Source: Pseudomonadota bacterium
GTDB taxonomy: Bacteria; Desulfobacterota; Binatia; UBA9968
DNA length: 64,000 nucleotides
NCBI GenBank assembly: GCA_021324155.1
Contig: JAJPJQ010000051.1
Span: 1-64,000 of the forward strand
Reading direction: 5' to 3'
The notes under the pieces were generated by a model, which was not told where the DNA came from, made no database searches, and saw only the letters and a program-made list of their open reading frames with translations. This document shows, piece after piece, positions 1-64,000 of this stretch. How positions within the stretch are numbered: the first letter of the stretch is position 1; each line of letters starts with the position of its first letter. A program made the translations under genes and the position numbers.

Positions 1-32
1 ACATCGATCGCGTTTGCCATCGTGTCGCTCGC

Positions 33-1031
33 TTATGACTTCGCGAAAGCCTTGGAAAAAAGTTTCTTCGCATTCTCTTCGGTGATTTTTTTTCTGTCCG
101 CTTCCGAGAGCCACTCGATCGATTGGAAGATCGGCACGATGTCCTCGAAGTTGCGGCCGGTCTTCGGGTCGATAACGTTGACCGCGCCGAACATCTCGGT
201 CGCGAAGAGCACCCGGTCGGCGCCGACGCGCTTGATCAAGAGCTCCATCGATTCCTTGTCGTAGATTGCCATGTCCCAGTAGACGCGGCGCGCGGCCTCT
301 TCGAACGGCTCGTGACCTTCCTTCACGTGCATGCCGCGCTGGCGATTCCACTGGAACGGAATCGCGCCGCCGCCGTGCGGAATGATGACTTTGAGCTTGG
401 GAAAATCCTTGAACACACGCGATTTGAGAATCTCGACCGCCGCCGCGTTGTGCCAGCCGATGTAGTACGAGTTGGTCAGATGGAGCGAGGGATTCAACGA
501 GGCGCTCGCGTGCAGCGTGCACGGGATATCGAGCTCGACCAATTTTTCCCACAACGGATACCACCATTCCGAAGCGACCGACGGCGTCAGCGGCTCCTTG
601 CCGCCGGCGGGATCGGGATTGACGTTGCAGCCGACGAAGCCCATCTCTTTGACGCACCGGTCGAGCTCGTCGACCCACTCTCTCGGGCTCACGCCGGGAG
701 ACTGCGGCAGCTGACACACGGGCGAGATTTTGTCAGGAAAGAGCTTCGCGACGCGCCCGATAAGATCGTTGCACGCCTCCGTCCAGTAGCGGCTCACCAG
801 CGGCGAGCCGAAATGGTGCCCCATCGCGGACGCCTGCGGCGAGAAGAGGAGCCGGTCGATGCCGGTATCCTTCATGCGCTTGAATTGTCCGTCGAGCGAT
901 CGCGCGAGCGTCTCGTCGCCGATCTGGAGCTTGGCGCGGAGCGGATTGCCCTGCTCGATAATTTGCCGCGCGCGGTAAGCGAGCAACTCCATGGGAGCGG
1001 AAGTGTAATGCGTGTGCGCGTCGATGATCAT
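33..1031 (-). CDS. ACMSD-type amidohydrolase
   Basis: A 332-residue cytosolic metal-dependent hydrolase or decarboxylase of the amidohydrolase_2 (ACMSD-like) family, a TIM barrel. The N-terminal metal motif is H6-x-H8 (DAHTHY). H174 and H219 (in IPHGGG) fit the next two metal or catalytic histidines. The position that is usually Asp near the C-terminus appears as Glu (LFATEM, about E279). A GAGGTG ribosome site sits about 7 nt before the ATG. The gene diverges from an HpcH/HpaI aldolase across 75 bp, so both may act in one aromatic or dicarboxylate degradation route. The substrate cannot be read from the sequence. The family call is firm; decarboxylation rather than hydrolysis is inference. 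Confidence 0.9.
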   Translation of the reverse strand: MIIDAHTHYTSAPMELLAYRARQIIEQGNPLRAKLQIGDETLARSLDGQFKRMKDTGIDRLLFSPQASAMGHHFGSPLVSRYWTEACNDLIGRVAKLFPDKISPVCQLPQSPGVSPREWVDELDRCVKEMGFVGCNVNPDPAGGKEPLTPSVASEWWYPLWEKLVELDIPCTLHASASLNPSLHLTNSYYIGWHNAAAVEILKSRVFKDFPKLKVIIPHGGGAIPFQWNRQRGMHVKEGHEPFEEAARRVYWDMAIYDKESMELLIKRVGADRVLFATEMFGAVNVIDPKTGRNFEDIVPIFQSIEWLSEADRKKITEENAKKLFSKAFAKS

Positions 1032-1106
1032 GCTTTCACCTCGATCAAATTGTCACCGAAAACCCGCTCTGCTATAGATGGTTTTCTTAACGAAAGGAAC
1101 ACGGAT

Positions 1107-1970
1107 ATGCCAGACATACCGCGACTGAATGGAGTAATCAAAGCCCTGGAGGCCGGCCAGACCGCCTTCGTCGCTTTCACGCCCGTGGATGCCGAGAGCG
1201 CGATCGCCATGGCGGCCTCCGAGCTCGACGGCGTCGCCTTCGAGATGGAGCACTCGCCGCTCGATTTCACGGGCTTGCGATCCACCCTCCAGTTCATGCT
1301 CGACCGGCGCGAGATCGTCGAGCGCAACACGCTGACGCCGAAAGTCACGCCGCTCGTGCGCATCCCGCCGAACGGCAACGAGATGAATCAATGGATCGCC
1401 AAACAGGTGCTCGACATTGGCGTCTTCGGCATTATTTTTCCGCATATCAGCACGATGGAAGAAGCGTGGAACGCCGTCGGCGCGTGCCGCTATCCGCGGC
1501 TCCAGACGGCGCCGATCGCGAATCCCCCCGGCATCCGCGGCGACGCGCCGCAGCGCGCCGCCCGCTATTGGGGGCTCACGCAGCAGGAGTATTACAAACG
1601 GGCCGATGTCTGGCCGCTCGCGCCCGACGGCGAGGTGTTAGTCATCATCCAGTGTGAGGATATGCGCGCCATCGATAATCTGCCGCGCATCCTGAAGGAA
1701 GTTCCCGGCATCGGCGTCGTGCTGATCGGCGAGGGCGATTTGAGCCAGGAGCTCGGCCATCCGCGCGACTACGACCACCCGGTCGTGGCCAAAGAGATCA
1801 ATCGCATTTTGGAAATCTGCAAGCAGCACAATGTCGTCTGCGGTCATCCCCATCCCGACGCCAAGAACATCGACCGCCTGGTAGCGGCCGGCTACCGCTT
1901 CTTGATGCCGAGCGCGCCGCGCTCGTTCGGCGTTCTGACGCAAGGCCGGAAACTTACGGGAAGGAATTGA
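1107..1970 (+). CDS. HpcH/HpaI-family aldolase
   Basis: A 287-residue class II (metal-dependent) aldolase of the HpcH/HpaI/citrate lyase beta family, which cleaves 4-hydroxy-2-oxo acids or related compounds to pyruvate-type products. The barrel core includes AFEMEHSPLD, the family segment IIQCEDMRAIDNL carrying the metal-ligand Glu, and the GEGDLSQELG segment carrying the second acidic ligand. The reading frame is open far upstream, but ATG 1107 is chosen because GAAAGGA lies about 8 nt before it and homology begins there. It diverges from the amidohydrolase at 33-1031, which suggests a joint catabolic role. The substrate is unknown. Confidence 0.9.
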   Translation: MPDIPRLNGVIKALEAGQTAFVAFTPVDAESAIAMAASELDGVAFEMEHSPLDFTGLRSTLQFMLDRREIVERNTLTPKVTPLVRIPPNGNEMNQWIAKQVLDIGVFGIIFPHISTMEEAWNAVGACRYPRLQTAPIANPPGIRGDAPQRAARYWGLTQQEYYKRADVWPLAPDGEVLVIIQCEDMRAIDNLPRILKEVPGIGVVLIGEGDLSQELGHPRDYDHPVVAKEINRILEICKQHNVVCGHPHPDAKNIDRLVAAGYRFLMPSAPRSFGVLTQGRKLTGRN

Positions 1971-1985
1971 ACGATGGGGCGGCAT

Positions 1986-2768
1986 TCAGACGCCGTTGCG
2001 CGCGAACAACCACAGCTCGGTCGTGGCAATAAGATTTTGCAGGCAGTGCATGAGAATCGGCGTGTAAAGCGATCCGGTTTGCAAACGTGCAAAGCCCAAC
2101 AAAATGCCCATCACGCCGATCATTGTCATGTCGTAGAAGTCATATTGCTGGTGAATCGCGGCCCATAGCGCCGCGGTCAGGAAGATAGTTCCTGTGGGCC
2201 GCAGCCGTGATCTTGCCCACCCGGCAAAGATGAATCCTCTGAAGAAAAGTTCTTCAAAGACCGGCGCAGCGACGGCTATGCCTAGCCAGAATAGCGGAAC
2301 GCTACCGGCTGTTAAGTAGGCTTTGACCATAAAGTCCGGCACGACATTGCGCTTGAGCAATACGCTGCTCGTATCGCACAGTGCCCACAATGCCACCGCG
2401 ACGCCGAGCCATTTGAAGATCGCTGTCGATCGAGGCGACTTTAAGCCAAGATAATCCGAGACGCTTATGCCTTTACGCACGCCGGCCAAGAGGAAAATCA
2501 ACCCGCCGCATACGAAGGCCGTCGCGATCGAGACAATGGCCAGATAGAAGCCTTCTGCCACAGTGGATTGAATGAGCTTACTCGCGGTTTCGACAGATCC
2601 GCCTGGGTACCGCGCTGCAATAATAAGACCTGCGGGTAAAAGAGCGACGATCAGGTAAACGACAGCTACTAGGATGGCGAATACCGTAGTCCACCAAAAT
2701 CCCCATGGCACGCCCGTGGAGCGAAGATCCTGTGCGTCTCCTCCGGAATTTTCCGTAACTGCGGTCAC
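1986..2768 (-). CDS. CPBP-family intramembrane glutamic protease (CAAX protease-like)
   Basis: A 260-residue polytopic membrane protein of the CPBP/Abi family. The diagnostic EExxxR motif is EELFFR (E172, E173, R177), followed by the second-motif His in AAIHQQ (H206) and the last one in LMHCLQN. Several hydrophobic segments fall at about residues 28-50, 75-95, 118-135 and 155-172. Members process prenylated or other membrane proteins, or confer immunity to bacteriocins. The partner here is unknown. It converges on the aldolase gene with a 15 bp gap. A short inverted repeat (GTATC-N4-GATAC, 2775-2788) lies just upstream of the start. Confidence 0.88.
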   Translation of the reverse strand: MTAVTENSGGDAQDLRSTGVPWGFWWTTVFAILVAVVYLIVALLPAGLIIAARYPGGSVETASKLIQSTVAEGFYLAIVSIATAFVCGGLIFLLAGVRKGISVSDYLGLKSPRSTAIFKWLGVAVALWALCDTSSVLLKRNVVPDFMVKAYLTAGSVPLFWLGIAVAAPVFEELFFRGFIFAGWARSRLRPTGTIFLTAALWAAIHQQYDFYDMTMIGVMGILLGFARLQTGSLYTPILMHCLQNLIATTELWLFARNGV

Positions 2769-3006
2769 GTGGCCGTATCATACGATACCAAAGCGCGAAC
2801 TGTCGACCGGTAATCTTAGAGCAAAGGCCTCTACACGACGGCTAACGTCAAATTTCATTTGCCCGCCTTGTGCTCGTTTGCGACGGGTAGTAAGGAAATT
2901 TTATCGGGTCGTATTGCCATTGAAATGTGCGCCTGACTTCGGTACCGCATCGCGCAGTCGGCCGAATTCGTAATCCCGGCGCTTTTGGGCCCGCAGTCCG
3001 CCCGCG

Positions 3007-3993
3007 ATGACGTCCGTATCGCCCGCTTTCCCGAATCCAGATGAGATTGTCGGCTCTTCGCCCGCCGTTCGCGCGGTCCTTGCGCGGGTCGAGAAGGTCG
3101 CTCCGGCCGACTCAACGGTCTTGATCACCGGCGAGACCGGTACGGGAAAAGAACTCGTCGCGCGCACGATTCACAATCGCTCGCGCCGCGCCGGCCGGCC
3201 GTTCGTCGCCTTCAACTGCGCGGGAATTCCAGCCTCGCTCGTCGCTTCAGAGCTGTTCGGCCATGAAAAAGGCGCTTTCACCGGGGCGCAGCAGCGTCGC
3301 CTCGGCAGGTTCGAGCTGGCCGCCGGCGGCACGATTTTTCTCGACGAAGTCGGCGAGCTGCCGGGCGAGACACAGATTGCGCTCCTCCGCGTTCTGCAAG
3401 AGCGCGAATTCGAGCGCGTCGGAGCCGCCGAGCCGATTCACATCGATGTGCGGGTCATCGCCGCGACCAATTGCGACCTACAGGAGGCCGCCGCTACGGG
3501 AAAATTCCGACTCGATTTGTTCTATCGTCTCAATGTTTTTCCCATCGAGATGCCCGCGCTTCGCGAGCGCCGGCAAGACATTCCAGCGTTGCTCGAATAT
3601 TTTCTCAAACGGTACTCCGAGAAGACCGGAAAAGAATTCCGCGGCACCGACAAGAGAACGATAGAGCTGTTCGAGAACTACGACTGGCCGGGCAATATCC
3701 GTGAGCTGCAAAACGTCGTCGAGCGATCGGTCCTTGTCTGCGACAGCGAGCTTTTCGCCGTCGACGCGAGCTGGCTTTCAAGTGCAAAGCTTCGGCCCGC
3801 CCAGTCGTCGGCCCTCCTTCCTGAAAGACTATTGCAACAGGAGCGAAAAATCATAGAAACCGCCTTGGCCCAAAGCAGCGGCAAGGTCTCCGGACCGGCC
3901 GGGGCGGCGGCGAAACTCGGCGTCCCGCCTTCCACGCTCGAATCGAAGATCAAGTCGCTGAGGATCAGGAAAGCCGCGTTCAAACCGAACTAG
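3007..3993 (+). CDS. Sigma-54-dependent activator, AAA+ and Fis domains only
   Basis: A 328-residue enhancer-binding protein that would open sigma-54 RNA polymerase promoters. Walker A is GETGTGKE (42-49), the sigma-54 contact loop GAFTGA is intact (89-94), Walker B is FLDE (111-114), and a Fis-type helix-turn-helix occupies about residues 275-320. The N-terminal sensor domain (GAF, PAS or receiver) of related FhlA-like proteins is missing. The same frame is closed by TAA at 2971-2973, only 11 codons before this ATG, so no sensor domain is encoded immediately upstream in frame. Activity may be constitutive or controlled in trans. The target genes are unknown. Confidence 0.9.
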
Positions 3994-4004
3994 TCGCAGG
4001 CTTT

Positions 4005-4023
4005 GCGTCAGGCAGCCTGACGC
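4005..4023. terminator. Shared hairpin between convergent genes
   Basis: A perfect 8-bp stem (GCGTCAGG / CCTGACGC) with a 3-nt loop lies at the convergent ends of the sigma-54 activator and the PfpI-like gene and overlaps the latter's stop codon. There is no U-run on either strand, so intrinsic termination is uncertain. It could instead protect 3' ends. Confidence 0.4.
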
Positions 4024-4562
4024 GACGCGCGGCTGAAACAGCCGATGACCTCGCGGTTGAAAGCCGGAATGTCCTGCGGCTTGCGGCTGGTGACGAGATT
4101 GCCGTCGACGACGACTTCCTCGTCGACCCATTCGGCGCCGGCATTGCGCAGATCGGTCTTTAGCGACGGCCACGCAGCGATGCGGCGTCCGCGGGCCTCA
4201 TTCGCCTCGATAATCGTCCATGGTCCATGGCAGATCGCTGCGACCGGTTTTCCATCTCGAAAGAACGCCTTTACAAATTCCACGGCTTTCGGCTCCATCC
4301 GCAGCTTGTCGGGATTCATCACACCGCCGGGCAGGAGCAGAGTATCGAAGTCCTGCGGCTTGGCGCGCTCGATCGGCAAGTCGACCGGCAAGTCATCGCC
4401 CCATTCGGTAAATTTCCACCCACGCACCTTCTCATGCTTCGGAGAGACGATGCGCGTCGTCGCGCCGGCCTTGTCCAGCGCCTTTCGTGGTTCGGTCAGC
4501 TCCACCTGCTCGAAGCCATCGGTAACCAAAATCGCTACTTTGACCCCCTCGAGATCCGCCAT
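4008..4562 (-). CDS. DJ-1/PfpI-family protein
   Basis: A 184-residue class I glutamine amidotransferase-like protein of the PfpI/YhbO type, associated with stress protection, deglycation or proteolysis. The nucleophile elbow AICHGPW gives Cys111 followed by His112, and Glu18 in DGFEQVE is the conserved acidic partner. Length matches the family (170-190 residues). AGGAGG lies close before the ATG. It heads a minus-strand set of small stress-type proteins (monooxygenase-like, DUF5335-like, HdeD-like). Protease versus deglycase function cannot be decided here. Confidence 0.92.
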   Translation of the reverse strand: MADLEGVKVAILVTDGFEQVELTEPRKALDKAGATTRIVSPKHEKVRGWKFTEWGDDLPVDLPIERAKPQDFDTLLLPGGVMNPDKLRMEPKAVEFVKAFFRDGKPVAAICHGPWTIIEANEARGRRIAAWPSLKTDLRNAGAEWVDEEVVVDGNLVTSRKPQDIPAFNREVIGCFSRASRQAA

Positions 4563-4599
4563 AGGTCTCCTCCTGAAAAGTAAAATTTTGGGTAAAACC

Positions 4600-4902
4600 C
4601 TACTCGTCGAGCTTCGCTGCCAGCACCTCGATCTTCAAAATCGTCGGCGGCGAAACAAACAACTCGGCGGCTTTGGACTTGAGCGCGGCGGCGACGCGCC
4701 CCATAAGATGCGTCTCGCGGCCGGCCTCATCAGGAAAAACGTCGAAGATGCCGAACGTCGAGGGGCCCAGGCGAAGCGCGAACCATGCCGTCGTCGCCGG
4801 CTCTTCCTGAACGATCGGCAAAGCCTGACGCAGGAATTCTTCGACCTCGCGTTCCCTGCCGGCTTTCGCCTCCAGGTGAACGAACAATCCGACTTTGACC
4901 AT
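4600..4902 (-). CDS. Antibiotic biosynthesis monooxygenase (ABM) domain protein
   Basis: A 100-residue dimeric alpha/beta-barrel ABM protein, probably a quinol-monooxygenase-like or heme-degradation-fold enzyme. The pattern is a first strand (MVKVGLFVHLEAKAG), a helix rich in Glu and Arg, and a central strand TTAWFALRLGPSTFGIFDVF that is typical of the family. AAAGGAGA precedes the ATG. It lies 37 nt upstream of the PfpI-like gene on the same strand, in a run of small stress-related proteins. The substrate is unknown. Confidence 0.8.
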   Translation of the reverse strand: MVKVGLFVHLEAKAGREREVEEFLRQALPIVQEEPATTAWFALRLGPSTFGIFDVFPDEAGRETHLMGRVAAALKSKAAELFVSPPTILKIEVLAAKLDE

Positions 4903-4942
4903 ATATTCTCCTTTTTTTCAGCCCCGGTACCGCGCCATGCGC

Positions 4943-5317
4943 TCAGGTTTCCGGCAATAGGCGGTCCGTTTGATTGACGCCGATGCGCACGAAAGTGACA
5001 AGCGTCTTGCGCCCGTCGCTGCCTTCGATCTCAATCGCTTCGTCGCCGGCAATGCTGGGCGATTTGCACCAGACCCGCTCGGGAGCTTCTATGATATGCA
5101 CCACATGCCCGTCGAGCTGATTGCCCACACTGATCTCGATGCGCGCGATAGGATCCTTCAGATCCGCCATGACTCCGGCAAGGGGTTTACGCGCCTGCTC
5201 CTGATCGCCGATGTCATTTCCCATAATTTCGACGTTGACGATCCAGCCTTCGTGGCGCAAGTTGAATTCGTCAAAAAAAGGCGTCCACTGCGCGCGTGGA
5301 ATTTCTTGAGTTAGCAT
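4943..5317 (-). CDS. DUF5335-like protein
   Basis: A 124-residue soluble protein resembling the DUF5335 family. It opens with the pattern IPRAQWTPFFDEFNLRHEGW and continues with a predicted beta-rich region. An AGGAGG ribosome site sits before the ATG. No catalytic residues or membrane segments are visible. It lies between an ABM-domain protein and a thioredoxin-2 fragment, all on the minus strand. Function is unknown. The family name is from memory of the N-terminal pattern. Confidence 0.7.
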   Translation of the reverse strand: MLTQEIPRAQWTPFFDEFNLRHEGWIVNVEIMGNDIGDQEQARKPLAGVMADLKDPIARIEISVGNQLDGHVVHIIEAPERVWCKSPSIAGDEAIEIEGSDGRKTLVTFVRIGVNQTDRLLPET

Positions 5318-5345
5318 TATAAGCCTCCTGAGTCGCTCATGGTCG

Positions 5346-5522
5346 TTATGCGGGGACCTCGGCAGCGTATGTGGAATCAGTGACGTTGACCGGCGCGGCG
5401 TCGACGCGGAGTTCGGCCTTACAGCGGCCGCAGCGCGCCTTTAAGCCGCGCGCCAAATTTTCCACCGGCAACCGGTTGGTCGCACCGCAAGCCGGGCAGC
5501 GAGTAAATGCCGGAGACGCCAC
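5346..5522 (-). pseudogene. Truncated thioredoxin-2 (TrxC) zinc-ribbon fragment
   Basis: A 58-codon frame from GTG 5520-5522 to TAA 5346-5348. It encodes CPACGATNRLP, then CGRCKAEL, then VNVTDSTYAAEVPA. This is the N-terminal zinc ribbon of thioredoxin 2 (TrxC), with both CxxC pairs, followed by the first strand of the thioredoxin fold. The frame then stops. The catalytic WCGPC region is absent, and the next gene starts 28 bp further on. AGGGA lies about 11 nt before the GTG, so a stand-alone zinc-ribbon peptide may still be made. A truncated gene is the simpler reading. Confidence 0.65.
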
Positions 5523-5545
5523 CGTTCACAGTCCCTATTTCGCAG

Positions 5546-6157
5546 TCATGCGGGATGATGCGCCGGATGCAGGGCGCCGGAACGCTCCCATGAACGTAGC
5601 CGAAAGCCGAGTCCAACCAGCAGCACGCCGAAGACCAGCGCGTAGGCGCCGATCCAGAGAACCAGCGCTAAGACGCCGGGGCCCGGGAACATCGCCAGCA
5701 ACACGCCGAGAGCGATCGAGATGATACCGCTGAGAACCAGCAACCATTCGTTATCGATCACCTTCCTCAGCCGGAATGCCTCGACGATCTCCAGCGCGCC
5801 CGTGATGAGCGCCCATGCGGCGATCACGTAGAGCAAAGCAACCGCCGTGATTCCCGGCCAAACAAACGTAATGATGCCCGCAATGATGCCGACTAATCCT
5901 TCGAGCAGCAGCACCCACCAGCGCCTTTCCGTAGTGTTGCGCACCGCGCTGATGAGCGTAAGCACGCCGTCGACGAGCGCATAAGCGCCGAACAGCAGGA
6001 TCAGAACTGCAAGCGAGATGGCAGGCGCGAAGAATGTGGCGATACCGAAGACAATTCCGGCAACGCCGCGAAGCAGGACGACCCACCAGTTGCTCGCCAA
6101 TGTACCTACTTCTGGAAGCTGGCCGGGGCGATCATACGCTCCTTCAACAGTATCCAT
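5546..6157 (-). CDS. HdeD-family (DUF308) membrane protein
   Basis: A 203-residue inner-membrane protein with about six hydrophobic helices in three repeated pairs, the HdeD/DUF308 pattern (for example WWVVLLRGVAGIVFGIATFF and later WWVLLLEGLVGIIAGIITF). HdeD is linked to acid resistance in enterobacteria. The role outside that group is not settled. AGGAGG precedes the ATG. It begins the minus-strand cluster of stress-type proteins and diverges from an Hsp20 gene. Confidence 0.88.
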   Translation of the reverse strand: MDTVEGAYDRPGQLPEVGTLASNWWVVLLRGVAGIVFGIATFFAPAISLAVLILLFGAYALVDGVLTLISAVRNTTERRWWVLLLEGLVGIIAGIITFVWPGITAVALLYVIAAWALITGALEIVEAFRLRKVIDNEWLLVLSGIISIALGVLLAMFPGPGVLALVLWIGAYALVFGVLLVGLGFRLRSWERSGALHPAHHPA

Positions 6158-6250
6158 GGAATTTACCTCCTAGGATTAAAAGCAACGCCTATGCCACGCT
6201 GTCGGATCGGGAAACTCCCCTGTTTCACGGGTAGCGAACGGCGGGGGGTT

Positions 6251-6270
6251 GCGAATTTCCGCGAATTTAC
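6251..6270. repeat. Two tandem 10-bp direct repeats upstream of hsp20
   Basis: Two adjacent 10-bp units, GCGAATTTCC and GCGAATTTAC, differ by one base. They lie between the divergent HdeD-like and Hsp20 genes, about one helical turn each, which would suit a protein binding twice to the same face. No regulator is identified. Confidence 0.5.
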
Positions 6271-6292
6271 GATCACTCGCGATTTTTTCGCA

Positions 6293-6311
6293 GGAAGAAT
6301 TCACGTCTTCC
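6293..6311. promoter_or_regulatory. Inverted repeat, possible operator
   Basis: GGAAGA and TCTTCC form a perfect 6-bp inverted repeat with a 7-nt spacer, upstream of the Hsp20 start. It does not match the CIRCE consensus. A regulatory role is inference from position. Confidence 0.35.
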
Positions 6312-6384
6312 TACGATTCGCAGTGGTCTGTCAATTGCACACATGTCGCGATGAGGTAAAAAATTTTTCTCAATGGAGGAAGCC

Positions 6385-6927
6385 ATGGCAAAAGAGAGTA
6401 GAGATTTGACGCGGCAAGAGCGGCAGCAAGGCGGAAGCATAACACCGTTCAGGCCTCTGGCCGAGATCGCGCGCTGGGAGAGGGACTTCGATCGTATGCT
6501 GGAGAATTTTTTCCGCGGCGGATTCCCGATGGCGTTCGAAGGCCGCTGGAGCGATCGGCTGGGCATGAGAGAACTCGCCGTCGATCTTTACGAGGACAAG
6601 GACGATATCATCGTAAAGGCGGAGATGCCGGGCCTGAGCAAAGACGATATCGACGTCAACATCACCGACCATCTTCTCATCCTAAAGGGAGAGAAGAAAA
6701 AGGAAGAGGAAACGAACGAGCGGGACTACTATCGGTCTGAGCGTGTTTACGGATCTTTCATGCGTTCGATACCGCTCCCCGTCGAGACGGATCCGCAGAA
6801 GGCGAAGGCCAGCTTCAAAAACGGAGTCCTGGAAGTCCGACTGCCGAAGAGCGAGGAAGCGAAGAAAAAGGAGATCAAAGTCAACGTGGAGGGCGAGCCA
6901 GGCGAGTCCGGGCAACGTCGAAGCTAG
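6385..6927 (+). CDS. Small heat shock protein (Hsp20/alpha-crystallin)
   Basis: A 180-residue ATP-independent holdase chaperone. The alpha-crystallin domain spans about residues 60-160 and shows the family patterns AEMPGLSKDDIDV, a charged loop with RSERVYGSF, and the final-strand motif FKNGVLEVRLPK. The start is placed at ATG 6385 rather than ATG 6373 because GGAGG (6375-6379) would serve the later codon. Direct and inverted repeats lie upstream. Together with a second Hsp20-like gene and Lon nearby, it suggests a protein-quality cluster. Confidence 0.93.
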   Translation: MAKESRDLTRQERQQGGSITPFRPLAEIARWERDFDRMLENFFRGGFPMAFEGRWSDRLGMRELAVDLYEDKDDIIVKAEMPGLSKDDIDVNITDHLLILKGEKKKEEETNERDYYRSERVYGSFMRSIPLPVETDPQKAKASFKNGVLEVRLPKSEEAKKKEIKVNVEGEPGESGQRRS

Positions 6928-6985
6928 CGCGGCAGCGTCGTCGAACGGCAACCAGACGAGCGCCGGGCAGGTCGGCGCTCGTCTT

Positions 6986-7537
6986 CTAACTTTTATCTAT
7001 GACTTGGCCGTTGACCGGATCGGCGACCGCGGCTTCCAAGCCGCGGACCCCCTTCCACTCGTCGGCCGGACGGACGCGTCCGTCCGTGCCGATCTGGTCG
7101 AGCCCCCAGTAAATCTCTAAACAATGGCCGTCGGGATCGAGGAACTCGACGGCTATCTGGCAGCCGGCGCGGCGCCGACCGTCGAAGGTGATCGGCACGC
7201 TGAATTCGCGCAGACGGTCGCGCACGCGAAACACTTCTTCCACCGTGCCGACCTCGAAAGCGATATGATGCAGCTCCTCGTGCTTCGATTGTCCGTGACC
7301 TGCGCCGACCAAGGCGATCGAATGATGGTCGGTGCCGCAGCGCAGAAAAGCGAAGCCGCCCGGCTGCATCTCTTCGGGGTACACGTCGGAGACTTTAAAA
7401 CCTAGTACTTCGGTATAAAATTGCATCGAGCGCTCGAGATCCCCGACCATGATCACGATGTGACCGAGGCGGCGCACCTTGAACGGCATTTTTTCCGGCG
7501 GGCTCAGCTTGCGCAGTTTGTGAACGTCGACGGCCAT
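6986..7537 (-). CDS. VOC-family (glyoxalase/dioxygenase-fold) protein
   Basis: A 183-residue vicinal-oxygen-chelate protein. Paired beta-alpha-beta-beta-beta modules begin at LGHIVIMVGDLERSMQFYTEVLGF and end at FLDPDGHCLEIYW. Candidate metal ligands are the His in the first strand, a middle His (in EELHHIAFEV) and the terminal Glu of CLEIYW. AGGAGG lies before the ATG. It is one of four VOC genes in the window. It may be a dioxygenase or a lyase; the substrate is unknown. Confidence 0.88.
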   Translation of the reverse strand: MAVDVHKLRKLSPPEKMPFKVRRLGHIVIMVGDLERSMQFYTEVLGFKVSDVYPEEMQPGGFAFLRCGTDHHSIALVGAGHGQSKHEELHHIAFEVGTVEEVFRVRDRLREFSVPITFDGRRRAGCQIAVEFLDPDGHCLEIYWGLDQIGTDGRVRPADEWKGVRGLEAAVADPVNGQVIDKS

Positions 7538-7692
7538 TTCACAGCCTCCTTTTCGCTCATACCCCGGTAAAATATTAGTCGAAGCGACAGACGAAGAAAA
7601 GCCCGTGACGGCTTTCGATCATGTCTTGGAAAGACGCTCAAAGTGTGTTTTTTTATATCTTGGCGGTGGAGTTGCGGCCTGCGCGTCGTTCT

Positions 7693-8058
7693 ATGCCATT
7701 AAAATCCAATCAAATGCCGGTTATCTTCGGCGCGGCCCAAAGCGTCACGGAGAGGCTGTGGCGGCCGGCCGCCGATATATATCAAACCCGCGACGGCTGG
7801 ATCATCAAATACGCCGTCGCCGGCGTGAAGCCGGAGGATATGAAAATCGCGATCAAGGGGTCTGCGATCACCGTGAGCGGCTTTCGCCGCGATTGGAAGC
7901 TGGAAGAAGGCTGTACGTATTACGCGATGGAGATATCCTACAACCGCTTCGAGCGCACGATCGAGCTGCCGTGCCTGCTGGACGGCGCCGAGGTGCGGAT
8001 GGAAGCGCGCGACGGCATCCTGATTGTCAGGCTCAAGTGCCGGGGAGTGAATCCGTGA
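7693..8058 (+). CDS. Hsp20-like protein coupled to Lon
   Basis: A diverged small heat shock protein of about 121 residues. The alpha-crystallin patterns are visible: VAGVKPEDMKIAIKGSAITV, a central RFERTIELP strand and the final DGILIVRLK strand. The start is uncertain: ATG 7621, 7693 and 7714 are all in frame and none has a strong ribosome site. 7693 is a compromise. Its stop overlaps the lon start by 4 bp (GTGA), so the two are translationally coupled. This fits a chaperone passing unfolded clients to a protease. Confidence 0.82.
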   Translation: MPLKSNQMPVIFGAAQSVTERLWRPAADIYQTRDGWIIKYAVAGVKPEDMKIAIKGSAITVSGFRRDWKLEEGCTYYAMEISYNRFERTIELPCLLDGAEVRMEARDGILIVRLKCRGVNP

Positions 8059-10421
8059 GCAACTCCGAAGAAGAAAAACTACAAACGCTGCCGCTGCTGC
8101 CGATCAAAAACAGTGTCCTGTTCCCGACTCTATTGATGCCGATCAACGCCGGGCGTCCGGCTTCGATCGCCGCAATCGAGGCGGCGCTCGCGACGGAAGA
8201 AAAAGAGCTCGTTGTTTTTGCGCAGCGGGACGCCTCGATCGACGAGCCGCAGGCGGGCGACCTTTACACGATCGGCACGAAAGCCGTGGTGAAGAAAATG
8301 GCGCGCGGGCGCGGGGGCATCGAGGCGGTGCTGCTCGGAGTCGAGCGCGTCGTTCTCATCAAAGTCGAGCAGGACGGCACGTATCAGCGCGCGCGCGTGC
8401 GGCCGCTGCCGATCATCGAGGAGAAGAGCACCGAGATCGAGGCGCTCCATCGCGAGGTTATCGATCTCGCGACGCGCGCCGTCGAGCTGACGCAGCCGCA
8501 GGCCGCCGCCGGCATGGCGCAGCTGATCGCGAGCGCGAAAGAGCCGCTGAGACTCGTGTATATGCTGGCGCCGATGTTCAGCCTGGAGCTCGAGAAAGAG
8601 CAGGCCCTGCTCGAAGCTGCGACAGTGACCGACACGCTCCGGCTCATGCACGCCTATCTCTCGCACGAGCTGCAAGTCCTCGAGCTGCGCAGCAAGATCG
8701 CCAGCGAAGCGCAGACGGAAATGAGCAAGGAGCAGCGCGATTACCTGCTGCGCCAGCAACTGAAGGCGATTCAAAAAGAGCTGGGGGGAGAAAACCCAGA
8801 GCAGAACGAGCTCACGCTTTTGCGCGAGCGCGTCGAAAAAGCCGATTTGCCGGAAGATGTGCGCAAGGAAGTCGAGCGCGAACTCGGCCGTCTCGAACGG
8901 CTTCCACCGGCGGCGCCGGATTATAACGTCGGGCGCACCTACCTCGATCTGGTGCTCGAATTGCCGTGGAAGACAGCGACCGAGGACGTCCTCGACATCG
9001 GCCGCGCGCGCACCGTGCTCGACGAAGACCATTACGATCTGCGCGAGATCAAAGACCGGATTCTCGAGCATCTGGGCGTCTTAAAGTTGAATCCGACGGC
9101 GAAGTCGCCGATTCTCTGCTTCGTCGGCCCCCCCGGCGTCGGCAAGACCTCGCTCGGCCAGTCGATCGCTCGCGCGCTCGGACGAAAATTCGAGCGGCTC
9201 AGCCTCGGCGGCTTGCACGACGAAGCCGAGCTGCGCGGTCACCGGCGGACTTATATCGGCGCCATGCCCGGCCGCATCATCCAGGCGATCCGGCGCGCCG
9301 GCGTCAACAATCCGGTGCTGATGCTCGACGAGGTCGATAAGATCGGCCACGACTTTCGCGGCGATCCCGCGGCGGCGCTGCTGGAAATTCTCGACCCCGA
9401 GCAGAACCGCACGTTCCGCGACAACTACATCGATCTGCCGTTCGACCTGTCGAAAATTTTCTTCATTACGACCGCGAACACGCTCGATACGATCGCGCGT
9501 CCGCTGCTCGACCGCATGGAGTTGCTGCGGCTTTCCGGCTACAGCGAGGAGGAAAAAGTCGAGATTGCGAAGCGCTACCTGAATCCGCGGCAGATCAAAG
9601 AAGCCGGTCTTCAGCCGGATCACGTTACACTCGAGAGCGAGGCGCTCAAGGCGATCGTTTCCCTTTACACGCGCGAGGCCGGCGTGCGCCAGCTCGAGCG
9701 CACGATCGGCAGGGTCACGCGCAAGATCGCCGTGCTGCACGCGGAAGGAAAAAAGGACCCGGTGACCGTCACGCGCGATAACCTCGCCGAATGGCTCGGC
9801 CCGCGGCGATTTTCGACGGATCAGGCCCGCAAGCAGTTGCCGGCAGGCGTTGCCACCGGTCTTGCCTGGACCGAAACCGGCGGCGATGTGCTTTATATCG
9901 AAGCGACGCTCCTGCCGAGCGGGCGCGGTCTCACGCTCACCGGGCAGTTGGGCGAGGTCATGCAGGAGTCGGCCCGCGCCGCGCAGAGCTATATCTGGTC
10001 GCACGCCGAAGAGCTCGGCATCGACCGGAGCTTGTTCCGCCGCTACGGCGTTCACATTCACGTTCCGGCGGGCGCAACGCCCAAGGACGGTCCTTCCGCG
10101 GGCGTCACCATGGCGACGGCGCTCGCGTCGATCTACAGCCGCTTCCCCGCCCGCGTCGATACCGCGATGACGGGTGAAATCACGCTCACGGGGCTCGTGC
10201 TGCCGATCGGAGGCGTGAAGGAGAAAGTTCTCGCCGCGCGGCGGATGGGCATGAAGCGCGTGATCCTGCCGCGCGACAATGAGAAGGACTTGAGCGAGCT
10301 GCCCGATACTGTCGCGAAGGAGATGGAGTTCATCTTCGCCGACAAGATCGAAGACGTTCTCACCGCGGCGATTCCCCAATTGGGAAAGCATTTCTCGACG
10401 CTGGAGCAGGCGGCGAGCTGA
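8055..10421 (+). CDS. lon: ATP-dependent protease La (Lon)
   Basis: A 788-residue LonA protease that degrades damaged and regulatory proteins in the cytosol. In order it has the N-terminal substrate-binding domain (LPLLPIKNSVLFP), a coiled-coil linker, an AAA+ module with Walker A GPPGVGKTS and Walker B VLMLDEVDKI, and the C-terminal protease. The catalytic Ser is about residue 681 in KDGPSAGV and the partner Lys is in GGVKEK (722/724). The frame is open further upstream, but GTG 8055 is preferred. GGGAG lies 8 nt before it, it overlaps the upstream stop by 4 bp, and the length then matches the family. Confidence 0.96.
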   Translation: MSNSEEEKLQTLPLLPIKNSVLFPTLLMPINAGRPASIAAIEAALATEEKELVVFAQRDASIDEPQAGDLYTIGTKAVVKKMARGRGGIEAVLLGVERVVLIKVEQDGTYQRARVRPLPIIEEKSTEIEALHREVIDLATRAVELTQPQAAAGMAQLIASAKEPLRLVYMLAPMFSLELEKEQALLEAATVTDTLRLMHAYLSHELQVLELRSKIASEAQTEMSKEQRDYLLRQQLKAIQKELGGENPEQNELTLLRERVEKADLPEDVRKEVERELGRLERLPPAAPDYNVGRTYLDLVLELPWKTATEDVLDIGRARTVLDEDHYDLREIKDRILEHLGVLKLNPTAKSPILCFVGPPGVGKTSLGQSIARALGRKFERLSLGGLHDEAELRGHRRTYIGAMPGRIIQAIRRAGVNNPVLMLDEVDKIGHDFRGDPAAALLEILDPEQNRTFRDNYIDLPFDLSKIFFITTANTLDTIARPLLDRMELLRLSGYSEEEKVEIAKRYLNPRQIKEAGLQPDHVTLESEALKAIVSLYTREAGVRQLERTIGRVTRKIAVLHAEGKKDPVTVTRDNLAEWLGPRRFSTDQARKQLPAGVATGLAWTETGGDVLYIEATLLPSGRGLTLTGQLGEVMQESARAAQSYIWSHAEELGIDRSLFRRYGVHIHVPAGATPKDGPSAGVTMATALASIYSRFPARVDTAMTGEITLTGLVLPIGGVKEKVLAARRMGMKRVILPRDNEKDLSELPDTVAKEMEFIFADKIEDVLTAAIPQLGKHFSTLEQAAS

Positions 10422-10439
10422 GAATTTCAGCGCGCGCCG

Positions 10440-10480
10440 TTGAATCCGCTTCGCGTCTGATATAGAGGAGAAATATACTT
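10440..10480 (+). promoter_or_regulatory. Possible promoter for the selenoprotein gene
   Basis: TTGAAT (10440-10445) and TATAGA (10461-10466) are 15 bp apart, and a TATACT hexamer follows at 10474-10479. This A/T-rich stretch stands out in GC-rich DNA. The spacing is short and the -35 box weak, so the exact promoter is uncertain. Confidence 0.35.
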
Positions 10481-10511
10481 AAAATCACCTGGAAAGGAGG
10501 ATGGATCACGA

Positions 10512-10988
10512 ATGATTCAAGTCGGACAACAAGCTCCTGATTTCGAGCTGCCGAGCCAGCTGGACGGCCAGAAATTCAAGCTGAGCCAGTTCAAGGGCAA
10601 CAAAAACGTCATGCTCGTGTTTTATCCCCTGGATTGGACCCCAACCTGAACCTTTGAGATCCCGGGAATTCAAGCCCTGCTGGGCGAATTCGAACGGGCA
10701 GACACCCAGGTTCTGGGAGTAAGCGTCGACAGTCTCCACTGTCATAAGAACTGGGCCAAATCCATGGGCGGGGTGACCTATCCGCTTTTGGCGGACTTTC
10801 ATCCCAAAGGGGAGATGGCGCAGAAGTATGGCCTCTATCTTTCGGACAAGGGCATCACGGACCGCGCGACGGTGATCGTGGACAAGAGCGGCATAGTGCG
10901 CTACGCCAACTCGGTCACGCCGGCGGGAAAACGCGAGCCGAAGCAGCTCCTGGCCGAGGCGCAGAAGGTCAATCAGGGCAACAAATAG
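10512..10988 (+). CDS. Selenocysteine-containing peroxiredoxin (in-frame TGA = Sec46)
   Basis: A 158-residue thiol/selenol peroxidase of the AhpC/TSA (AhpE/BCP-like) family that reduces hydroperoxides in the cytosol. Codon 46 is TGA (10647-10649). It sits exactly where the peroxidatic Cys belongs: FYPLDWTPT-U-TFEIPG matches the family PxxxTxxC loop. The frame then runs on without a break for 112 more codons of good peroxiredoxin sequence (VLGVSVDSLHCHKNWA, YPLLADFHPKGEMAQKYG) to TAG. A second thiol, Cys in SLHCHK, could act in resolution. A hairpin that fits bacterial SECIS rules follows the TGA. AAGGAGG lies 11 nt before the ATG, and a terminator closes the gene. Standard gene finders would call only the part from 10764. 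No selA, selB, selC or selD gene is in the window. Confidence 0.92.
10666..10691 (+). promoter_or_regulatory. Candidate bacterial SECIS hairpin
   Basis: Downstream of the TGA codon the RNA can fold GAATTC - AA bulge - GCCC - loop TGCT - GGGC - GAATTC. The lower and upper stems are perfectly paired (6 and 4 bp). The 4-nt apical loop starts 28 nt after the TGA and has G as its second base. This agrees with the known bacterial SECIS pattern: loop roughly 16-37 nt from UGA, with a G in the first two loop positions. It lies inside the coding frame, as expected for bacteria. Confidence 0.8.
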
Positions 10989-11006
10989 GCGCGAGCAAGC
11001 GCCGAG

Positions 11007-11044
11007 AAAAAGCCCGTCCGCCGCAAGGCGCGACGGGCTTTTTT
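11007..11044 (+). terminator. Intrinsic terminator after the peroxiredoxin gene
   Basis: AGCCCGTC (11011-11018) pairs with GACGGGCT (11032-11039). Inside it, CGCC-GCAA-GGCG makes a GNRA-type tetraloop stem. A run of T follows. This is a strong rho-independent terminator 20 bp after the TAG stop. Confidence 0.9.
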
Positions 11045-11070
11045 ATTATCTCCCAAAGCTGAGAACTCTC

Positions 11071-11709
11071 TTACGCGAGCATAACCGGCGGGACGATTTC
11101 GATCATATCGGAGCGCGTCATCGTCACGTTATGCTTATAGCCGAAGCTCGTAAATAGCGAAAAAGCCTGGAGAATTTGCTTCTCGTCGTTGTGCGTCGTG
11201 CAGTCCATCGGCACGACAACGCGGTAGTCGCGCACGCTGAAGGCCATGACCGCGCTCTGGACGCAGTTGCGCGTCGAGATGCCGGTCACGATGACGGAGC
11301 TTTCGCCGGCACGCATGCCGAGCTTCGGCAGCAGGCTTTCCATGTCGGTGTTATAAAAGCAGTCGTGCGTATGCTTGACGATGAGCGGCTCGCCGGCCGC
11401 GGGCTTTAGTTCCTCGATCAGCTCGGCGCCCCAGCTGCCTTCGAGCTTGCGGAGCGTATTTTTAAACACGGTAAACTCGAGCGCGTCGGGCGAGCGCACC
11501 GATTGCGTATGAACGATTTTTCCGCCGGCGTGTCGCATCGCGTCGAGCAGCCCGGCAATTTTCGGAATGATCTTCCGCACCGGCTCGCCGATAAAGAGCG
11601 CGCCGTCGGGGTGGCAATTCTCGTTTTCCATGTCGATCACGAGCAGTAGCGTCTTCTCCGCTTGCAGCTTGACGGAAAGCGGCTTGGGATAATCGAGTTC
11701 GATCAGCAT
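11071..11709 (-). CDS. Isochorismatase-family cysteine hydrolase
   Basis: A 212-residue hydrolase of the isochorismatase/nicotinamidase fold. The catalytic triad is visible: Asp26 in LLVIDMEN, Lys112 in LIVKHTHD and Cys149 in STRNCVQ. Such enzymes cleave amides, ureido acids or vinyl ethers, and the substrate here is unknown. ATG 11709 is chosen because it starts just after the upstream VOC gene ends (10 bp) and because family similarity begins there. The frame itself opens at 11784. It is the last gene of a minus-strand catabolic run (Rieske oxygenase, binding protein, VOC protein, this hydrolase). Confidence 0.88.
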   Translation of the reverse strand: MLIELDYPKPLSVKLQAEKTLLLVIDMENENCHPDGALFIGEPVRKIIPKIAGLLDAMRHAGGKIVHTQSVRSPDALEFTVFKNTLRKLEGSWGAELIEELKPAAGEPLIVKHTHDCFYNTDMESLLPKLGMRAGESSVIVTGISTRNCVQSAVMAFSVRDYRVVVPMDCTTHNDEKQILQAFSLFTSFGYKHNVTMTRSDMIEIVPPVMLA

Positions 11710-11719
11710 GGAAGTGAAT

Positions 11720-12553
11720 TCAAGCGCGCGGCCGGCCGACGTCGATGAAGATGCCGTCGGGGTCCGACAAGTGATAGCGCGCATAGCGGCACCCGGCGAT
11801 AATTGCTTGCCGCCGCTCGTGCTCCGCGGGCACGAAGATGATCCGCTCGCGCATTTCCGGATCGCCGGCGCGCAGCGCCCTCACATCGTTCTCCACCGCC
11901 GCGACGCTCTCGACCTCGAAGCCGACGTGCTCGATGCCGGGGCCGTCGATGCTCGCGCCGTCGTAATCGCTCATGCGCCACGGCGCGATCACCAGCGTAA
12001 TCCGGCCGTCGGTGAGATAGTAGTTGGGATCTTCCAGCGCTTTTTCCTCTTCCGCGAGCTCGAAGATATCGCGGTAGAATTCCGCGATCATCGCGGGGTT
12101 GATCACTCGCAGCTTGAAATGGCGGATGCGGCGCGGCTGCGTACGCGCTTTTTCCGCGTACACGTCGGCGCGGTTCTCCATCCCCTCCTGTGTGAGATCG
12201 AAGAAATTGCCTTCTGGATCGTGCGCGCCGAGCGTCGCGAACGGCCGGTTCGATGGGCGCTTCAGCACCTGGACGGCCGGGTAGCGCCTGCGGATGCGCG
12301 CGGTCGCCTCTTCGACGTCGTCGACGTCGATACCGAAGTGATGCAGCCCCGGCACATAGCCTGGCTTTCTACCGATCACCGTCACGCCGACGTAGCCGTC
12401 GCCGATGCTGAGCGCGGCGTTCTGCCGGATCGCCTTTTCCTCTTCGGGCGAGCCGGCCTTCGCGCGCTTCATGCCGAAGACGGCTTCGTAGAACTTCGCC
12501 TCGCGCGGGAAATTCTCGCTCACGATCGCGAGGTGCTGAATACGGGAGCGCAT
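11720..12553 (-). CDS. Two-domain VOC-family dioxygenase-like protein
   Basis: A 277-residue protein with two VOC modules in tandem (about residues 1-130 and 140-277), the layout of type I extradiol dioxygenases and of VOC lyases. Each module has an N-terminal His strand (RIQHLAIVSENF and RIRHFKLRVINP) and an interior His strand (LHHFGIDVDDVEE and IEHVGFEVESV). The C-terminus YHLSDPDGIFIDVG carries an acidic residue where the terminal metal ligand is expected. It sits 4 bp downstream of a solute-binding protein gene and 10 bp upstream of the isochorismatase-like gene. Ring cleavage is plausible but unproven. Confidence 0.85.
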   Translation of the reverse strand: MRSRIQHLAIVSENFPREAKFYEAVFGMKRAKAGSPEEEKAIRQNAALSIGDGYVGVTVIGRKPGYVPGLHHFGIDVDDVEEATARIRRRYPAVQVLKRPSNRPFATLGAHDPEGNFFDLTQEGMENRADVYAEKARTQPRRIRHFKLRVINPAMIAEFYRDIFELAEEEKALEDPNYYLTDGRITLVIAPWRMSDYDGASIDGPGIEHVGFEVESVAAVENDVRALRAGDPEMRERIIFVPAEHERRQAIIAGCRYARYHLSDPDGIFIDVGRPRA

Positions 12554-12557
12554 GGGC

Positions 12558-13541
12558 TTATTTGCCGAACTTCTTGAAGAAGCCTTCCTTCTCCAGCTCG
12601 TCCAGCGTGCCCTCGTCGAGATACTTATCGAGGCTCGTGTCGGCTTTTCCCGCCGGCGCTTTTTGCGCGACCATCTCGATCGTATTCCGCAGGCCCTGAT
12701 GCGAGACGCGCGTCGGAAAGGAAAAACTCGGCGCGACGTACTGGTAGGTCTCCTCCACCGCCTTGGGATTTTTCTGCTGCATGCGCTGCATCAGGACCGC
12801 CGTCGCTTTCTCCTTGCTCGTGAGCAGCTGGTGCGTGCCTTCGGCGTAGGCCTGCTGGAAGCGCTTGACGGCGTCGCGGTTTTTCTCGAGGAACTGGCGG
12901 CGCACGACGATCGCGTTCATCGGGTACGCCGCGGTCTTCATGTCGCGCATGTGCGCCAGCACGGTCATGCCGAGCCGCGACGCTTCGCCGAGCTCGGGAT
13001 AGGCGAGCACCGTCGCGTCGAGCGCGCGCGTCGTGAGCGCGAGCAGCCGGGTCGCCGCCTGGCCGCTCTGGATGATCGTGACCGACTGGCGCGGCACGTT
13101 CCATTCCTTGAGGGCGAGGATCACCGCGAGCTCATTCGCGCCGCCGAAGCCTAGAATACCGATTTTCTTTCCGGCAAGGTCCTCCGGCCGACGGATTTCC
13201 TTCTGCGCGACGAAACTGAACGGAAACGTATTGAGCGAGCCCGAGATCATGACGAGATCGGCGCCCTGGTTGATCGCGTTCATCGTCGTGACCGCGTCGA
13301 CCTGCGCGAAATGGACGCTGCCGGCGACGAGCGCTTGGATCTCGCGTGTCGAGCCCGGCACCATGACGGCTTCGGCGTTGAGTCCGTATTTTTTCAGCAG
13401 GCCCAAATCCTTCGCCGCCCAGACCGGCGCCTGGAAGCCGGCGAAGCCGCCGTAGGCGATCAGATACTGCTCCTGCGCGAAAGCGGCGGCGGGAAACAGA
13501 AAAAGAACAAGCAGCAGCGGGCGCAGCCATCGGCTCGGCAT
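12558..13541 (-). CDS. NMT1/THI5-type ABC transporter substrate-binding protein
   Basis: A 327-residue periplasmic binding protein. A signal peptide (MPSRWLRPLLLVLFLFPAAA, cleavage near AFA-QE) leads into the NMT1-like two-lobe fold (YGGFAGFQAPVWAAKDLGLL, AGSVHFAQVDAVTTMNAI). The family binds small organic ligands such as sulfonates, taurine or pyrimidines. ATG 13541 is chosen for the signal peptide and for GAGGAG just before it; the frame opens earlier at 13697. No permease or ATPase gene is adjacent, so it is an orphan binding protein inside a catabolic operon next to the Rieske oxygenase. Confidence 0.9.
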   Translation of the reverse strand: MPSRWLRPLLLVLFLFPAAAFAQEQYLIAYGGFAGFQAPVWAAKDLGLLKKYGLNAEAVMVPGSTREIQALVAGSVHFAQVDAVTTMNAINQGADLVMISGSLNTFPFSFVAQKEIRRPEDLAGKKIGILGFGGANELAVILALKEWNVPRQSVTIIQSGQAATRLLALTTRALDATVLAYPELGEASRLGMTVLAHMRDMKTAAYPMNAIVVRRQFLEKNRDAVKRFQQAYAEGTHQLLTSKEKATAVLMQRMQQKNPKAVEETYQYVAPSFSFPTRVSHQGLRNTIEMVAQKAPAGKADTSLDKYLDEGTLDELEKEGFFKKFGK

Positions 13542-13557
13542 GATCGCTCCTCGAAGG

Positions 13558-14853
13558 TTACTTGATATTTTGCAGGCTCGCCTGATTTTCCGCGGCGACC
13601 TGGCGCATGTACTGCTTGCCGTCGATGTCGGCGGACACGACTTCGGAGAGCACGACGAGATCGGCGAAGCGGTTCGCCTTCTCGTCGCGGATAACATGCC
13701 GCGGCTCGCGCCCTTCCTGAACGTCTTTGATCGCGGTCAAAATGAGCTTTCGCCCGGCGATAATCGCCTTGTCGGACGACACCGGATGCTCCGCAGTGCG
13801 GTCCTGGATCGCCCCCTGACTTTCGGTAGCGAAGGCGTCATGCGCCTGGAAGTTGACGCCCATGCCGGTAAACGTCTGGTCTTTCATCGACGCGCGGTCC
13901 TGCCGGTAGCGATTGGAAGCGTTGCGCGTGAGGCTGTAGTCGGGATTCTGCTCGACTTTGCTCCACTTCCTGAGGTCGTCCGTGAGCGTGCGCTCGCGGC
14001 TGAACATGAAAATATATTTCCAGTGCGTCGTGTCGTCGATCGGCACGTGCCAGTGAACCGAGTAGCCTTCGCCGATTGTCGATCCGCCGAAGGCGGACGC
14101 GTTCGGGAAAATCAGATTGGTGATGCGCAGGTAGCATTTGCCGGGTCCGGCCGAGCGCGTCGTGTAGATGCGCAGGCCGTAATCGGTAACCTCGACGTCG
14201 ATCGTCGGCGCGATGTCTTTGCCCAGAAGTGAGTTGTCGCTCTCGTTCTCGCTGCCGCGCACGAAGCGCCGCCGCGGAATGTCGGCGCCGGCGAGCGATT
14301 GGTGCAGAAAAGAAAGATGCACCGGATCGATGTTGCCTTCGTTTCCCTGGAGATAGTTGCAGTGGACCAAAACTTTCGTGGCGGTTCGATACGCTTCGGG
14401 CACAATGAGAAATTCGTAATTGGGCAGCAGAGGCGCATCGCCCGGTCCCATGTATGCGAAGATGACACCCCCGGCCTCGCGGCACGGATACGCGAGATGG
14501 CAGATTTCATTGCGATGCGCGCCGCCGCCCGGCTCGCCCGGCTGCTCGATGACGCGCCCGCTGATGTCGTAGAGCCAGCCGTGATAGAGGCAGCGCAGTC
14601 CGCCGTCTTCCACGCGTCCGTAGCTCAGATCGGTGCCGCGGTGCGAGCAGTGGAGTCCCAATAATCCCGGACGGCCTCTGTCGTCGCGAAAGAGCGCCAA
14701 TTCTTCACCCATCAGCTTGACGGCGCGCGGCGCGCCTCCCGCCGGCAGCTCTTCCGAGAGCGCGACCGGCTGCCAGTAGCGGCGCAGCAGATTGCCGCAG
14801 GGCGTCCCCGGACCGACACGGGTTAGAAGGTCGTTTTCTTCGCGTGTAATCAT
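13558..14853 (-). CDS. Rieske non-heme iron oxygenase, alpha subunit
   Basis: A 431-residue aromatic-ring-hydroxylating oxygenase of the phthalate-4,5-dioxygenase / vanillate-demethylase type. The Rieske [2Fe-2S] ligands are Cys69-x-His71 and Cys88-x2-His91 (HCSHRGTDL, CLYHGWLY). The mononuclear iron site is in IDPVHLSFLHQSL (D-x2-H-x4-H). Electrons would come from a reductase not found in this window. GAGGAAAGGA lies before ATG 14853. It begins the minus-strand catabolic run toward 11071. The substrate is an unknown aromatic or N-/O-methyl compound. Confidence 0.92.
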   Translation of the reverse strand: MITREENDLLTRVGPGTPCGNLLRRYWQPVALSEELPAGGAPRAVKLMGEELALFRDDRGRPGLLGLHCSHRGTDLSYGRVEDGGLRCLYHGWLYDISGRVIEQPGEPGGGAHRNEICHLAYPCREAGGVIFAYMGPGDAPLLPNYEFLIVPEAYRTATKVLVHCNYLQGNEGNIDPVHLSFLHQSLAGADIPRRRFVRGSENESDNSLLGKDIAPTIDVEVTDYGLRIYTTRSAGPGKCYLRITNLIFPNASAFGGSTIGEGYSVHWHVPIDDTTHWKYIFMFSRERTLTDDLRKWSKVEQNPDYSLTRNASNRYRQDRASMKDQTFTGMGVNFQAHDAFATESQGAIQDRTAEHPVSSDKAIIAGRKLILTAIKDVQEGREPRHVIRDEKANRFADLVVLSEVVSADIDGKQYMRQVAAENQASLQNIK

Positions 14854-14964
14854 TCCTTTCCTCGTTCGACTCGGCACTTTAAAGTAGGCGAAATCCCCTC
14901 CGACGGTCAAGAGCGCGGCCTTGCGCCGCCTGCGTGCGGCTGGTTGATTTTAAATGGAGGCGCA

Positions 14965-15546
14965 ATGGCGGATTTACCGGAAGGCTTCCTTTACCGGCCC
15001 GATTTCATGGGCATGGACGAGGAGCGCGCGCTTATCGAGCGCGTGCGCGAGATCGAATTCACGCGTTTTGTCATGCACGGGGTCGAGTCGCGCCGTCGCG
15101 TCGCGCATTTCGGCTGGCTCTACGGCTACGAAAGCTGGACAGTCGCGCCGGGCCCGGCGATCCCGGAATTCCTGCTGCCGCTGCGCGCAAAGCTCGCCGC
15201 GTGGGCGCAGGTTGATCCGGAGCGGCTGGCTGAAGCTCTCGTGACGGAATATTCGCCGGGCGCGGGTATCGGCTGGCACCGCGACGCGCCGCCGTTCGGA
15301 ATCGTGGTCGCCTGTTCACTGCTCTCCGCCTGCCGCTTTCGCCTGCGCCGCGGCTCGAGCGGAAGGACGGACGTCGCGCTCACGATCGAACCGCGGTCCG
15401 GTTATATATTGAGCGGCGCCGCGCGCACGCAATGGCAGCACAGCATCTCGCCGGCGAAGGAGCTGCGCTATTCGATCACGTTCAGGACGCTGCGCGAGAA
15501 GAAAGCTGCCGCAAGCAAGGATGAGAATCCGCGCGTTCGCGAGTGA
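14965..15546 (+). CDS. AlkB-family 2-oxoglutarate/Fe(II) dioxygenase
   Basis: A 193-residue AlkB-like demethylase that would reverse alkylation damage in DNA or RNA, or act on small molecules. The Fe(II) triad is H105-x-D107 (GWHRDAP) and H159 (WQHSIS). The 2-oxoglutarate arginines are R168 and R174 (RYSITFR). GGAGG stands before ATG 14965, which is preferred over the upstream ATG 14944. It converges end to end with the gamma-glutamyltransferase gene. Sequence divergence from AlkB proper leaves the target open. Confidence 0.9.
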   Translation: MADLPEGFLYRPDFMGMDEERALIERVREIEFTRFVMHGVESRRRVAHFGWLYGYESWTVAPGPAIPEFLLPLRAKLAAWAQVDPERLAEALVTEYSPGAGIGWHRDAPPFGIVVACSLLSACRFRLRRGSSGRTDVALTIEPRSGYILSGAARTQWQHSISPAKELRYSITFRTLREKKAAASKDENPRVRE

Positions 15547-17091
15547 TCAATACCCCACGGCGTAGCCGTCGCGGCGCGGATCGGCGGCGCCCATGAAGAC
15601 GCCGTTTTCCTGCCGGGCGACCGCTTCGACGCCGCCGAAGGCGAACTCCCAGCGGCCGCGCATTTTCACTTCGTAGCCCGCCGCCGCAAGATGCGCGCCG
15701 AGGTCGGCGGGAAAGCGGCTCTCCAGCTCGACGCGGCCGGCCGACTCGCTCTGCCAGCGCGGCGCCTCGATCGCCTGCTGAAGATTCATGCCCGAGTCGA
15801 AAATATGCGCGAGGGTCTGGGCGAGAAACTGCGTCTGCCCGAGGCCGCCCGGAGTGCCGATCGCGAGCGCCGGCTTTCCGTCTTTGAGAACGAGCGCAGG
15901 GCTCAGCGTATGCGCCGGAAGCTTTCCCGGCGCGAGCTCGTTCGCATGTCCGGGCACGAGATTGAATCCGGGCGTACGGTTGTTCAGCACGATTCCCGTG
16001 CCGTCGACGACTACGCCGCAGCCGAAGCTCATGTGCACGCTCTGGATGAGCGAGGCCCAGTTGCCGAAGCGATCGGCGGCGGCGATGTAGGTCGTGTCTT
16101 TCCCCGCGCGCGCGGGCATCGGCTGTGAATTCGCCTGCGGCGCACTGGGAAATCTTTTCAGGAAATCGTCCAGCTCTGCGCGCTCTCCCGGCTCCGCAAT
16201 CCAACGCTCGCCTTCGCGCCATGCCGTCTCGTGCGCCGCGATTTGCGCAGCGATCGCCTCGGCGCTCACGGCGTCCGCCGGACGTCGATCCAATATTTTG
16301 AGTTGCAGCAACAGCAAAAGAGCGTAGGAGTTGGGCGGCGGCACGCAGACCTCGTAACCGCGGTATTCGGCCGCGAGCGGCTCTTTCCAAAGCGAGCGAT
16401 GCTCGACGAAATCGGCGAGCGTGAAATCGCCTCCCCTTCGCTTCGAATCCGCGACAATCATTTCGGCGATGCCGCCCCTATAGAACGCGTCGCGGCCGCC
16501 GCGGGCGATCGCGGCGAGCGTGCGCGCAAGATCCTTTTGCGCCAGCAGGTCGCCGATGTCCGGAATCTTGCCCTGCGGCAGGAATATTTTAGTCCACGCA
16601 GAATCACTAGCGAGGATTTTACGATTGGATTGAATCACGTTCCGCAGATGCGGAAAGACGGGGATGCCCTCCTCGGCGTACGCGATCGCGGGTGCGAGCA
16701 GATCGCCGAGCTTCCGGCTCGCGAGCCGCGCCGCCGCTTCGCTCCACGCATCGACCAGCCCGGGCGTGCAGGCGGCGAGGATGCCGCGCTCTGGTATTTC
16801 GTCCGTATAGCGCTCCCGCCGCAGCAGCTTGGGCGAGCGCCCGCTGCCGTTGAGGGCGAGGACCTTCTTTTCTTTCGCCGAATAAAAGATTCCGAAGGCG
16901 TCGCCGCCGACGCCGCCGTGATACGATTTGACCACGGACAAAACGCCCGAGGCGCACAGCGCCGCGTCGAAGGCGTTGCCGCCGGCTTTCAGGACGTCGA
17001 GCGCCGCGCCGGATGCCAGCGGGTGCCCGGTCGAGACCATGCCCCCGGCGCCCATAACGACCGGCCGGTGAAATTGCGCGTCCGTCGCCAT
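15547..17091 (-). CDS. Gamma-glutamyltransferase-family Ntn hydrolase
   Basis: A 514-residue YwrD-like member of the gamma-glutamyltranspeptidase family, made as a proenzyme that self-cleaves into two subunits. The nucleophile is the Thr in GKDTTYIAAADRFGN (about T333). The family glycine-rich element GTPGGLGQTQF is present. No clear signal peptide is seen at the N-terminus, so the enzyme may be cytosolic. It is 3 bp downstream of an SDR gene and part of a minus-strand run with two SDRs and a VOC protein. The donor substrate is unknown. Confidence 0.9.
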   Translation of the reverse strand: MATDAQFHRPVVMGAGGMVSTGHPLASGAALDVLKAGGNAFDAALCASGVLSVVKSYHGGVGGDAFGIFYSAKEKKVLALNGSGRSPKLLRRERYTDEIPERGILAACTPGLVDAWSEAAARLASRKLGDLLAPAIAYAEEGIPVFPHLRNVIQSNRKILASDSAWTKIFLPQGKIPDIGDLLAQKDLARTLAAIARGGRDAFYRGGIAEMIVADSKRRGGDFTLADFVEHRSLWKEPLAAEYRGYEVCVPPPNSYALLLLLQLKILDRRPADAVSAEAIAAQIAAHETAWREGERWIAEPGERAELDDFLKRFPSAPQANSQPMPARAGKDTTYIAAADRFGNWASLIQSVHMSFGCGVVVDGTGIVLNNRTPGFNLVPGHANELAPGKLPAHTLSPALVLKDGKPALAIGTPGGLGQTQFLAQTLAHIFDSGMNLQQAIEAPRWQSESAGRVELESRFPADLGAHLAAAGYEVKMRGRWEFAFGGVEAVARQENGVFMGAADPRRDGYAVGY

Positions 17092-17094
17092 GGA

Positions 17095-17838
17095 TTAAGG
17101 CATGACCATGCCGCCGTTGACGTGCAGCGTCTGGCCGCTCATGAACGCCGCGTTCGCGCTCGCGAGAAACGCGACACCTTCGGCGATATCGGCGGGCTCG
17201 GCGGCGCGACCCATCGCGATCGCCGCGCCCTGCGCGGCCCAGCTTTCGGCGGAATAATTTTTCCTGACGCGCTCGGTTCCCGTCAGTCCCGGCGCGACGG
17301 CGTGCACGCGGACGCCGAACGGCGCGGCTTCGCGCGCGAGCGATTTCGTGAACGCGATCACCGCGCTCTTCGTGGCGGCGTACGCCGTCCGGGTCGCGCT
17401 GCCGGTCACGGCGAAGTTCGAGGCTGTGTTGACGATAACGCCGCGGCGGCGCCGCTTCATCGCCGGCAGCGCCGCCTGACAGCAATAAAACGTCGCCGTG
17501 AGATTCACGTCGACGACGCGCAGCCACTCGGCGAGCGGAAATTCCTGGATCGGATGCGCGTGCAGCGTGCCGCCCGCGAGATTCACCAACAGGTCGATGT
17601 GTTTATAGCGCGCGCGGATTTCAGCGAACGCCGCGGCCACCGCGGCCTTGTCCGTCAACTCCAGGCGCAGGAACTCTCCGGCGCCGCCGAGCGCATCGAC
17701 CGCAGCGCGCCCGGCGTTTTCATTGACGTCGAGAATGACGGAAAAAAATCCCGCGCGCGCGAGCCGGGCGATCACGGCCCGGCCGATGCCGCCCGCGCCG
17801 CCGTTTACGACGGCGATCTTAGGACCGTGCGAAACCAT
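17095..17838 (-). CDS. Short-chain dehydrogenase/reductase
   Basis: A 247-residue classical SDR oxidoreductase. The NAD(P) motif is GGAGGIG near the N-terminus, the structural motif is NLAGG, and the catalytic set is Ser in NTASNFA and Tyr-x3-Lys in YAATK. The start at ATG 17838 fits homology; the frame opens at 17916. It overlaps the 3' end of the next SDR gene by 20 bp, which indicates coupled translation. It probably acts on an alcohol or ketone intermediate of the neighbouring pathway. Confidence 0.92.
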   Translation of the reverse strand: MVSHGPKIAVVNGGAGGIGRAVIARLARAGFFSVILDVNENAGRAAVDALGGAGEFLRLELTDKAAVAAAFAEIRARYKHIDLLVNLAGGTLHAHPIQEFPLAEWLRVVDVNLTATFYCCQAALPAMKRRRRGVIVNTASNFAVTGSATRTAYAATKSAVIAFTKSLAREAAPFGVRVHAVAPGLTGTERVRKNYSAESWAAQGAAIAMGRAAEPADIAEGVAFLASANAAFMSGQTLHVNGGMVMP

Positions 17839-18511
17839 ACACTGCTTTATGGTCGACGAAGAGCGTCTGACCCGTGACATATGCCGCCTCGTCGCCGGCG
17901 AGAAACAAAGCCGCACCGGCGAACGCCGCCGGCGGAAACTTCTTGCGCGACGCGGCGTACGGGTCGGGCGAGATGGTATTCACGGTAACGTTATGAGACG
18001 CCAGCTCCAGCGCCAGCGATTTGGAGAAGCCGAGCATGCCGCCCGCCGCGGCGGCGTAATGCGCGCTGTTCTTCGCGCCGGTAAATGCTTCGGCCGCGGT
18101 TAAATTGATGATTCTTCCGCCGCGGCGCTCCAGCATCGTGGGCACGACCGCTTTGGAGCAGAGAAAAGCGGAGACGAGATTGGCGCGCATCGCGCGCCGC
18201 CAGGCCGCTTCGGTTATTTTCTCTAGCGGCGCCGACTGCACCGAGGCGGCGGTGTTGACGAGAATATCGATGCGGCCGAATTCGCCGAGGCAGCGCCGGA
18301 CAAGAGCGGCGACAGAATTTTCGTCGGTTACGTCTGCGGCGACGGTCCGGAAGCTTCCGCTGTGCTTTTTCCCGCCGCCGACGGCGATGACCTTCGCGCC
18401 GGCGTTTGCCAGCGCCTGGGCGACGGCGCGCCCGGCGCCGTTCGCCGCTCCGGTAACGAGCGCGATGCGACTTGCGAGCTGCGCGGAATCCGCGACTGTT
18501 ACACCGGCCAT
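17819..18511 (-). CDS. SDR-family protein lacking the catalytic lysine
   Basis: A 230-residue SDR-fold protein. The nucleotide-binding segment (LVTGAANGAGRAVAQAL) and the structural motif (LVNTAAS) are normal. The active-site Tyr-x3-Lys is changed to Y-A-A-A-A (in AHYAAAAGGML), so the Lys is missing, and the usual catalytic Ser is replaced in NLTAAEAF. It overlaps the intact SDR downstream by 20 bp and the VOC gene upstream by 13 bp. It may serve as a non-catalytic partner of the intact SDR, or it may use a different chemistry. Confidence 0.88.
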   Translation of the reverse strand: MAGVTVADSAQLASRIALVTGAANGAGRAVAQALANAGAKVIAVGGGKKHSGSFRTVAADVTDENSVAALVRRCLGEFGRIDILVNTAASVQSAPLEKITEAAWRRAMRANLVSAFLCSKAVVPTMLERRGGRIINLTAAEAFTGAKNSAHYAAAAGGMLGFSKSLALELASHNVTVNTISPDPYAASRKKFPPAAFAGAALFLAGDEAAYVTGQTLFVDHKAVYGFARS

Positions 18512-18846
18512 CCGTGCTGGGACAGATCGATCAGGTTGCCGTCGGGGTCGGCGACACGGTACTCGGCCTCGCGATTCACGGGCCGCTTCTGGATATCGGT
18601 TTTCGCGCCCAGCTCTTTGCACACGGGCCGCAACTCCTCGATATTCTCGACCTCGATACCGAAGTGATACAGGCCTTCTTTGTAGTTGCCGCGCTTTTCA
18701 ATGATCGCGACATTGAGATAACCGTCGGACAAATAGATCGCCGGACCGACGCCGTCCACCACCTTCATGCCGAAGGCGGTGGTGTAAAACTTCACCAGAC
18801 GCTCGCGGTTGTCGGTGACGATCGCGAGATGACGAATGCGTGCCAT
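18499..18846 (-). CDS. Single-domain VOC-family protein
   Basis: A 115-residue VOC protein that would work as a dimer. The His strands are RIRHLAIVTDNRERL and LYHFGIEVENIEEL, and the C-terminus RVADPDGNLIDLSQHG carries Asp at the last metal-ligand position. AAAGGAGG precedes the ATG. It starts a tight minus-strand operon with the two SDR genes and the gamma-glutamyltransferase. Its first strand is very like that of the two-domain VOC protein at 11720-12553. Confidence 0.88.
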   Translation of the reverse strand: MARIRHLAIVTDNRERLVKFYTTAFGMKVVDGVGPAIYLSDGYLNVAIIEKRGNYKEGLYHFGIEVENIEELRPVCKELGAKTDIQKRPVNREAEYRVADPDGNLIDLSQHGWPV

Positions 18847-18874
18847 AGTAGCCTCCTTTAAAAGTTTCTCTGTG

Positions 18875-19846
18875 TCAGCGGTATAGACGGTCGATGAAAC
18901 CTTCGTCGACCAGCCGGCGCACCGGGCCGAACTGGAGATGGCGCTTGATATCGATGCCCGACAGTTTCGGCGCGACCCGATAGCTGATATCGAGCGTGTT
19001 CTTGATCGCCGCGTCCGAAGGGATCGGCACGCGGTCTAGGCCCTCTTTGTAGCCCTCGTAAGCGCTCTGGATCACGCGCATATCCGCGGTCCGCATATAC
19101 TTCTTCAACACCGCGATCGATTTTTCCCGGTCTTTGACGATCACCGCGATCGCGCGCACGTAGGCGCGCACGACGTTCTGGACGAGCTGCGGATTTTCCT
19201 CGGTGAGCTTGCGCGGCGCCCACAGCGCGTCGATGATCAGGGGAATCGGCTCCAGCTTGAGGATCCTCAGACCTTTTTCCTCCGCCGCCGGTATCACCGT
19301 CTGAGAGATCGGCGCGGCGTGCACCTTGCCCGTACCGAGCGCCGCCAGGCGCGCCACCGTTCCGCCGACGGCCAGATACGTCACGTCCTTGTCCGGATCG
19401 AGTCCCATGTTCTTGATCGCCATACGCGCGATCTCGCCCGCGCGGCCGCCGATCTGCGACGTCGCGATGATTTTTCCCTTCAGGTCTTCGGCGCGGCGAA
19501 TGTCTTTCGAGACGGCGAAAACGTACGGCAGCACGTTCTTCGCCGAAGCGAGCAGGACGATGTCGGCGCCGCCGGCGATCGCGCTGAGCGCCGAGACCGC
19601 GTCGCCCGCCATGAACTGCGTCGTGCCTGCAAGCAGGCTCTGGATCGAGAGCCGCCCGCCCTCCATGTAGACCAACCGCGCGTCTATGCCGGATTCCTTG
19701 AACAGGCCCGCCTCGCGCGCGACCCAAAGGGGCGCCGACTCGCCGGTGAGCCCGGGATACGAGATGTGGATCTCTTGCGCGGCGGTTGTCCCGGCAATGA
19801 GCCCGAGAACTGCAGCGCAAATTAAGACGGCGAGCTTCTTTCGCAT
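18875..19846 (-). CDS. NMT1/THI5-type ABC transporter substrate-binding protein
   Basis: A 323-residue periplasmic binding protein with a signal peptide (MRKKLAVLICAAVLGLIAG, cleavage near TAA-QE). The fold starts ISYPGLTGESAPLWVAREAGLF. It is a paralogue of the protein at 12558-13541 (for example, the shared ...PLWVAREAGLFKESGI pattern). ATG 19846 is preferred for the signal peptide; the frame is open to 20401. It follows an arylmalonate-decarboxylase-like gene by 8 bp and has no permease beside it. Confidence 0.9.
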   Translation of the reverse strand: MRKKLAVLICAAVLGLIAGTTAAQEIHISYPGLTGESAPLWVAREAGLFKESGIDARLVYMEGGRLSIQSLLAGTTQFMAGDAVSALSAIAGGADIVLLASAKNVLPYVFAVSKDIRRAEDLKGKIIATSQIGGRAGEIARMAIKNMGLDPDKDVTYLAVGGTVARLAALGTGKVHAAPISQTVIPAAEEKGLRILKLEPIPLIIDALWAPRKLTEENPQLVQNVVRAYVRAIAVIVKDREKSIAVLKKYMRTADMRVIQSAYEGYKEGLDRVPIPSDAAIKNTLDISYRVAPKLSGIDIKRHLQFGPVRRLVDEGFIDRLYR

Positions 19847-19854
19847 AAATTCCT

Positions 19855-20571
19855 TTAAGCTGCGGCCAGGAGCTTGCCGAAGCCGCGGATCGGCTCGTTG
19901 ATGCCGAGTTTCCTGAACGCCTGCCACAGCTCGGATGTCAGATGGCCGACGGCGGGAATGCCGAGGTCGGTCTCGATCGCGTCGAGCACGTCGAGCGCCG
20001 GGAACTGCGGGCACGGCAGGTAGAGGCCGTCGAGCTGCGGCGCGCGGCGCACCGCCTCGCGCGCGGCGGCGTACACCTGAGCTTCGGAGACATCGCCGAT
20101 GCGGGTGAAATCGGCGCCGAGGCCGATGACCGCCGCGACCTCGAAGCCATTCGCAGTGAGAAAGGAAGCGACCTTCGCGTTTAGCTCGTCGGGATAGGGA
20201 TTGATGAGTCCGACGCGGCGGACCGACATCGCCTTCAGCGCCGCCATTCCCGCCGCGATACTGGTCGTGGCGGGCACGCGCGCGACCCGCTCGATGCGCT
20301 CGATCACTTCGCGCTCGTAGCCCGCGCCGCGGCTCGCCACGAGCGGCACGCCGGCGTGGATGATGAAATCGCATTTTCGCCGCCCGAGCTCCTGCGCGCA
20401 TTCATCGATGCGCTCAAGCCCGCTGCGGTAGGCGTCGTCGCTCCAGCCGTCGATCATGCAGGTGACGCCGATCATGCCGACGCCGGGCGGCACGACGCGG
20501 TAAAAATCGTACGCGATCATCTCGAAGACCGACGGACAGAGATAGCCGATGCGCGCGCGCCAGCCGAACAT
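19855..20571 (-). CDS. Arylmalonate decarboxylase / maleate isomerase-like protein (Asp/Glu racemase superfamily)
   Basis: A 238-residue protein of the Asp/Glu racemase fold. Only the second of the two active-site cysteines is present, Cys187 in YLPCPQF. The first position is Gly74 (IIHAGVP). This single-Cys pattern (Gly near 74, Cys near 188) is that of arylmalonate decarboxylase rather than of racemases or maleate isomerase, which use two Cys. The gene is the start of a pair with the binding protein at 18875. A near-identical-length paralogue lies at 20842-21558. The substrate is presumably a malonate or maleate derivative. Confidence 0.85.
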   Translation of the reverse strand: MFGWRARIGYLCPSVFEMIAYDFYRVVPPGVGMIGVTCMIDGWSDDAYRSGLERIDECAQELGRRKCDFIIHAGVPLVASRGAGYEREVIERIERVARVPATTSIAAGMAALKAMSVRRVGLINPYPDELNAKVASFLTANGFEVAAVIGLGADFTRIGDVSEAQVYAAAREAVRRAPQLDGLYLPCPQFPALDVLDAIETDLGIPAVGHLTSELWQAFRKLGINEPIRGFGKLLAAA

Positions 20572-20588
20572 AGCTCGATCCGCGCCGT

Positions 20589-20831
20589 CTATTCCTGCTC
20601 GAGCGCGTTTTCCGGATGCCGCTGCTCGATTTCGGCGATGAGCTTCTGCAATGGACCGTTGGGCTCGGTCGCATCGGCTTTGATGCCCGTATGGTGTGCG
20701 CCGAGAACGAAATCCACTTTGCCGTCGCGGTCGACGATCTCGACAAAGTAGTTGGTGCCGAACAGTATTTGGACCCGGCGGTAGCCGGATTCGCGATTGC
20801 CTTCGACGACGACTGATCTGATCTTGGCCAT
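20589..20831 (-). CDS. Conserved-looking small hypothetical protein
   Basis: An 80-residue protein not recognised. It begins with a basic strand pattern (MAKIRSVVVEGNRESGYRRVQILFG), then alternating hydrophobic strands, and ends in an acidic helix (LIAEIEQRHPENALEQE). AAAGGA lies before the ATG. It sits between two arylmalonate-decarboxylase-like genes with gaps of 10-17 bp, so it is probably co-transcribed. It could be a small accessory subunit or ligand-binding protein of that pathway. No catalytic residues are evident. Confidence 0.65.
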   Translation of the reverse strand: MAKIRSVVVEGNRESGYRRVQILFGTNYFVEIVDRDGKVDFVLGAHHTGIKADATEPNGPLQKLIAEIEQRHPENALEQE

Positions 20832-20841
20832 GGAATTCCTT

Positions 20842-21558
20842 TCAGAGCATCCGCATCAAGCGGCCGTAGCCGTCGATTTTCTCTTTCAAGCTGATCGCCT
20901 TGAACGCGACGTAGAGCTGCGAGGTGATGTTGGTGACGACCGGCAGGCCGAAGTCGGTCTCGATCGCCTCGACGACGTCGACGACGGGAAAATTCGCGCA
21001 CGGGATGAAGACGGCCTCGGCGTTCGGCGCCATGCCCACGGCGCGCTTGGCCGCGCGATAGATGTCCCCGACCGAGGCGCCGCTCGAGTCGGTAAACGAA
21101 GTTCCGAGGCTTTCGAGCGATGCGACTTCGAACCCCCAGGCTTTGAGATAGTCCGTCATCTTCGCGTTGAGATCGGGCGGATACGGATCGACGACCGCCA
21201 GGCGCGTCGCCTGCAAAGCCCGAAAAGCATCCATCGCGGCGACGATGCTGGTGGTGCACGGAACGCGGGTGATCTCTTGGAGGCGGGCGAGGAACTTCGT
21301 CTCGAAGCCCTTTCCCTGGCTCAACACCAACGGCGCGCCGCCGTGGATGATGAAATCGCACGCGCGGCGTCCGAGCTCCTTGGCGCAGGTCTCGACCTGC
21401 GACAGCGCCTGCCGATAGGCGTCTTCTTTCCAGCCCTCGACCATGCAGGCGACGGCGATCAGACCGACGCCGTCGGGGACGATGCGGTAGAAATCGTAGG
21501 CGTTGAGCTCGATGACGGAAGGCGAGATGTAGCCGATTCTAGCGCGGTAACCGAACAT
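20842..21558 (-). CDS. Arylmalonate decarboxylase / maleate isomerase-like paralogue
   Basis: A 238-residue paralogue of the protein at 19855-20571, of the same length and motif spacing: Gly74 in IIHGGAP and Cys187 in FIPCANF. The N-terminal Cys12 of the first copy is Ser here (YISPSVIE), and the Cys in the first strand pair is shifted (AVACMVEGW). It heads the operon that runs to the binding protein at 18875. Two copies suggest two enantiomers, two substrates, or a heterodimer. Confidence 0.85.
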   Translation of the reverse strand: MFGYRARIGYISPSVIELNAYDFYRIVPDGVGLIAVACMVEGWKEDAYRQALSQVETCAKELGRRACDFIIHGGAPLVLSQGKGFETKFLARLQEITRVPCTTSIVAAMDAFRALQATRLAVVDPYPPDLNAKMTDYLKAWGFEVASLESLGTSFTDSSGASVGDIYRAAKRAVGMAPNAEAVFIPCANFPVVDVVEAIETDFGLPVVTNITSQLYVAFKAISLKEKIDGYGRLMRML

Positions 21559-21662
21559 AGGCGAAAACTCCGGCGCAATTTTTCCATTCCTTCATGGCAC
21601 CATCCGCCGCGCAGTGTCAAGCCGCGCGGCGCCACGCGCGCGATCTGTGAACGCGGCTAGCG

Positions 21663-22670
21663 TTACTGCAGAAAGAGCTTCTGGTACTCCTTCTTTTTTT
21701 CCGCGAATCCGGCTTCGTCGAGGTGGTCCATCTCGACGAATTTGATTTTTTCGGCGTCGGGAATCGGCGGGTGAACGCCCTTGCGCGTGACGAACTCGGC
21801 GTTGTCGGCCAGGATTTTCATGTTCTGGTTGTCGAGAAAGAAGTCCATGAACGCCTTGCCGGCGTTCGGATGCGGCGGCTGCGCCGCGAGCATGATGAAG
21901 CTGCCCTCTCCCGACATCTTTTCGGCGCGCATGTAATCCACCGGCGCGCCCTTCTGGCCGAACAAGTAGCTGAACTTGACGTAAGAGACGCCGAGCGCCG
22001 CCTCACCCGCCGCGATGCGCTCCGCGGCCGGCAGGAGCGACTCGACGAGCAGCGGCTTGGCTGCCGCGAGATCGCGAATGAATTTTTCGGCCTTTTCCTT
22101 GCCCATCAGCTTCGGCAGGCTCGCGACCCACTGCGTCGTCGTCGTATGCTGGGTGGGATCCGGCATGACGATCTTGCCGCGGAACTGCGGCTTCAGCAGG
22201 TCTTCGATTGTTTTCGGCGTGTCCTCGGGTTTGATGACGCTCTTATTGTAGAGAATACCGATGATCGTGTCGCGATAGCGCGGGCCGAGCTCGGGATCGA
22301 TGGATTCTTTCGTGAATTCCTTGAACATCGGCGAATTGTAGCGGGTGACGATTTTTTCTCTGAACAGATAGCGCATCTCCGCGTTGTGGACGAGAATCAC
22401 ATCGACCAGCGCTTTCTTGGCGCGATACTCGCTGGAGGCGCGCTCGACGACCTTGGTCGTCGACGAACGCCAATAATCCATCGCCAGACCGGTCTTTTTC
22501 TCGAACGCCTTTCTCACCGCGTCCGCCGTATCGGCTTCGAGCGAGCCGTAAACCACGACGCGGCCGCCCTCTTTCTTCGCCGCTTCGACGAGTTTCGCGT
22601 CCTGAGCGAGCGCCGAAACGGCTCCGAGTAGCGCAACGCACAGGCCGACAACAACGTAAACCGTCTTCAT
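21663..22670 (-). CDS. Extracellular solute-binding protein, family 1 (Fe3+/spermidine type)
   Basis: A 335-residue periplasmic binding protein. The signal peptide MKTVYVVVGLCVALLGAVSA ends near ALA-QD. The mature part starts AKKEGGRVVVYGSLEADTADAV, the pattern of iron- or polyamine-type binding proteins. GGAGGG lies before the ATG. It stands alone, with no ATPase or permease gene adjacent. It is the third orphan binding protein in about 10 kb and belongs to a different family from the two NMT1-like ones. Confidence 0.9.
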   Translation of the reverse strand: MKTVYVVVGLCVALLGAVSALAQDAKLVEAAKKEGGRVVVYGSLEADTADAVRKAFEKKTGLAMDYWRSSTTKVVERASSEYRAKKALVDVILVHNAEMRYLFREKIVTRYNSPMFKEFTKESIDPELGPRYRDTIIGILYNKSVIKPEDTPKTIEDLLKPQFRGKIVMPDPTQHTTTTQWVASLPKLMGKEKAEKFIRDLAAAKPLLVESLLPAAERIAAGEAALGVSYVKFSYLFGQKGAPVDYMRAEKMSGEGSFIMLAAQPPHPNAGKAFMDFFLDNQNMKILADNAEFVTRKGVHPPIPDAEKIKFVEMDHLDEAGFAEKKKEYQKLFLQ

Positions 22671-22904
22671 GATGCCCTCCGATCGGCGGCACCGCCGCGA
22701 CGGCGATCTTCCCCCCGCATGATGGCTTTGTCAATGATAAACCGCGAGTCGGTTAACTCGGCTCAATGATATCCGGCGGCGCATTTCCGTGTTCCTCCTG
22801 ATTCGGCGCATGGAATAAAAGTCGATACGTAACGAATAGAAGCTCAATGATTGTATTCATCGCGGCAACTTACGTTGAACGCGATTGAGCAAGGAGGAAA
22901 CATC

Positions 22905-23480
22905 ATGCCGGCCAAGTCCAATGTAACGACCGATCACGAGGAAATTCGTGCATGGGTCGAGGAGCGCGGCGGACGGCCCGCCGCTGTCAAGCGGACGCGC
23001 GGCGGACGCGGCAGAGGCGAAAAAACCGGAATCTTGCGCATCGACTTCCCGGGCTACAGCGGCGAGCAGTCGCTCGAGCCGATCTCGTGGGATGAATTTT
23101 TCGAGAAATTCGACGACGCCGAGCTCGCGTTTTTGTGCCAAGATACGACTGCAAGCGGAGAGCAAAGCAACTTCAACAAACTCGTCAAGCGTGACACGGC
23201 CGAGACAAAAAGCCGCGGAAGAAGGGGCGGAGGGGCTGGAAAGCGCCGCGGAGCGACAGCCCGCCGCGGTCGGCGTGCCGCCACGTCACGCGCGCGCAAT
23301 CGGACGTCGCGCGGGCGGAGAGGCACATCGGCCGGGCGCAGTCGTCGGCGCAAGCGCGGCGCGGCGGGAACAACCGCACGCGGACGGAGAAGTCGCAGGC
23401 GGCCGACAGGCACGATGCAGAAAAGAACTCGCCGCCGCAGAGCGAGACGGTCGCTAACCGCCCGACGGCGGTCGATGTAA
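22905..23480 (+). CDS. Small acidic-domain protein with long Arg-rich tail
   Basis: A 191-residue protein. Residues 1-95 form a domain seen in many uncultured bacteria (patterns TTDHEEIRAWVEERGG, LRIDFPGYSGEQ, ISWDEFFEKFDD), often mislabelled as a branching enzyme. Its function is unknown. The last 90 residues are extremely basic: 36 of 90 are Arg, the rest mostly Gly, Ala, Ser and Thr, like a histone H1 or protamine-type tail that would bind nucleic acid. The start at ATG 22905 has AAGGAGG before it. A frameshift near 23200 could also give such an Arg/Gly-rich tail, but no better frame was found. Confidence 0.8.
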   Translation: MPAKSNVTTDHEEIRAWVEERGGRPAAVKRTRGGRGRGEKTGILRIDFPGYSGEQSLEPISWDEFFEKFDDAELAFLCQDTTASGEQSNFNKLVKRDTAETKSRGRRGGGAGKRRGATARRGRRAATSRARNRTSRGRRGTSAGRSRRRKRGAAGTTARGRRSRRRPTGTMQKRTRRRRARRSLTARRRSM

Positions 23481-23535
23481 CCGTCCGGGAACAAGGCGTT
23501 TCGCGCACGGCGAAAAAGATCGCCGTGCGCCGGCG

Positions 23536-23958
23536 TCAGCGGCGCGCGAACAAGGGGTGAACGCGGGACGACGTCGTACCGCCGCTGCCGTACGGACGGG
23601 TGATGACCTCCAGAAGATGGCCGTTCGGATCGTCGAAGTAGACTCCACGCCCGCCGTCCCAGGTGTTGATCTGCTCGGGCTCGCGGCGGCCGGGGTCGGC
23701 CCAATACGTCAGGCGGCGCTCACGAATGCGCGCAAAGATCGCGTCGAATTCGTTCTCGTCCACCAGGAAGGCGTAGTGCTGCGATTTGATCTCGCCGTGC
23801 GCGTCGACATAGTCGAGCGAGGTGTCCTCGCTCACCCGCATCACGGCAAACGGTCCGACCAGCGATGGCGCCGGCAGGCCTAGGATCTCGCTCAAGAACT
23901 TAGCCGCGCTTTCCTTGTCGCGCGCGGCGACGATCGTGTGGTTGAGCCGAATAGCCAT
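23536..23958 (-). CDS. VOC-family protein
   Basis: A 140-residue VOC protein. It begins AIRLNHTIVAARDKESAAKFLSEILG, has a middle strand KSQHYAFLVDENEFD, and ends YFDDPNGHLLEVITRPY, giving His and Glu metal-ligand candidates. ATG 23958 is preferred over 23964 because AAGGA lies 8 nt before it. It diverges from the split ThDP decarboxylase genes by about 160 bp. The substrate is unknown. Confidence 0.88.
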   Translation of the reverse strand: MAIRLNHTIVAARDKESAAKFLSEILGLPAPSLVGPFAVMRVSEDTSLDYVDAHGEIKSQHYAFLVDENEFDAIFARIRERRLTYWADPGRREPEQINTWDGGRGVYFDDPNGHLLEVITRPYGSGGTTSSRVHPLFARR

Positions 23959-24078
23959 AGTCATGATCCTTTTTTATTTCCTTGTATGAGTTATATCACT
24001 TCAAATCCGCACAGCGAAGTTGCGCCGTGCGACATGCACACGGTCCACGCCGCGCAATACGCAAGACGCGTAGCCGCG

Positions 24079-24108
24079 GCTTGACAGTCTCGCGGACGCG
24101 ATGTTAAC
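24079..24108 (+). promoter_or_regulatory. Possible promoter of the split ThDP decarboxylase operon
   Basis: A perfect TTGACA (24079-24084) is followed 17-18 bp later by TTAACA/TAACAC. If used, transcription would start only about 5-10 nt before ATG 24120, which has no ribosome site, so the message may be nearly leaderless. Confidence 0.45.
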
Positions 24109-24119
24109 ACTGGCTGTTT

Positions 24120-24635
24120 ATGAGTGATAAACAGCAGGAAGCCACATCGCTGATCGTCGAAAAAATAGCTCAAGCCGGCATCAAACTCGTGGCGAGCCTT
24201 CCGGACGACTGGATCGCTCCGCTCATCTTCGCGATCGATAAGGACGACCGCTTTAAACACGTGCCCGTCAACCGCGAAGAGTCCGCGATCGGCCTCTGCT
24301 CGGGCGCCTACTTCGGCGGCGTTCCCGCGCTCGCTCTCATGGGCGCCTCCGGACTCACGACCTGCATCTACGGGATCACCAAAATCAACTACAGCTTCCA
24401 CATTCCGCTTTTTCTTTTCGCCACGCTCCGCGGCGTCATCGGCGATCCGCGGCCGCACCACATCTCCAATGGGCTCTATCTTACGAAGCTTCTCGACTCG
24501 ATCAGTCTGCCCTATTTGATCGTCGAGGAGCAAAAAACGATCTCGCGCATCCCCGACGCCTTCAAACACTGCATCGCGATGAACCGTCCCGAGGTCGTGA
24601 TCTTTAGCGAAGCGGTCTTGCGCGGCGAGGCTTAG
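24120..24635 (+). CDS. ThDP-dependent decarboxylase, alpha (N-terminal) subunit, ComD-like
   Basis: A 171-residue protein matching the N-terminal (PYR) domain of ThDP enzymes as a separate chain, like sulfopyruvate decarboxylase ComD or phosphonopyruvate decarboxylase. The conserved Glu of the PYR domain is in VNREESAIGLCSGAYFGG. It is followed 3 bp later by the matching PP-domain subunit, and the two should form one enzyme. The product may be an aldehyde from a 2-oxo acid. There is no clear ribosome site before the ATG. Confidence 0.87.
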   Translation: MSDKQQEATSLIVEKIAQAGIKLVASLPDDWIAPLIFAIDKDDRFKHVPVNREESAIGLCSGAYFGGVPALALMGASGLTTCIYGITKINYSFHIPLFLFATLRGVIGDPRPHHISNGLYLTKLLDSISLPYLIVEEQKTISRIPDAFKHCIAMNRPEVVIFSEAVLRGEA

Positions 24636-24638
24636 ACC

Positions 24639-25256
24639 ATGCTCGATTTAAGAGACTGCTTCAAATATTTCGCCGAACGCCAGGGCGACGCCGTGGTCAT
24701 CACGTCCGCGGGAGTCACCTCCGGCACGTGGTGGCGGACCACGCACGACATGGACCAGACCTTTTATCTCGGCGCCTCGATGAGCATGATATCGATGTTC
24801 GGCGCCGGCATCGCCATGGGCGCGCCGAACCTGCCGGTATGGGTGTTCATGGGCGACGGCGCCTTTGCAATGAACCCCGGCATGCTGATGGTCGAGCGCG
24901 ATCTCGATCTGCCCAACCTGAAGCATTTCCTGGTATCGAATCGGGTCTACAACGCCACCAGCGCGGCGCGCCTCGCCAACGCGAAACGCAACGACTATGC
25001 GGGTATCGCGAGGGCGGTGGGCATCGAGCGCGTCTTCGAGATCGATTCGCTCGAAGCCTTACACGCGCAATTCGACAAGATCGTGAAAGCGCCCGGACAC
25101 ACCTTCACCGTGCTGGAAGTCGAGCCGCTGCGCGAGAAGCCGGGCGGCGTGCCGCTCGACGACGCGGAGTCCAAATTCCGCTTTGGACGATACATCGAGC
25201 GAAAAGCCGGGATTAAAATCTTTCGGCATCCCGCTCTCGAGCCGCTGCTCCGTTAA
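24639..25256 (+). CDS. ThDP-dependent decarboxylase, beta (C-terminal) subunit, ComE-like
   Basis: A 205-residue protein matching the cofactor-binding (PP) domain of ThDP enzymes. The ThDP/Mg motif begins GDGAFAMNPGM and runs to FLVSNRVYNAT. It pairs with the alpha subunit 3 bp upstream. The two-chain layout is that of sulfopyruvate decarboxylase (ComDE), but coenzyme M genes are not seen, so the 2-oxo acid substrate is open. The gene ends about 70 bp from the convergent tRNA. Confidence 0.87.
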   Translation: MLDLRDCFKYFAERQGDAVVITSAGVTSGTWWRTTHDMDQTFYLGASMSMISMFGAGIAMGAPNLPVWVFMGDGAFAMNPGMLMVERDLDLPNLKHFLVSNRVYNATSAARLANAKRNDYAGIARAVGIERVFEIDSLEALHAQFDKIVKAPGHTFTVLEVEPLREKPGGVPLDDAESKFRFGRYIERKAGIKIFRHPALEPLLR

Positions 25257-25324
25257 CGGTCGCGCTCGCTACACATAGTACTCTCAAGCCCTTCCGGGCC
25301 TGCGTTCTCTACAGCGTAAAAAAT

Positions 25325-25401
25325 TGGTGGGCCCACCTGGATTCGAACCAGGGACCGACCGGTTATGAGCCGGTAGCTCTAACCAGCTGAGCTATGGGCC
25401 C
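25325..25401 (-). tRNA. tRNA with anticodon CAU, probably tRNA-Ile2
   Basis: A full 77-nt cloverleaf with encoded CCA (TGG at 25325-25327). The acceptor arms are GGGCCCA / TGGGCCC, the anticodon loop is CTCATAA with CAT at 25365-25367, and the T-loop is GGTTCGAATCC. CAU can be elongator Met, initiator Met or Ile2 (lysidine-modified). The GGGCCC acceptor and the place beside rpoD favour Ile2. This needs a tRNA classifier to confirm. Confidence 0.95.
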
Positions 25402-25442
25402 GCAGGGATGCGGTTCGCAGTTTGTGGGATCGCGGCGGGAAG

Positions 25443-27308
25443 CTAGCTTTCCATGAAGCTCTTCAGCCGCTTGCTCCGGCTCGGGTGGCGCAGCTTGCGC
25501 AGCGCCTTCGCCTCGATCTGCCGTATGCGCTCGCGCGTGACGGTGAATTTCTGGCCGACCTCCTCCAGCGTGTGGTCGGATTTCTCGCCGATGCCGAAGC
25601 GCATGCGCAGCACCTGCTCTTCGCGCGGCGTGAGCGTCGCGAGCACCTTGCGCGTCTGTTCCTGAAGATTGATGTTCACGACCGCGTCGGACGGCGTCAT
25701 GATGCGCTTGTCCTCGATGAAGTCGCCGAGATGGCTGTCCTCCTCCTCGCCGACGGGCGTCTCGAGCGAGATCGGCTCTTTGGCGATCTTCAAAACTTTG
25801 CGGACCTTGTCCAACGGGATCTCCATCTTCGAGGCGATCTCCTCGGGCGTCGGCTCGCGGCCGATCTCCTGGACCAGGTAGCGCGAGGTGCGGATCAGCT
25901 TGTTGATCGTCTCGATCATGTGCACGGGAATGCGGATCGTGCGCGCCTGATCGGCGATCGCGCGCGTGATCGCCTGGCGAATCCACCAGGTGGCGTAGGT
26001 CGAGAACTTGTAGCCGCGCTGATACTCGAACTTGTCGACGGCCTTCATCAGGCCGATGTTTCCTTCCTGAATGAGGTCGAGAAACTGGAGACCGCGGTTG
26101 GTGTATTTCTTCGCGATGCTGACGACGAGCCTGAGGTTCGCCTCGATGAGCTCTTTTTTCGCGATGTTCGCGCGCGTCTCTCCCTCGACGATCGAGCGCA
26201 CGCGGCGGCGGATTTCCTCCGCCGGCATCTCGAGCTCCTTCTCGATGCGGCGCACGTCGCGCTTGGACGATCGGATATCGTCGATCATGGTCTTGATGGC
26301 ATCGTGTCCCATCCTGAGCGAGCGTACGGCATGCTGCCAGGCTTTTTTATGTCCGTTCGTCGGCACGACTTTCAGGATCTCCTGGTAAGCCTTGCCGGAC
26401 TTCCGCTCGAATTCGGCGATCCGCCGATCCATCACGCGAATGCCGTCCATCGCTCTTTTTAGGCCTTCGACGATCGCCTCCGTCTGCCGGCGGTTGAGCT
26501 GCAGCGCCTTGAGCGCGTCGATGATTTTCCCCTGCTGCTTCGTCAGGAGTTCCTCGAAAGCCTTGCGTCTTTTCGCCGAGAGACTCTTACCGGAAAGCGT
26601 TTTCTGCGTCTTGTCGCGCTCGCGCGCGAGCCGTCTCAGCTTGCCGATCTGGTCGAGCAGACGCTTCTCGTGGACTTCTTCATCTTCCATGAAGTCGGCG
26701 TCTTCCTCGGTCTCGTCCTTGATGATCTCGCGGACGCGGATCTCGTGCTCGGCCAGTTTTCTCCCGAGGTCGAGCACGTAGTTGAGGGCCAGCGGGCTGG
26801 AAAGCACCTCGTCGAAGACTTGTTTTTCTCCGTGCTCGATTTTCTTCGCGATCTCGACCTCGCCCTCGCGGCTGAGCAACGAGACGGTCCCCATCTCCCG
26901 CAGATACATCCGGACCGGATCGCCCGTCTTGCCCGAGATATCGCCGTCGACCTCGACCTCGATTTCCTTTTCCTCCTCCTCCTCTTCCGCCAGTTCGTCG
27001 GTCTGCCCGGCAAGGCTCACACGCTGGTTGGAGTCGATGACCTCGATATCCATCTCGCCGAAGAGCGACATGACATCGTCGATCTGGTCCGGCGACACGA
27101 TGTCGGCGGGCAACATGTCGTTGACCTCGTCGTACGTCAAGTAGCCCTTCTCCTTGCCCAGGTCGATGAGCTTCTTGACTTCCTTGATGTCCTTTTTCTG
27201 CGCGACGGGATCGGAGGCGGCTGGCTTCGCGGCGCTTACTGCGTCTCGTTCCTGGACGCGGACCGCTGGCGCATTAACTGTCGCTCTCTTCGGACGACCT
27301 CTTGCCAT
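25443..27308 (-). CDS. rpoD: RNA polymerase primary sigma factor (sigma-70)
   Basis: A 621-residue housekeeping sigma factor. In order it has region 1.1 (residues 35-100), an acidic stretch, region 1.2 ([18 protein letters not shown]), a non-conserved region, region 2 for the -10 box ([44 protein letters not shown]), region 3, and region 4 for the -35 box ([20 protein letters not shown]). GAAAGGA precedes ATG 27308. The start lies 73 bp inside the end of dnaG. It is the last gene of the rpsU-yqeY-cvpA-dnaG-rpoD operon. Confidence 0.97.
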
Positions 27309-29020
27309 TCAAGCATCCTTTCTTTCTTGGTCTTCTCGTCTTTCTTCTCTTCAGCAATGCGTATGGCCCGCCGCAAATCGCGCTCCAGCCCGCGCAAGCG
27401 CCGCCGCTGGAGATGGGCGACGACGTCGCCGAGCATCTTCGCGGCCTCCGCCTCCTCTACCGCTTCGCCTTCGAGCGTCAGCGCCGCGACTTCCGCGGCG
27501 CGCTCGGGCGATAATTTCGCCGCGACCATGGCTCCGTCGACATCGCGGCGCTCCTTCCACTCGGAGACGATCGCGTTGAAAATGTCGGTCCACTCCGGAC
27601 CCACGAGCCCGTCGATTTCGGCGTCGGGCTCGATGCGCTCGATCATCGCCGGGAAGCGCAGCATCAATCCGATGAGCGATCGTTCGGCGGCGTCCCGAGC
27701 CGGGCCGGATTCGACCGGCCGCGAGGCCGCCGGCCGGACTTCTCCTTGGGCCAACGGCGCGCGCAACAGCGCCTCGCGGATGTTCAACTGATCGACCGCC
27801 CGGCGCACGAGCAAATCGGCCTCGAACGGATTTCGCACCTTCGCCAGAACGCGATTGATTTCCTGCGCGATGCGACTTTTCCCTTCAAGGCTGCGACCGT
27901 AACCTTCTTCTAACCAGGTAAAGTAATAGTCTGCAAGGGGAATCGCCTCGCCGAGCAGCTTCTCCAACCCCTCTTTTCCATAGGCGCGGACAAAGCTGTC
28001 GGGGTCGTGTTCTTTGGGCAAAAAGGCGCCGCGCCCCATGAGCCCGGCCTCGACGAAAATCTCGAAGCTCCGCGCCGCGGCCTTTCTGCCGGCGTTGTCG
28101 CCGTCGAACAGCGCGACGATGTTCTTCGTGTAGCGTCCGAGCATCCGCACATGATCCGGCGTCAGCGCCGTGCCGAGCGTCGCGACGGCATCGCCGATGC
28201 CGAACTGCGCGAGCGCGATCACATCCAAGTAACCTTCGACGACGATAACCCGGTCCTTTTCACGGATCGATTCCTTCGCCTGAAACAGACCGTAAACCGT
28301 CGCATGCTTGCGAAAGAGCGGCGTCTCCGAGGAATTCAAGTACTTCGGCATGCCCTGGTCGAGCACCCTGCCGCCGAAGCCGACGATCTTGCCTCCCGCG
28401 TCGGCGATCGGAAACATGACGCGGCCGAAAAACTTCTCGCCGTAGCGCTCGCCGCCGCGGTCGCTCACGAGACCGACGCGAACGGCGTCTTTCAGCGATA
28501 GCCCCTGCTTCTTGAAATAGCCCGCGAGGCCCGGTCCGGACTGCGGGGCATAGCCGACATAAAAGCGGCGCGCGGTGCGCTCGTCGACGCCGCGCTTGCG
28601 CAAGTACTCGAGCGCGTGCCGGCCTTCGCCCGGCCCGTAGAGAGTTTCCTGAAAGTAGGCCGCGGCGCGCTCGTTCAGCCGGTAGAGCGTCTCTTTTTCT
28701 TCGGCGCTACGCTTCGCGCCGGGAGATTGAAGGCGCTCGACCTCGATGCCGTAGCGCTTGCCGATGCGCTCGACCGCCTCGGGAAAAGTGAGGTGGTCGT
28801 ATTGCATCAGGAAGTGAAAAACGCTGCCGCCCGCGCCGCAGCCGAAGCAGCGGAAAATCCCCTTCTCCTCGTTGACCGTGAAAGAGGGCGTTTTTTCGGA
28901 ATGGAAGGGGCAGAGCCCCATGTAGTTGCGGCCGGCTTTTTTGAGCGTGAGGTAATCCGAAACGACTTCCACGATGGAGGCGCGGTCGCGAATGCGTGAA
29001 ATCGTTTCGTCCGGAATCAT
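27236..29020 (-). CDS. dnaG: DNA primase
   Basis: A 594-residue primase that makes RNA primers for replication. The N-terminal zinc finger has Cys37, His40, Cys58 and Cys61 (CPFH, CFGCG). A TOPRIM core follows ([18 protein letters not shown], later [12 protein letters not shown]). The C-terminal region is the DnaB helicase-binding domain. Its start overlaps the cvpA stop by 4 bp and its end overlaps the rpoD start by 73 bp, so the three genes are translated in a coupled way. Confidence 0.97.
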
Positions 29021-29559
29021 ACGCCGCGTCTCTCGTTCGCCGTGTTGCGATCGACCGCGGCCGGCTCCGCCGGGTCGATGAACCTGCTCTTGCCGAGCGC
29101 GATCAATTGCTGCGCGAGGTGCTGGAAACTCGACCCGAGATAGGAATGGCCGAGAGTCGCCTGGGCGCGCCGCGGCATGAGCGGCGTCGATACGAGAAAG
29201 AGCACCGCGAGGCCGATGAGCGCCGCGCCTTTGCCGGCGCCCACGAGCACGCCGCCGATGCGATTGATTCCCTGAAGGAACAAAACGCCGGCCGAGCGAT
29301 GGAGCAGCCAGCCGATGAGGTTGAAAGCCAACGACACGAGAAAAAAGATCGCAACGAAGGAGGCGGCGCGAAGGAAAATGAACGATGTCTTCCAGCTCTC
29401 AGCCAGCCAAGCGGCGAGACGCTCGTCGTAGCGCGCGGCCAGGAGGAAGCCGGCGACGAGCCCTACGAGAGAAAAGATTTCGCGGAAAAGCCCTTTGAAA
29501 TACCCACGGAGTGCAAACAGAGAGAGCGCGGCGATTAAGATCAGATCGACGGTATTCAC
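29017..29559 (-). CDS. CvpA-family membrane protein
   Basis: A 180-residue inner-membrane protein with four hydrophobic helices (starting NTVDLILIAALSLFALRGYFKGLFREIFSLVGLVAGF), the CvpA/colicin V production family. The role in other bacteria concerns envelope integrity. The ATGA overlap with dnaG indicates coupling. Its presence between yqeY and dnaG is unusual for the classic operon but fits deltaproteobacterial variants. Confidence 0.88.
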   Translation of the reverse strand: MNTVDLILIAALSLFALRGYFKGLFREIFSLVGLVAGFLLAARYDERLAAWLAESWKTSFIFLRAASFVAIFFLVSLAFNLIGWLLHRSAGVLFLQGINRIGGVLVGAGKGAALIGLAVLFLVSTPLMPRRAQATLGHSYLGSSFQHLAQQLIALGKSRFIDPAEPAAVDRNTANERRGV

Positions 29560-29603
29560 ATGCAGGTCAAATCCAAGCCGTCGCGCAGAGCGGATGAAGC
29601 GCG

Positions 29604-30047
29604 CTAGCTCAACATTTCTTTGGCCAGCTCGCTGACGCGCTTGCCGTCAGTCCGGCCGGCAACCTTGGGCATCACCTGCTTCATCACCCGCCCCAGGTCC
29701 TGAATCCCCTTCGCGCCCACTTCGTCGATGGAATTCCGGATCGCCGCGCGCACCTCGTCCTCGTTCATGGCCGCGGGCAAAAAACGACGCAAGACGGCGA
29801 GCTCGGCCTCTTCCTGCTGAAGCAAATCGTTCCTTCCGCCTTTGCGGAAGAACTCGATAGACTCCTGCCGCTGCTTCGTGAGAGACGCGACGGTCTTGAG
29901 TATCTCTTCGTCGCTGAGCTCCCGGTGTTTATTGATCTCTTCGTTATGGAGAGCCGATGATAAAAGTCTCAGCGTCGAGAGCGCGACCCGGTCGCCGCTC
30001 TTCATGGCGGTCTTGATCCCGTCCTGAATGTCGGCTTTGAGTCCCAC
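29604..30047 (-). CDS. yqeY: GatB/YqeY-domain protein
   Basis: A 147-residue protein of the YqeY family, which resembles the C-terminal tail domain of GatB (tRNA-amidotransferase). The body is helical (ADIQDGIKTAMKSGDRVALS, QESIEFFRKGGRNDLLQ, LPAAMNEDEVRAAIR, GRVMKQVMPKVAGRTDGK). GTG 30047 is chosen because the family begins at VGLKADIQ. The frame opens at 30209, and the ribosome site is weak. It lies between rpsU and cvpA, a conserved placement. Confidence 0.9.
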   Translation of the reverse strand: MGLKADIQDGIKTAMKSGDRVALSTLRLLSSALHNEEINKHRELSDEEILKTVASLTKQRQESIEFFRKGGRNDLLQQEEAELAVLRRFLPAAMNEDEVRAAIRNSIDEVGAKGIQDLGRVMKQVMPKVAGRTDGKRVSELAKEMLS

Positions 30048-30076
30048 TCCCGTGACGCGGCGCCCTGGCGCGGCGT

Positions 30077-30274
30077 TTAAAAGTAATGGCTGCGCGCCCT
30101 GCGCAGCGCTCTTTTCTTCGCCGCGATCGCCTTCTTCTTGCGCTTCACACTGGGCTTCTCGTAGTGCTCGCGTTTGCGCAACTCCGCCAAGATGCCGGCC
30201 TTTTCGCACAGCTTTTTAAAGCGCCGAATAGCGCTCTCGATGGATTCGTTTTCTCTTACGCGTATTCCGGTCAT
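30077..30274 (-). CDS. rpsU: Ribosomal protein bS21
   Basis: A 65-residue small-subunit protein needed for translation initiation. It starts [19 protein letters not shown] and has the basic C-terminus of the family ([20 protein letters not shown]). It is the first gene of the macromolecular-synthesis operon (rpsU-yqeY-cvpA-dnaG-rpoD), with a sigma-70-type promoter 57 bp upstream. Confidence 0.96.
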
Positions 30275-30330
30275 TAAGTCGAATCACCCCCGCTCCACGT
30301 ACCGCTGCGTGATTCCGTTTAAGCGTGACA

Positions 30331-30358
30331 ATTCTATCCGATTCACGAGCCAAGTCAA
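30331..30358 (-). promoter_or_regulatory. Sigma-70 promoter of the rpsU-rpoD operon
   Basis: Read on the minus strand, TTGACT (30358-30353) and TAGAAT (30336-30331) are 16 bp apart, about 57 bp before the rpsU start. Both boxes match 5 of 6 consensus bases, the best promoter-like pair seen here. Confidence 0.75.
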
Positions 30359-30451
30359 GGACGTTTACGTCCGTGCCGCAGGAGAATTCCAGCGGGTGCA
30401 GGCTTTTCCACTGAGAGGCGTCGAAGATCGGTTCACACAAGCGAAAGCGCA

Positions 30452-31192
30452 TCAGCCGGACGGTCTCGTCTGCCGCAGCTTCCAGAATTTCTCCGGATAA
30501 TCGGAAAATATGCCGTCGACGCCAAGCTTTAAAAACTTTTCCATATCGCGCACTTCGTTGACGGTCCAGACGAGCGTCTTGAGCCCGATCTGCGCGGCGC
30601 GCTCGACGACCGGCGGGGTGGCGAGCTCCTTTTGAATGTGCAGCGATTCGGCGCCCAGCTCGCGGGCGAGCTGAAAGGGATTGTCTTTGTTTTCGCGGCC
30701 GTGCAGGACGCCGATCCGCGTATCCGGCGCGAGCTCGCGGATGCGGCGCAGCACGCGGTGGTCGAACGCGGAAAACACCGTTCGTTCGAGATAATCGTAG
30801 TGGCTGAGGATGAAAAGCAGCTTGAGCTCGATGCCCAGAATCCCGCGCGGATCGCCCTTGATGTCGATATTGATATCGGCCCGGCCGTCGACGATGTCGA
30901 GAAGCTCTTCGAGCGTAAGGATGCGCTCGCCTTTAAACGATTTCTTGAACCAGCCGCCGATGTCAAGTTTTTTGAGCTCCTTGAGCGTCCGCGAGCGGAC
31001 GTGGCCTTCCGTGCGCGCCGTGCGCCGCAGGCGCTCGTCGTGAAACACGACCACGTGGCCGTCCTTGGAGAGCTGACAGTCGACCTCGATCATATCCACG
31101 CCGCTGTCGATGGCTTTTTCGATCGCCGCGCGCGTGTTTTCGGGACAAGTCCCGGAGCTGCCGCGATGCGCGATGCGGATGAATCCGTTCAT
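30452..31192 (-). CDS. Glycerophosphodiester phosphodiesterase
   Basis: A 246-residue cytosolic GDPD that hydrolyses deacylated phospholipids to glycerol-3-phosphate and an alcohol. The family motif is complete: IAHRGSSGTCPENTRAA with the catalytic His, EVDCQLSKDG with the metal acids, and VFHDERLRRT. ATG 31192 is selected by homology; the frame opens at 31696 inside thrC. It ends before the rpsU promoter and lies 5 bp after threonine synthase. Confidence 0.93.
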   Translation of the reverse strand: MNGFIRIAHRGSSGTCPENTRAAIEKAIDSGVDMIEVDCQLSKDGHVVVFHDERLRRTARTEGHVRSRTLKELKKLDIGGWFKKSFKGERILTLEELLDIVDGRADINIDIKGDPRGILGIELKLLFILSHYDYLERTVFSAFDHRVLRRIRELAPDTRIGVLHGRENKDNPFQLARELGAESLHIQKELATPPVVERAAQIGLKTLVWTVNEVRDMEKFLKLGVDGIFSDYPEKFWKLRQTRPSG

Positions 31193-31197
31193 GGCCG

Positions 31198-32370
31198 TTA
31201 CATTCGCGGGCCCACCGCGTCGAGGTATTTCAATCCCGAGGCGGTGTTGAAAATCAGCGCGGTATCGGACGGGCCGATCCATCCGGCCTTCGTCAGCCGG
31301 CGCAGCGCCGCGACACACGCCGCGCCTTCCGGACACAAGAATAACCCTTCGAGCCGCGCGGCGAGCCGGATATCGGCGAGCATCTCTTCGTCGGTCACGG
31401 CGAGCGCCGTGCCGCCGCTCTCGCGCAGCACGCGGAGGATGAGAAAGTCCGCCACGGCTTGCGGAACGCGAAGCCCCGAGGCGATCGTCCGCGCGTCCTT
31501 CCACGGCTCGGCCGCTTCCTTGCCTTCGTTGAACGCGCGCACGATCGGCGCGCAATGCTCCGCCTGCACCGAAACCATGCGCGGGCGGCGCGCGCCGATC
31601 CAGCCGACGGCTTCGAGCTCGGCGAAGCCCTTCCACATGCCGATCAGCCCCGTGCCGCCGCCGGTCGGATAAACGATCACGTCGGGCAGCTGCCACTCGA
31701 GCTGCTCGGCGATCTCCAGCCCCATGGTCTTCTTTCCTTCCAGCCGATACGGCTCCTTCAGCGTCGAGACATCGAACCAGCCTTCCGCGTCTTTGCGCTC
31801 GGCGATCAACCGGCCGCAGTCGCTGATGAGTCCGTCGACGAGCGTGAGGCGCGCGCCGTATTGTTCCGCTTCGGCGACGTTGGCGCGCGGCGCGTCCTTC
31901 GGCATGAACACGTGCGCCTCGATGCCTGCGCGCGCCGCGTACGCCGCGAGCGACGCGCCGGCGTTGCCTGCCGACGGGATCGCGACCTTAGCGACGCCGA
32001 GCTCTTTGGCGAGCGACACCGCGAGGGCGATGCCGCGGTCCTTGAACGAGCCGGTGGGATTTTGCGCCTCGTCCTTGATCCACAGGCGCCTCAAGCTGAA
32101 TTCTTTCGCAAGACGCGGCGTATCGAGCAGCGGCGTAAAACCCTCGCCGAGCGACACGCGGTTTCGGTCGTCGTTCAGCGGGAGGAATTCGCGATAGCGC
32201 CACAACGTCGCTTCGCGCCGCTTCAACGCGCTCGCGTCGAGCGCATTTTTGATTTTCGCCGCGTCGTAGTCGACCGTCAGTGGCGAGCCGCAGCGGCAGG
32301 TGTTGACGATTTTTCCGAGGGGATATTCACGGGCGCAGCGCGGGCAGCGGATTTTTGTCGCGAAGGTCAT
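31198..32370 (-). CDS. thrC: Threonine synthase
   Basis: A 390-residue PLP enzyme that turns O-phosphohomoserine into threonine. The Schiff-base lysine is K110 in NPTGSFKDRG. An N-terminal zinc-ribbon-like cluster has Cys9, Cys12, Cys25 and Cys27 (CPRC, CRCG). The phosphate-binding loop is in PTGGGTGLIGMWKG. Length and motifs match the class of ThrC with a Cys-rich N-terminus. It is upstream of the GDPD gene on the same strand. Confidence 0.93.
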   Translation of the reverse strand: MTFATKIRCPRCAREYPLGKIVNTCRCGSPLTVDYDAAKIKNALDASALKRREATLWRYREFLPLNDDRNRVSLGEGFTPLLDTPRLAKEFSLRRLWIKDEAQNPTGSFKDRGIALAVSLAKELGVAKVAIPSAGNAGASLAAYAARAGIEAHVFMPKDAPRANVAEAEQYGARLTLVDGLISDCGRLIAERKDAEGWFDVSTLKEPYRLEGKKTMGLEIAEQLEWQLPDVIVYPTGGGTGLIGMWKGFAELEAVGWIGARRPRMVSVQAEHCAPIVRAFNEGKEAAEPWKDARTIASGLRVPQAVADFLILRVLRESGGTALAVTDEEMLADIRLAARLEGLFLCPEGAACVAALRRLTKAGWIGPSDTALIFNTASGLKYLDAVGPRM

Positions 32371-32432
32371 CGCACGCAGTCGCGGATTCGCATGCGCGCT
32401 TCGTCGCGCGCCTGCTCATGAAATCTTGTGCC

Positions 32433-33248
<816 letters not shown>

Positions 33249-35075
33249 AGTTTTTTGAGCTCGTCCTGCGTGCCGTGCGGGATAAAACGGTCGGGCACGC
33301 CGAGGCGCCGCAGGCTCACGCCGGTGATGCCCTCGTCGGCCATGAGCTCGGCGACGGCGCTGCCGAAGCCGCCCGCGACGACGTTATCCTCGACCGTGAT
33401 CGCGCGCCGAACGCCTGCGAGCACGGTCGATAGCAGTTCGCGGTCGAGCGGCTTGACGAAGCGGGCGTTGACGACCGCCGCGTCGATGCCGAGCGGCGCC
33501 AGTTCCTGCGCCGCCTTGAGCGCCGGCATCACGGTGCTGCCGATCGCCAGAATCGCGATGTCCTTCCCCTCGCGCAGCAGCTCCCCCTTGCCGATCTCGA
33601 GCGGCCGGATCTCGCGGTCCAGCTCGACTCCGAAGCCTTCGCCGCGCGGATAGCGAAACGCGATCGGTCCGTTATAGTCGATCGCCGTCTTCAGCATGCG
33701 CCGGAGCTCGTTCTCGTCCTTGGGCGCCATGACAACGATATTCGGCATCGAGCGCAAATAGGCGAAATCGAAGACGCCGTGGTGCGTCGGGCCGTCGGCG
33801 CCGACGAGCCCGCCGCGGTCGAGGGCGAAAACGACGTGAAGCTTCTGCAAGCAGACGTCGTGCAGAATCTCGTCGTAGCCGCGCTGAAGAAATGTCGAGT
33901 AGATGGCGACGACCGGTATCCAGCCTTCGGTCGCCATGCCGCCGGCGAAGGTGACGGCGTGCTGTTCGGCGATGCCGACGTCGTACGACCGGTCGGACAG
34001 CGCGCGCGCGAACTTGTCGATGCCGGTGCCGCTGCCCATGGCCGCCGTGAGCGCGACGACCTTGGGATTCTCCTTCGCCAATTCGATGAGCGCATCGGCA
34101 AAGATTTCCGTGTAGCTCGGGATCGGGCCTTTTTCCTTTTTCGCCTTGCCGGTCAGCACATGGAACGGCGTCACGCTGTGATACTTGATCGGGTCTTTCT
34201 CCGCCGGCGCATAGCCCTTTCCTTTTCGCGTCACGACGTGAACGAGCGTCGGATGCTCGATTTTCTGCACGTTCTGGAACGTTTGGATCATCTCGGCGAT
34301 GTTGTGGCCGTCGATGGGGCCGACGTATTGAAATCCGAGCGCCTCGAAGAGAAAACCCGGCGTGACGAGCCCGAGAAAAGATTCCTTGAGCTTGCGCGCC
34401 ACGTGGTAGAGGTTTTCGCCGACTTTCGGCAGGGTGCGCATGAGCGCGCCGAGATTGTGCTGCAGCCGGACGGCGACCTCGGTCGTCAGTTGCTTGCTGA
34501 GGAACGAGGAGAGCGCGCCGACGCGCGAATCGATAAAATGCTCATTGTCGTTCAAGACGACGATCAGATCCTTGCCGAGGTGCCCCGCCTGGTTCAGTCC
34601 CTCGAACGTGAGGCCCGCGCTGAGCCCGCCGTCGCTGATGACCGAAACGACTTTGTAATCGTCGCCGCTGAGCGATTTCGCCGCGACGATGCCGAGCGCC
34701 GCGCTGACCGAAGTGCCCGCGTGGCCGGCGCCGAAGACATCGTATTCGCTCTCGTCACGGCTCAGAAAACCGCTCAGGCCGCCGAGCTGCCGGATCGTCT
34801 GCAGCTTGTTGCGCCGCTCGCAGATGAGCTTGTGGGCGTAGGCCTGGTGCCCGGTGTCCCAGACGATGCGGTCGCGCGGCGTATCGAAGGCATAGTGAAG
34901 CGCGAGCGTCAGCTCGACGGCCCCGAGAGTCGAGGCGAAATGACCGCCGACCTCCGACACGACGGAGATGATCTCCTCGCGCACTTCCTGCGCCAGGGCG
35001 GGTAGCTCTTCGACGGTCAGTTTTCTCAGGTCGGCGGGATTGTCGATCGCATCTAGTAATTTCGACATGTTGGCC

Positions 35076-36071
35076 TCAGCTCCTGATGTCCTTATCGAGG
35101 GATTGCCGCTTCCCAGCTGGGGGCGCTTTCCCGGCCGCCGCCTCGAGCACCGCGCGCGCGATCGCGCGCAGTGACTCTGCTTTTCTACCAAACGGTTCCA
35201 GTTCCTTCAAACATTGCCGCAGCAGCTCGCGCGCCCGGCTTTTCGCGGCGGCGATTCCGACGACCGCGGGATACGTCGCTTTCTTCATCTCCTTGCCGTT
35301 CGCAGGCACTTCCGACACATCGGTAATATCGTCGGCGACCTGGAACCCCAGACCGAAGAACTCGCCGTAGCGGCTGATGCGCTTGAGGTCCTTGGCCGCC
35401 GCGCCGCCTAGAATCGCGCCCGCGCGGACGGACGCAAGGATCAGCGCGCCGGTCTTCCGCACGTGAATATACTCGACGGTCGCGACATCGGCTTCGCGCT
35501 CCTCGGCTTCGAGGTCCATCGCCTGCCCCCCGACCATGCCGGCGATTCCCGCAGCGCGGGCGATCTCGTGCGCCACGCTCAAGACCAACTTGCCGTCGCG
35601 CGCCTGCGCCAGGCGCGGATCGGTCATCACGTGAAACGCCTCGGTCAGGAGCGCGTCGCCGGCGAGCAGCGCGATGCCGTCGCCGTAAACCTTGTGCACC
35701 GTCGGCTGACCGCGGCGCAAGCCGTCGTCGTCGAGCGCCGGCAGGTCGTCATGGATCAGCGAATAGGTATGAATCATCTCCATCGCGATAGCGAAAGGCA
35801 TCACGCTCTTCGCGTCGGCGCCGAAAAGATCGCCGGCCGCGAGCATCAAAATCGGACGCAGCCGCTTGCCGCCCGAAAACAGACCGTAGTGCATCGCCTT
35901 GTAAATGTTCCCAGAATGCCGGCCGGATTGTTTGAAATGATGATCGAGCGCGCGGTCGATGATCGCGCGGCGCTGTTTGAGATACTGCTCGATGTCGAAG
36001 GCAGACACGTCGTGAGTTTCTGTCGGCCATGGGCGGCCGCCTGGAGACGTTTCTGTCGTTAATGCTAGCAT
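35076..36071 (-). CDS. Farnesyl/geranyl(geranyl) diphosphate synthase (IspA-like)
   Basis: A 331-residue trans-prenyl diphosphate synthase. The first Asp-rich motif is HDDLPALDDD and the second is DDITD, both complete. The start at ATG 36071 has GGAG 8 nt before it and begins just after cruF ends. GTG 36008 is a shorter alternative closer to typical family N-termini. Product length (C15 or C20) cannot be read surely. It stands in the xseB-ispA-dxs context, here split by the carotenoid island. Confidence 0.9.
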   Translation of the reverse strand: MLALTTETSPGGRPWPTETHDVSAFDIEQYLKQRRAIIDRALDHHFKQSGRHSGNIYKAMHYGLFSGGKRLRPILMLAAGDLFGADAKSVMPFAIAMEMIHTYSLIHDDLPALDDDGLRRGQPTVHKVYGDGIALLAGDALLTEAFHVMTDPRLAQARDGKLVLSVAHEIARAAGIAGMVGGQAMDLEAEEREADVATVEYIHVRKTGALILASVRAGAILGGAAAKDLKRISRYGEFFGLGFQVADDITDVSEVPANGKEMKKATYPAVVGIAAAKSRARELLRQCLKELEPFGRKAESLRAIARAVLEAAAGKAPPAGKRQSLDKDIRS

Positions 36072-36087
36072 CAAGCGCTCCACCACT

Positions 36088-36918
36088 TCAAACCCGGGCC
36101 GGCCGGAACGGAACAGACGTCTTGGTCACGGCCGCCGTCGCTGCAGCGCCGCGAACAACGAGCCAGAGTGCGGCCGCGAGACTCGCAAAGCCGGCGGCGG
36201 CGGCGACCCAAGCGCCGCCGACGACACAAAAGCTCAGCGGCAGCGCGAGATTGACGCCGTAAGCCGCAGCGGCAAAAATCGCGCTGCCGCCGGGCTCCGG
36301 CCGCGTTCGATAGAGCACCGCCAGCAGCACCAAGCCTGTGACGCTCCAGCCGAAAAGATTGTTAAGGGGCATGCCGTAATAAGCGCCCCGTTCGGCCCAT
36401 ATCCAATAATGCGTCATCTTGCTCATCGCGGGATCGAGCGTCAAATCCCATGCGACGAGCAGCGCGGCGCCGGCAAAGACCGCCCGCCAGCCCGCAAAGC
36501 GCCGGCGGGCGACGATCCAGGCGGGCCACGCCATCGTAAACCAGCTAAGCGGAATGACCAGCGGCACGCGTCCGAGCCATTTCGGACCGAGCATCTCGGT
36601 GTAGGAATAGGCGCCGAAAGGAATACCGTAAGTCGTCCCCGCGAGCTCGCTCGCGAGGCTGATGCCGTAAACCGCGACGAAAGCCGTCGCGATCGCCCGT
36701 TTGCGGTTGCGTAGCAACGCTTCGCTTAGAACGGCGAGACCGCCGAGAACCATATTGCACACCGCAAAGCCGTGAAAGGCCCACGCGTAAAAGCGCACGC
36801 CCTCGGGCCCGAGCGCGATCAAAAGATCGGGTCGCGCGGTGAAAATCCCGTAGCCTGCGAGGCTTCCGATCGCGAATGCTAGTTGGAGCGCGAGAAGAGT
36901 CCATGGTAAAGCGAACAT
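36088..36918 (-). CDS. cruF: Carotenoid 1',2'-hydratase, CruF-like (DUF422)
   Basis: A 276-residue polytopic membrane protein of the CruF/DUF422 family, which hydrates the psi end group of carotenoids. About seven hydrophobic segments are visible, with family patterns GIPFGAYSYTEMLGPKWLGRVPLVIPLSWF, AWDLTLDPAMSKMTHYWIW and GAYYGMPLNNLFGW. It overlaps the 3' end of crtB by 40 bp and shares the operon with crtI, crtB and crtE. A downstream glycosyltransferase would fit CruG or CruC roles. Confidence 0.87.
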   Translation of the reverse strand: MFALPWTLLALQLAFAIGSLAGYGIFTARPDLLIALGPEGVRFYAWAFHGFAVCNMVLGGLAVLSEALLRNRKRAIATAFVAVYGISLASELAGTTYGIPFGAYSYTEMLGPKWLGRVPLVIPLSWFTMAWPAWIVARRRFAGWRAVFAGAALLVAWDLTLDPAMSKMTHYWIWAERGAYYGMPLNNLFGWSVTGLVLLAVLYRTRPEPGGSAIFAAAAYGVNLALPLSFCVVGGAWVAAAAGFASLAAALWLVVRGAAATAAVTKTSVPFRPARV

Positions 36919-37883
36919 GACTTCACCTCATCAGATAATTTCACTACGTCGGGAAACCGCCACACGCGGCCAATCGGCGCCGTCGAGGCGGCGCGGAAAA
37001 GCCGCGCGGGCCTGAGCGCCAGGGCGACGGCGCGGGCTACCGCGGCGAGCTTTCTGCGCCGCGGCGTAAAAACCCGCTCATCCCACGCCGCCGGGCCGCG
37101 GCGGCTGACGAGCGTGCCGATATCGGCGTAAATGTATCTCGCGGCGCCGACGGCGACAGCGCAGCGAAAGCTCAAGGACCGCACGCCCACGTCGGCGGAG
37201 CGGTAGTAGCGCTCCGCTTCCATCAGCAGGCGCCGCGCGACGGCGGCGAGCTCGCCGCGGTAGCGCGGATTTCCGAGCGACAGTACCGGAATGCCGGCCT
37301 CCGTAAGCCATGCCCGCGGCAGGTAAACGCGCCCATCAGCCGCGTCCGCCACAACGTCGCGCACGATATTGGTGAGCTGCATCGCAATGCCGAGGTGAGC
37401 GGCATTTTTAAAAGCCCGCTCATCGCTCACGCCCATCACGTGAGCCATCATGAGACCGACGGTGCCGGCGACGCGATAGCAATAGAGCAGCAGATCGTCC
37501 AGCGTCTCGTAGGTCTCGCCGCGCGCGTCCATGGCCATGCCTTCGATTAGCTCGAGCGGGTAATGTGCAGGGATGCGGTAGCGGGCGGCGACGTGGCCGA
37601 GCGCGAGGAAGACGGGGTCGCGCTGCGGCTCGCCTGCGATTGCGGAGCGCGTGCCAGCGCTCAGTGCGGCAAGCCGCGCCGCTCGTCGCCCTGCCGTGTC
37701 GCCGCGGCGCTCGTCGATCTCGTCGTCGCAGTACCGGCACCAGCCGTAGAGAAAAAACACCGCGTCTCTGATATCGCGGGGGAACAATCGCGCCGCGAGC
37801 GAAAAACTTTTCGACCCGGTCGAGGTGATCGCACGGCACTGCGCGAGCGCCGCCGCCGTTGGCGCATCGAGATTTTCACGCAT
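36879..37883 (-). CDS. crtB: Phytoene (or squalene) synthase
   Basis: A 334-residue trans-isoprenyl synthase that joins two geranylgeranyl diphosphates to phytoene. The first Asp-rich motif is in GWCRYCDDEIDE and the second is NIVRDVVADAADGRVYLP. ATG 37883 overlaps the crtI stop by 8 bp; ATG 37916 is an alternative. Its partner crtI supports phytoene rather than squalene synthesis, though some family members make squalene. It precedes cruF, overlapping it by 40 bp. Confidence 0.92.
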   Translation of the reverse strand: MRENLDAPTAAALAQCRAITSTGSKSFSLAARLFPRDIRDAVFFLYGWCRYCDDEIDERRGDTAGRRAARLAALSAGTRSAIAGEPQRDPVFLALGHVAARYRIPAHYPLELIEGMAMDARGETYETLDDLLLYCYRVAGTVGLMMAHVMGVSDERAFKNAAHLGIAMQLTNIVRDVVADAADGRVYLPRAWLTEAGIPVLSLGNPRYRGELAAVARRLLMEAERYYRSADVGVRSLSFRCAVAVGAARYIYADIGTLVSRRGPAAWDERVFTPRRRKLAAVARAVALALRPARLFRAASTAPIGRVWRFPDVVKLSDEVKSCSLYHGLFSRSN

Positions 37884-39405
37884 AGGAGAATTTGGTCCTC
37901 TGCGTCGCGCGCGCATTCATGGCGGCGAAATCGATCGCCACCAGCGCGGCGGTCGCTTTCGCCGAATTGACAACGCCGGGAACGCCCGCGCCGGGGTGCG
38001 TCCCGGCGCCGACAAAGTAAAGTCCGCGGATCCGCTTGTCGCGGTTGTGAACGCGGAAATAGGCACTTTGGTGAAGCCGCGGTTCGAGCGAAAAGGCCGA
38101 GCCGAGATGCGCGTTCAGCTCGTCGCGGAAGTCCTCGGGCGTGAAAATCCGACGAGTGGCGATCGCGGCCTTGAGGCCGGGCATGTAGCGCGCCTCGAGG
38201 TAATCGACAATCGTATCGGCGTATCTCGGCCCTTCGACGCGCCAATTGATGGGTAATTTCCCCAGGTGCGGCACCGGAGAGAGCACGTAGAACGTTTCGC
38301 AGCCGGGCGGCGCCAGCGTCGGATCGGAGCGCGAGGGCGCGTGAAGATACAAAGAGAAATCGTCCGCCAGCCGTCCGCGGCGGAAGACATCGCCGAGCAG
38401 GCCGCGATAGCGCGGGCCAAAAATGACGTTGTGATGGGCGAGATGCGGATAGCTCCGCCGTGCGCCGAAGTATAGAACAAAAAGCGACATGCCGTAGCTC
38501 ATGCGCCGGAGCTTCCGCCGCATACGCGCGGCGCGCGATTCGCCGTCGAGCAGCGTCTCGTAAGTGTGAACGACGTCGGCGTTGCTGACGACGAGATCGC
38601 AGCTTTCGCGTTTTCCCGCGCTTCCGACCACGCCGGTCACGCGCCCCGCCTCGGTGATGATGCGGGCGATTTCGCTATCAAGCCGAATGTCGCCGCCCAG
38701 TTCCTTGAACAATTTAACCAAAGCCTGGACGAGCGCGCCGGTGCCGCCCTGGGGAAAAAATACGCCCCACTTACGCTCCAGCGAGGAAATCAAAGTATAG
38801 ATCGAAGTCGTGGTGAACGGGTTCCCGCCGACGAGCAGCGAATGGAAGCTGAAGAGTTCGCGGAGGCGCTGGTGGCGTATACAATGCGAGACCATTCGAT
38901 ACACCGAGCGGTAAGCCTTTAGCCGGACGAGATCGGGCACCGCGCGCGCCATCGACGTCCAATCGACAAACGGCACGTGCGCGAGGCGCTCGTAGCCGGC
39001 GCGAAAAACCGCGTCCGAGTAATCGCGGAACTTTCGGTAGCCGGCGACGTCGCATGGGGAGATTCTGGCGATCTGCGCTTCCATGGCATCGGTATCGTCG
39101 GAGTATTCGAAGGCTAGGCCGTCCTGCCAAAAGACGCGATAGAACGGACGCACCGGCAGGAGCCGGACGTACTCGTCCATATTCTTATCGGCGACCGCGA
39201 ATAGTTCGCGCAGGCAATCCGGCGCCGTAATGACCGTGGGACCGGCGTCGAACGTAAACCCGTCCTGCCGGTAGACGTATGCGCGGCCGCCCGGCAGATC
39301 GCGCTTCTCGAATATCGTCGTGTCGAAGCCCGCCGCTTGCAGGCGGATTGCCGCCGCGAGACCGCCGAAGCCGCTTCCAATGACCGCGGCGCGCGCTCTA
39401 GTCAT
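37876..39405 (-). CDS. crtI: Phytoene desaturase (CrtI-type)
   Basis: A 509-residue FAD-dependent desaturase that takes phytoene to neurosporene or lycopene. It has the N-terminal dinucleotide motif VIGSGFGGLAAAIRLQAAG, the FFPQGGTGALVQALVKL segment and the C-terminal FAD motif LYFVGAGTHPGAGVPGVV. Length is normal. It overlaps both crtE (8 bp) and crtB (8 bp), a tightly coupled operon. The number of desaturation steps cannot be deduced from the sequence. Confidence 0.94.
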   Translation of the reverse strand: MTRARAAVIGSGFGGLAAAIRLQAAGFDTTIFEKRDLPGGRAYVYRQDGFTFDAGPTVITAPDCLRELFAVADKNMDEYVRLLPVRPFYRVFWQDGLAFEYSDDTDAMEAQIARISPCDVAGYRKFRDYSDAVFRAGYERLAHVPFVDWTSMARAVPDLVRLKAYRSVYRMVSHCIRHQRLRELFSFHSLLVGGNPFTTTSIYTLISSLERKWGVFFPQGGTGALVQALVKLFKELGGDIRLDSEIARIITEAGRVTGVVGSAGKRESCDLVVSNADVVHTYETLLDGESRAARMRRKLRRMSYGMSLFVLYFGARRSYPHLAHHNVIFGPRYRGLLGDVFRRGRLADDFSLYLHAPSRSDPTLAPPGCETFYVLSPVPHLGKLPINWRVEGPRYADTIVDYLEARYMPGLKAAIATRRIFTPEDFRDELNAHLGSAFSLEPRLHQSAYFRVHNRDKRIRGLYFVGAGTHPGAGVPGVVNSAKATAALVAIDFAAMNARATQRTKFSYA

Positions 39406-40498
39406 ACGCGAGAGCCACCTTTTGGCCGAGATCGCGCAGCTGCTGCAGCGCGTCGGAGCTGAACCTCAAGTCCGCCGCCGATTCTTCAAGAATGCCGCAG
39501 GCGTTCGCCAGAAATTCGCGCGCCTGCAGCTTGGCGCTCTCGATGAGACGGTGCCGCTCGAGCCACGCATTTAACGCGGCCGTATCCGGCAGCCGTTTGA
39601 CACACGCGACGAAATCGGAAAATTGCTGCGGCGAAGACCCGCGCGCAGCGCAGGCCCATAGCCACGAGGGGCGCCGTAGCACCAGATCTTCATACTGCTT
39701 GGCGGGATCCCGGCGGGAACTCGCATTGACGATGTCGTCGAACATCTGCAGTGCCATTCCAAAGCGAAGGCCAAATTCTTCCGTCGGCGCCAGCTGGTCG
39801 CGCGAAGCGCCGGCCAAAATGGCCCCGACGCATACCGCGAGCGCAATGAGCGCGCCGGTCTTTAGCTCCATCGCGGCGAGACATACGTCGGCCGTACAGG
39901 CCTGCTGCAAATTATCGACGGCGACGCCGAGATCGAGCGCCTGACCATAATGCGCCTTCAGCAGCGTGCGGTAATAATACTGTCCGACGAGCAGCTCTTC
40001 TCCGGGAGTGAGGCGGAGCCGTTTGAAAATCTCGGCAGGCCAGAAGTATAGCCAGTTGCCGATATTGAGAGCGATCGGGAGGCCGTAGAGCCGGTGCAGC
40101 GCCGGCGCGCCGCGGCGGAAAAGGCTTCCATCCTCGATGTCGTCCACAATCAGCGATCCCGCGTGAATCAGTTCGACAGCTTCGCCGGCGAGCCAGCAGC
40201 GCCGGCGATGAGGCGCGCCGTCGGGATCACCGCCAGCGAGCCTGAAGCCGAGCGTCACGAGGCGCGATCGAAAGCGTTTCCCCCGTCGCGCGGCGAAAGC
40301 CTCAATCGGTTCGAAAAGCACGTCGTGGAGGACGCCGTCGAGCACGCCGTCAAGCGCCGCCGCGCGCGATACCGAGAGCAATCCGAGCACATCCGCGCGT
40401 GTCGGCAGGACGGGGCGGCCGTCCTCCATACCGAGCGTTCCCAGCTTTGCCGAACGGCGAAAACGACAGCGATCGGTCATTGATAATTTCGCTTCCAT
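39398..40498 (-). CDS. crtE: Polyprenyl (geranylgeranyl) diphosphate synthase
   Basis: A 366-residue trans-prenyl synthase at the head of the carotenoid operon. The first motif is LIVDDIEDGS (complete DDxxD). The second is MFDDIVNAS, with Asn replacing the last Asp (DDxxN). GGGAG lies 6 nt before ATG 40498. It probably makes the C20 precursor for CrtB, while the IspA-like enzyme at 35076 makes shorter chains. The changed second motif may alter rate or chain length. Confidence 0.88.
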   Translation of the reverse strand: MEAKLSMTDRCRFRRSAKLGTLGMEDGRPVLPTRADVLGLLSVSRAAALDGVLDGVLHDVLFEPIEAFAARRGKRFRSRLVTLGFRLAGGDPDGAPHRRRCWLAGEAVELIHAGSLIVDDIEDGSLFRRGAPALHRLYGLPIALNIGNWLYFWPAEIFKRLRLTPGEELLVGQYYYRTLLKAHYGQALDLGVAVDNLQQACTADVCLAAMELKTGALIALAVCVGAILAGASRDQLAPTEEFGLRFGMALQMFDDIVNASSRRDPAKQYEDLVLRRPSWLWACAARGSSPQQFSDFVACVKRLPDTAALNAWLERHRLIESAKLQAREFLANACGILEESAADLRFSSDALQQLRDLGQKVALAYD

Positions 40499-40516
40499 CA
40501 ACGACTCCCGCGGGCT

Positions 40517-41102
40517 TTAACGTAATCGAATCCTGTCCAGAGGCAGATCCTGTGCGGCGGCGAGTTTGGCGAGCGCGCCGAGACTCAGATTTTGCTTTCC
40601 GAGCTCAAAACGTCCGGGTCGAGCCCCGCGCGCTCGGCGAGCTGCGGCTGCGTCAACGCCTTTTGCTGCCGGGCCGAGCGAATGCGCATACCGACCTGCC
40701 GCAACAAAGCTTCAAAGTCTCATCAGCCCCGAGAAAATCGACTTTCCAGCCGTCGAAGCGGAGCGCATCGGCGACCATCAACGAACCGAGAAAATGCCGC
40801 TCTCCTTCAATGCACGCGACCGCCGCCCGTTTGCCGTTCGGCGGCGGCGCCGGGTACGCGGCGCGAAGCCGCGCCATCTGCGCGAGCGTCGTCTCGGTCG
40901 CGCGGCGCTCGTGCCACGTTGATCTTCCGTGGTGCGAAAGCTCGCCGATTTCCACCATCGCCGGATAAAACGGGTCCTGATAAACCCTTATCAGATCGCC
41001 GCGACTGCGAAACACCCGCCGCGCGATTGAGGAGGCGCTCTCGACATCGCCGAGGACAAGCGCGCAAACGTACGATTGGATAAAGCGCCCGGGCTGCTTC
41101 AC
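40517..41102 (-). pseudogene. Broken regulator: truncated cobalamin-binding domain joined to a frameshifted XRE helix-turn-helix
   Basis: From GTG 41102 (GGAGG before it) a 149-codon frame encodes a B12-binding helical cap and the first part of the B12 fold (CIEGERHFLGSLMVADALR, GWKVDFLGADET), as in CarH/LitR light sensors. It then loses homology about 15 codons later, and the remaining B12 lobe is absent. The next stretch, in another frame, is an XRE domain: MRIRSARQQKALTQPQLAER from ATG 40689, then after a 1-nt shift near 40600-40620, RFELGKQNLSLGALAKLAAA to TAA 40517. It is divergent from the glycosyltransferase and directly upstream of crtE. The cap's usual W and EH residues read S and ER here. 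Confidence 0.75.
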
Positions 41103-41124
41103 GGTGCCTCCTTCTATTGTGTTT

Positions 41125-42282
41125 ATGTTGGATATGCTGATCATGAGCGGCGGACTCCCTCTCTTGATTCTCCAGTTGCTTGCGGGCGTCGTCCTGCTCG
41201 TACGGCTCGGTCGAAGGCCGCGGCGCCCCCTGCCCCTGCCAAAAGGCCTTACCCCCGGCAGCGCAACAGTCACAGTTGTGATTCCGGCTCGGAACGAAGC
41301 ACCGCGCATCGCTGCCGCTCTCGCCGGCGCGATGCGCCAGGGCGGTGTGGTCGCGGAAATTTTTGTGGTGGATGACGAATCGACCGATGGCACCGCAGAG
41401 ATCGTTCGCGCAGCCCTTGATCCACGCGTGCGGCTAATCGTCGGACGACGCGCGCCGGAGGGGTGGCTGGGGAAGTCGTGGGCGTTGCAGCAGGCTCTGC
41501 GTCACGTGCGAACCGAATGGCTGCTATGTCTCGACGCGGATGCACGGCCGGCCCCGGGCCTGGCGGCCGCAGCGCTGGCGGCCGCGTGCGGCGAGGGCGC
41601 CGACGCGCTATCCGTCGCTCCGCGGTTCATCGTCGAGACGGCGGGCGAGCGTTGGCTCCATCCCGCGTTGCTGACGACGCTGATCTACCGGTTGGGCGGC
41701 GGTGCAACGACCCCAAACCGCCGCGGCTTCGTCAACGGGCAATGCCTCCTGCTGCGCGCGGAGACGGTGCGGCGCGCGGGCGGCTTTGCCGCCGCAGCGG
41801 GCGCATTCGCCGACGACTTCGCTCTGGCGGCCGCGCTCGTTCGTTCGCGCGCGCGCGTCGCATTCCGCGACGGATCCGACTTTCTGGAAGTTAAAATGTA
41901 CGGCTCGGCCGGCGAGACCTGGAGGCAGTGGGGAAGAACGCTGGCGCTGAACGAAGTGACGAAACCGACACAGCAGATTTACGATATCGGGCTGCTGGCG
42001 CTGACGCAGGCGGCGCCGCTGCCGCTCGCGGCAGCGCTCGCATGGAATGTAGGCCGCGCGGACATCCTCTCGGGCGCATTGCTGGCCGTCAACGGCCTTT
42101 TGCTGGCGCTTCGCTTCGCGGTCCTCGGGTCCGCGGCGCGTTGTTACCGGCCGGCGCGGGATGTTTATTGGCTGTCGCCGCTAGCGGATCCTCTCGCCGT
42201 GGTAAGGATTGCGGTTTCGGCTATATGGCCGCGGCGCGAGTGGCGCGGCAGACGGTATTCAAGGCCGCGGAAAACGGCGTGA
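41125..42282 (+). CDS. Family 2 membrane glycosyltransferase, CruG/CruC-like
   Basis: A 385-residue GT2 enzyme with an N-terminal membrane anchor, the nucleotide-sugar motifs VVIPARNEAPRIAAAL, VVDDESTDGTAEIV and LCLDADARPAPG, a catalytic-loop region with AFADDFALAAAL and QWGRTLALNE, and C-terminal membrane segments. Beside cruF and crt genes it probably glycosylates the carotenoid hydroxyl made by CruF. The start is uncertain among 41104 (GTG), 41125 and 41143. It is transcribed opposite to the crt operon. Confidence 0.85.
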   Translation: MLDMLIMSGGLPLLILQLLAGVVLLVRLGRRPRRPLPLPKGLTPGSATVTVVIPARNEAPRIAAALAGAMRQGGVVAEIFVVDDESTDGTAEIVRAALDPRVRLIVGRRAPEGWLGKSWALQQALRHVRTEWLLCLDADARPAPGLAAAALAAACGEGADALSVAPRFIVETAGERWLHPALLTTLIYRLGGGATTPNRRGFVNGQCLLLRAETVRRAGGFAAAAGAFADDFALAAALVRSRARVAFRDGSDFLEVKMYGSAGETWRQWGRTLALNEVTKPTQQIYDIGLLALTQAAPLPLAAALAWNVGRADILSGALLAVNGLLLALRFAVLGSAARCYRPARDVYWLSPLADPLAVVRIAVSAIWPRREWRGRRYSRPRKTA

Positions 42283-42286
42283 CACG

Positions 42287-42541
42287 TCAATCGCCGTTGT
42301 CCTTGTCGAGCTTATCAAGCTGGCGCAGCTGTAGCTTGCCTTCTTTATCCTTCATCAGCAGCTCGATCTTCTTCTCGACTTCGGTGAGCTTTTGATTGCA
42401 GAACTTCACCAGGCGGATGCCGTCCTCGAACGCGGCAAGCGAATCTTCGAGCGACAGCTCGCCCGATTCGAGCCGCTCGACGACCTTTTCGAGGTCTTCG
42501 ATCGCCGTCTCGAATTTTTGCTTTTCAGGATCTTGCGCCAT
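42287..42541 (-). CDS. xseB: Exodeoxyribonuclease VII small subunit
   Basis: An 84-residue helical protein that joins XseA to form the single-strand exonuclease. The family pattern is FETAIEDLEKVVERLESGELSLEDSLAAFEDGIRL. It converges with the glycosyltransferase gene by 4 bp and stands downstream of the M23 peptidase and xseA. In many relatives xseB is followed directly by ispA and dxs; here the carotenoid island lies between. Confidence 0.94.
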   Translation of the reverse strand: MAQDPEKQKFETAIEDLEKVVERLESGELSLEDSLAAFEDGIRLVKFCNQKLTEVEKKIELLMKDKEGKLQLRQLDKLDKDNGD

Positions 42542-42550
42542 GCATTCCGC

Positions 42551-43420
42551 CTATTGTGAATTCCGGCTCGATTCCTGGAGCGCCAGCAGATCGAGCGGGT
42601 CGATGCGCGCGCCGTTCAAGCGCGCGCCCCAATGGAGGTGCGGGCCGGTGACCCGCCCGGTCATGCCCGCGAGCCCGATGACGTCGCCCTTCCGCACCGA
42701 CGCGCCGGTGGGGACGCGAAACTCCGAAAGATGGAAGTACATCGTATAAAGTCCGCCGCCGTGATCCAAGACGAGGCTGTTGCCGCTGAAGAAAAGATTT
42801 TCTTCGAGCACGACACGTCCGTCGTTGGCGGCGGCCACGGGCGCGCCGAGCGCCGCCTTGAGGTCGACGCCTTCGTGCGGCGCGCGCGCGAGGCCGTTGA
42901 CGACGCGGCGAAAGCCGAAGGCGGAATTCACCTTCACCGGCACCGGCGCCGCGAACGGCTCCTGCCACAGCCGCGTCGGGCTGCGGACTTTCCATAACGC
43001 CTTCAGCAAGGCCTGCTCTCTTTTGATGCGCTCGAGCGTTGCGGCGTCGAGCTGATCGAACGCGGGAGGGACGCTGATCTCCTCGCGCGGAAAATCTTTG
43101 CGCGTGACGTTGATCGCTGCCGTACGGCTCCATGCCTGTTCCGGAGTTCGTCCCGACACGGCGATCTCGACCTTGCCGGGCTTTTCGTCCATATCGATGC
43201 CGACGAGCGCCGCGTACGCGCTCGGCTCGGTCTGGAAAACCGGGATGTCGTCCGCGCCGCGGCGCGCTTTCAAATCCGCCATCGGGGCGCCGGAGATCAC
43301 GACCTCGGCGACGCCGCCCTGTAACACCTGCGCCGGCCGGACGACGATCAGAATGTCTTCGGCGAAAGCCGCCGCCGGACAGAGAAGCGCGAGCGCGACG
43401 ATCAGCCCGACAACCTTCAT
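42551..43420 (-). CDS. M23-family (LytM) peptidoglycan endopeptidase
   Basis: A 289-residue periplasmic zinc peptidase. The signal peptide is MKVVGLIVALALLCPAAAF (cleavage near AFA-ED). The C-terminal LytM domain has the complete zinc motif: H in APHEGVD and GPHLHWG with HxH. It would cut peptide cross-links in peptidoglycan. It lies between xseA (4 bp overlap) and xseB. Unlike the EnvC-like protein at 46246, its active site is intact. Confidence 0.93.
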   Translation of the reverse strand: MKVVGLIVALALLCPAAAFAEDILIVVRPAQVLQGGVAEVVISGAPMADLKARRGADDIPVFQTEPSAYAALVGIDMDEKPGKVEIAVSGRTPEQAWSRTAAINVTRKDFPREEISVPPAFDQLDAATLERIKREQALLKALWKVRSPTRLWQEPFAAPVPVKVNSAFGFRRVVNGLARAPHEGVDLKAALGAPVAAANDGRVVLEENLFFSGNSLVLDHGGGLYTMYFHLSEFRVPTGASVRKGDVIGLAGMTGRVTGPHLHWGARLNGARIDPLDLLALQESSRNSQ

Positions 43421-44646
43421 TCTTTCTCTTCGACGCGGCAGAGCGCCTTCCCGCGCGCGAACGTGACGCGGAGACGATCTCCCACCGTAAGCGCCGCGCT
43501 GTCTTTGACGATCGCCCCGTCCGGCACGGTGTGCGCGATGCTGTAGCCGCGCTCGAGCACCGCGAGCGGGCTGAGTCCGTTCAAGCGCTCCGAGCCGTGC
43601 GCCAGGCGGCGGCGAAAACGCGCGAGATGATCCTGAAAGCGTCGCGACAGGCTGAGCGAGAGATCGTCGACACGCTGCTGGTTCTCGCGCAGCCGCCGCG
43701 TCGGGTCGCTGAGCCTTTTCGCCAGGCGGGCGAGCGCGTCGCGCTCAACGGCGAGACGGCCCTGCACGCAACGCAAAAAGCGGTTCGCGAGCGCATGAAT
43801 CTGATCTTCGAGCTCTTCGCGCCGCGCCACGACCATCTCGGCGGCCGCCGTCGGCGTCGGCGCGCGATGATCGGCGACGAAATCGGCGATCGTGAAATCG
43901 ATCTCGTGTCCCACGGCGGAGATGACCGGTACCGAAGCGGCGTAAATCGCGCGCGCGACGATCTCTTCGTTGAAGGCCCAGAGATCTTCGAGCGAGCCGC
44001 CGCCGCGGCCGACGATCATGACCTCGACGAGGCCCGAGCGCGAGAGATCGGCGATGCCCTCGGCGATCTCGGAGGCCGCGCCGTCGCCCTGGACCTTCAC
44101 GGGCCGCACGATCACACGGCGCTCGGCGAAGCGGTCGTCGAGAATGCGGAGCATGTCGCGCAGGGCCGCGCCGTGGAGCGAAGTCACAATGCCGATCGAA
44201 CAAGGCAGCATCGGCAGCGGGCGCTTGCGCTCCGCCGCGAAGAGGCCCTCCGCGGCGAGGCGCCGCTTCAGCTGCTCGAAGGCGAGATAAAGCGCGCCCT
44301 TGCCGCGCGGCTCCATGATCTCGACGTAGAGCTGCACGTCGCCGCGCGCGGCGTAAAGACTTACGCGGCCGAAGCAGAGAACTTCCATGCCGTCTTCGGG
44401 CGCGAACGCGAGGCCGTTCCCTTGCCGGCGGAACATCACCGCGCCGATCTGGCTTTTGTCGTCTTTTAGCGTGAAATAAAGATGGCCGGAAGGCGGGATG
44501 CGGAAGTTCGACATCTCGCCGACGACCCACACTTCGCCGGGCTCGCGCTCGAGCGAATTTTTGATCGACTGGGTGAGCTCGCTGACGGTCAGATAGGCGG
44601 GAATTTGATTGGCAAAAAGCGGCAGGTCGTCTTCCCGTCTCACCAT
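43417..44646 (-). CDS. xseA: Exodeoxyribonuclease VII large subunit
   Basis: A 409-residue exonuclease subunit. It has an N-terminal OB fold (LTVSELTQSIKNSLEREPGEVWVVGEMSNFR), the central domain with IGIVTSLHGAALRDMLRILDDR and VGRGGGSLEDLWAFNEE, and a long C-terminal coiled coil. ATG 44646 is used; the frame opens at 44664. It overlaps the M23 gene by 4 bp. An unusual repeat-rich spacer separates it from ctpA. Confidence 0.95.
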   Translation of the reverse strand: MVRREDDLPLFANQIPAYLTVSELTQSIKNSLEREPGEVWVVGEMSNFRIPPSGHLYFTLKDDKSQIGAVMFRRQGNGLAFAPEDGMEVLCFGRVSLYAARGDVQLYVEIMEPRGKGALYLAFEQLKRRLAAEGLFAAERKRPLPMLPCSIGIVTSLHGAALRDMLRILDDRFAERRVIVRPVKVQGDGAASEIAEGIADLSRSGLVEVMIVGRGGGSLEDLWAFNEEIVARAIYAASVPVISAVGHEIDFTIADFVADHRAPTPTAAAEMVVARREELEDQIHALANRFLRCVQGRLAVERDALARLAKRLSDPTRRLRENQQRVDDLSLSLSRRFQDHLARFRRRLAHGSERLNGLSPLAVLERGYSIAHTVPDGAIVKDSAALTVGDRLRVTFARGKALCRVEEKE

Positions 44647-44662
44647 ACCGACACTATAAAGC

Positions 44663-44690
44663 AATTAGCCCTCCGAGTGGAGGGCTAATT
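44663..44690. repeat. Perfect 12-bp inverted repeat between ctpA and xseA
   Basis: AATTAGCCCTCC, a 4-nt loop GAGT, then GGAGGGCTAATT: a perfect 12-bp stem. On the ctpA strand it is followed by a weak T-rich stretch (TTGCTTTATAG). It could end ctpA transcription or form a leader structure for xseA, whose ATG is 17 bp away. Confidence 0.7.
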
Positions 44691-44698
44691 TAAGATGC

Positions 44699-44795
44699 AG
44701 AAACTAGAACTTGGAATGTAGAATTCTGAATTCAGAATAACCGGGAATCCCGGTTCTCTATTCTGTCTTCTAGATTCTATATTCTATCTTCTGCC
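44699..44795. repeat. Symmetric 97-bp array of 7-bp AGAA / TTCT units around a palindrome
   Basis: Six consecutive 7-bp units, most starting AGAA (44699-44740; the variants are GGAA and TGAA), are followed by a 13-bp centre CCGGGAATCCCGG (44741-44753) and six 7-bp units starting TTCT (44754-44795). The two arms have the same length and opposite sense. The three variable bases after AGAA or TTCT differ in nearly every unit. The array fills the gap between the ctpA stop and the inverted repeat before xseA. It is A/T-rich in GC-rich DNA. Confidence 0.85.
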
Positions 44796-44796
44796 T

Positions 44797-46182
44797 TCAA
44801 TCCGCTTTGTTGGTCAACACGAGCTGTTTGAAAACGTCCCAGCCTTTGAGCAATTCGAGCGCGCGTTTGAGCTGCGCGTCGTTTTCCGTGCCCTCCGAAG
44901 GAGGCGTCGGCTGGACGGTTTTGCTGTCCTCGTCGGGCGCCTGCTCGGGCTTGGAGTTCTGCTCCGGCGGCTTCGGCGCCTCCGGCTTGGTGTTCGGATT
45001 GCGCAGATGGCCGGGGAGATTCTCTTCCCTCAAGGACGGGCGGTTCTTGTCTTCCACCTTGGTCTCGGGAATCACGACCGGATTCTCGATGACGATGTCG
45101 GGAACGATGCCGGTGGCCTGGATCGAACGCCCCTTGGGCGTGAAGTAGCGCGCGGTCGTCAGGCGCAGCGCCGAATTATCGTCGAGCGGCAGAATCGTCT
45201 GCACGGAGCCTTTGCCGAACGTCTTCGTGCCGAGGATCACGGCGCGCTTGTGGTCCTGGAGCGCGCCGGCGACGATCTCCGAGGCGCTCGCGCTGCCGCC
45301 GTTCACCAGGACGACGATCGGGAAGTTGCTCCACGTGCCTTCTTTATGCGCGAAGTATTTCTGTTTCTGGCTCTCGAGGCGGCCTTCCGTATACACGATC
45401 ATGCCGGACTCGAGGAACATGTCCGAGACGCGCACCGCCTGCGTCAGCAGGCCGCCCGGATCATTGCGCAAATCGAGGACCAGGCCTTTAAGCCCGCCCT
45501 TCTCCTTGCTCAGCGTCTCGAGCGCCTTCTGCAGATCGCGGTCGGTCCGCTCCTGGAACTGCGCGAGCCGGACGTAGCCGTAGCCCTCCTCGAGCACGCG
45601 GCTGCGGACGCTCTGCACGCGGATCGTGTCGCGCACGAGGTTGAAGTTCAACAGCTCGGCGATGCCTTCGCGCTTGACCGAGATGGTGATCTTCGTGCCC
45701 TTGTTGCCGCGCATTTTCTTGACCGCGTCGACGAGCGTCATGTCCTTCGTAAACTCGTCTTCGATCTTGATGATCTGGTCGCCGGCTTTGACGCCCGCCT
45801 TGTAAGCCGGCGTGTCTTCGATCGGCGACACGACCGTGAGCACGCCGTTCTTGATCGTGATCTCGATGCCGAGACCGCCGAATCTACCCTGCGTGTCCAT
45901 CTGCAGGTCTTTGTAGAGATCGGGCGTGAGGAACGCGCTGTGCGGATCGAGCGAGCTGAGCATGCCGTTGATCGCGCCGGTAATCAGGTCCTTCGAGGTG
46001 ACCTCGTCGACGTAGTTTTTCTTGACGATCGAGAGGATGCTCGTGAAGGTTTCGAGGTTCTCGTAGTCTTCGCGCGGGATCGCCGAAACGTTCGTGACCA
46101 CCTGTCCGCTGAAGACGAAAACCAGCGTCAGGCAGAATAAAATCCAGATAAGCGACGACTTGTGGCGCGTGACCAACTTCAT
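44797..46182 (-). CDS. ctpA: Carboxy-terminal processing protease (S41, CtpA)
   Basis: A 461-residue periplasmic or membrane-anchored S41 serine protease. There is an N-terminal membrane anchor (residues 9-30), a PDZ domain (about 95-170) and the catalytic pair Ser299 in GSASASE and Lys324 in TFGKGS, 25 residues apart as in the family. The C-terminal 90 residues are Pro/Glu-rich and likely disordered. It follows envC-like, ftsX and ftsE and probably trims cell-wall hydrolases or their regulators. Confidence 0.95.
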   Translation of the reverse strand: MKLVTRHKSSLIWILFCLTLVFVFSGQVVTNVSAIPREDYENLETFTSILSIVKKNYVDEVTSKDLITGAINGMLSSLDPHSAFLTPDLYKDLQMDTQGRFGGLGIEITIKNGVLTVVSPIEDTPAYKAGVKAGDQIIKIEDEFTKDMTLVDAVKKMRGNKGTKITISVKREGIAELLNFNLVRDTIRVQSVRSRVLEEGYGYVRLAQFQERTDRDLQKALETLSKEKGGLKGLVLDLRNDPGGLLTQAVRVSDMFLESGMIVYTEGRLESQKQKYFAHKEGTWSNFPIVVLVNGGSASASEIVAGALQDHKRAVILGTKTFGKGSVQTILPLDDNSALRLTTARYFTPKGRSIQATGIVPDIVIENPVVIPETKVEDKNRPSLREENLPGHLRNPNTKPEAPKPPEQNSKPEQAPDEDSKTVQPTPPSEGTENDAQLKRALELLKGWDVFKQLVLTNKAD

Positions 46183-46245
46183 GAAAAAACTCCTAGCGAA
46201 AAAAGATGTATCGGTACTTTAACGCAAACAAAATAAAATTGCTAA

Positions 46246-47385
46246 TCATTTTCTGAACCACGGACTGGGGTCGACGGGCTTGCCGTCTTTGCGGATTTCG
46301 AAGTAAAGACGGCTGCCTGCCAGCGACTCGCTGTCGCCCACCTGGGCGATCGGCTCCCCCCTGCGCACCGGCTCGCCGACCTTCTTCAACAGCTCGGCTA
46401 AGTGTGCGTAAACAGTATAGTATCTCTCGCCGTGGTCGATGATCATCATCTTGCCGTAGCCGGAAAATCGGTCGGCAAAAACGACTTTTCCGGCCTCGAC
46501 GGCCCTGACCTCCTCGCCCAAAGGCGCGTCAATATCGATGCCCTTCCGGAACACCTCCGCCGGCACGTCCGGGTGGCGCGTTGCGCCGAATCCGCCCGCG
46601 AGCGTCCCCCGCACCGGGTAGTCGAGCTTCCCGCGCAGGGCATCGAAGTGTGTTCCCGACGGCGACGGCTTGGAGAGGACCGCGCGGCGGTTAAGCTCGT
46701 CCATCATCTTTTGCAGCCGGAGCGCCGCCTGCTCCAATTCCTTCAAAGCCCGCTGGTGGCTTTCCTTCTCGCGCCGCACCGACGCGAGCAGCACCTCTTT
46801 TTTCCGCCGCTCGGCGCGGATCGAATCCTGAATCGCGGAAAGATTTCTTTTCTGCGCGCTCGCCGCCGCGCGCTTTTCGTCCAGCTCTTCGGCGAGCACT
46901 TTCTGCCGCGCCGATTCATCGTTCAAGCGCGCGACCTGCGCATGATCGTACGCCAGCGTCGTCTCGAAATAGCGGCGGCGCTGTATGCTTTCGGCGGCGC
47001 CGTCGGCGCCGCTCAGGAGAACAAACGGGCTGCCGGAACGCTGCCAGCGGTAGAGCGCGACGGCGCGGCGCTTGAGCCAATCCCGGCGCGCAGCGAGCGA
47101 AGCGTCGATCGACCGAAGCTCCTGCTCTTTACGCGCGAGATCGGCGAGAATCGCTTCCAATAAAGCGTTGACGCGTTTCAGGTCCTTGGTTTTCCGGTCG
47201 AGGTCGGCGTCGATCTTCGCGAGACTGCCGAGAACCGATCCTTCCTTTTTTTTCGCCTGGCTGATGCCCTGGCGCTCGCGCTGTATCTTTTGTTTGACGC
47301 CTTCGAGCTCGCGCGCGGGCTGCGCCGCGTGAGCGAGCGCGGCCGCGAGCGCCACAAGCGATAGAGCTGTTACGATCCTGGTCAT
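46246..47385 (-). CDS. EnvC-like murein hydrolase activator with degenerate LytM domain
   Basis: A 379-residue secreted protein with a signal peptide (MTRIVTALSLVALAAALAHA), two long coiled coils (about residues 25-110 and 150-245) and a C-terminal LytM domain. The zinc ligands are lost: the first His position reads RKGIDID and the HxH site reads GSRLYFEIR. As in E. coli EnvC, this suggests a non-catalytic activator of amidases. The start overlaps the ftsX stop by 4 bp, which matches FtsEX control of EnvC. Confidence 0.92.
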   Translation of the reverse strand: MTRIVTALSLVALAAALAHAAQPARELEGVKQKIQRERQGISQAKKKEGSVLGSLAKIDADLDRKTKDLKRVNALLEAILADLARKEQELRSIDASLAARRDWLKRRAVALYRWQRSGSPFVLLSGADGAAESIQRRRYFETTLAYDHAQVARLNDESARQKVLAEELDEKRAAASAQKRNLSAIQDSIRAERRKKEVLLASVRREKESHQRALKELEQAALRLQKMMDELNRRAVLSKPSPSGTHFDALRGKLDYPVRGTLAGGFGATRHPDVPAEVFRKGIDIDAPLGEEVRAVEAGKVVFADRFSGYGKMMIIDHGERYYTVYAHLAELLKKVGEPVRRGEPIAQVGDSESLAGSRLYFEIRKDGKPVDPSPWFRK

Positions 47386-48272
47386 CGCCCGAGCTGCCGG
47401 CCGAGCGCGAAGAGACTCGCGGCGGCGCCGATCGCCGTCCCGACAATCAGGAGAACGGCGCAGCTCTCAATCGTAAGAAAGTGCGGCGGCTGCGCGTAGG
47501 CGATGCCGGTCGCGCGCGGCAGCGCCGATACGGCGAGAGAAAAAACGGCGGCGAGGAGCGCGAGCGACAGCGCCGCGCCGGCGAGCCCCTGGCTCATGCC
47601 TTCGATGAGGAACGGAACGCGGATCAGCGCGGGCGGCGCGCCGGCGAGCTCCATGACCTCGATCTCGTCGCGGCGCGCGATGATGGCGAGCTTGACCGAG
47701 TTGCTCACGATGAAAAGCGCGGCGACGGCGATGAAGCCGCCCAGAATCCACTTCGCCGCTGCGAGCGAGAGCGCGAGGAGGTCGAGCTTCTCCGCCCATT
47801 CCGCGGCGTAATCGACTTGCGTGACGCCCTTTTCGGCGCGCAGGCGCTGCGCGACTGCGGCGATCGAGGCCGGATCGCGCGACGGCGGCTTGAGGGCGAT
47901 GTCGAACGACGCGGGCAGAGCTTCGGCGGGCACGCCTTCGAGGATTCCCGACTGCGCGCCGACGCTCTTCTTGAAGCTCGCGAGCGCTTCGGTCTGAGAC
48001 ACGAAGCGCGCGCTTTCGACTTCGGGATACGCGCCGATGCGCGTCGAGAGCGAGGAGACGTCCGCCGCGCTAAGACCGCCGTCGACGTAGGCGAAGATCT
48101 GAATCGCGCTGCCCCAGCCCTGCACGAGGCCATGAAGATTTTCCTGCAGCAGTAAAAAGCCGCCCAGCAGGAACAGCGTAAGCGCCACCGTGCCGGCGGT
48201 GAGCACATGAGTCCAGAAAATCTCGCGAAAGCTCTTCGCGACCTTGCGTGCAATGAAAGCGATTTGATTCAG
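47382..48272 (-). CDS. ftsX: Cell division protein FtsX, probable CTG start
   Basis: A 296-residue membrane protein that couples FtsE ATPase to cell-wall hydrolase activation. Four membrane segments and a large periplasmic loop (about residues 60-165) are visible, with the family segment LAIIARRDEIEVMELAGAP. The cytoplasmic N-terminus LNQIAFIARKVAKSF lies before the first ATG/GTG (GTG 48206). The best start is CTG 48270-48272, which overlaps the ftsE stop as CTGA and has GGGAGG 5 nt before it. It overlaps the envC-like gene by 4 bp. Confidence 0.9.
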   Translation of the reverse strand: MNQIAFIARKVAKSFREIFWTHVLTAGTVALTLFLLGGFLLLQENLHGLVQGWGSAIQIFAYVDGGLSAADVSSLSTRIGAYPEVESARFVSQTEALASFKKSVGAQSGILEGVPAEALPASFDIALKPPSRDPASIAAVAQRLRAEKGVTQVDYAAEWAEKLDLLALSLAAAKWILGGFIAVAALFIVSNSVKLAIIARRDEIEVMELAGAPPALIRVPFLIEGMSQGLAGAALSLALLAAVFSLAVSALPRATGIAYAQPPHFLTIESCAVLLIVGTAIGAAASLFALGRQLGR

Positions 48273-48952
48273 AGCGCGGCCTCCCGCAGCCGGGCGCCGG
48301 GCTCGACGACGCGGCCATGCTCCAGGAGCACGACGCGCTGGCCGGAGCGCCCGGCGAGCGCCGCGTCGTGGGTCGCGATGACGACTGTAGCGCCGCGCTC
48401 ATGCGCGCGTTCAATGAGGCTCATGGTCGCATCGGCGGTTGCGGCGTCGAGATTCTCCGTCGGCTCGTCGCCGAGAATCAGCGACGGGTCGTTGACGAGC
48501 GCGCGGGCGACCGCGACTTTTTGCCGCTCGCCGGCGGAGAGCATGGGCGGCTTTGCGTGGCGCTTCGCCCCAAGCCCGAGATCTTCCAGCAATGCGGCGG
48601 CGCGCCGGCGGCTTTCGCGCGCGGACACACCCGTCACTTCAGCCGCGAGCGCGACATTATCCAGAGCAGTCATCGACGGCAGCAGCTTGAACTCCTGGCA
48701 GACGAGACCGAGCGCGCGCCGGTGTGCCGCGAGCGCGCGGGAGGACAACCGCCGAAGGTCGCGTCCGAGCACGAGGACATCCCCGGCCGAAGCGCGCACT
48801 CCGCCGAACAGAATTTTCAAGAGTGTCGTTTTCCCGGCCCCGGTTGGGCCGTTCAAAAAGACGAATTCACCTCGATCGATGTCGAGATTGACATCGGCAA
48901 GCGCCGGACTTTCGGGCGAGTAGAGCTTCGAAACGCCAGCAAGCCGGATCAT
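48269..48952 (-). CDS. ftsE: Cell division ATP-binding protein FtsE
   Basis: A 227-residue ABC ATPase. Walker A is GPTGAGKTT (35-43), the signature is LSAGERQKVAVARAL (LSAGE instead of LSGGQ), and Walker B is LILGDEPTENLD. ATG 48952 fits the family; the frame opens at 49132. It forms a complex with FtsX and, through it, the EnvC-like protein. It is first in the ftsE-ftsX-envC-ctpA run. Confidence 0.94.
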   Translation of the reverse strand: MIRLAGVSKLYSPESPALADVNLDIDRGEFVFLNGPTGAGKTTLLKILFGGVRASAGDVLVLGRDLRRLSSRALAAHRRALGLVCQEFKLLPSMTALDNVALAAEVTGVSARESRRRAAALLEDLGLGAKRHAKPPMLSAGERQKVAVARALVNDPSLILGDEPTENLDAATADATMSLIERAHERGATVVIATHDAALAGRSGQRVVLLEHGRVVEPGARLREAAL

Positions 48953-48977
48953 TCGCGATGGATGCTCCTCGTTCGCC

Positions 48978-49006
48978 TTGACATCGGAGAGGAGGGGCTG
49001 TAAAAC
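48978..49006 (+). promoter_or_regulatory. Sigma-70 promoter before the radical SAM gene
   Basis: TTGACA (48978-48983), a 17-bp spacer and TAAAAC (49001-49006) lie 37 bp before ATG 49044. The -35 box is perfect; the -10 box matches 4 of 6. Confidence 0.6.
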
Positions 49007-49043
49007 GGTGATAACTCCAGCGGTTTTGCACCATTTATAAGAC

Positions 49044-51299
49044 ATGTTCAGACAACTTACAAGCCGCGGCGCAACCGCGCACCCGAAGCCCGCTTTCAAT
49101 AAATTCCGAATCGTTTTGATCAAGCCGTCCAAGTACGACGACGACGGCTATGTCATCCGCTTTTGGAAAGGGGTATTGCCGAGCAATACCCTGAACGTGC
49201 TGCACGGGCTCACCGACGATGTCAGGCGCCGCCGCGCGCTCGGCGACATCGACGTCGAAGTCGTCACATTCGACGAGACCGCGGAGCGGTTGCCGGTGAA
49301 AAAGATCATCCGCTGGGGCCGCCGTCCGCTGACGAAGCTGCTCGTATGCCTTGTCGGCGTTCAGACGAATCAGTTCCCGCGCGCGCTCGATCTCGCCAAG
49401 CAGTTCCGGGCCGAAGGCATCGACGTCATGATCGGCGGCTTTCACACAAGCGGCACGGTTTCGATGCTGGGCGAGCAGGAGCCCGACATTCAGGAGCTTT
49501 TCCGCGAGGGGATCACTGCGATATCCGGCGAAGTAGAAGGCAAATGGGAAGGCATTCTCGCCGACTGCCTAAAGGGCGAGCTGAAGCCCCTTTATCACTA
49601 CGCGCAGGATTTACAGAACCTGGTCGACATCGGCGAATCGCCGCTCCCGGTGACGAGCCCGAAGACGATGAAGCACTTTGCCCAGCCGGCGTTCGGCACC
49701 GCCGATACCTCGCGCGGCTGCCCGTTCGCCTGCTCGTTCTGCACGATCATCAACGTGCAGGGACGCAAGATGCGCGAGCGGAGTCCGGAGAGCATCGCCG
49801 AGTTGCTCAGAATGAATTACGAGCACGGCGTCAGGTTTTATTTTTTCACCGACGACAACTTCGCGCGCAAAAAGCTCTGGCGTGAGACCTTTCTCGAGAT
49901 CATCAAGCTTCGCGAGCAAGGCCTCGACGTCTCCTTCATGATGCAGGTCGACCTCGCGAAAAAGCCCAAGGACTTCGTTCCGCTCGCGGCGAAGGCCGGC
50001 TGCACGCAGGTCTTCATCGGAATGGAAAGTGTCAATCCGGAGAACTTGAAGGCCGAGGGCAAGGCGCAAAACAAGGTCGAGGAATACCAGAACATCATTA
50101 AAGAATGGCACGACGCCGGGATCGTCGTGCACACAGGCTACATCATCGGCCTGCCGTGGGACGATACCGAAGGCGTCCGCCGCGACATCGACTATCTCAT
50201 GAACACCATCGGCCCGGACCAGGCCTCGTTCTTCATGCTCACGCCGCTGCCGGGCTCGCAAGATCATAAAGAGATGAAGCAACGGGGCGAATGGATGGAC
50301 CCCGACTTCAACAAGCGCGACTCCTTTCACGCCACGATCCATCACCCGCGCATGAACGCGGAGGAGTGGACGGCCGCCTACGACGAGGCGTGGCGGACCT
50401 TTTATAGCAAGGAGAACATGATCCGCATCCTTTCGCGCTGGAACCACAATCCGAAAGTCTATTGGAATCTCATGTCGCTGTTTTTTTGGTATAAGAATGC
50501 CGCCATCATCGAGAAGCAGCATCCGATGATTGCCGGCTTCTTCCGCTTCAAAGACAGAAAGGCGCGCCGCCCCGGCTTTTCGGTCGATTCGCTCCCGGTC
50601 CATTTATGGAAACGCGCCGGCGAGACCGCGCGCCTGTTTATCGCCTGGGCCAAATTCGTGAAGGAGATGGAGGAGGTCTGGCTTCAGACGCGCAGGAAGA
50701 GCGAACGCGAGGAGCGCTGGCTGCAGGAGATCCAGCGAATCCAGGGCGAGATCTGGCAGTCGCTTAAGATCGCCGAATGGCAAAAGCTCTACAACGGCGC
50801 GAAGGCGACGCTGCCTGAGAAAGCCAAGGCGCTGCTCGATCCGGTCGAGGAGCAGTGCTCGAAGATCATCACGAGCCGTAAGGAATTGAATGCGTTTCTA
50901 AGGCGCTGGGCGCGCGCGCAGAAGCGGCTGGCGAAGCTGCGCGGGTATCTGCCCGACACCGACGCGGCGCGCCGCGTGATCGACGAGATGTCGCACCTGC
51001 AAAAGAGCGCGTGGGCGGGCAGCAAGATCCAGGAATGGCAGCAGGCTTACTCGCGCCTGAAGCACGAGCTGCCGCCGAAGATCGAGTTGATCCACGTGAA
51101 ATTCGACGCGCTCACGAACCGCGCCGTCTACTCCCGCCAGGATCGCCAGCGCTTCTGGGCGAATACGACGGAGCATCTGAAGAAGATGCGGCTGCGTCAT
51201 ATCCGCCCGTGGAAGCTTCTCACGAATTTTGCAAAGGATTTCGATCTGACGACCTCCTTCGCATCGACGTTCAAAGCCGCCGCGCGCGGAGATCGTTGA
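49044..51299 (+). CDS. B12-binding-type radical SAM protein with long helical C-terminus
   Basis: A 751-residue iron-sulfur enzyme. The N-terminal half resembles the B12-binding fold of class B radical SAM proteins (residues 20-170: FNKFRIVLIKPSKYDDDGYVIRFWKG, VMIGGFHTSGTVSML). The radical SAM core has C226-x3-C230-x2-C233 (GCPFACSFC). Residues from about 510 to the end are charged and helical with many Lys, Arg and Glu, and may be an added domain. It stands alone with its own promoter. Relatives methylate, rearrange rings or modify lipids; the substrate is unknown. Confidence 0.9.
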   Translation: MFRQLTSRGATAHPKPAFNKFRIVLIKPSKYDDDGYVIRFWKGVLPSNTLNVLHGLTDDVRRRRALGDIDVEVVTFDETAERLPVKKIIRWGRRPLTKLLVCLVGVQTNQFPRALDLAKQFRAEGIDVMIGGFHTSGTVSMLGEQEPDIQELFREGITAISGEVEGKWEGILADCLKGELKPLYHYAQDLQNLVDIGESPLPVTSPKTMKHFAQPAFGTADTSRGCPFACSFCTIINVQGRKMRERSPESIAELLRMNYEHGVRFYFFTDDNFARKKLWRETFLEIIKLREQGLDVSFMMQVDLAKKPKDFVPLAAKAGCTQVFIGMESVNPENLKAEGKAQNKVEEYQNIIKEWHDAGIVVHTGYIIGLPWDDTEGVRRDIDYLMNTIGPDQASFFMLTPLPGSQDHKEMKQRGEWMDPDFNKRDSFHATIHHPRMNAEEWTAAYDEAWRTFYSKENMIRILSRWNHNPKVYWNLMSLFFWYKNAAIIEKQHPMIAGFFRFKDRKARRPGFSVDSLPVHLWKRAGETARLFIAWAKFVKEMEEVWLQTRRKSEREERWLQEIQRIQGEIWQSLKIAEWQKLYNGAKATLPEKAKALLDPVEEQCSKIITSRKELNAFLRRWARAQKRLAKLRGYLPDTDAARRVIDEMSHLQKSAWAGSKIQEWQQAYSRLKHELPPKIELIHVKFDALTNRAVYSRQDRQRFWANTTEHLKKMRLRHIRPWKLLTNFAKDFDLTTSFASTFKAAARGDR

Positions 51300-51301
51300 A
51301 T

Positions 51302-52132
51302 TTAGTGCAGGGCGGCGCCCTTCTTTAGCTCCACCACCTGATCTCTAATATCTTCGGCATCGCTCGCGTCCGGCGCGAGTCGTAGGTACGCCTCGAAATC
51401 GTTGATCGCCTGCTGGAAGCATTCGAGCTTGAGATACAGCGTTCCGCGATCGCGGATCTCCGGCGCGGAGGCGGGATCGAGGATCACCAGGCGCTCGGCC
51501 GCGGACAGCGCCTTGACGAGATTTTCCTCGCTCATGTAGATGCCCTTCAGGTTGTTGAGCATGCGGTGGATGATCTGCCGGCTGGAGATGGGCGCCAGAA
51601 ATTCCGGCCGCAACGCGATCTTGCCGTTGTAGACGCCGTCGAGGAGACGCTGCAGCTCCTCCAGCGTCCGCACTTCGCCGTTGTCGAACGGATCGATCAC
51701 GATCTCTTCGTCGTCGCTCTCGTATTTGACCAGAAAATGACCCGGAAACCCCACGCCGTTGAGCGGCAGCCCCGCCCGTCGCGCGACTTCGATGTAGATC
51801 ACAGACAGGGTGATCGGTATGCCCTTCTTGCGCTCAAGGACGTCGTTTAAAAAGCTGTTGCGCGGATCGTAGTAGTCGCCCCGGTTGCCGCGGAAGCTCT
51901 CTTGCTTAAAGAGAACATGATTGAGCGACGCGATCAGGCGGTAAGGATCGCTCTCGCCGCGGGCGAGATCGCGCACGCGGCCCGCGAGCTCGTCCAGCCG
52001 TGCGAGATACGTTTCCGGCCGTAGCGCCGGGTATTCGTCCTGCGCGATGGCTAAAGCCGCGCGTGCGAGGTCGAAATCATCGCCCGCCTGCGCGACGACC
52101 CGGCGGAAAAGCGTGTGGCGGTCGCTCCCCAT
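51302..52132 (-). CDS. SirB1-like transglutaminase-type/TPR protein
   Basis: A 276-residue protein of the SirB1 (Transglut_core2) family. Key parts are FLNDVLERKKGIPITLSVIY, VARRAGLPLNGVGFPGHFLVKY and FDNGEVRTLEELQ, followed by TPR-like helices (LYLKLECFQQAINDFEAYLRLAPDA). In the core the usual catalytic Cys position is not present; the loop has PGHFLVKY. ATG 52132 is preferred over the upstream frame. It lies downstream of a ThDP enzyme gene. Its function is unknown. Confidence 0.85.
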   Translation of the reverse strand: MGSDRHTLFRRVVAQAGDDFDLARAALAIAQDEYPALRPETYLARLDELAGRVRDLARGESDPYRLIASLNHVLFKQESFRGNRGDYYDPRNSFLNDVLERKKGIPITLSVIYIEVARRAGLPLNGVGFPGHFLVKYESDDEEIVIDPFDNGEVRTLEELQRLLDGVYNGKIALRPEFLAPISSRQIIHRMLNNLKGIYMSEENLVKALSAAERLVILDPASAPEIRDRGTLYLKLECFQQAINDFEAYLRLAPDASDAEDIRDQVVELKKGAALH

Positions 52133-52142
52133 CCATTTTGGC

Positions 52143-53909
52143 TTAGCGCGGCTCGGAAATGACGTCAACGAGCGCCGGGAGCTTTTTTTCCTGCACGATC
52201 TTGAGCGCGCGCTCGATCGCCGGGCGGACTTCCGACGGCTTGGAGATCGGCCCTTCGGCGTGGACGCCGAAGCCGCGCGCGACATTGGAGTAGTCGACCG
52301 CCGGATCGTCAACGTGCGTCCCGATGCCGGCGTTCTCGACCGGACGCTTGCGGAACTTGGCGATCTGGATGCCGTGCTCCTCGGAGTTGTAGAACGACTG
52401 GTTGTTGTGCATCACGATGAGCAGGGGAATGCGGTGCTTCGCCGCGGTCCACAGCGCGCTCGACGTCATCAAAAAGTCGCCGTCCGCCTGGATGTCGACC
52501 GCGAGTGTGCCGCTGTCCTTGAGCGCGAGCGCCGCGCCGATCGCCGCGCCCATGCCGTAGCCCAGGCCAGCCCCGCCGCTCGTGCCGAGGTGCTGGCGGG
52601 GCTTGGTGAAATTCCACAGTTTGCGCGCCCAGCCGTTGGCGCTGCCGTTGACGAGCACCCAGTCGTGTTTTTTGATCGCCTCGCCGATCTCATAGGCGAG
52701 AAAAGCGGTCGAGACCACCTGGGAGTCAGCCTTGCCGCGCGCTTCGGCCTGCCACTTGCTGCGCAGATCGTCATGGCGCTTTTTGATCTCGCCCATGCGC
52801 GCGTCGACGCCGCCTTTTTTACTGCCGAGCAGTTCGCGGCAGAGGCGCGTAAGCTCCGGCACTGCGACCGAGCTATCGGCGGCGATCGGAACATCGATCG
52901 CCTGCAGCACCTGATAATCACTGCACCAGCTGCGCACGAGCATGTCGGCCAGCGTGATGTGGATGATCTTGGCGTTCCCCGTCACGTATTCCGACACGCG
53001 GGTCGTGCGGTTGACGCGCGTGAGCGAGCCGTAGAGATCGATCACGTCGAGCGCGAGGATCACGTCGGCCTTCTCCAGCAATTCGCGCGCGCCGTCGGTC
53101 ACATCGAGCGGATGGTTGTTGGGAAAATTCATCCGGTTGCCTTTGTCGACCACGGGAATCGCGAGCAGCTCCGCGAGCTCGACGAGCGACTTCATCGCCT
53201 CGGGCTTGCGGCCGTACATGTCGGCGATGATGAGCGGCGCTTTGGCGTCCACCAGGAGCTTCGCCGCGCGCTTCATCGCTTCGGGGTTCCCCTGCATCGG
53301 CGCGGGCGGCTCGTAGCGCGTCACGTCCGGCAATTCGAACGCTCCCGTGAGCGCGTCTTCCTGAAGATCGGCGTCGTAGTTGATGTAGACCGGCGCCATG
53401 GGCTCGGTCGTCGCGATGCGGTAGCCGCGGATGAACGACTCCGGCACGCTCGCAAGCGTGTAAGGTTGATCGTCCCATTTGACGTAATCGCGCACCTGAT
53501 TTCCCTGGACGAGGGCCGTGTGGATCCAGTCGATCCGCGGCCGGCGCCGGGTCGTATCCATCGGCCCCGTGCCGCCCAGCACGATCACCGGCACGCGGTC
53601 GCACCAGGCGTTGAAGATCGCCATGCTGGCATGCTGGAGTCCCACGATGTTGTGAACGATCGACATCATCGGCTTGCCCTTCGCCTTAGCGTAGCCATGC
53701 GCGACCGCGACGGAGATCTCCTCGTGAAAGCAAAAAATCACCTCGGGCATGTAGTTGCCGCCGTAGTTCACGATCGAATCGTGAATGCCGCGGAACGTCG
53801 CGCCGGGATTGAAGGCGGCGTATTCGATCTCGTGCGCCTTCATCAGATCGACGATCACGTCCGAGCCGTATTCCGGCCGCTTTTTTTCTATCGGTGCCCT
53901 TTTTGCCAC
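52143..53909 (-). CDS. ThDP-dependent enzyme, acetolactate synthase-like
   Basis: A 588-residue soluble ThDP enzyme with PYR, central and PP domains. The catalytic Glu is in CFHEEISVAVAHGYAKA. The PP motif starts ADGDFLMTSSALW and ends with NNQSFYN. The start is GTG 53909 with GGGAGA before it. It has no signal peptide, in contrast to the paralogue at 58464. A dehydrogenase gene (53997-54884) and a LOG gene lie upstream on the same strand. Chemistry on a 2-oxo acid is likely, but the substrate is unknown. Confidence 0.9.
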   Translation of the reverse strand: MAKRAPIEKKRPEYGSDVIVDLMKAHEIEYAAFNPGATFRGIHDSIVNYGGNYMPEVIFCFHEEISVAVAHGYAKAKGKPMMSIVHNIVGLQHASMAIFNAWCDRVPVIVLGGTGPMDTTRRRPRIDWIHTALVQGNQVRDYVKWDDQPYTLASVPESFIRGYRIATTEPMAPVYINYDADLQEDALTGAFELPDVTRYEPPAPMQGNPEAMKRAAKLLVDAKAPLIIADMYGRKPEAMKSLVELAELLAIPVVDKGNRMNFPNNHPLDVTDGARELLEKADVILALDVIDLYGSLTRVNRTTRVSEYVTGNAKIIHITLADMLVRSWCSDYQVLQAIDVPIAADSSVAVPELTRLCRELLGSKKGGVDARMGEIKKRHDDLRSKWQAEARGKADSQVVSTAFLAYEIGEAIKKHDWVLVNGSANGWARKLWNFTKPRQHLGTSGGAGLGYGMGAAIGAALALKDSGTLAVDIQADGDFLMTSSALWTAAKHRIPLLIVMHNNQSFYNSEEHGIQIAKFRKRPVENAGIGTHVDDPAVDYSNVARGFGVHAEGPISKPSEVRPAIERALKIVQEKKLPALVDVISEPR

Positions 53910-53996
53910 GATGCGTTCTCCCTTCTACCGTTGAACGAACACAATGATTTCACCCGCGGCGCGGATCCGATTGCGCGCGCGGGGCTTCCGTCCTCG

Positions 53997-54884
53997 CTAA
54001 TTTTTGCGTTGCAGCAGCCCGCGGCGTGAGAATAATTCCAGAGTCTCAATCAGGTCGCCGTCGCGCGCGCCGATTTCCGAAGCCTTGTGCAGATCGAGAG
54101 CGGCGATCTCTTCGAGAATCCTCCGCGTCGCCGGCGCGACGACCGGCTCGAGGCCCGAGTGGCGGTAAGTCTCGGCCAGCTCGGCCATTTCCTCGGCGCG
54201 GCGGCCGGCGTGCAGCGTCAGCGCGGCGATACCGCCGCCGACTCTGTCGAGCAGACCCGGAAAGCTCGCTTCGTACCGCTTCATGATCGGCTGCAATAAA
54301 TCAAACTTTCGCGCCCCGAGCAACAGCTCCGTGAAGAGCCCTTGAAGGCCTTTGGTGAGCCCGGCATAGACGACTTTGAAAGCCGAGGCCTGCCCGATCC
54401 TGGAGCCGAGAACCTCGACCTTTAGACCCGCTTCTTTCAGGGCCAGCATCTCCGCGGCGCGCGGTCCCGAGACATAGATCGTCGCGTTCCGGAGTTTCGA
54501 CGCCGATCCGATGATAGAGCCGTCGACGAACGAGCCGCCGGCGCGCGCGATCGAATTGCCAGCGGCCTCCGCCGTCATCGGCGAGATCGCATTGGCTTCG
54601 AGGTAAAGACAGCCCTTGCGGCCGGATTGTGAGAACGCGCGGGCGACCTCCGCCGCCACTTTTTCCGCCGCCGACGGAACGACGATCGATACGACGAGCT
54701 CGGCTTGGCCTACGAGCTCAACCATCGGCACCATCCGGACGCCGGCATTTTCCGCCCGCTTGCGCGTGACCTCGCTGCGGCCGCCGGCCGCCGTCATCAC
54801 CTCCACGCCGTGCTCTTTCAGCAGCCGCGCAAAGTGATACCCCATCTCGCCGATGCTTAAAATCGCGACGCGTTTGAATGCCAT
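53997..54884 (-). CDS. NAD(P)-dependent beta-hydroxyacid dehydrogenase-like protein
   Basis: A 295-residue oxidoreductase of the 6-phosphogluconate dehydrogenase / 3-hydroxyisobutyrate dehydrogenase class with a DUF1932-type C-terminal part. The Rossmann start is VAILSIGEMGYHFARLLKEHG, in which the usual GxGxxG is weak (SIGEMG). A catalytic-region segment (FVDGSIIGSASK) and a helical C-terminus follow. ATG 54884 has GAGG 8 nt before it. It is transcribed with the LOG gene and the ThDP enzyme, and may reduce that enzyme's product. Confidence 0.85.
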   Translation of the reverse strand: MAFKRVAILSIGEMGYHFARLLKEHGVEVMTAAGGRSEVTRKRAENAGVRMVPMVELVGQAELVVSIVVPSAAEKVAAEVARAFSQSGRKGCLYLEANAISPMTAEAAGNSIARAGGSFVDGSIIGSASKLRNATIYVSGPRAAEMLALKEAGLKVEVLGSRIGQASAFKVVYAGLTKGLQGLFTELLLGARKFDLLQPIMKRYEASFPGLLDRVGGGIAALTLHAGRRAEEMAELAETYRHSGLEPVVAPATRRILEEIAALDLHKASEIGARDGDLIETLELFSRRGLLQRKN

Positions 54885-54886
54885 CT

Positions 54887-55915
54887 TCACACCTCGCCGT
54901 TGAGGACATCGATCATTTGTCTGAGCCGCCCGAAATTACGCCGGTTGAAAGGCACGAGAAGCCGCGGGTAGGAAAGCGTCGCCGGATCGTCGAGCTCTTC
55001 CGGCAGCGGCGGCGTCTCTTTGATGTCGCCAGTGAGAATATCGTGGAAATTTCTATTGAGCGCGGCGATAAGCGCGGGCGCGGGAGGCTCGACCAGGCGT
55101 ATGACGAGCTCGCGCTTGACGTAACGATAGGAGTGAAATCTCCGATAAAAGCGCTTGATCTCCGCCACCGCCGCCGGGGCGTTATCGACAATGGTGAAAA
55201 AAGACAGGTCCTCCTCCGAGATGTAGCCGTCGGCGAGGAGGCGCTCTTTGACGAACGCGAGCCATTCGCGCCAATAAGTCCGGCCCGGGAGATCGACCAT
55301 GACGATGGGAACGATTTGACTCTTTCCTGTCTGGGTCAGCGTGAGGACTTCCAGCGCCTCGTCGTGCGTCCCGAAGCCGCCCGGGAAGAACGCGAACGCG
55401 TCGCCTTCCTTGACGAACATGAGCTTGCGCGTGAAGAAGAAGTGAAACGGCATATGCTTCGCGTCGCCCTGAATGAAGCGGTTCGGCACTTGCTCGAACG
55501 GCAGTTTGATATTGACGCCGATGCTTTTCGCGCGCCCCGCGCCTTCGTGCCCCGCCTGCATGATGCCTTCGCCCGCGCCGGTGATCACCATGAAGCCTTC
55601 GTCGGCGATCAGCTGAGCGAAGTCGCGCGCGAGGGCGTAGTAAGGGTCGGTCTCGGCGATGCGCGCAGAGCCGAAGATGCTGACTTTTCGCACCGATCGG
55701 TACGGCGTGAAGAGCCGGAACGCGCGCCGCTCCTCGCGGAGGGAACGGACCAGGACTTTGAGATCGCCGCGGTCGAAATCGCGCCTGGCAAGATCGAGGA
55801 CCATGTAAAGCATCTCGGCCAACAGATCATGGTTGGGGCTCGCGGGCTCTTCTTTAAGCCACGCATCGACCTCGCGCACGAGCTCGTTGAGGCTCAATCG
55901 CTTGCGTCTTGCCAT
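54887..55915 (-). CDS. LOG-family (TIGR00730) Rossmann-fold protein
   Basis: A 342-residue protein of the LOG / cytokinin riboside 5'-monophosphate phosphoribohydrolase family, longer than usual (about 180-250). The motif FFPGGFGTHDEALEVLTL has PGGxGTxxE, and the fold begins SIFGSARIAETDPYYALARD. An extra N-terminal region (about residues 1-80) and a C-terminal part are not in the plain family. The nucleotide-hydrolase function is inferred from the family only. Confidence 0.88.
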   Translation of the reverse strand: MARRKRLSLNELVREVDAWLKEEPASPNHDLLAEMLYMVLDLARRDFDRGDLKVLVRSLREERRAFRLFTPYRSVRKVSIFGSARIAETDPYYALARDFAQLIADEGFMVITGAGEGIMQAGHEGAGRAKSIGVNIKLPFEQVPNRFIQGDAKHMPFHFFFTRKLMFVKEGDAFAFFPGGFGTHDEALEVLTLTQTGKSQIVPIVMVDLPGRTYWREWLAFVKERLLADGYISEEDLSFFTIVDNAPAAVAEIKRFYRRFHSYRYVKRELVIRLVEPPAPALIAALNRNFHDILTGDIKETPPLPEELDDPATLSYPRLLVPFNRRNFGRLRQMIDVLNGEV

Positions 55916-56016
55916 GCCGTACGCTTATCGTCTATGGCACATTGATTGGCGAAAAAAAAGCATGTGAGCAGCCCTGGATTATCAGAATTCTGCGCATTCG
56001 GAGACCTGGAGACGTT

Positions 56017-56646
56017 ATGAAATTTCACGACATATCGCTGAACCTGTCCGAAGATACCGTCCGCTGGGCCACGTCGACGCCGTTCGAGCTCGTCGGGCGC
56101 CGCCGCATGAGCCGCGGCGACGTCAACAATTCCTCCGGCGTGGCGATGAGTCTTCACGCAGGCACGCACATCGATGCGCCGTTCCATTTCATCGCCGAGG
56201 GCGACACGATCGATGGCCTCGCGCTCGAGCGCTTCATCGGGCCGGCGCTCGTGCACGCCGTCGACGCGGAGCGCTACATCGAGCCGCGGCATCTCCACGG
56301 ACTCGACCTTAACGGCGTCCGCCGCGTGCTGTTCAAGACGCGGAACTCCGCGCTCCTGCGGCAAAAAAATTACGAGCCGAACTTCGTCGCGTTTTCCGTC
56401 GAAGCGGCCGAGCTGCTCGCGGCGCATGGACTCGCGCTCGTCGGGTTGGACTATCTGTCGGTCGCGCACGCCGGCGACGCGCAGGTGCCGGTGCATCGCG
56501 CGTTTCTCACGCGCGGCGTGGCGCTGCTCGAAGGCGTCGATCTGTCCGACGTCGCGCCCGGCCGTTATGAATTGATCTGCTTTCCGATCAAGGTTCGCGG
56601 CGCCGACGGCGCGCCGTGCCGCGCGGTGTTGCGGGAACTCGAATAG
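56017..56646 (+). CDS. Cyclase-family (kynurenine formamidase-like) metal hydrolase
   Basis: A 209-residue zinc- or manganese-dependent hydrolase of the cyclase family. The metal motif HxGTHxDxPxH is in SLHAGTHIDAPFHF (H47, H51, D53, H57). The start at ATG 56017 has GGAG before it; the frame opens at 55909. Members hydrolyse N-formylkynurenine, lactones or isatin-type amides. It is transcribed away from the LOG gene. The substrate is unknown. Confidence 0.9.
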   Translation: MKFHDISLNLSEDTVRWATSTPFELVGRRRMSRGDVNNSSGVAMSLHAGTHIDAPFHFIAEGDTIDGLALERFIGPALVHAVDAERYIEPRHLHGLDLNGVRRVLFKTRNSALLRQKNYEPNFVAFSVEAAELLAAHGLALVGLDYLSVAHAGDAQVPVHRAFLTRGVALLEGVDLSDVAPGRYELICFPIKVRGADGAPCRAVLRELE

Positions 56647-56760
56647 TCCCCGCCGCCGACATCCGTACGGATCGATTCAGCTTTTCTTTCCGCGTGGAAA
56701 TCGCTTCGCGCGTTGGGTGCCCCTGAGCCGCGCCTCGCGATTTCGATGCGCGAAATATTC

Positions 56761-56791
56761 TTGACATCCGTCACTCTTTGGCGCATATCTG
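56761..56791 (+). promoter_or_regulatory. Possible promoter of the secreted hydrolase gene
   Basis: A perfect TTGACA (56761-56766) lies before an A/T-rich TATCTG, with a 19-bp spacer. The gene starts 62 bp further on. The spacing is wide, so this is a weak call. Confidence 0.4.
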
Positions 56792-56852
56792 TGCCCCCTC
56801 GACGGTTGGAATTTCCGCGCTGGAGTAGAATGGAGCGAAAGGGAGCTCTAGG

Positions 56853-58424
56853 ATGAAAAAATACGCGCCGCTGATCGTCTTAACTGTCGCTCTGGTAGGC
56901 TTCATTCATCCGGTTCTCGCGGCGCCGCAGGCGACCGGCGCCAAGCGCCCGCTGCTCGAAGGCGCGCCCGCGGACATCGTACCCTGGGTATCCGATCCCA
57001 ATCAATCCGACACCTTCACTTTTCAGATTTTAACGACGCCGACCAACGGCACCGCCGCCGCGATCTCGTCGGGCACGGCGCTCGAATACACTCCGGCTTC
57101 GGGTTTCACCAGCGGGACAGATTCATATAAGTTCCGCGCCACCGATCAGAACGGTAATTTCGTCAACGGCAGAGCGCGCGTGCGCGTGTACGACAGCGTC
57201 GACAATCTTCCGACGCATATCTCGGCGCTGACGAAATGCACCCGCAACGGAACGCTTGCCGATGACGGGAGCGGCATGATCGGGGTGCGTACGAAATCGA
57301 ATGACTGCACCTTCTACACCCGGCGGCGGACTCGGGTCGCGCCGGACGGCACACCGGTAACGATGGATTATTTCATCAATTGGCCGTCGGACTCGAGTGT
57401 GCAGCCCAAAGGCGTCGTCGTTTTGATCGGCGGCGGCGATTTCAATATGAGCTTTTCCGGCGATACCGTCAAAGGCGTTCCCGACGAGACCGGCGGAGGA
57501 AACTTCATCGTGCGCACGGCGCAGTTGATAGCGAACGCCGGCTACATCACGGTCGCGCTGAACAAACCCTCGGATCTGCCCGCGGCCGGCACCGTTTGCA
57601 CCGGCGCTGCCGACGATCCTTGTCAGGCTCAGGCCGACCAGTACCGCGTGTCGACGAATCACGCCGTGGATATTTTGAAAATTTTGAACCGCGTCAATAC
57701 GCTGAACCTGCCCGTTTTTCTAGCGGGAACGAGCAAGGGCGCGCTGTCGGCAGTCGCGCAGAACCTGATCGCCACCGGCATCTCGCTGTCGAGCCCGGTC
57801 ACGAATAACGCGGGCAGCCCGACATATCTTTACGTCGGAGCTCCGGGCAATCTGGCAACGACGTTCGTCAAGCGGCCGGTCCAGGTGCTCTGGAATACGA
57901 GCGATCTCTGCGCCGCTTCGCCGCCGTCGGGTTCATCTTCGTTGTATTCCGTTCTACTGACGACCACAACTGCGTCGAGCGCGACCGTGAGCGGCGGACT
58001 CAGAGTGACAGCCGACGGCAACGGCCTCGACCCCGAGGATATCGGTTTTTGTAGTCCTTTCGACTACCACGGTTATTTCGGCATCGAAGATACGGCCGTT
58101 GGTATGATCACGGCGTGGCTCGATAGTCGGGTCCTCGCGCTCGGTGGCGCAACGCCGCCGAGCGCGCCGTCCGGGAAGGCTCCGGTAGCTTCCGGGGGCA
58201 CGAGACAATTCAACCTGAAAAATATCACCGGCAATCCGGCGGGCGTCGTCTATGGGCTTTCGAACAGCGTCTCGAGCCTCGGTGGGAGCGTTACGATTGC
58301 CGGCGCAAAGGTAACCTATACGGCGCCGACGGGTGTGACGAATCAAACGGACTATTTCGTTTACACGGTCACCGGCCCGCAAGGCGCGGTGAACGCCGGC
58401 ATCATCACTGTCAAAATCAATTAG
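56853..58424 (+). CDS. Secreted alpha/beta-hydrolase-like protein flanked by Ig-type domains
   Basis: A 523-residue exported protein. The signal peptide is MKKYAPLIVLTVALVGFIHP (cleavage near VLA-AP). Residues 30-115 form a cadherin/Big_9-like beta domain. Residues 120-420 look like an alpha/beta hydrolase with a nucleophile elbow GTSKGA (Ser294) and Cys pairs. Residues 430-523 form a second Ig-like domain (FNLKNITGNPAGVVYGLS). The middle region also contains GVVVLIGGGDFNMSFSG, where the oxyanion loop would be. It may be a surface esterase or depolymerase; it is not a named family I recognise. Confidence 0.75.
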   Translation: MKKYAPLIVLTVALVGFIHPVLAAPQATGAKRPLLEGAPADIVPWVSDPNQSDTFTFQILTTPTNGTAAAISSGTALEYTPASGFTSGTDSYKFRATDQNGNFVNGRARVRVYDSVDNLPTHISALTKCTRNGTLADDGSGMIGVRTKSNDCTFYTRRRTRVAPDGTPVTMDYFINWPSDSSVQPKGVVVLIGGGDFNMSFSGDTVKGVPDETGGGNFIVRTAQLIANAGYITVALNKPSDLPAAGTVCTGAADDPCQAQADQYRVSTNHAVDILKILNRVNTLNLPVFLAGTSKGALSAVAQNLIATGISLSSPVTNNAGSPTYLYVGAPGNLATTFVKRPVQVLWNTSDLCAASPPSGSSSLYSVLLTTTTASSATVSGGLRVTADGNGLDPEDIGFCSPFDYHGYFGIEDTAVGMITAWLDSRVLALGGATPPSAPSGKAPVASGGTRQFNLKNITGNPAGVVYGLSNSVSSLGGSVTIAGAKVTYTAPTGVTNQTDYFVYTVTGPQGAVNAGIITVKIN

Positions 58425-58463
58425 TACGCTTCGCGGCGCAGACTTTGTTGCCGCCCGAAACGC

Positions 58464-60383
58464 TCATACCTTCCGCGTTCTCTCCTGTGCGATGCGGATC
58501 GGCGGCGTCCACGGCTGCTCCGCCCAGCCGACGCCGGTGCGGCGCACTTGCGCGTCGATGAGATAAGGCTTGCCTTCCTGGGTCGCGCGCTTGGCGCGCG
58601 CGAGCGCCTCTTTGAGCTGACCGGGCGAGCCGACGACCTCGCCCTCGACGCCGAATCCTTTCGCGATGTAGGCCATGTTCATATCGGGGTTGCCGAGATA
58701 ATCGTGCATGAACTGGCCCGTCTGGACCATGCGGCCGCCGGGCGAATGGTTGATCGCGCGGCTGTGCGGTCCCGAGTAGGCATGGTTGTTGTAAACGACC
58801 GTGATCACCGGCAGCTCGAGCCGCGCCATGTTCCACAGCGCGGTCGGCCCGAAAATGAACGAGCCGTCGCCGACGAGACAAATCACCTGCTGGTTGGGAC
58901 GCGCGAGCTTGACGCCCGCGGCGGTACCGACACCGGATCCCAGATGCGCGCCGTAATAGAAAAAAAGCTCGCGGCCGCCGAGCGGGTTAAACTCGAAGCT
59001 ATGAAAGCCGATCGAGCCCGCTTCGTGGACGACGATGGCGTCTTTGTCGGCAAACTGCGCGACTTCATAGGTTAGGCGGTCGGCGAGCAGCGGGCTTTCG
59101 TTCCAATCGGGATTCTTGACGATCTGCGCGCGCAGCGTCTTGGCGCGCTCGCTGAACTTGCGTATATCGTCGGCGCGCTCTCTCGCCTTCTGCTTGATCG
59201 CGGGCGTGAGAATCCCCTCGACGGCGGCGATCAGATCATCGAGGCCGTAGGCGACGTCGGCGAAGAGCGGCGCCTCGGTCGTGATCACGTTGCCCATCGA
59301 CACATTGTCGTTGCGCAGATCGATGAACTTGGCGTTGCGCGCGACGATCGGCGCAGGACCGTTGTGCTGGAGCTTGTTGCCGACATTGATGACGACGTCG
59401 GCGTCCTTCGGATAGGTGAGTGAATCGACGCGCGCGCTCGGAATTGTGCCGACCCACAGCGGATGCGATTCGGGGAAATTGGCGAACAGCTGGCGCACCT
59501 GCGTGACCGACATGCCGATCATCTCAGCCAGCTTCACCGCCTTGTCCACCGCTCTGGCCTTGTAAAGCTCGTCGCCGACGATCATCACCGGCGTCTTCGC
59601 CTCGACGAGCAGCTTCGCCGCCCGCTCGACCTCTTTAGGATTGGGCCGCACGCGTGTGCGCGGGTCGATCTTCTCCTGGGCGATAATCTCCGTCCGGACA
59701 TTCTCGTCGTTCAAGTCGGCGTGCCAGGAGACGTAGGATGGGCCGTAGGGCGCCGTCCAGGCGGCCTTGAAGCCACGCCGGACGGTCTCGGGGATCATGT
59801 CGGCGCGGCGCGAAAGCCAGGTATATTTCGTGATCGGCTGGACCACTTGTTCCTGGTTCGCGACTTCTTCGAAGCCGTCGCGGCCCGAGCGGCGCGTCGA
59901 GTCGGTGCGGTAGCTGTAGAAGACGAGCGGCGTCTGCTCCTTGAAGGCGTTGAACATCTGGCCAACGGCGTTCGCCAGGCCGACGAAGCCCGCCTGCATC
60001 ACGAGCGCCGGCTCGTTCGAGGCCTTCACGTAGCCGGCGGCCATCGCAGCGCCGGGTCCCTCGTGCGGCGTGAGAATATATTTGAGCTGCGGCCGATCGA
60101 CGAGCGCGTCGTAGAAGTGCGCGTCCTCGCTCGCTGAGTTGCCGAAGACGTATTTGACGCCAGAAGCGACCAATTGCTCGGCGAACGCGGCGGCGCCTTT
60201 CCCCTGGAAGAGCTTGACGCCTTCGGGCGCAACACGCCGCGCCTCCTGCGCAAGCGCAACTTGATCGAGCGATTGGAGAATGGACTCGGCGGCGGCGAGC
60301 GTAAGGCCGGCCCGCGTGAGACCCTTAAGGAATCCGCGCCGCGAGACCGAATGCGACAAGTAGCGTGCGACCAGCTCTCTCAT
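58464..60383 (-). CDS. Tat-exported ThDP-dependent enzyme
   Basis: A 639-residue ThDP enzyme of the acetolactate synthase / benzoylformate decarboxylase type with a twin-arginine signal: S14-R-R-G-F-L-K20, then a hydrophobic stretch and a cut near ALAQ-EA. It has the catalytic Glu (TPHEGPG, E108) and the cofactor motif GDGSFIFGPTALW (GDG 505-507) through NN (532-533). A Tat signal implies export of a folded, cofactor-loaded enzyme to the periplasm. It is co-transcribed 8 bp after a cytochrome c gene. It is unlike the cytosolic paralogue at 52143. Confidence 0.92.
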   Translation of the reverse strand: MRELVARYLSHSVSRRGFLKGLTRAGLTLAAAESILQSLDQVALAQEARRVAPEGVKLFQGKGAAAFAEQLVASGVKYVFGNSASEDAHFYDALVDRPQLKYILTPHEGPGAAMAAGYVKASNEPALVMQAGFVGLANAVGQMFNAFKEQTPLVFYSYRTDSTRRSGRDGFEEVANQEQVVQPITKYTWLSRRADMIPETVRRGFKAAWTAPYGPSYVSWHADLNDENVRTEIIAQEKIDPRTRVRPNPKEVERAAKLLVEAKTPVMIVGDELYKARAVDKAVKLAEMIGMSVTQVRQLFANFPESHPLWVGTIPSARVDSLTYPKDADVVINVGNKLQHNGPAPIVARNAKFIDLRNDNVSMGNVITTEAPLFADVAYGLDDLIAAVEGILTPAIKQKARERADDIRKFSERAKTLRAQIVKNPDWNESPLLADRLTYEVAQFADKDAIVVHEAGSIGFHSFEFNPLGGRELFFYYGAHLGSGVGTAAGVKLARPNQQVICLVGDGSFIFGPTALWNMARLELPVITVVYNNHAYSGPHSRAINHSPGGRMVQTGQFMHDYLGNPDMNMAYIAKGFGVEGEVVGSPGQLKEALARAKRATQEGKPYLIDAQVRRTGVGWAEQPWTPPIRIAQERTRKV

Positions 60384-60391
60384 ATAGGCTC

Positions 60392-60706
60392 CTATTTACC
60401 CTCTGACTTCGACGGCTTCGCCTCTTGCGGCGGAAGCGTCGCGAGATACGACGCCATTGTGTTGATTTCGTCTTCCGTCCAGAGCGCGCCGCGGCCGACC
60501 ATGCGGTAGAGCGCGGCCTGCCAGCGCCTGCGATCCTGGCGCTGGTCTTTCCACATGCCTTCGTTGTGGCATTGAAAGCACTTCGACATGAGCAAATCCT
60601 TGCCCGGGCCGTCCGGCAGCGCAACGCTCTGCTCGGCGGCCGGGAGATTTGCCGATGCCAAGACGAATATACAAACGAATAATAAAAGGAGCCTGAAGAA
60701 AGACAT
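60392..60706 (-). CDS. Small c-type cytochrome
   Basis: A 104-residue periplasmic monoheme cytochrome c. There is a signal peptide (MSFFRLLLLFVCIFVLASAN) and one heme site C43-x2-C46-H47 (CFQCHN), with Met84 (INTMASYL) as the likely second ligand. The ribosome site GAGGAGGG precedes it. It is the first gene of a two-gene operon with the Tat-exported ThDP enzyme, 8 bp apart, so it is a candidate electron acceptor for that enzyme. Confidence 0.92.
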   Translation of the reverse strand: MSFFRLLLLFVCIFVLASANLPAAEQSVALPDGPGKDLLMSKCFQCHNEGMWKDQRQDRRRWQAALYRMVGRGALWTEDEINTMASYLATLPPQEAKPSKSEGK

Positions 60707-60734
60707 CGCCGCGGCCCTCCTCGTCGGATGCCAA

Positions 60735-60764
60735 TAGATAACGAGAAAGGCCGCAGCCTGTCAA
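60735..60764 (-). promoter_or_regulatory. Promoter of the cytochrome c - ThDP operon
   Basis: On the minus strand a perfect TTGACA (60764-60759) and TATCTA (60740-60735) are 18 bp apart, about 29 bp before the cytochrome start. Confidence 0.55.
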
Positions 60765-60772
60765 TTAGGAAA

Positions 60773-60788
60773 TCGCCTTTCGAGGCGA
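60773..60788 (-). terminator. Short hairpin after the FN3/InlB-repeat gene
   Basis: TCGCCT and AGGCGA form a 6-bp stem with a 4-nt loop 4 bp after the stop of the FN3-domain gene, followed on the minus strand by TTTCC. The T-run is short, so this is a weak terminator call. Confidence 0.35.
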
Positions 60789-60792
60789 GCCA

Positions 60793-61875
60793 CTACATGA
60801 CCGACAGGCTGCCGGGCGGCGATGGCGGTTTAACGTTAAACGCGGCGTTCACGGACTTGGCCGCAGTCATGGTCACGACGCAGGCGCCGGTTCCGGTGCA
60901 CGCGCCGGTCCAGCCCGCGAATGTCGCGCCCGCGGCCGCCGTCGCCGTCAAAGCCACCGAGGTACCCGGGGCATAATTCGCCGAGCACGTTGAGCCGCAG
61001 TTGATGCCTGCGGGAGCGCTCGTGATCGTGCCGCCGCCGCTCCCGCTTTTCGTCGTCGTGAGGGCGAATGTCTGGGTGTTGAACGTCGCCGTGACCGACT
61101 TCGCCGCGGTCATCGACACCACGCAGGCGCCCGTGCCGCTACATGCGCCGCTCCAGCCCGCGAACGTCGAGCCTGCGGCCGCAGTCGGCATTAGCGTGAC
61201 CGACGTGGCGTTATTAAAGTTCGCCGAGCAGGTCGCGCCGCAGGAGATGCCCGCCGGAGAACTTGTCACACTGCCGCCTCCTGTGCCGGCCTTGGTCAAG
61301 TTTAGCGAAAAGCTTTGCAGCGCGAACGTCGCCGTCACCGACCGAGCGGCGCTCATCGTAATAATGCAGGAGCCGGTGCCGCTGCATGCGCCGCTCCAGC
61401 CGGTCAAAACCGATCCCGCCGCCGGCGCCGCTGTCAGCGTCACGGACGTTCCGCTCGTATAGCTCGCCGAGCATGTCGAGCCGCAAGAGATTCCGCTCGG
61501 ACTACTGGTGATCGTTCCCCCGCCGGCGCCGGCTTTGGTGAGCGTCAACGTGGAACCGGTCGTCGCGCACGCCGTATTCGTATAGCCGGAGTCGCCGACC
61601 GTGTTGTACGCGCGCACGCGGTAGCAGAACGTCGTCGCGTCGGCCAATCCGGTATCGGTATATGATGTGACATTCGACGCGACAATGCCGATTTGGGTGA
61701 ACGGCCCGGTCGAAGTCGGGCCGCGCTCGACTTTAAATCCATTCTCGTTCCCGGAATTATCCGTCCAGCTGAGTTGCAGCTGAGCCGCGCTTACTTCGCC
61801 GTACAAAAAAAGCACGGTGAGCAATAACGGCGCGATGCGCGGCGTTGCGCTCCGCAAGCGATTCAGGATCCGCAT
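60793..61875 (-). CDS. Secreted FN3 protein with three Cys-containing InlB-type repeats
   Basis: A 360-residue exported protein. The signal peptide (residues 8-30) is followed by one fibronectin type III domain (about 31-108: LQLSWTDNSGNENGFKVERG, TFCYRVRAYNTVG) and three repeats of about 78 residues (109-186, 189-265, 270-347). Each repeat carries a CGxTC pair and an AC-x-GTG-x-C pair, with pattern GTITSSPSGISCG. The repeats resemble InlB B-type (Flg_new-like) surface modules. Likely a surface or matrix protein; no catalytic domain is present. Confidence 0.88.
   Translation of the reverse strand: MRILNRLRSATPRIAPLLLTVLFLYGEVSAAQLQLSWTDNSGNENGFKVERGPTSTGPFTQIGIVASNVTSYTDTGLADATTFCYRVRAYNTVGDSGYTNTACATTGSTLTLTKAGAGGGTITSSPSGISCGSTCSASYTSGTSVTLTAAPAAGSVLTGWSGACSGTGSCIITMSAARSVTATFALQSFSLNLTKAGTGGGSVTSSPAGISCGATCSANFNNATSVTLMPTAAAGSTFAGWSGACSGTGACVVSMTAAKSVTATFNTQTFALTTTKSGSGGGTITSAPAGINCGSTCSANYAPGTSVALTATAAAGATFAGWTGACTGTGACVVTMTAAKSVNAAFNVKPPSPPGSLSVM
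60835..61551 (-). repeat. Three tandem copies of a ~78-codon unit
   Basis: The three InlB-type repeats inside the FN3 gene are also similar at the DNA level, each about 235 bp, and encode the Cys patterns CGxTC and ACxGTGxC. Such arrays can change in copy number by recombination. Confidence 0.8.
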
Positions 61876-62196
61876 TACTTCCTCCTCATCTGGACTTCGA
61901 AAGCCGAGGCGTAAATTTCATTCGCCCGCACGGGCGCAGAGCAAAGCTCGTGCCGCCGCGGCATGGGAAGGTCAATGAGAAAAAATCTAAGGAATTATTC
62001 GGCTTGTAATTTTTTAAGTCGCGCGTTTCGAAAAACCTTAGGTAGTCATTTTCATACAGTCCGATCCCGATTCATACAGCCGCGGGTCACAAACTGTGAT
62101 CGAGAGTTCGTCTTCACCGGGGCAAGGCACGGTCTGCATCTTCCCTTTTTGGATTCATCTGATAAATCCCAAATACCCATGTTAGTCGGCATCCGT
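61876..62196. other. 321-bp intergenic region between divergent envelope genes
   Basis: This holds the leaders of the FN3-domain gene (minus) and the lipoprotein gene (plus). It is A/T-richer than its surroundings (61976-62050). TTCATACAG occurs twice about 20 bp apart (near 62049 and 62070), a possible binding site. The plus frame is open through it back to 61963, but no homology or ribosome site supports coding. No complete riboswitch was recognised. Confidence 0.6.
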
Positions 62197-63387
62197 ATGG
62201 GCAACAAAGCTGCAGCGGTCGCTTGGATTTTTTTCGGTGTTGTCTCCGCCATCTTTACCTCCGCCTGCTATTCCGTACCTTCCACGGGAATAACGTCGGG
62301 CAGAACCGGCCGTATCGAGCTGAGTGACGCCTTCAAAAACGGCGACGCACGGCTCGGGTGTCAAATGCAGTGTGCGGTCACCTGGGGGCTTTACCGCGAC
62401 CGCGCGAAAGCCTTGTATAACGCGCGTGCCTGGAACGACCTCGCGACAAACGTGTTAAGAATCGGCTACGCCGACGATTTGTCGTACTTCTATCTCGGCA
62501 AAGCCGCGGAAGGTCTCGGCCATTACCGAGCCGCGGAGAACTACTATCGCCTGAGCCGCGCCGCGCCTTTGAAATGCGTGGATATTTTCGGGGATTGTTA
62601 CGGCTTCGTCTTCCCGCGCGACGCGCGCACCGCCGCGCCTGCTATCGCCAGCAACAAACCGCCGGAGGTGAAGCGACCGAATCCGCCGCCGCCACCGCCT
62701 CCGCCCGTGCATGAGCCGAGCGTCCCGGCGCCGGAACCGCTAAACGAAGTCCAATCCGAGCATGCTCCGGTGGAGCCTCCGGCGAAGGAAGGCGGAGAAG
62801 CGAAGTATCAGGCAAGCCCCTCCGTCCGCGGCGACAGCCAGCGCGCTGCCGGCGCGAAACCGTCCGCGCCCGAAAAGCGCCCGGTTCAGACGGCGGCAAA
62901 AAAACCGCCGGCGGCGCGCAAGCCCGTGCAAGCGGCGGACGCCGGGAATTCGCACGCGGATGCGAAGCCGCCGCCCGAGCCGCCGCCTCCCGTCGCGGAA
63001 AAACCGACAACCGAGCCCCAGCCTTCGGCGCCTCCGCCGGTGTCCTTCGAAGAAGTGAACGACAAATTCGGCAACCATAGCCAGCTCACGGAAGCGCAAA
63101 AACGCGAGGAGTGGAAGAAATATCAGGGGCGCTGCGTTCAATGGGCCGGCGATCTGACATACGTCGGCGACAGTTTTCTTCGCGGCGTGACGCTGGGCTT
63201 CAAGCACGACCCTCGGACACTCACCTACGACGTGCTCGTCTCCGCGCCGGACGATCAGCGCAACTCCGTGCTGCGGATGAAAAAAGGCGGGCACTACACC
63301 TATCGCGGCACGCTGAAAAAATACGGCGGCGCGGTTCTGCCGATAAGTCTGAACTGGGGTTGCTCCACCGCGCAGGCTAAGCAGTGA
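62197..63387 (+). CDS. Proline-rich lipoprotein with TPR-like domain
   Basis: A 396-residue predicted lipoprotein: hydrophobic signal MGNKAAAVAWIFFGVVSAIF followed by lipobox TSAC. Residues 30-135 hold a TPR-like helical part (DRAKALYNARAWNDLATNVL, SYFYLGKAAEGLGHYRAAENYY). Residues 150-300 are Pro/Ala/Lys-rich and likely disordered, so they may span the periplasm or cell wall. Residues 300-396 form a small unknown domain (YQGRCVQWAGDLTYVGDSF). ATG 62179 is an alternative start. It is not a recognised family. Confidence 0.75.
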   Translation: MGNKAAAVAWIFFGVVSAIFTSACYSVPSTGITSGRTGRIELSDAFKNGDARLGCQMQCAVTWGLYRDRAKALYNARAWNDLATNVLRIGYADDLSYFYLGKAAEGLGHYRAAENYYRLSRAAPLKCVDIFGDCYGFVFPRDARTAAPAIASNKPPEVKRPNPPPPPPPPVHEPSVPAPEPLNEVQSEHAPVEPPAKEGGEAKYQASPSVRGDSQRAAGAKPSAPEKRPVQTAAKKPPAARKPVQAADAGNSHADAKPPPEPPPPVAEKPTTEPQPSAPPPVSFEEVNDKFGNHSQLTEAQKREEWKKYQGRCVQWAGDLTYVGDSFLRGVTLGFKHDPRTLTYDVLVSAPDDQRNSVLRMKKGGHYTYRGTLKKYGGAVLPISLNWGCSTAQAKQ

Positions 63388-63435
63388 GCGCGCAAACGCC
63401 GGGAAAATAGATTCTGCCGACTCGCGCGCAGGTTC

Positions 63436-64000
63436 TCACTTCCGCGGGAACAGCACATCCATCATCAATCTTTTGTGGTGCGCCGGCGTGCCGAGGTATT
63501 GATACATCGTGTGCGCGAGCACACTGTGCGCCATGAGCGGATGCCCGTAATCGGTTCCGGGTCCGGCGAACACCATATGCGCGTAGTTGCACGCGTGGTG
63601 ATATCCTTCGCTGGCGATCGCTTTTGCCTCGTGAACGGTAGCCTTGGCCGGCTGGCCGGTGTCGAGCATCCAGAGCGCCTCGTACGCCGCCCAGCGCGCG
63701 GCGTCGAGATGGATCGAGATATCGACACAGTGGTCCTGAACGCGCTGGAAGCGGCCGATGGGCTGGCCGAACACCACGCGCGAGCGCGTATACTCGACAG
63801 TGAAATCGAAGATCTCTTGACAGCCACCCACTTGATAAGCGCATAGGACCGGCAGCGTTTTTTCCAGCGCCGCGTCGAGAACGCGCCAGCCGCTTCCTGC
63901 GGAAAGGACATTTTGGCTTGCGATGCGCGCCTGATCGAAAACGACCTCGCCGGCGGAGACGGTGAAACCGATCAGCCGATTGACGGAAACGCCGGCGCTT
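63436..64000 (-). CDS. Acyl-CoA dehydrogenase, partial (C-terminal part)
   Basis: An incomplete gene. The frame runs without a stop from 63436 to the window edge, and its start lies beyond base 64,000. The visible 188 codons are the C-terminal helical domain of an acyl-CoA dehydrogenase: VNRLIGFTVSAGEVVFD, then YTRSRVVFGQPIGRFQRVQDH, the FAD-contact segment, and an end GTPAHHKRLMMDVLF. It converges on the lipoprotein gene. It probably oxidises acyl-CoA intermediates. The chain length is unknown. Confidence 0.9.
   Translation of the reverse strand, partial: SAGVSVNRLIGFTVSAGEVVFDQARIASQNVLSAGSGWRVLDAALEKTLPVLCAYQVGGCQEIFDFTVEYTRSRVVFGQPIGRFQRVQDHCVDISIHLDAARWAAYEALWMLDTGQPAKATVHEAKAIASEGYHHACNYAHMVFAGPGTDYGHPLMAHSVLAHTMYQYLGTPAHHKRLMMDVLFPRK

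Follow-up and report, generated by a model that had tools for sequence, protein, structure and literature searches.

ThDP chemistry is regarded as cytoplasmic, and the electron acceptors of ThDP enzymes known to us are lipoamide/NAD, ferredoxin, flavin/quinone or oxygen. Pyruvate oxidase and PQO are found in the cytosol or at the inner membrane face and use FAD; a glycine triplet in the middle domain is a marker of such flavin binding. In 2-oxoacid:ferredoxin oxidoreductases, the ThDP adduct undergoes one-electron oxidation via a radical (PMC5020499). In benzoylformate decarboxylase (BFDC), a relay of Glu28 and His70 shuttles protons onto and off the ThDP adduct, and the H70A substitution lowers kcat by about 3,500-fold, although exchange of His70 for Thr or Leu costs only about 8- to 20-fold (PMC6028569). 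Among small cytochromes c, SorB and SorU dock on a periplasmic dehydrogenase and accept its electrons. SorU docks with its haem at the interface, about 8 Å from Mo, and the docking place of SorB on SorA is nearly the same as that of SorU on its own enzyme (PMC4760952).

Here we analyse a locus in which features of these systems meet. In the window, meaning the whole stretch of 64,000 nucleotides under analysis, a gene for a ThDP enzyme with a twin-arginine motif lies beside a gene for a SorB-like cytochrome c (Table 1). Our preferred reading, to which we assign a probability of roughly 0.68, is that the pair encodes an exported ThDP dehydrogenase that would oxidise a 2-oxo acid or aldehyde and pass the electrons to cytochrome c.

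The gene pair and its export signals

On the minus strand the cytochrome gene comes first, and the ThDP gene follows with an AGGAG ribosome site that overlaps the cytochrome stop codon. The original prediction described a full-length ThDP enzyme with a twin-arginine signal, separated by 8 bp from a small c-type cytochrome with its own signal peptide, and both parts of this description hold. The enzyme has three domains and an SRRGF core, and across the gap lies a CFQCH protein with a hydrophobic leader. TPP_enzyme domains N, M and C occur in order, far above the Pfam cut-offs (1e-24, 1.6e-19 and 7e-24).

Table 1 Features of the gene pair in the window
Feature	Position	Strand	Basis or remark
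ThDP enzyme gene	58464..60383	(-)	639 aa; AF2 pLDDT 84.8; closest fold BFDC, Z 44
Intergenic gap, 8 bp	60384..60391	(-)	Sequence
SorB-like monohaem cytochrome c gene	60392..60706	(-)	104 aa; NCBIfam SorB match, AF2 model
Predicted Tat signal region, residues 1-45	60249..60383	(-)	Sequence; ALA/Q cleavage-like site at residue 45
Twin-arginine core SRRGF, residues 14-18	60330..60344	(-)	Both Arg in 54/54 full-length members
Catalytic Glu108 (BFDC Glu47 equivalent)	60060..60062	(-)	54/54 members
Ala131 at the BFDC His70 position	59991..59993	(-)	Alignment with family and BFDC
GDG(505-507)...NN(532-533) ThDP/Mg2+ motif	58785..58871	(-)	GDG and N533 in 54/54; N532 in 53/54
Predicted cytochrome signal peptide, about residues 1-24	60635..60706	(-)	Sequence; AF2 helix 3-16
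CFQCH haem-binding motif, residues 43-47	60566..60580	(-)	Cys43, Cys46 and His47 invariant in 19 cytochromes

The N-terminus of the enzyme reads MRELVARYLSHSVSRRGFLKGL...VALA, with QE on the far side of the cleavage-like site. It contains the twin-arginine consensus S-R-R-x-F-L-K, then a mildly hydrophobic stretch and the ALA/Q site. In the family alignment the twin arginines are conserved within an otherwise variable region, and they are preceded by Ser or Thr in all 54 full-length members. The source genome carries two TatC genes as well as cytochrome c assembly proteins. A twin-arginine n-region, an h-region, an A-x-A site and a genomic TatC are all seen here, and from these we infer that the enzyme is exported by Tat. 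At the other end of the protein, a family-specific tail (58467-58535, minus strand) with a highly conserved Trp625 extends past the end of the matches to non-Tat relatives; it is modelled at low confidence.

For the cytochrome, NCBIfam SorB (NF052246) is the only library match of note (8.4e-6; 25.8 bits vs a cut-off of 93), and weak matches to the same profile are seen in 15 of 19 family cytochromes. The AF2 model (pLDDT 85.7) is closest to SorB 2blf_B, with a Z score of 8.8 compared with about 6 for generic cytochromes. Quinohaemoprotein amine dehydrogenase also ranked high in a Foldseek search of the model, which returned zero matches past E 0.001. Met69, invariant in the 19 family cytochromes, is likely the axial haem ligand, and model and sequence together present the SorB fold, CxxCH motif and candidate Met ligand.

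The source genome holds only three SorB-like haem domains, two of which adjoin its two Tat-ThDP genes. The second such gene (L032:5167-7460; C32:234169-236459) encodes a protein 39% identical to the first and has its SorB-like cytochrome downstream; this pair directly adjoins a tRNA-Val gene. The third domain is in a 554-aa protein that also contains propeller-like repeats (L135:475-2139, minus strand).

Among named proteins, SorB and SorU are closest to the cytochrome. This speaks for a sulfur route, whereby the ThDP enzyme would cleave a sulfonated 2-oxo acid or aldehyde to release sulfite and the cytochrome would serve in sulfite oxidation. We consider this highly improbable. Sulfoacetaldehyde acetyltransferase is indeed a weak relative of the ThDP enzyme, but BFDC-type models outscore the sulfoacetaldehyde model. 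Two neighbouring solute-binding proteins match broad NMT1 families, which resemble sulfonate-uptake proteins, but there is no SorA-type molybdoenzyme beside the window cytochrome or nearby, and the four Oxidored_molyb genes of the genome lie on other contigs.

Several other genes surround the pair. Another ThDP enzyme, which has no Tat signal, is encoded 6.5 kb away (52152-53906, minus strand), and a 660-aa open reading frame on the opposite strand (52047-54029, plus strand) is its antisense shadow. The gene at 56853-58424 (plus strand), convergent with the Tat-ThDP gene, encodes a secreted protein of 523 aa that contains a Big_9 domain. Two secreted proteins with fn3 and InlB-B-repeat-like regions, encoded about 8 kb apart (60793-61875 and L031:9193-10578, both minus strand), are apparently duplicates.

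Distribution of the family and its cytochrome neighbours

A single GTDB genome scan found 33 relatives that cover the Tat region, mostly 63-83% identical and found in Betaproteobacteria, Acidobacteria, Rokubacteria, Rhizobiales and 'Deltaproteobacteria' bins, with three at 33-37% identity. Whole-genome searches added further members to this set, and about 60 relatives form one clade spanning 'Deltaproteobacteria' bins, Beta-, Alpha- and Gammaproteobacteria, Acidobacteriota and Rokubacteria. Presence of the Tat-ThDP gene is low: 5/148 genomes in the class of the window, 4/399 in a Burkholderiales-type order, 3/385 in an alphaproteobacterial class, 1/95 in the Rokubacteria phylum, and 19/347 in the Acidobacteriota phylum, where one genome has up to five copies. 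High identity between phyla combined with this low, patchy presence points to spread of the module by horizontal transfer. In plasmid records, ThDP enzymes were seen only at about 31% identity or less. Several records titled Bordetella parapertussis encode proteins 77-78% identical, but these are metagenome-assembled bins; we reject the species name as a mislabel and do not count the family as occurring in that pathogen.

In a phylogenetic tree, quickly built without bootstrap and including a few long-branch rows, the Tat-ThDP proteins form one clade separate from non-Tat relatives (SH-aLRT 99). A clade without adjacent cytochromes splits off first, and the remaining 50 rows (support 96) hold all cytochrome-linked members. 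The basal Tat clade suggests that export is older than, or independent of, the cytochrome.

The original prediction proposed, as a check, that Tat motif and cytochrome should co-occur in homologous operons. Adjacency was scored using a profile of SorB-like cytochromes, for 55 scorable family members. The twin arginines are present in 54/54 full-length proteins and a co-oriented cytochrome is adjacent in 42/55, compared to 1/45 for non-Tat ThDP relatives (Fisher p 2e-15, which is indicative only because the rows share descent). The sole non-Tat positive (L033:10102-11874, minus strand) is a ThDP gene directly upstream of a cytochrome/Tat-ThDP pair, in the same operon. In the clade of the window, 33 of 35 scorable members have a same-strand cytochrome directly upstream; of the two exceptions, L043 has its cytochrome 2 kb upstream, and in the genome of L111 a tandem cytochrome is on another contig. 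Divergent clades have the cytochrome upstream in three cases, downstream in six and not adjacent in five. As the upstream or downstream position is clade-specific on the tree, gene order appears to have been rearranged while the partnership was kept.

Some members have more than one haem domain close by. Tandem or triple SorB-like haem domains lie by the Tat-ThDP gene at L056, L103, L110, L115, L118 and L126. A second CxxCH protein starts where the ThDP gene ends, or very shortly afterwards, at L041, L044, L046, L049-L052 and L057, and such cytochrome-ThDP-cytochrome operons include those of freshwater Burkholderiales.

The main caveat to the cytochrome-partner reading is the set of 13 scorable members without an adjacent SorB-like cytochrome, which weigh against it. 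These comprise six basal members (0/6 in the clade of L117 and L120-L125), the five divergent members, L043 and L111. In the three draft genomes that hold the five divergent members, no SorB-like cytochrome was found at 1e-8; these five enzymes are also without the relay His.

The active site and the proposed oxidation

The AF2 model of the enzyme ranks BFDC first in structure comparison (Z 44; rmsd 2.5 Å over about 515 residues; 24% identity), although the score for NF005485 (benzoylformate decarboxylase) is 240.5 bits against a cut-off of 493. The flavin glycine triplet GGG of AHAS and CDH is replaced in the family by GDE or GPE, and by GDE in the window enzyme, so the cytochrome is the obvious acceptor. 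An exported flavoprotein of the pyruvate oxidase/PQO kind, with FAD between ThDP and cytochrome, nevertheless finds some backing in the overall fold, which is also that of PQO (9ev6, Z 40.3), and in the presence of CDH, a flavin-type relative, among the best sequence matches. We judge such an enzyme quite improbable, as the altered triplet is like the GPD of BFDC and BFDC comes first in structure.

At the positions of BFDC Glu28 and His70, the window enzyme has Asp87 and Ala131, and the relay is absent. The same holds across its clade, with Asp in 32/32 and Ala or Val in 32/32 members, and in the other cytochrome-lineage members the His70 column is deleted in 15/15. In the basal clade without adjacent cytochromes the relay is intact (Glu 7/7, His 7/7), and the His is retained in several non-Tat BFDC-like relatives. 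Relay loss together with the cytochrome is suggestive of a change in chemistry, with oxidation in place of aldehyde release, and the basal enzymes are perhaps exported plain decarboxylases. Relay loss and cytochrome gain map to one branch of the tree, so that their agreement is a single event and not a replicated test. A reading of the pocket near Arg542 by alignment was dropped, as the BFDC alignment is gapped there.

The same observations bear on an exported but non-redox decarboxylase or carboligase, whose product the cytochrome would oxidise, unless it served another step of the pathway. The basal clade shows that a Tat motif and an intact relay can occur without an adjacent cytochrome, a His70 equivalent is also missing from carboligating enzymes such as AHAS, and the equivalents of BFDC Ser26 and His281 are conserved in the Tat-ThDP enzymes. 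This alternative is unlikely in our view, since the operons share no second exported dehydrogenase and the cytochrome, the only steady partner, is present where the relay is lost.

Returning to oxidation with cytochrome c as acceptor, we propose that the cytochrome crosses the membrane unfolded by the general route and is loaded with haem in the periplasm, and that the enzyme folds, cofactors ThDP and Mg2+ included, before Tat carries it out of the cytoplasm. Once there, its ThDP ylide would attack the 2-oxo acid (or aldehyde) to give a carbanion/enamine intermediate. Because the BFDC-type proton relay is dismantled, the enamine would not be released as aldehyde; the SorB-like cytochrome c, docked close to the active site, would oxidise it by taking up two electrons one at a time. 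Hydrolysis of the acyl-ThDP would then yield the acid, and the electrons would pass from the cytochrome to the respiratory chain. The original prediction of periplasmic ThDP oxidation with electrons going to cytochrome c thus gains support, at the level of sequences and models, from gene co-occurrence, the SorB-like fold and the loss of the relay.

As for the substrate, neighbouring genes were clustered and scanned. TctC binding proteins, Amidohydro_2 proteins and cupins recur, and the operons vary between phyla; genes of these three kinds are common in these bacteria. Organic acids are hinted at by the Amidohydro_2 proteins, the TRAP transporters and the binding proteins (TctC and NMT1), a set that differs from phylum to phylum.

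The protein families are known, but their combination, a Tat-tagged ThDP enzyme beside a cytochrome c, was not found described in the literature searched. In openly licensed PMC literature we found neither an exported ThDP enzyme nor a ThDP/cytochrome c partnership, which is weak evidence of novelty. There is a fair chance that the enzyme represents a new class of ThDP oxidoreductase. In the boldest reading, for which the odds are about even, this would be a 2-oxo acid (or aldehyde):cytochrome c oxidoreductase, periplasmic and free of flavin, in which a c-type haem oxidises the ThDP enamine directly, one electron at a time in two steps. If so, organic acids would be oxidised outside the cytoplasm and their electrons would reach the respiratory chain with neither NADH nor CoA nor quinone serving as the first acceptor, giving an extra respiratory entry point. 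Tat would be shown to carry ThDP holoenzymes, and a natural ThDP-to-haem electron transfer would be available for study. As the family covers several phyla, mostly of uncultured environmental bacteria, the module may be a real and so far unseen route of carbon oxidation.

Comparison with known systems

Compared with BFDC (1bfd, 6qsi, 7orx), the window enzyme shares the fold, the catalytic Glu, the GDG...NN motif, the Ser26 and His281 equivalents and the lack of a flavin glycine motif. It differs in its Tat signal, its C-terminal tail with Trp625 and its cytochrome partner, and in having Asp in place of Glu28 and Ala in place of His70. Pyruvate oxidase and PQO have the same ThDP fold, and like them the window enzyme would oxidise the enamine on ThDP and supply electrons to respiration; unlike them it is predicted to be exported, has no flavin motif and is partnered by a cytochrome c. 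With 2-oxoacid:ferredoxin oxidoreductase (PMC5020499) the window enzyme would share a principle, namely that a metal centre oxidises a ThDP adduct one electron at a time; the ferredoxin-linked enzyme differs in having another domain arrangement, Fe-S clusters, CoA and a cytosolic location. Finally, in SorAB and SorT-SorU the catalytic subunit is a molybdenum enzyme and not a ThDP enzyme, but the arrangement of a small monohaem cytochrome c beside a periplasmic dehydrogenase is alike, and the cytochrome fold is shared (Z 8.8).
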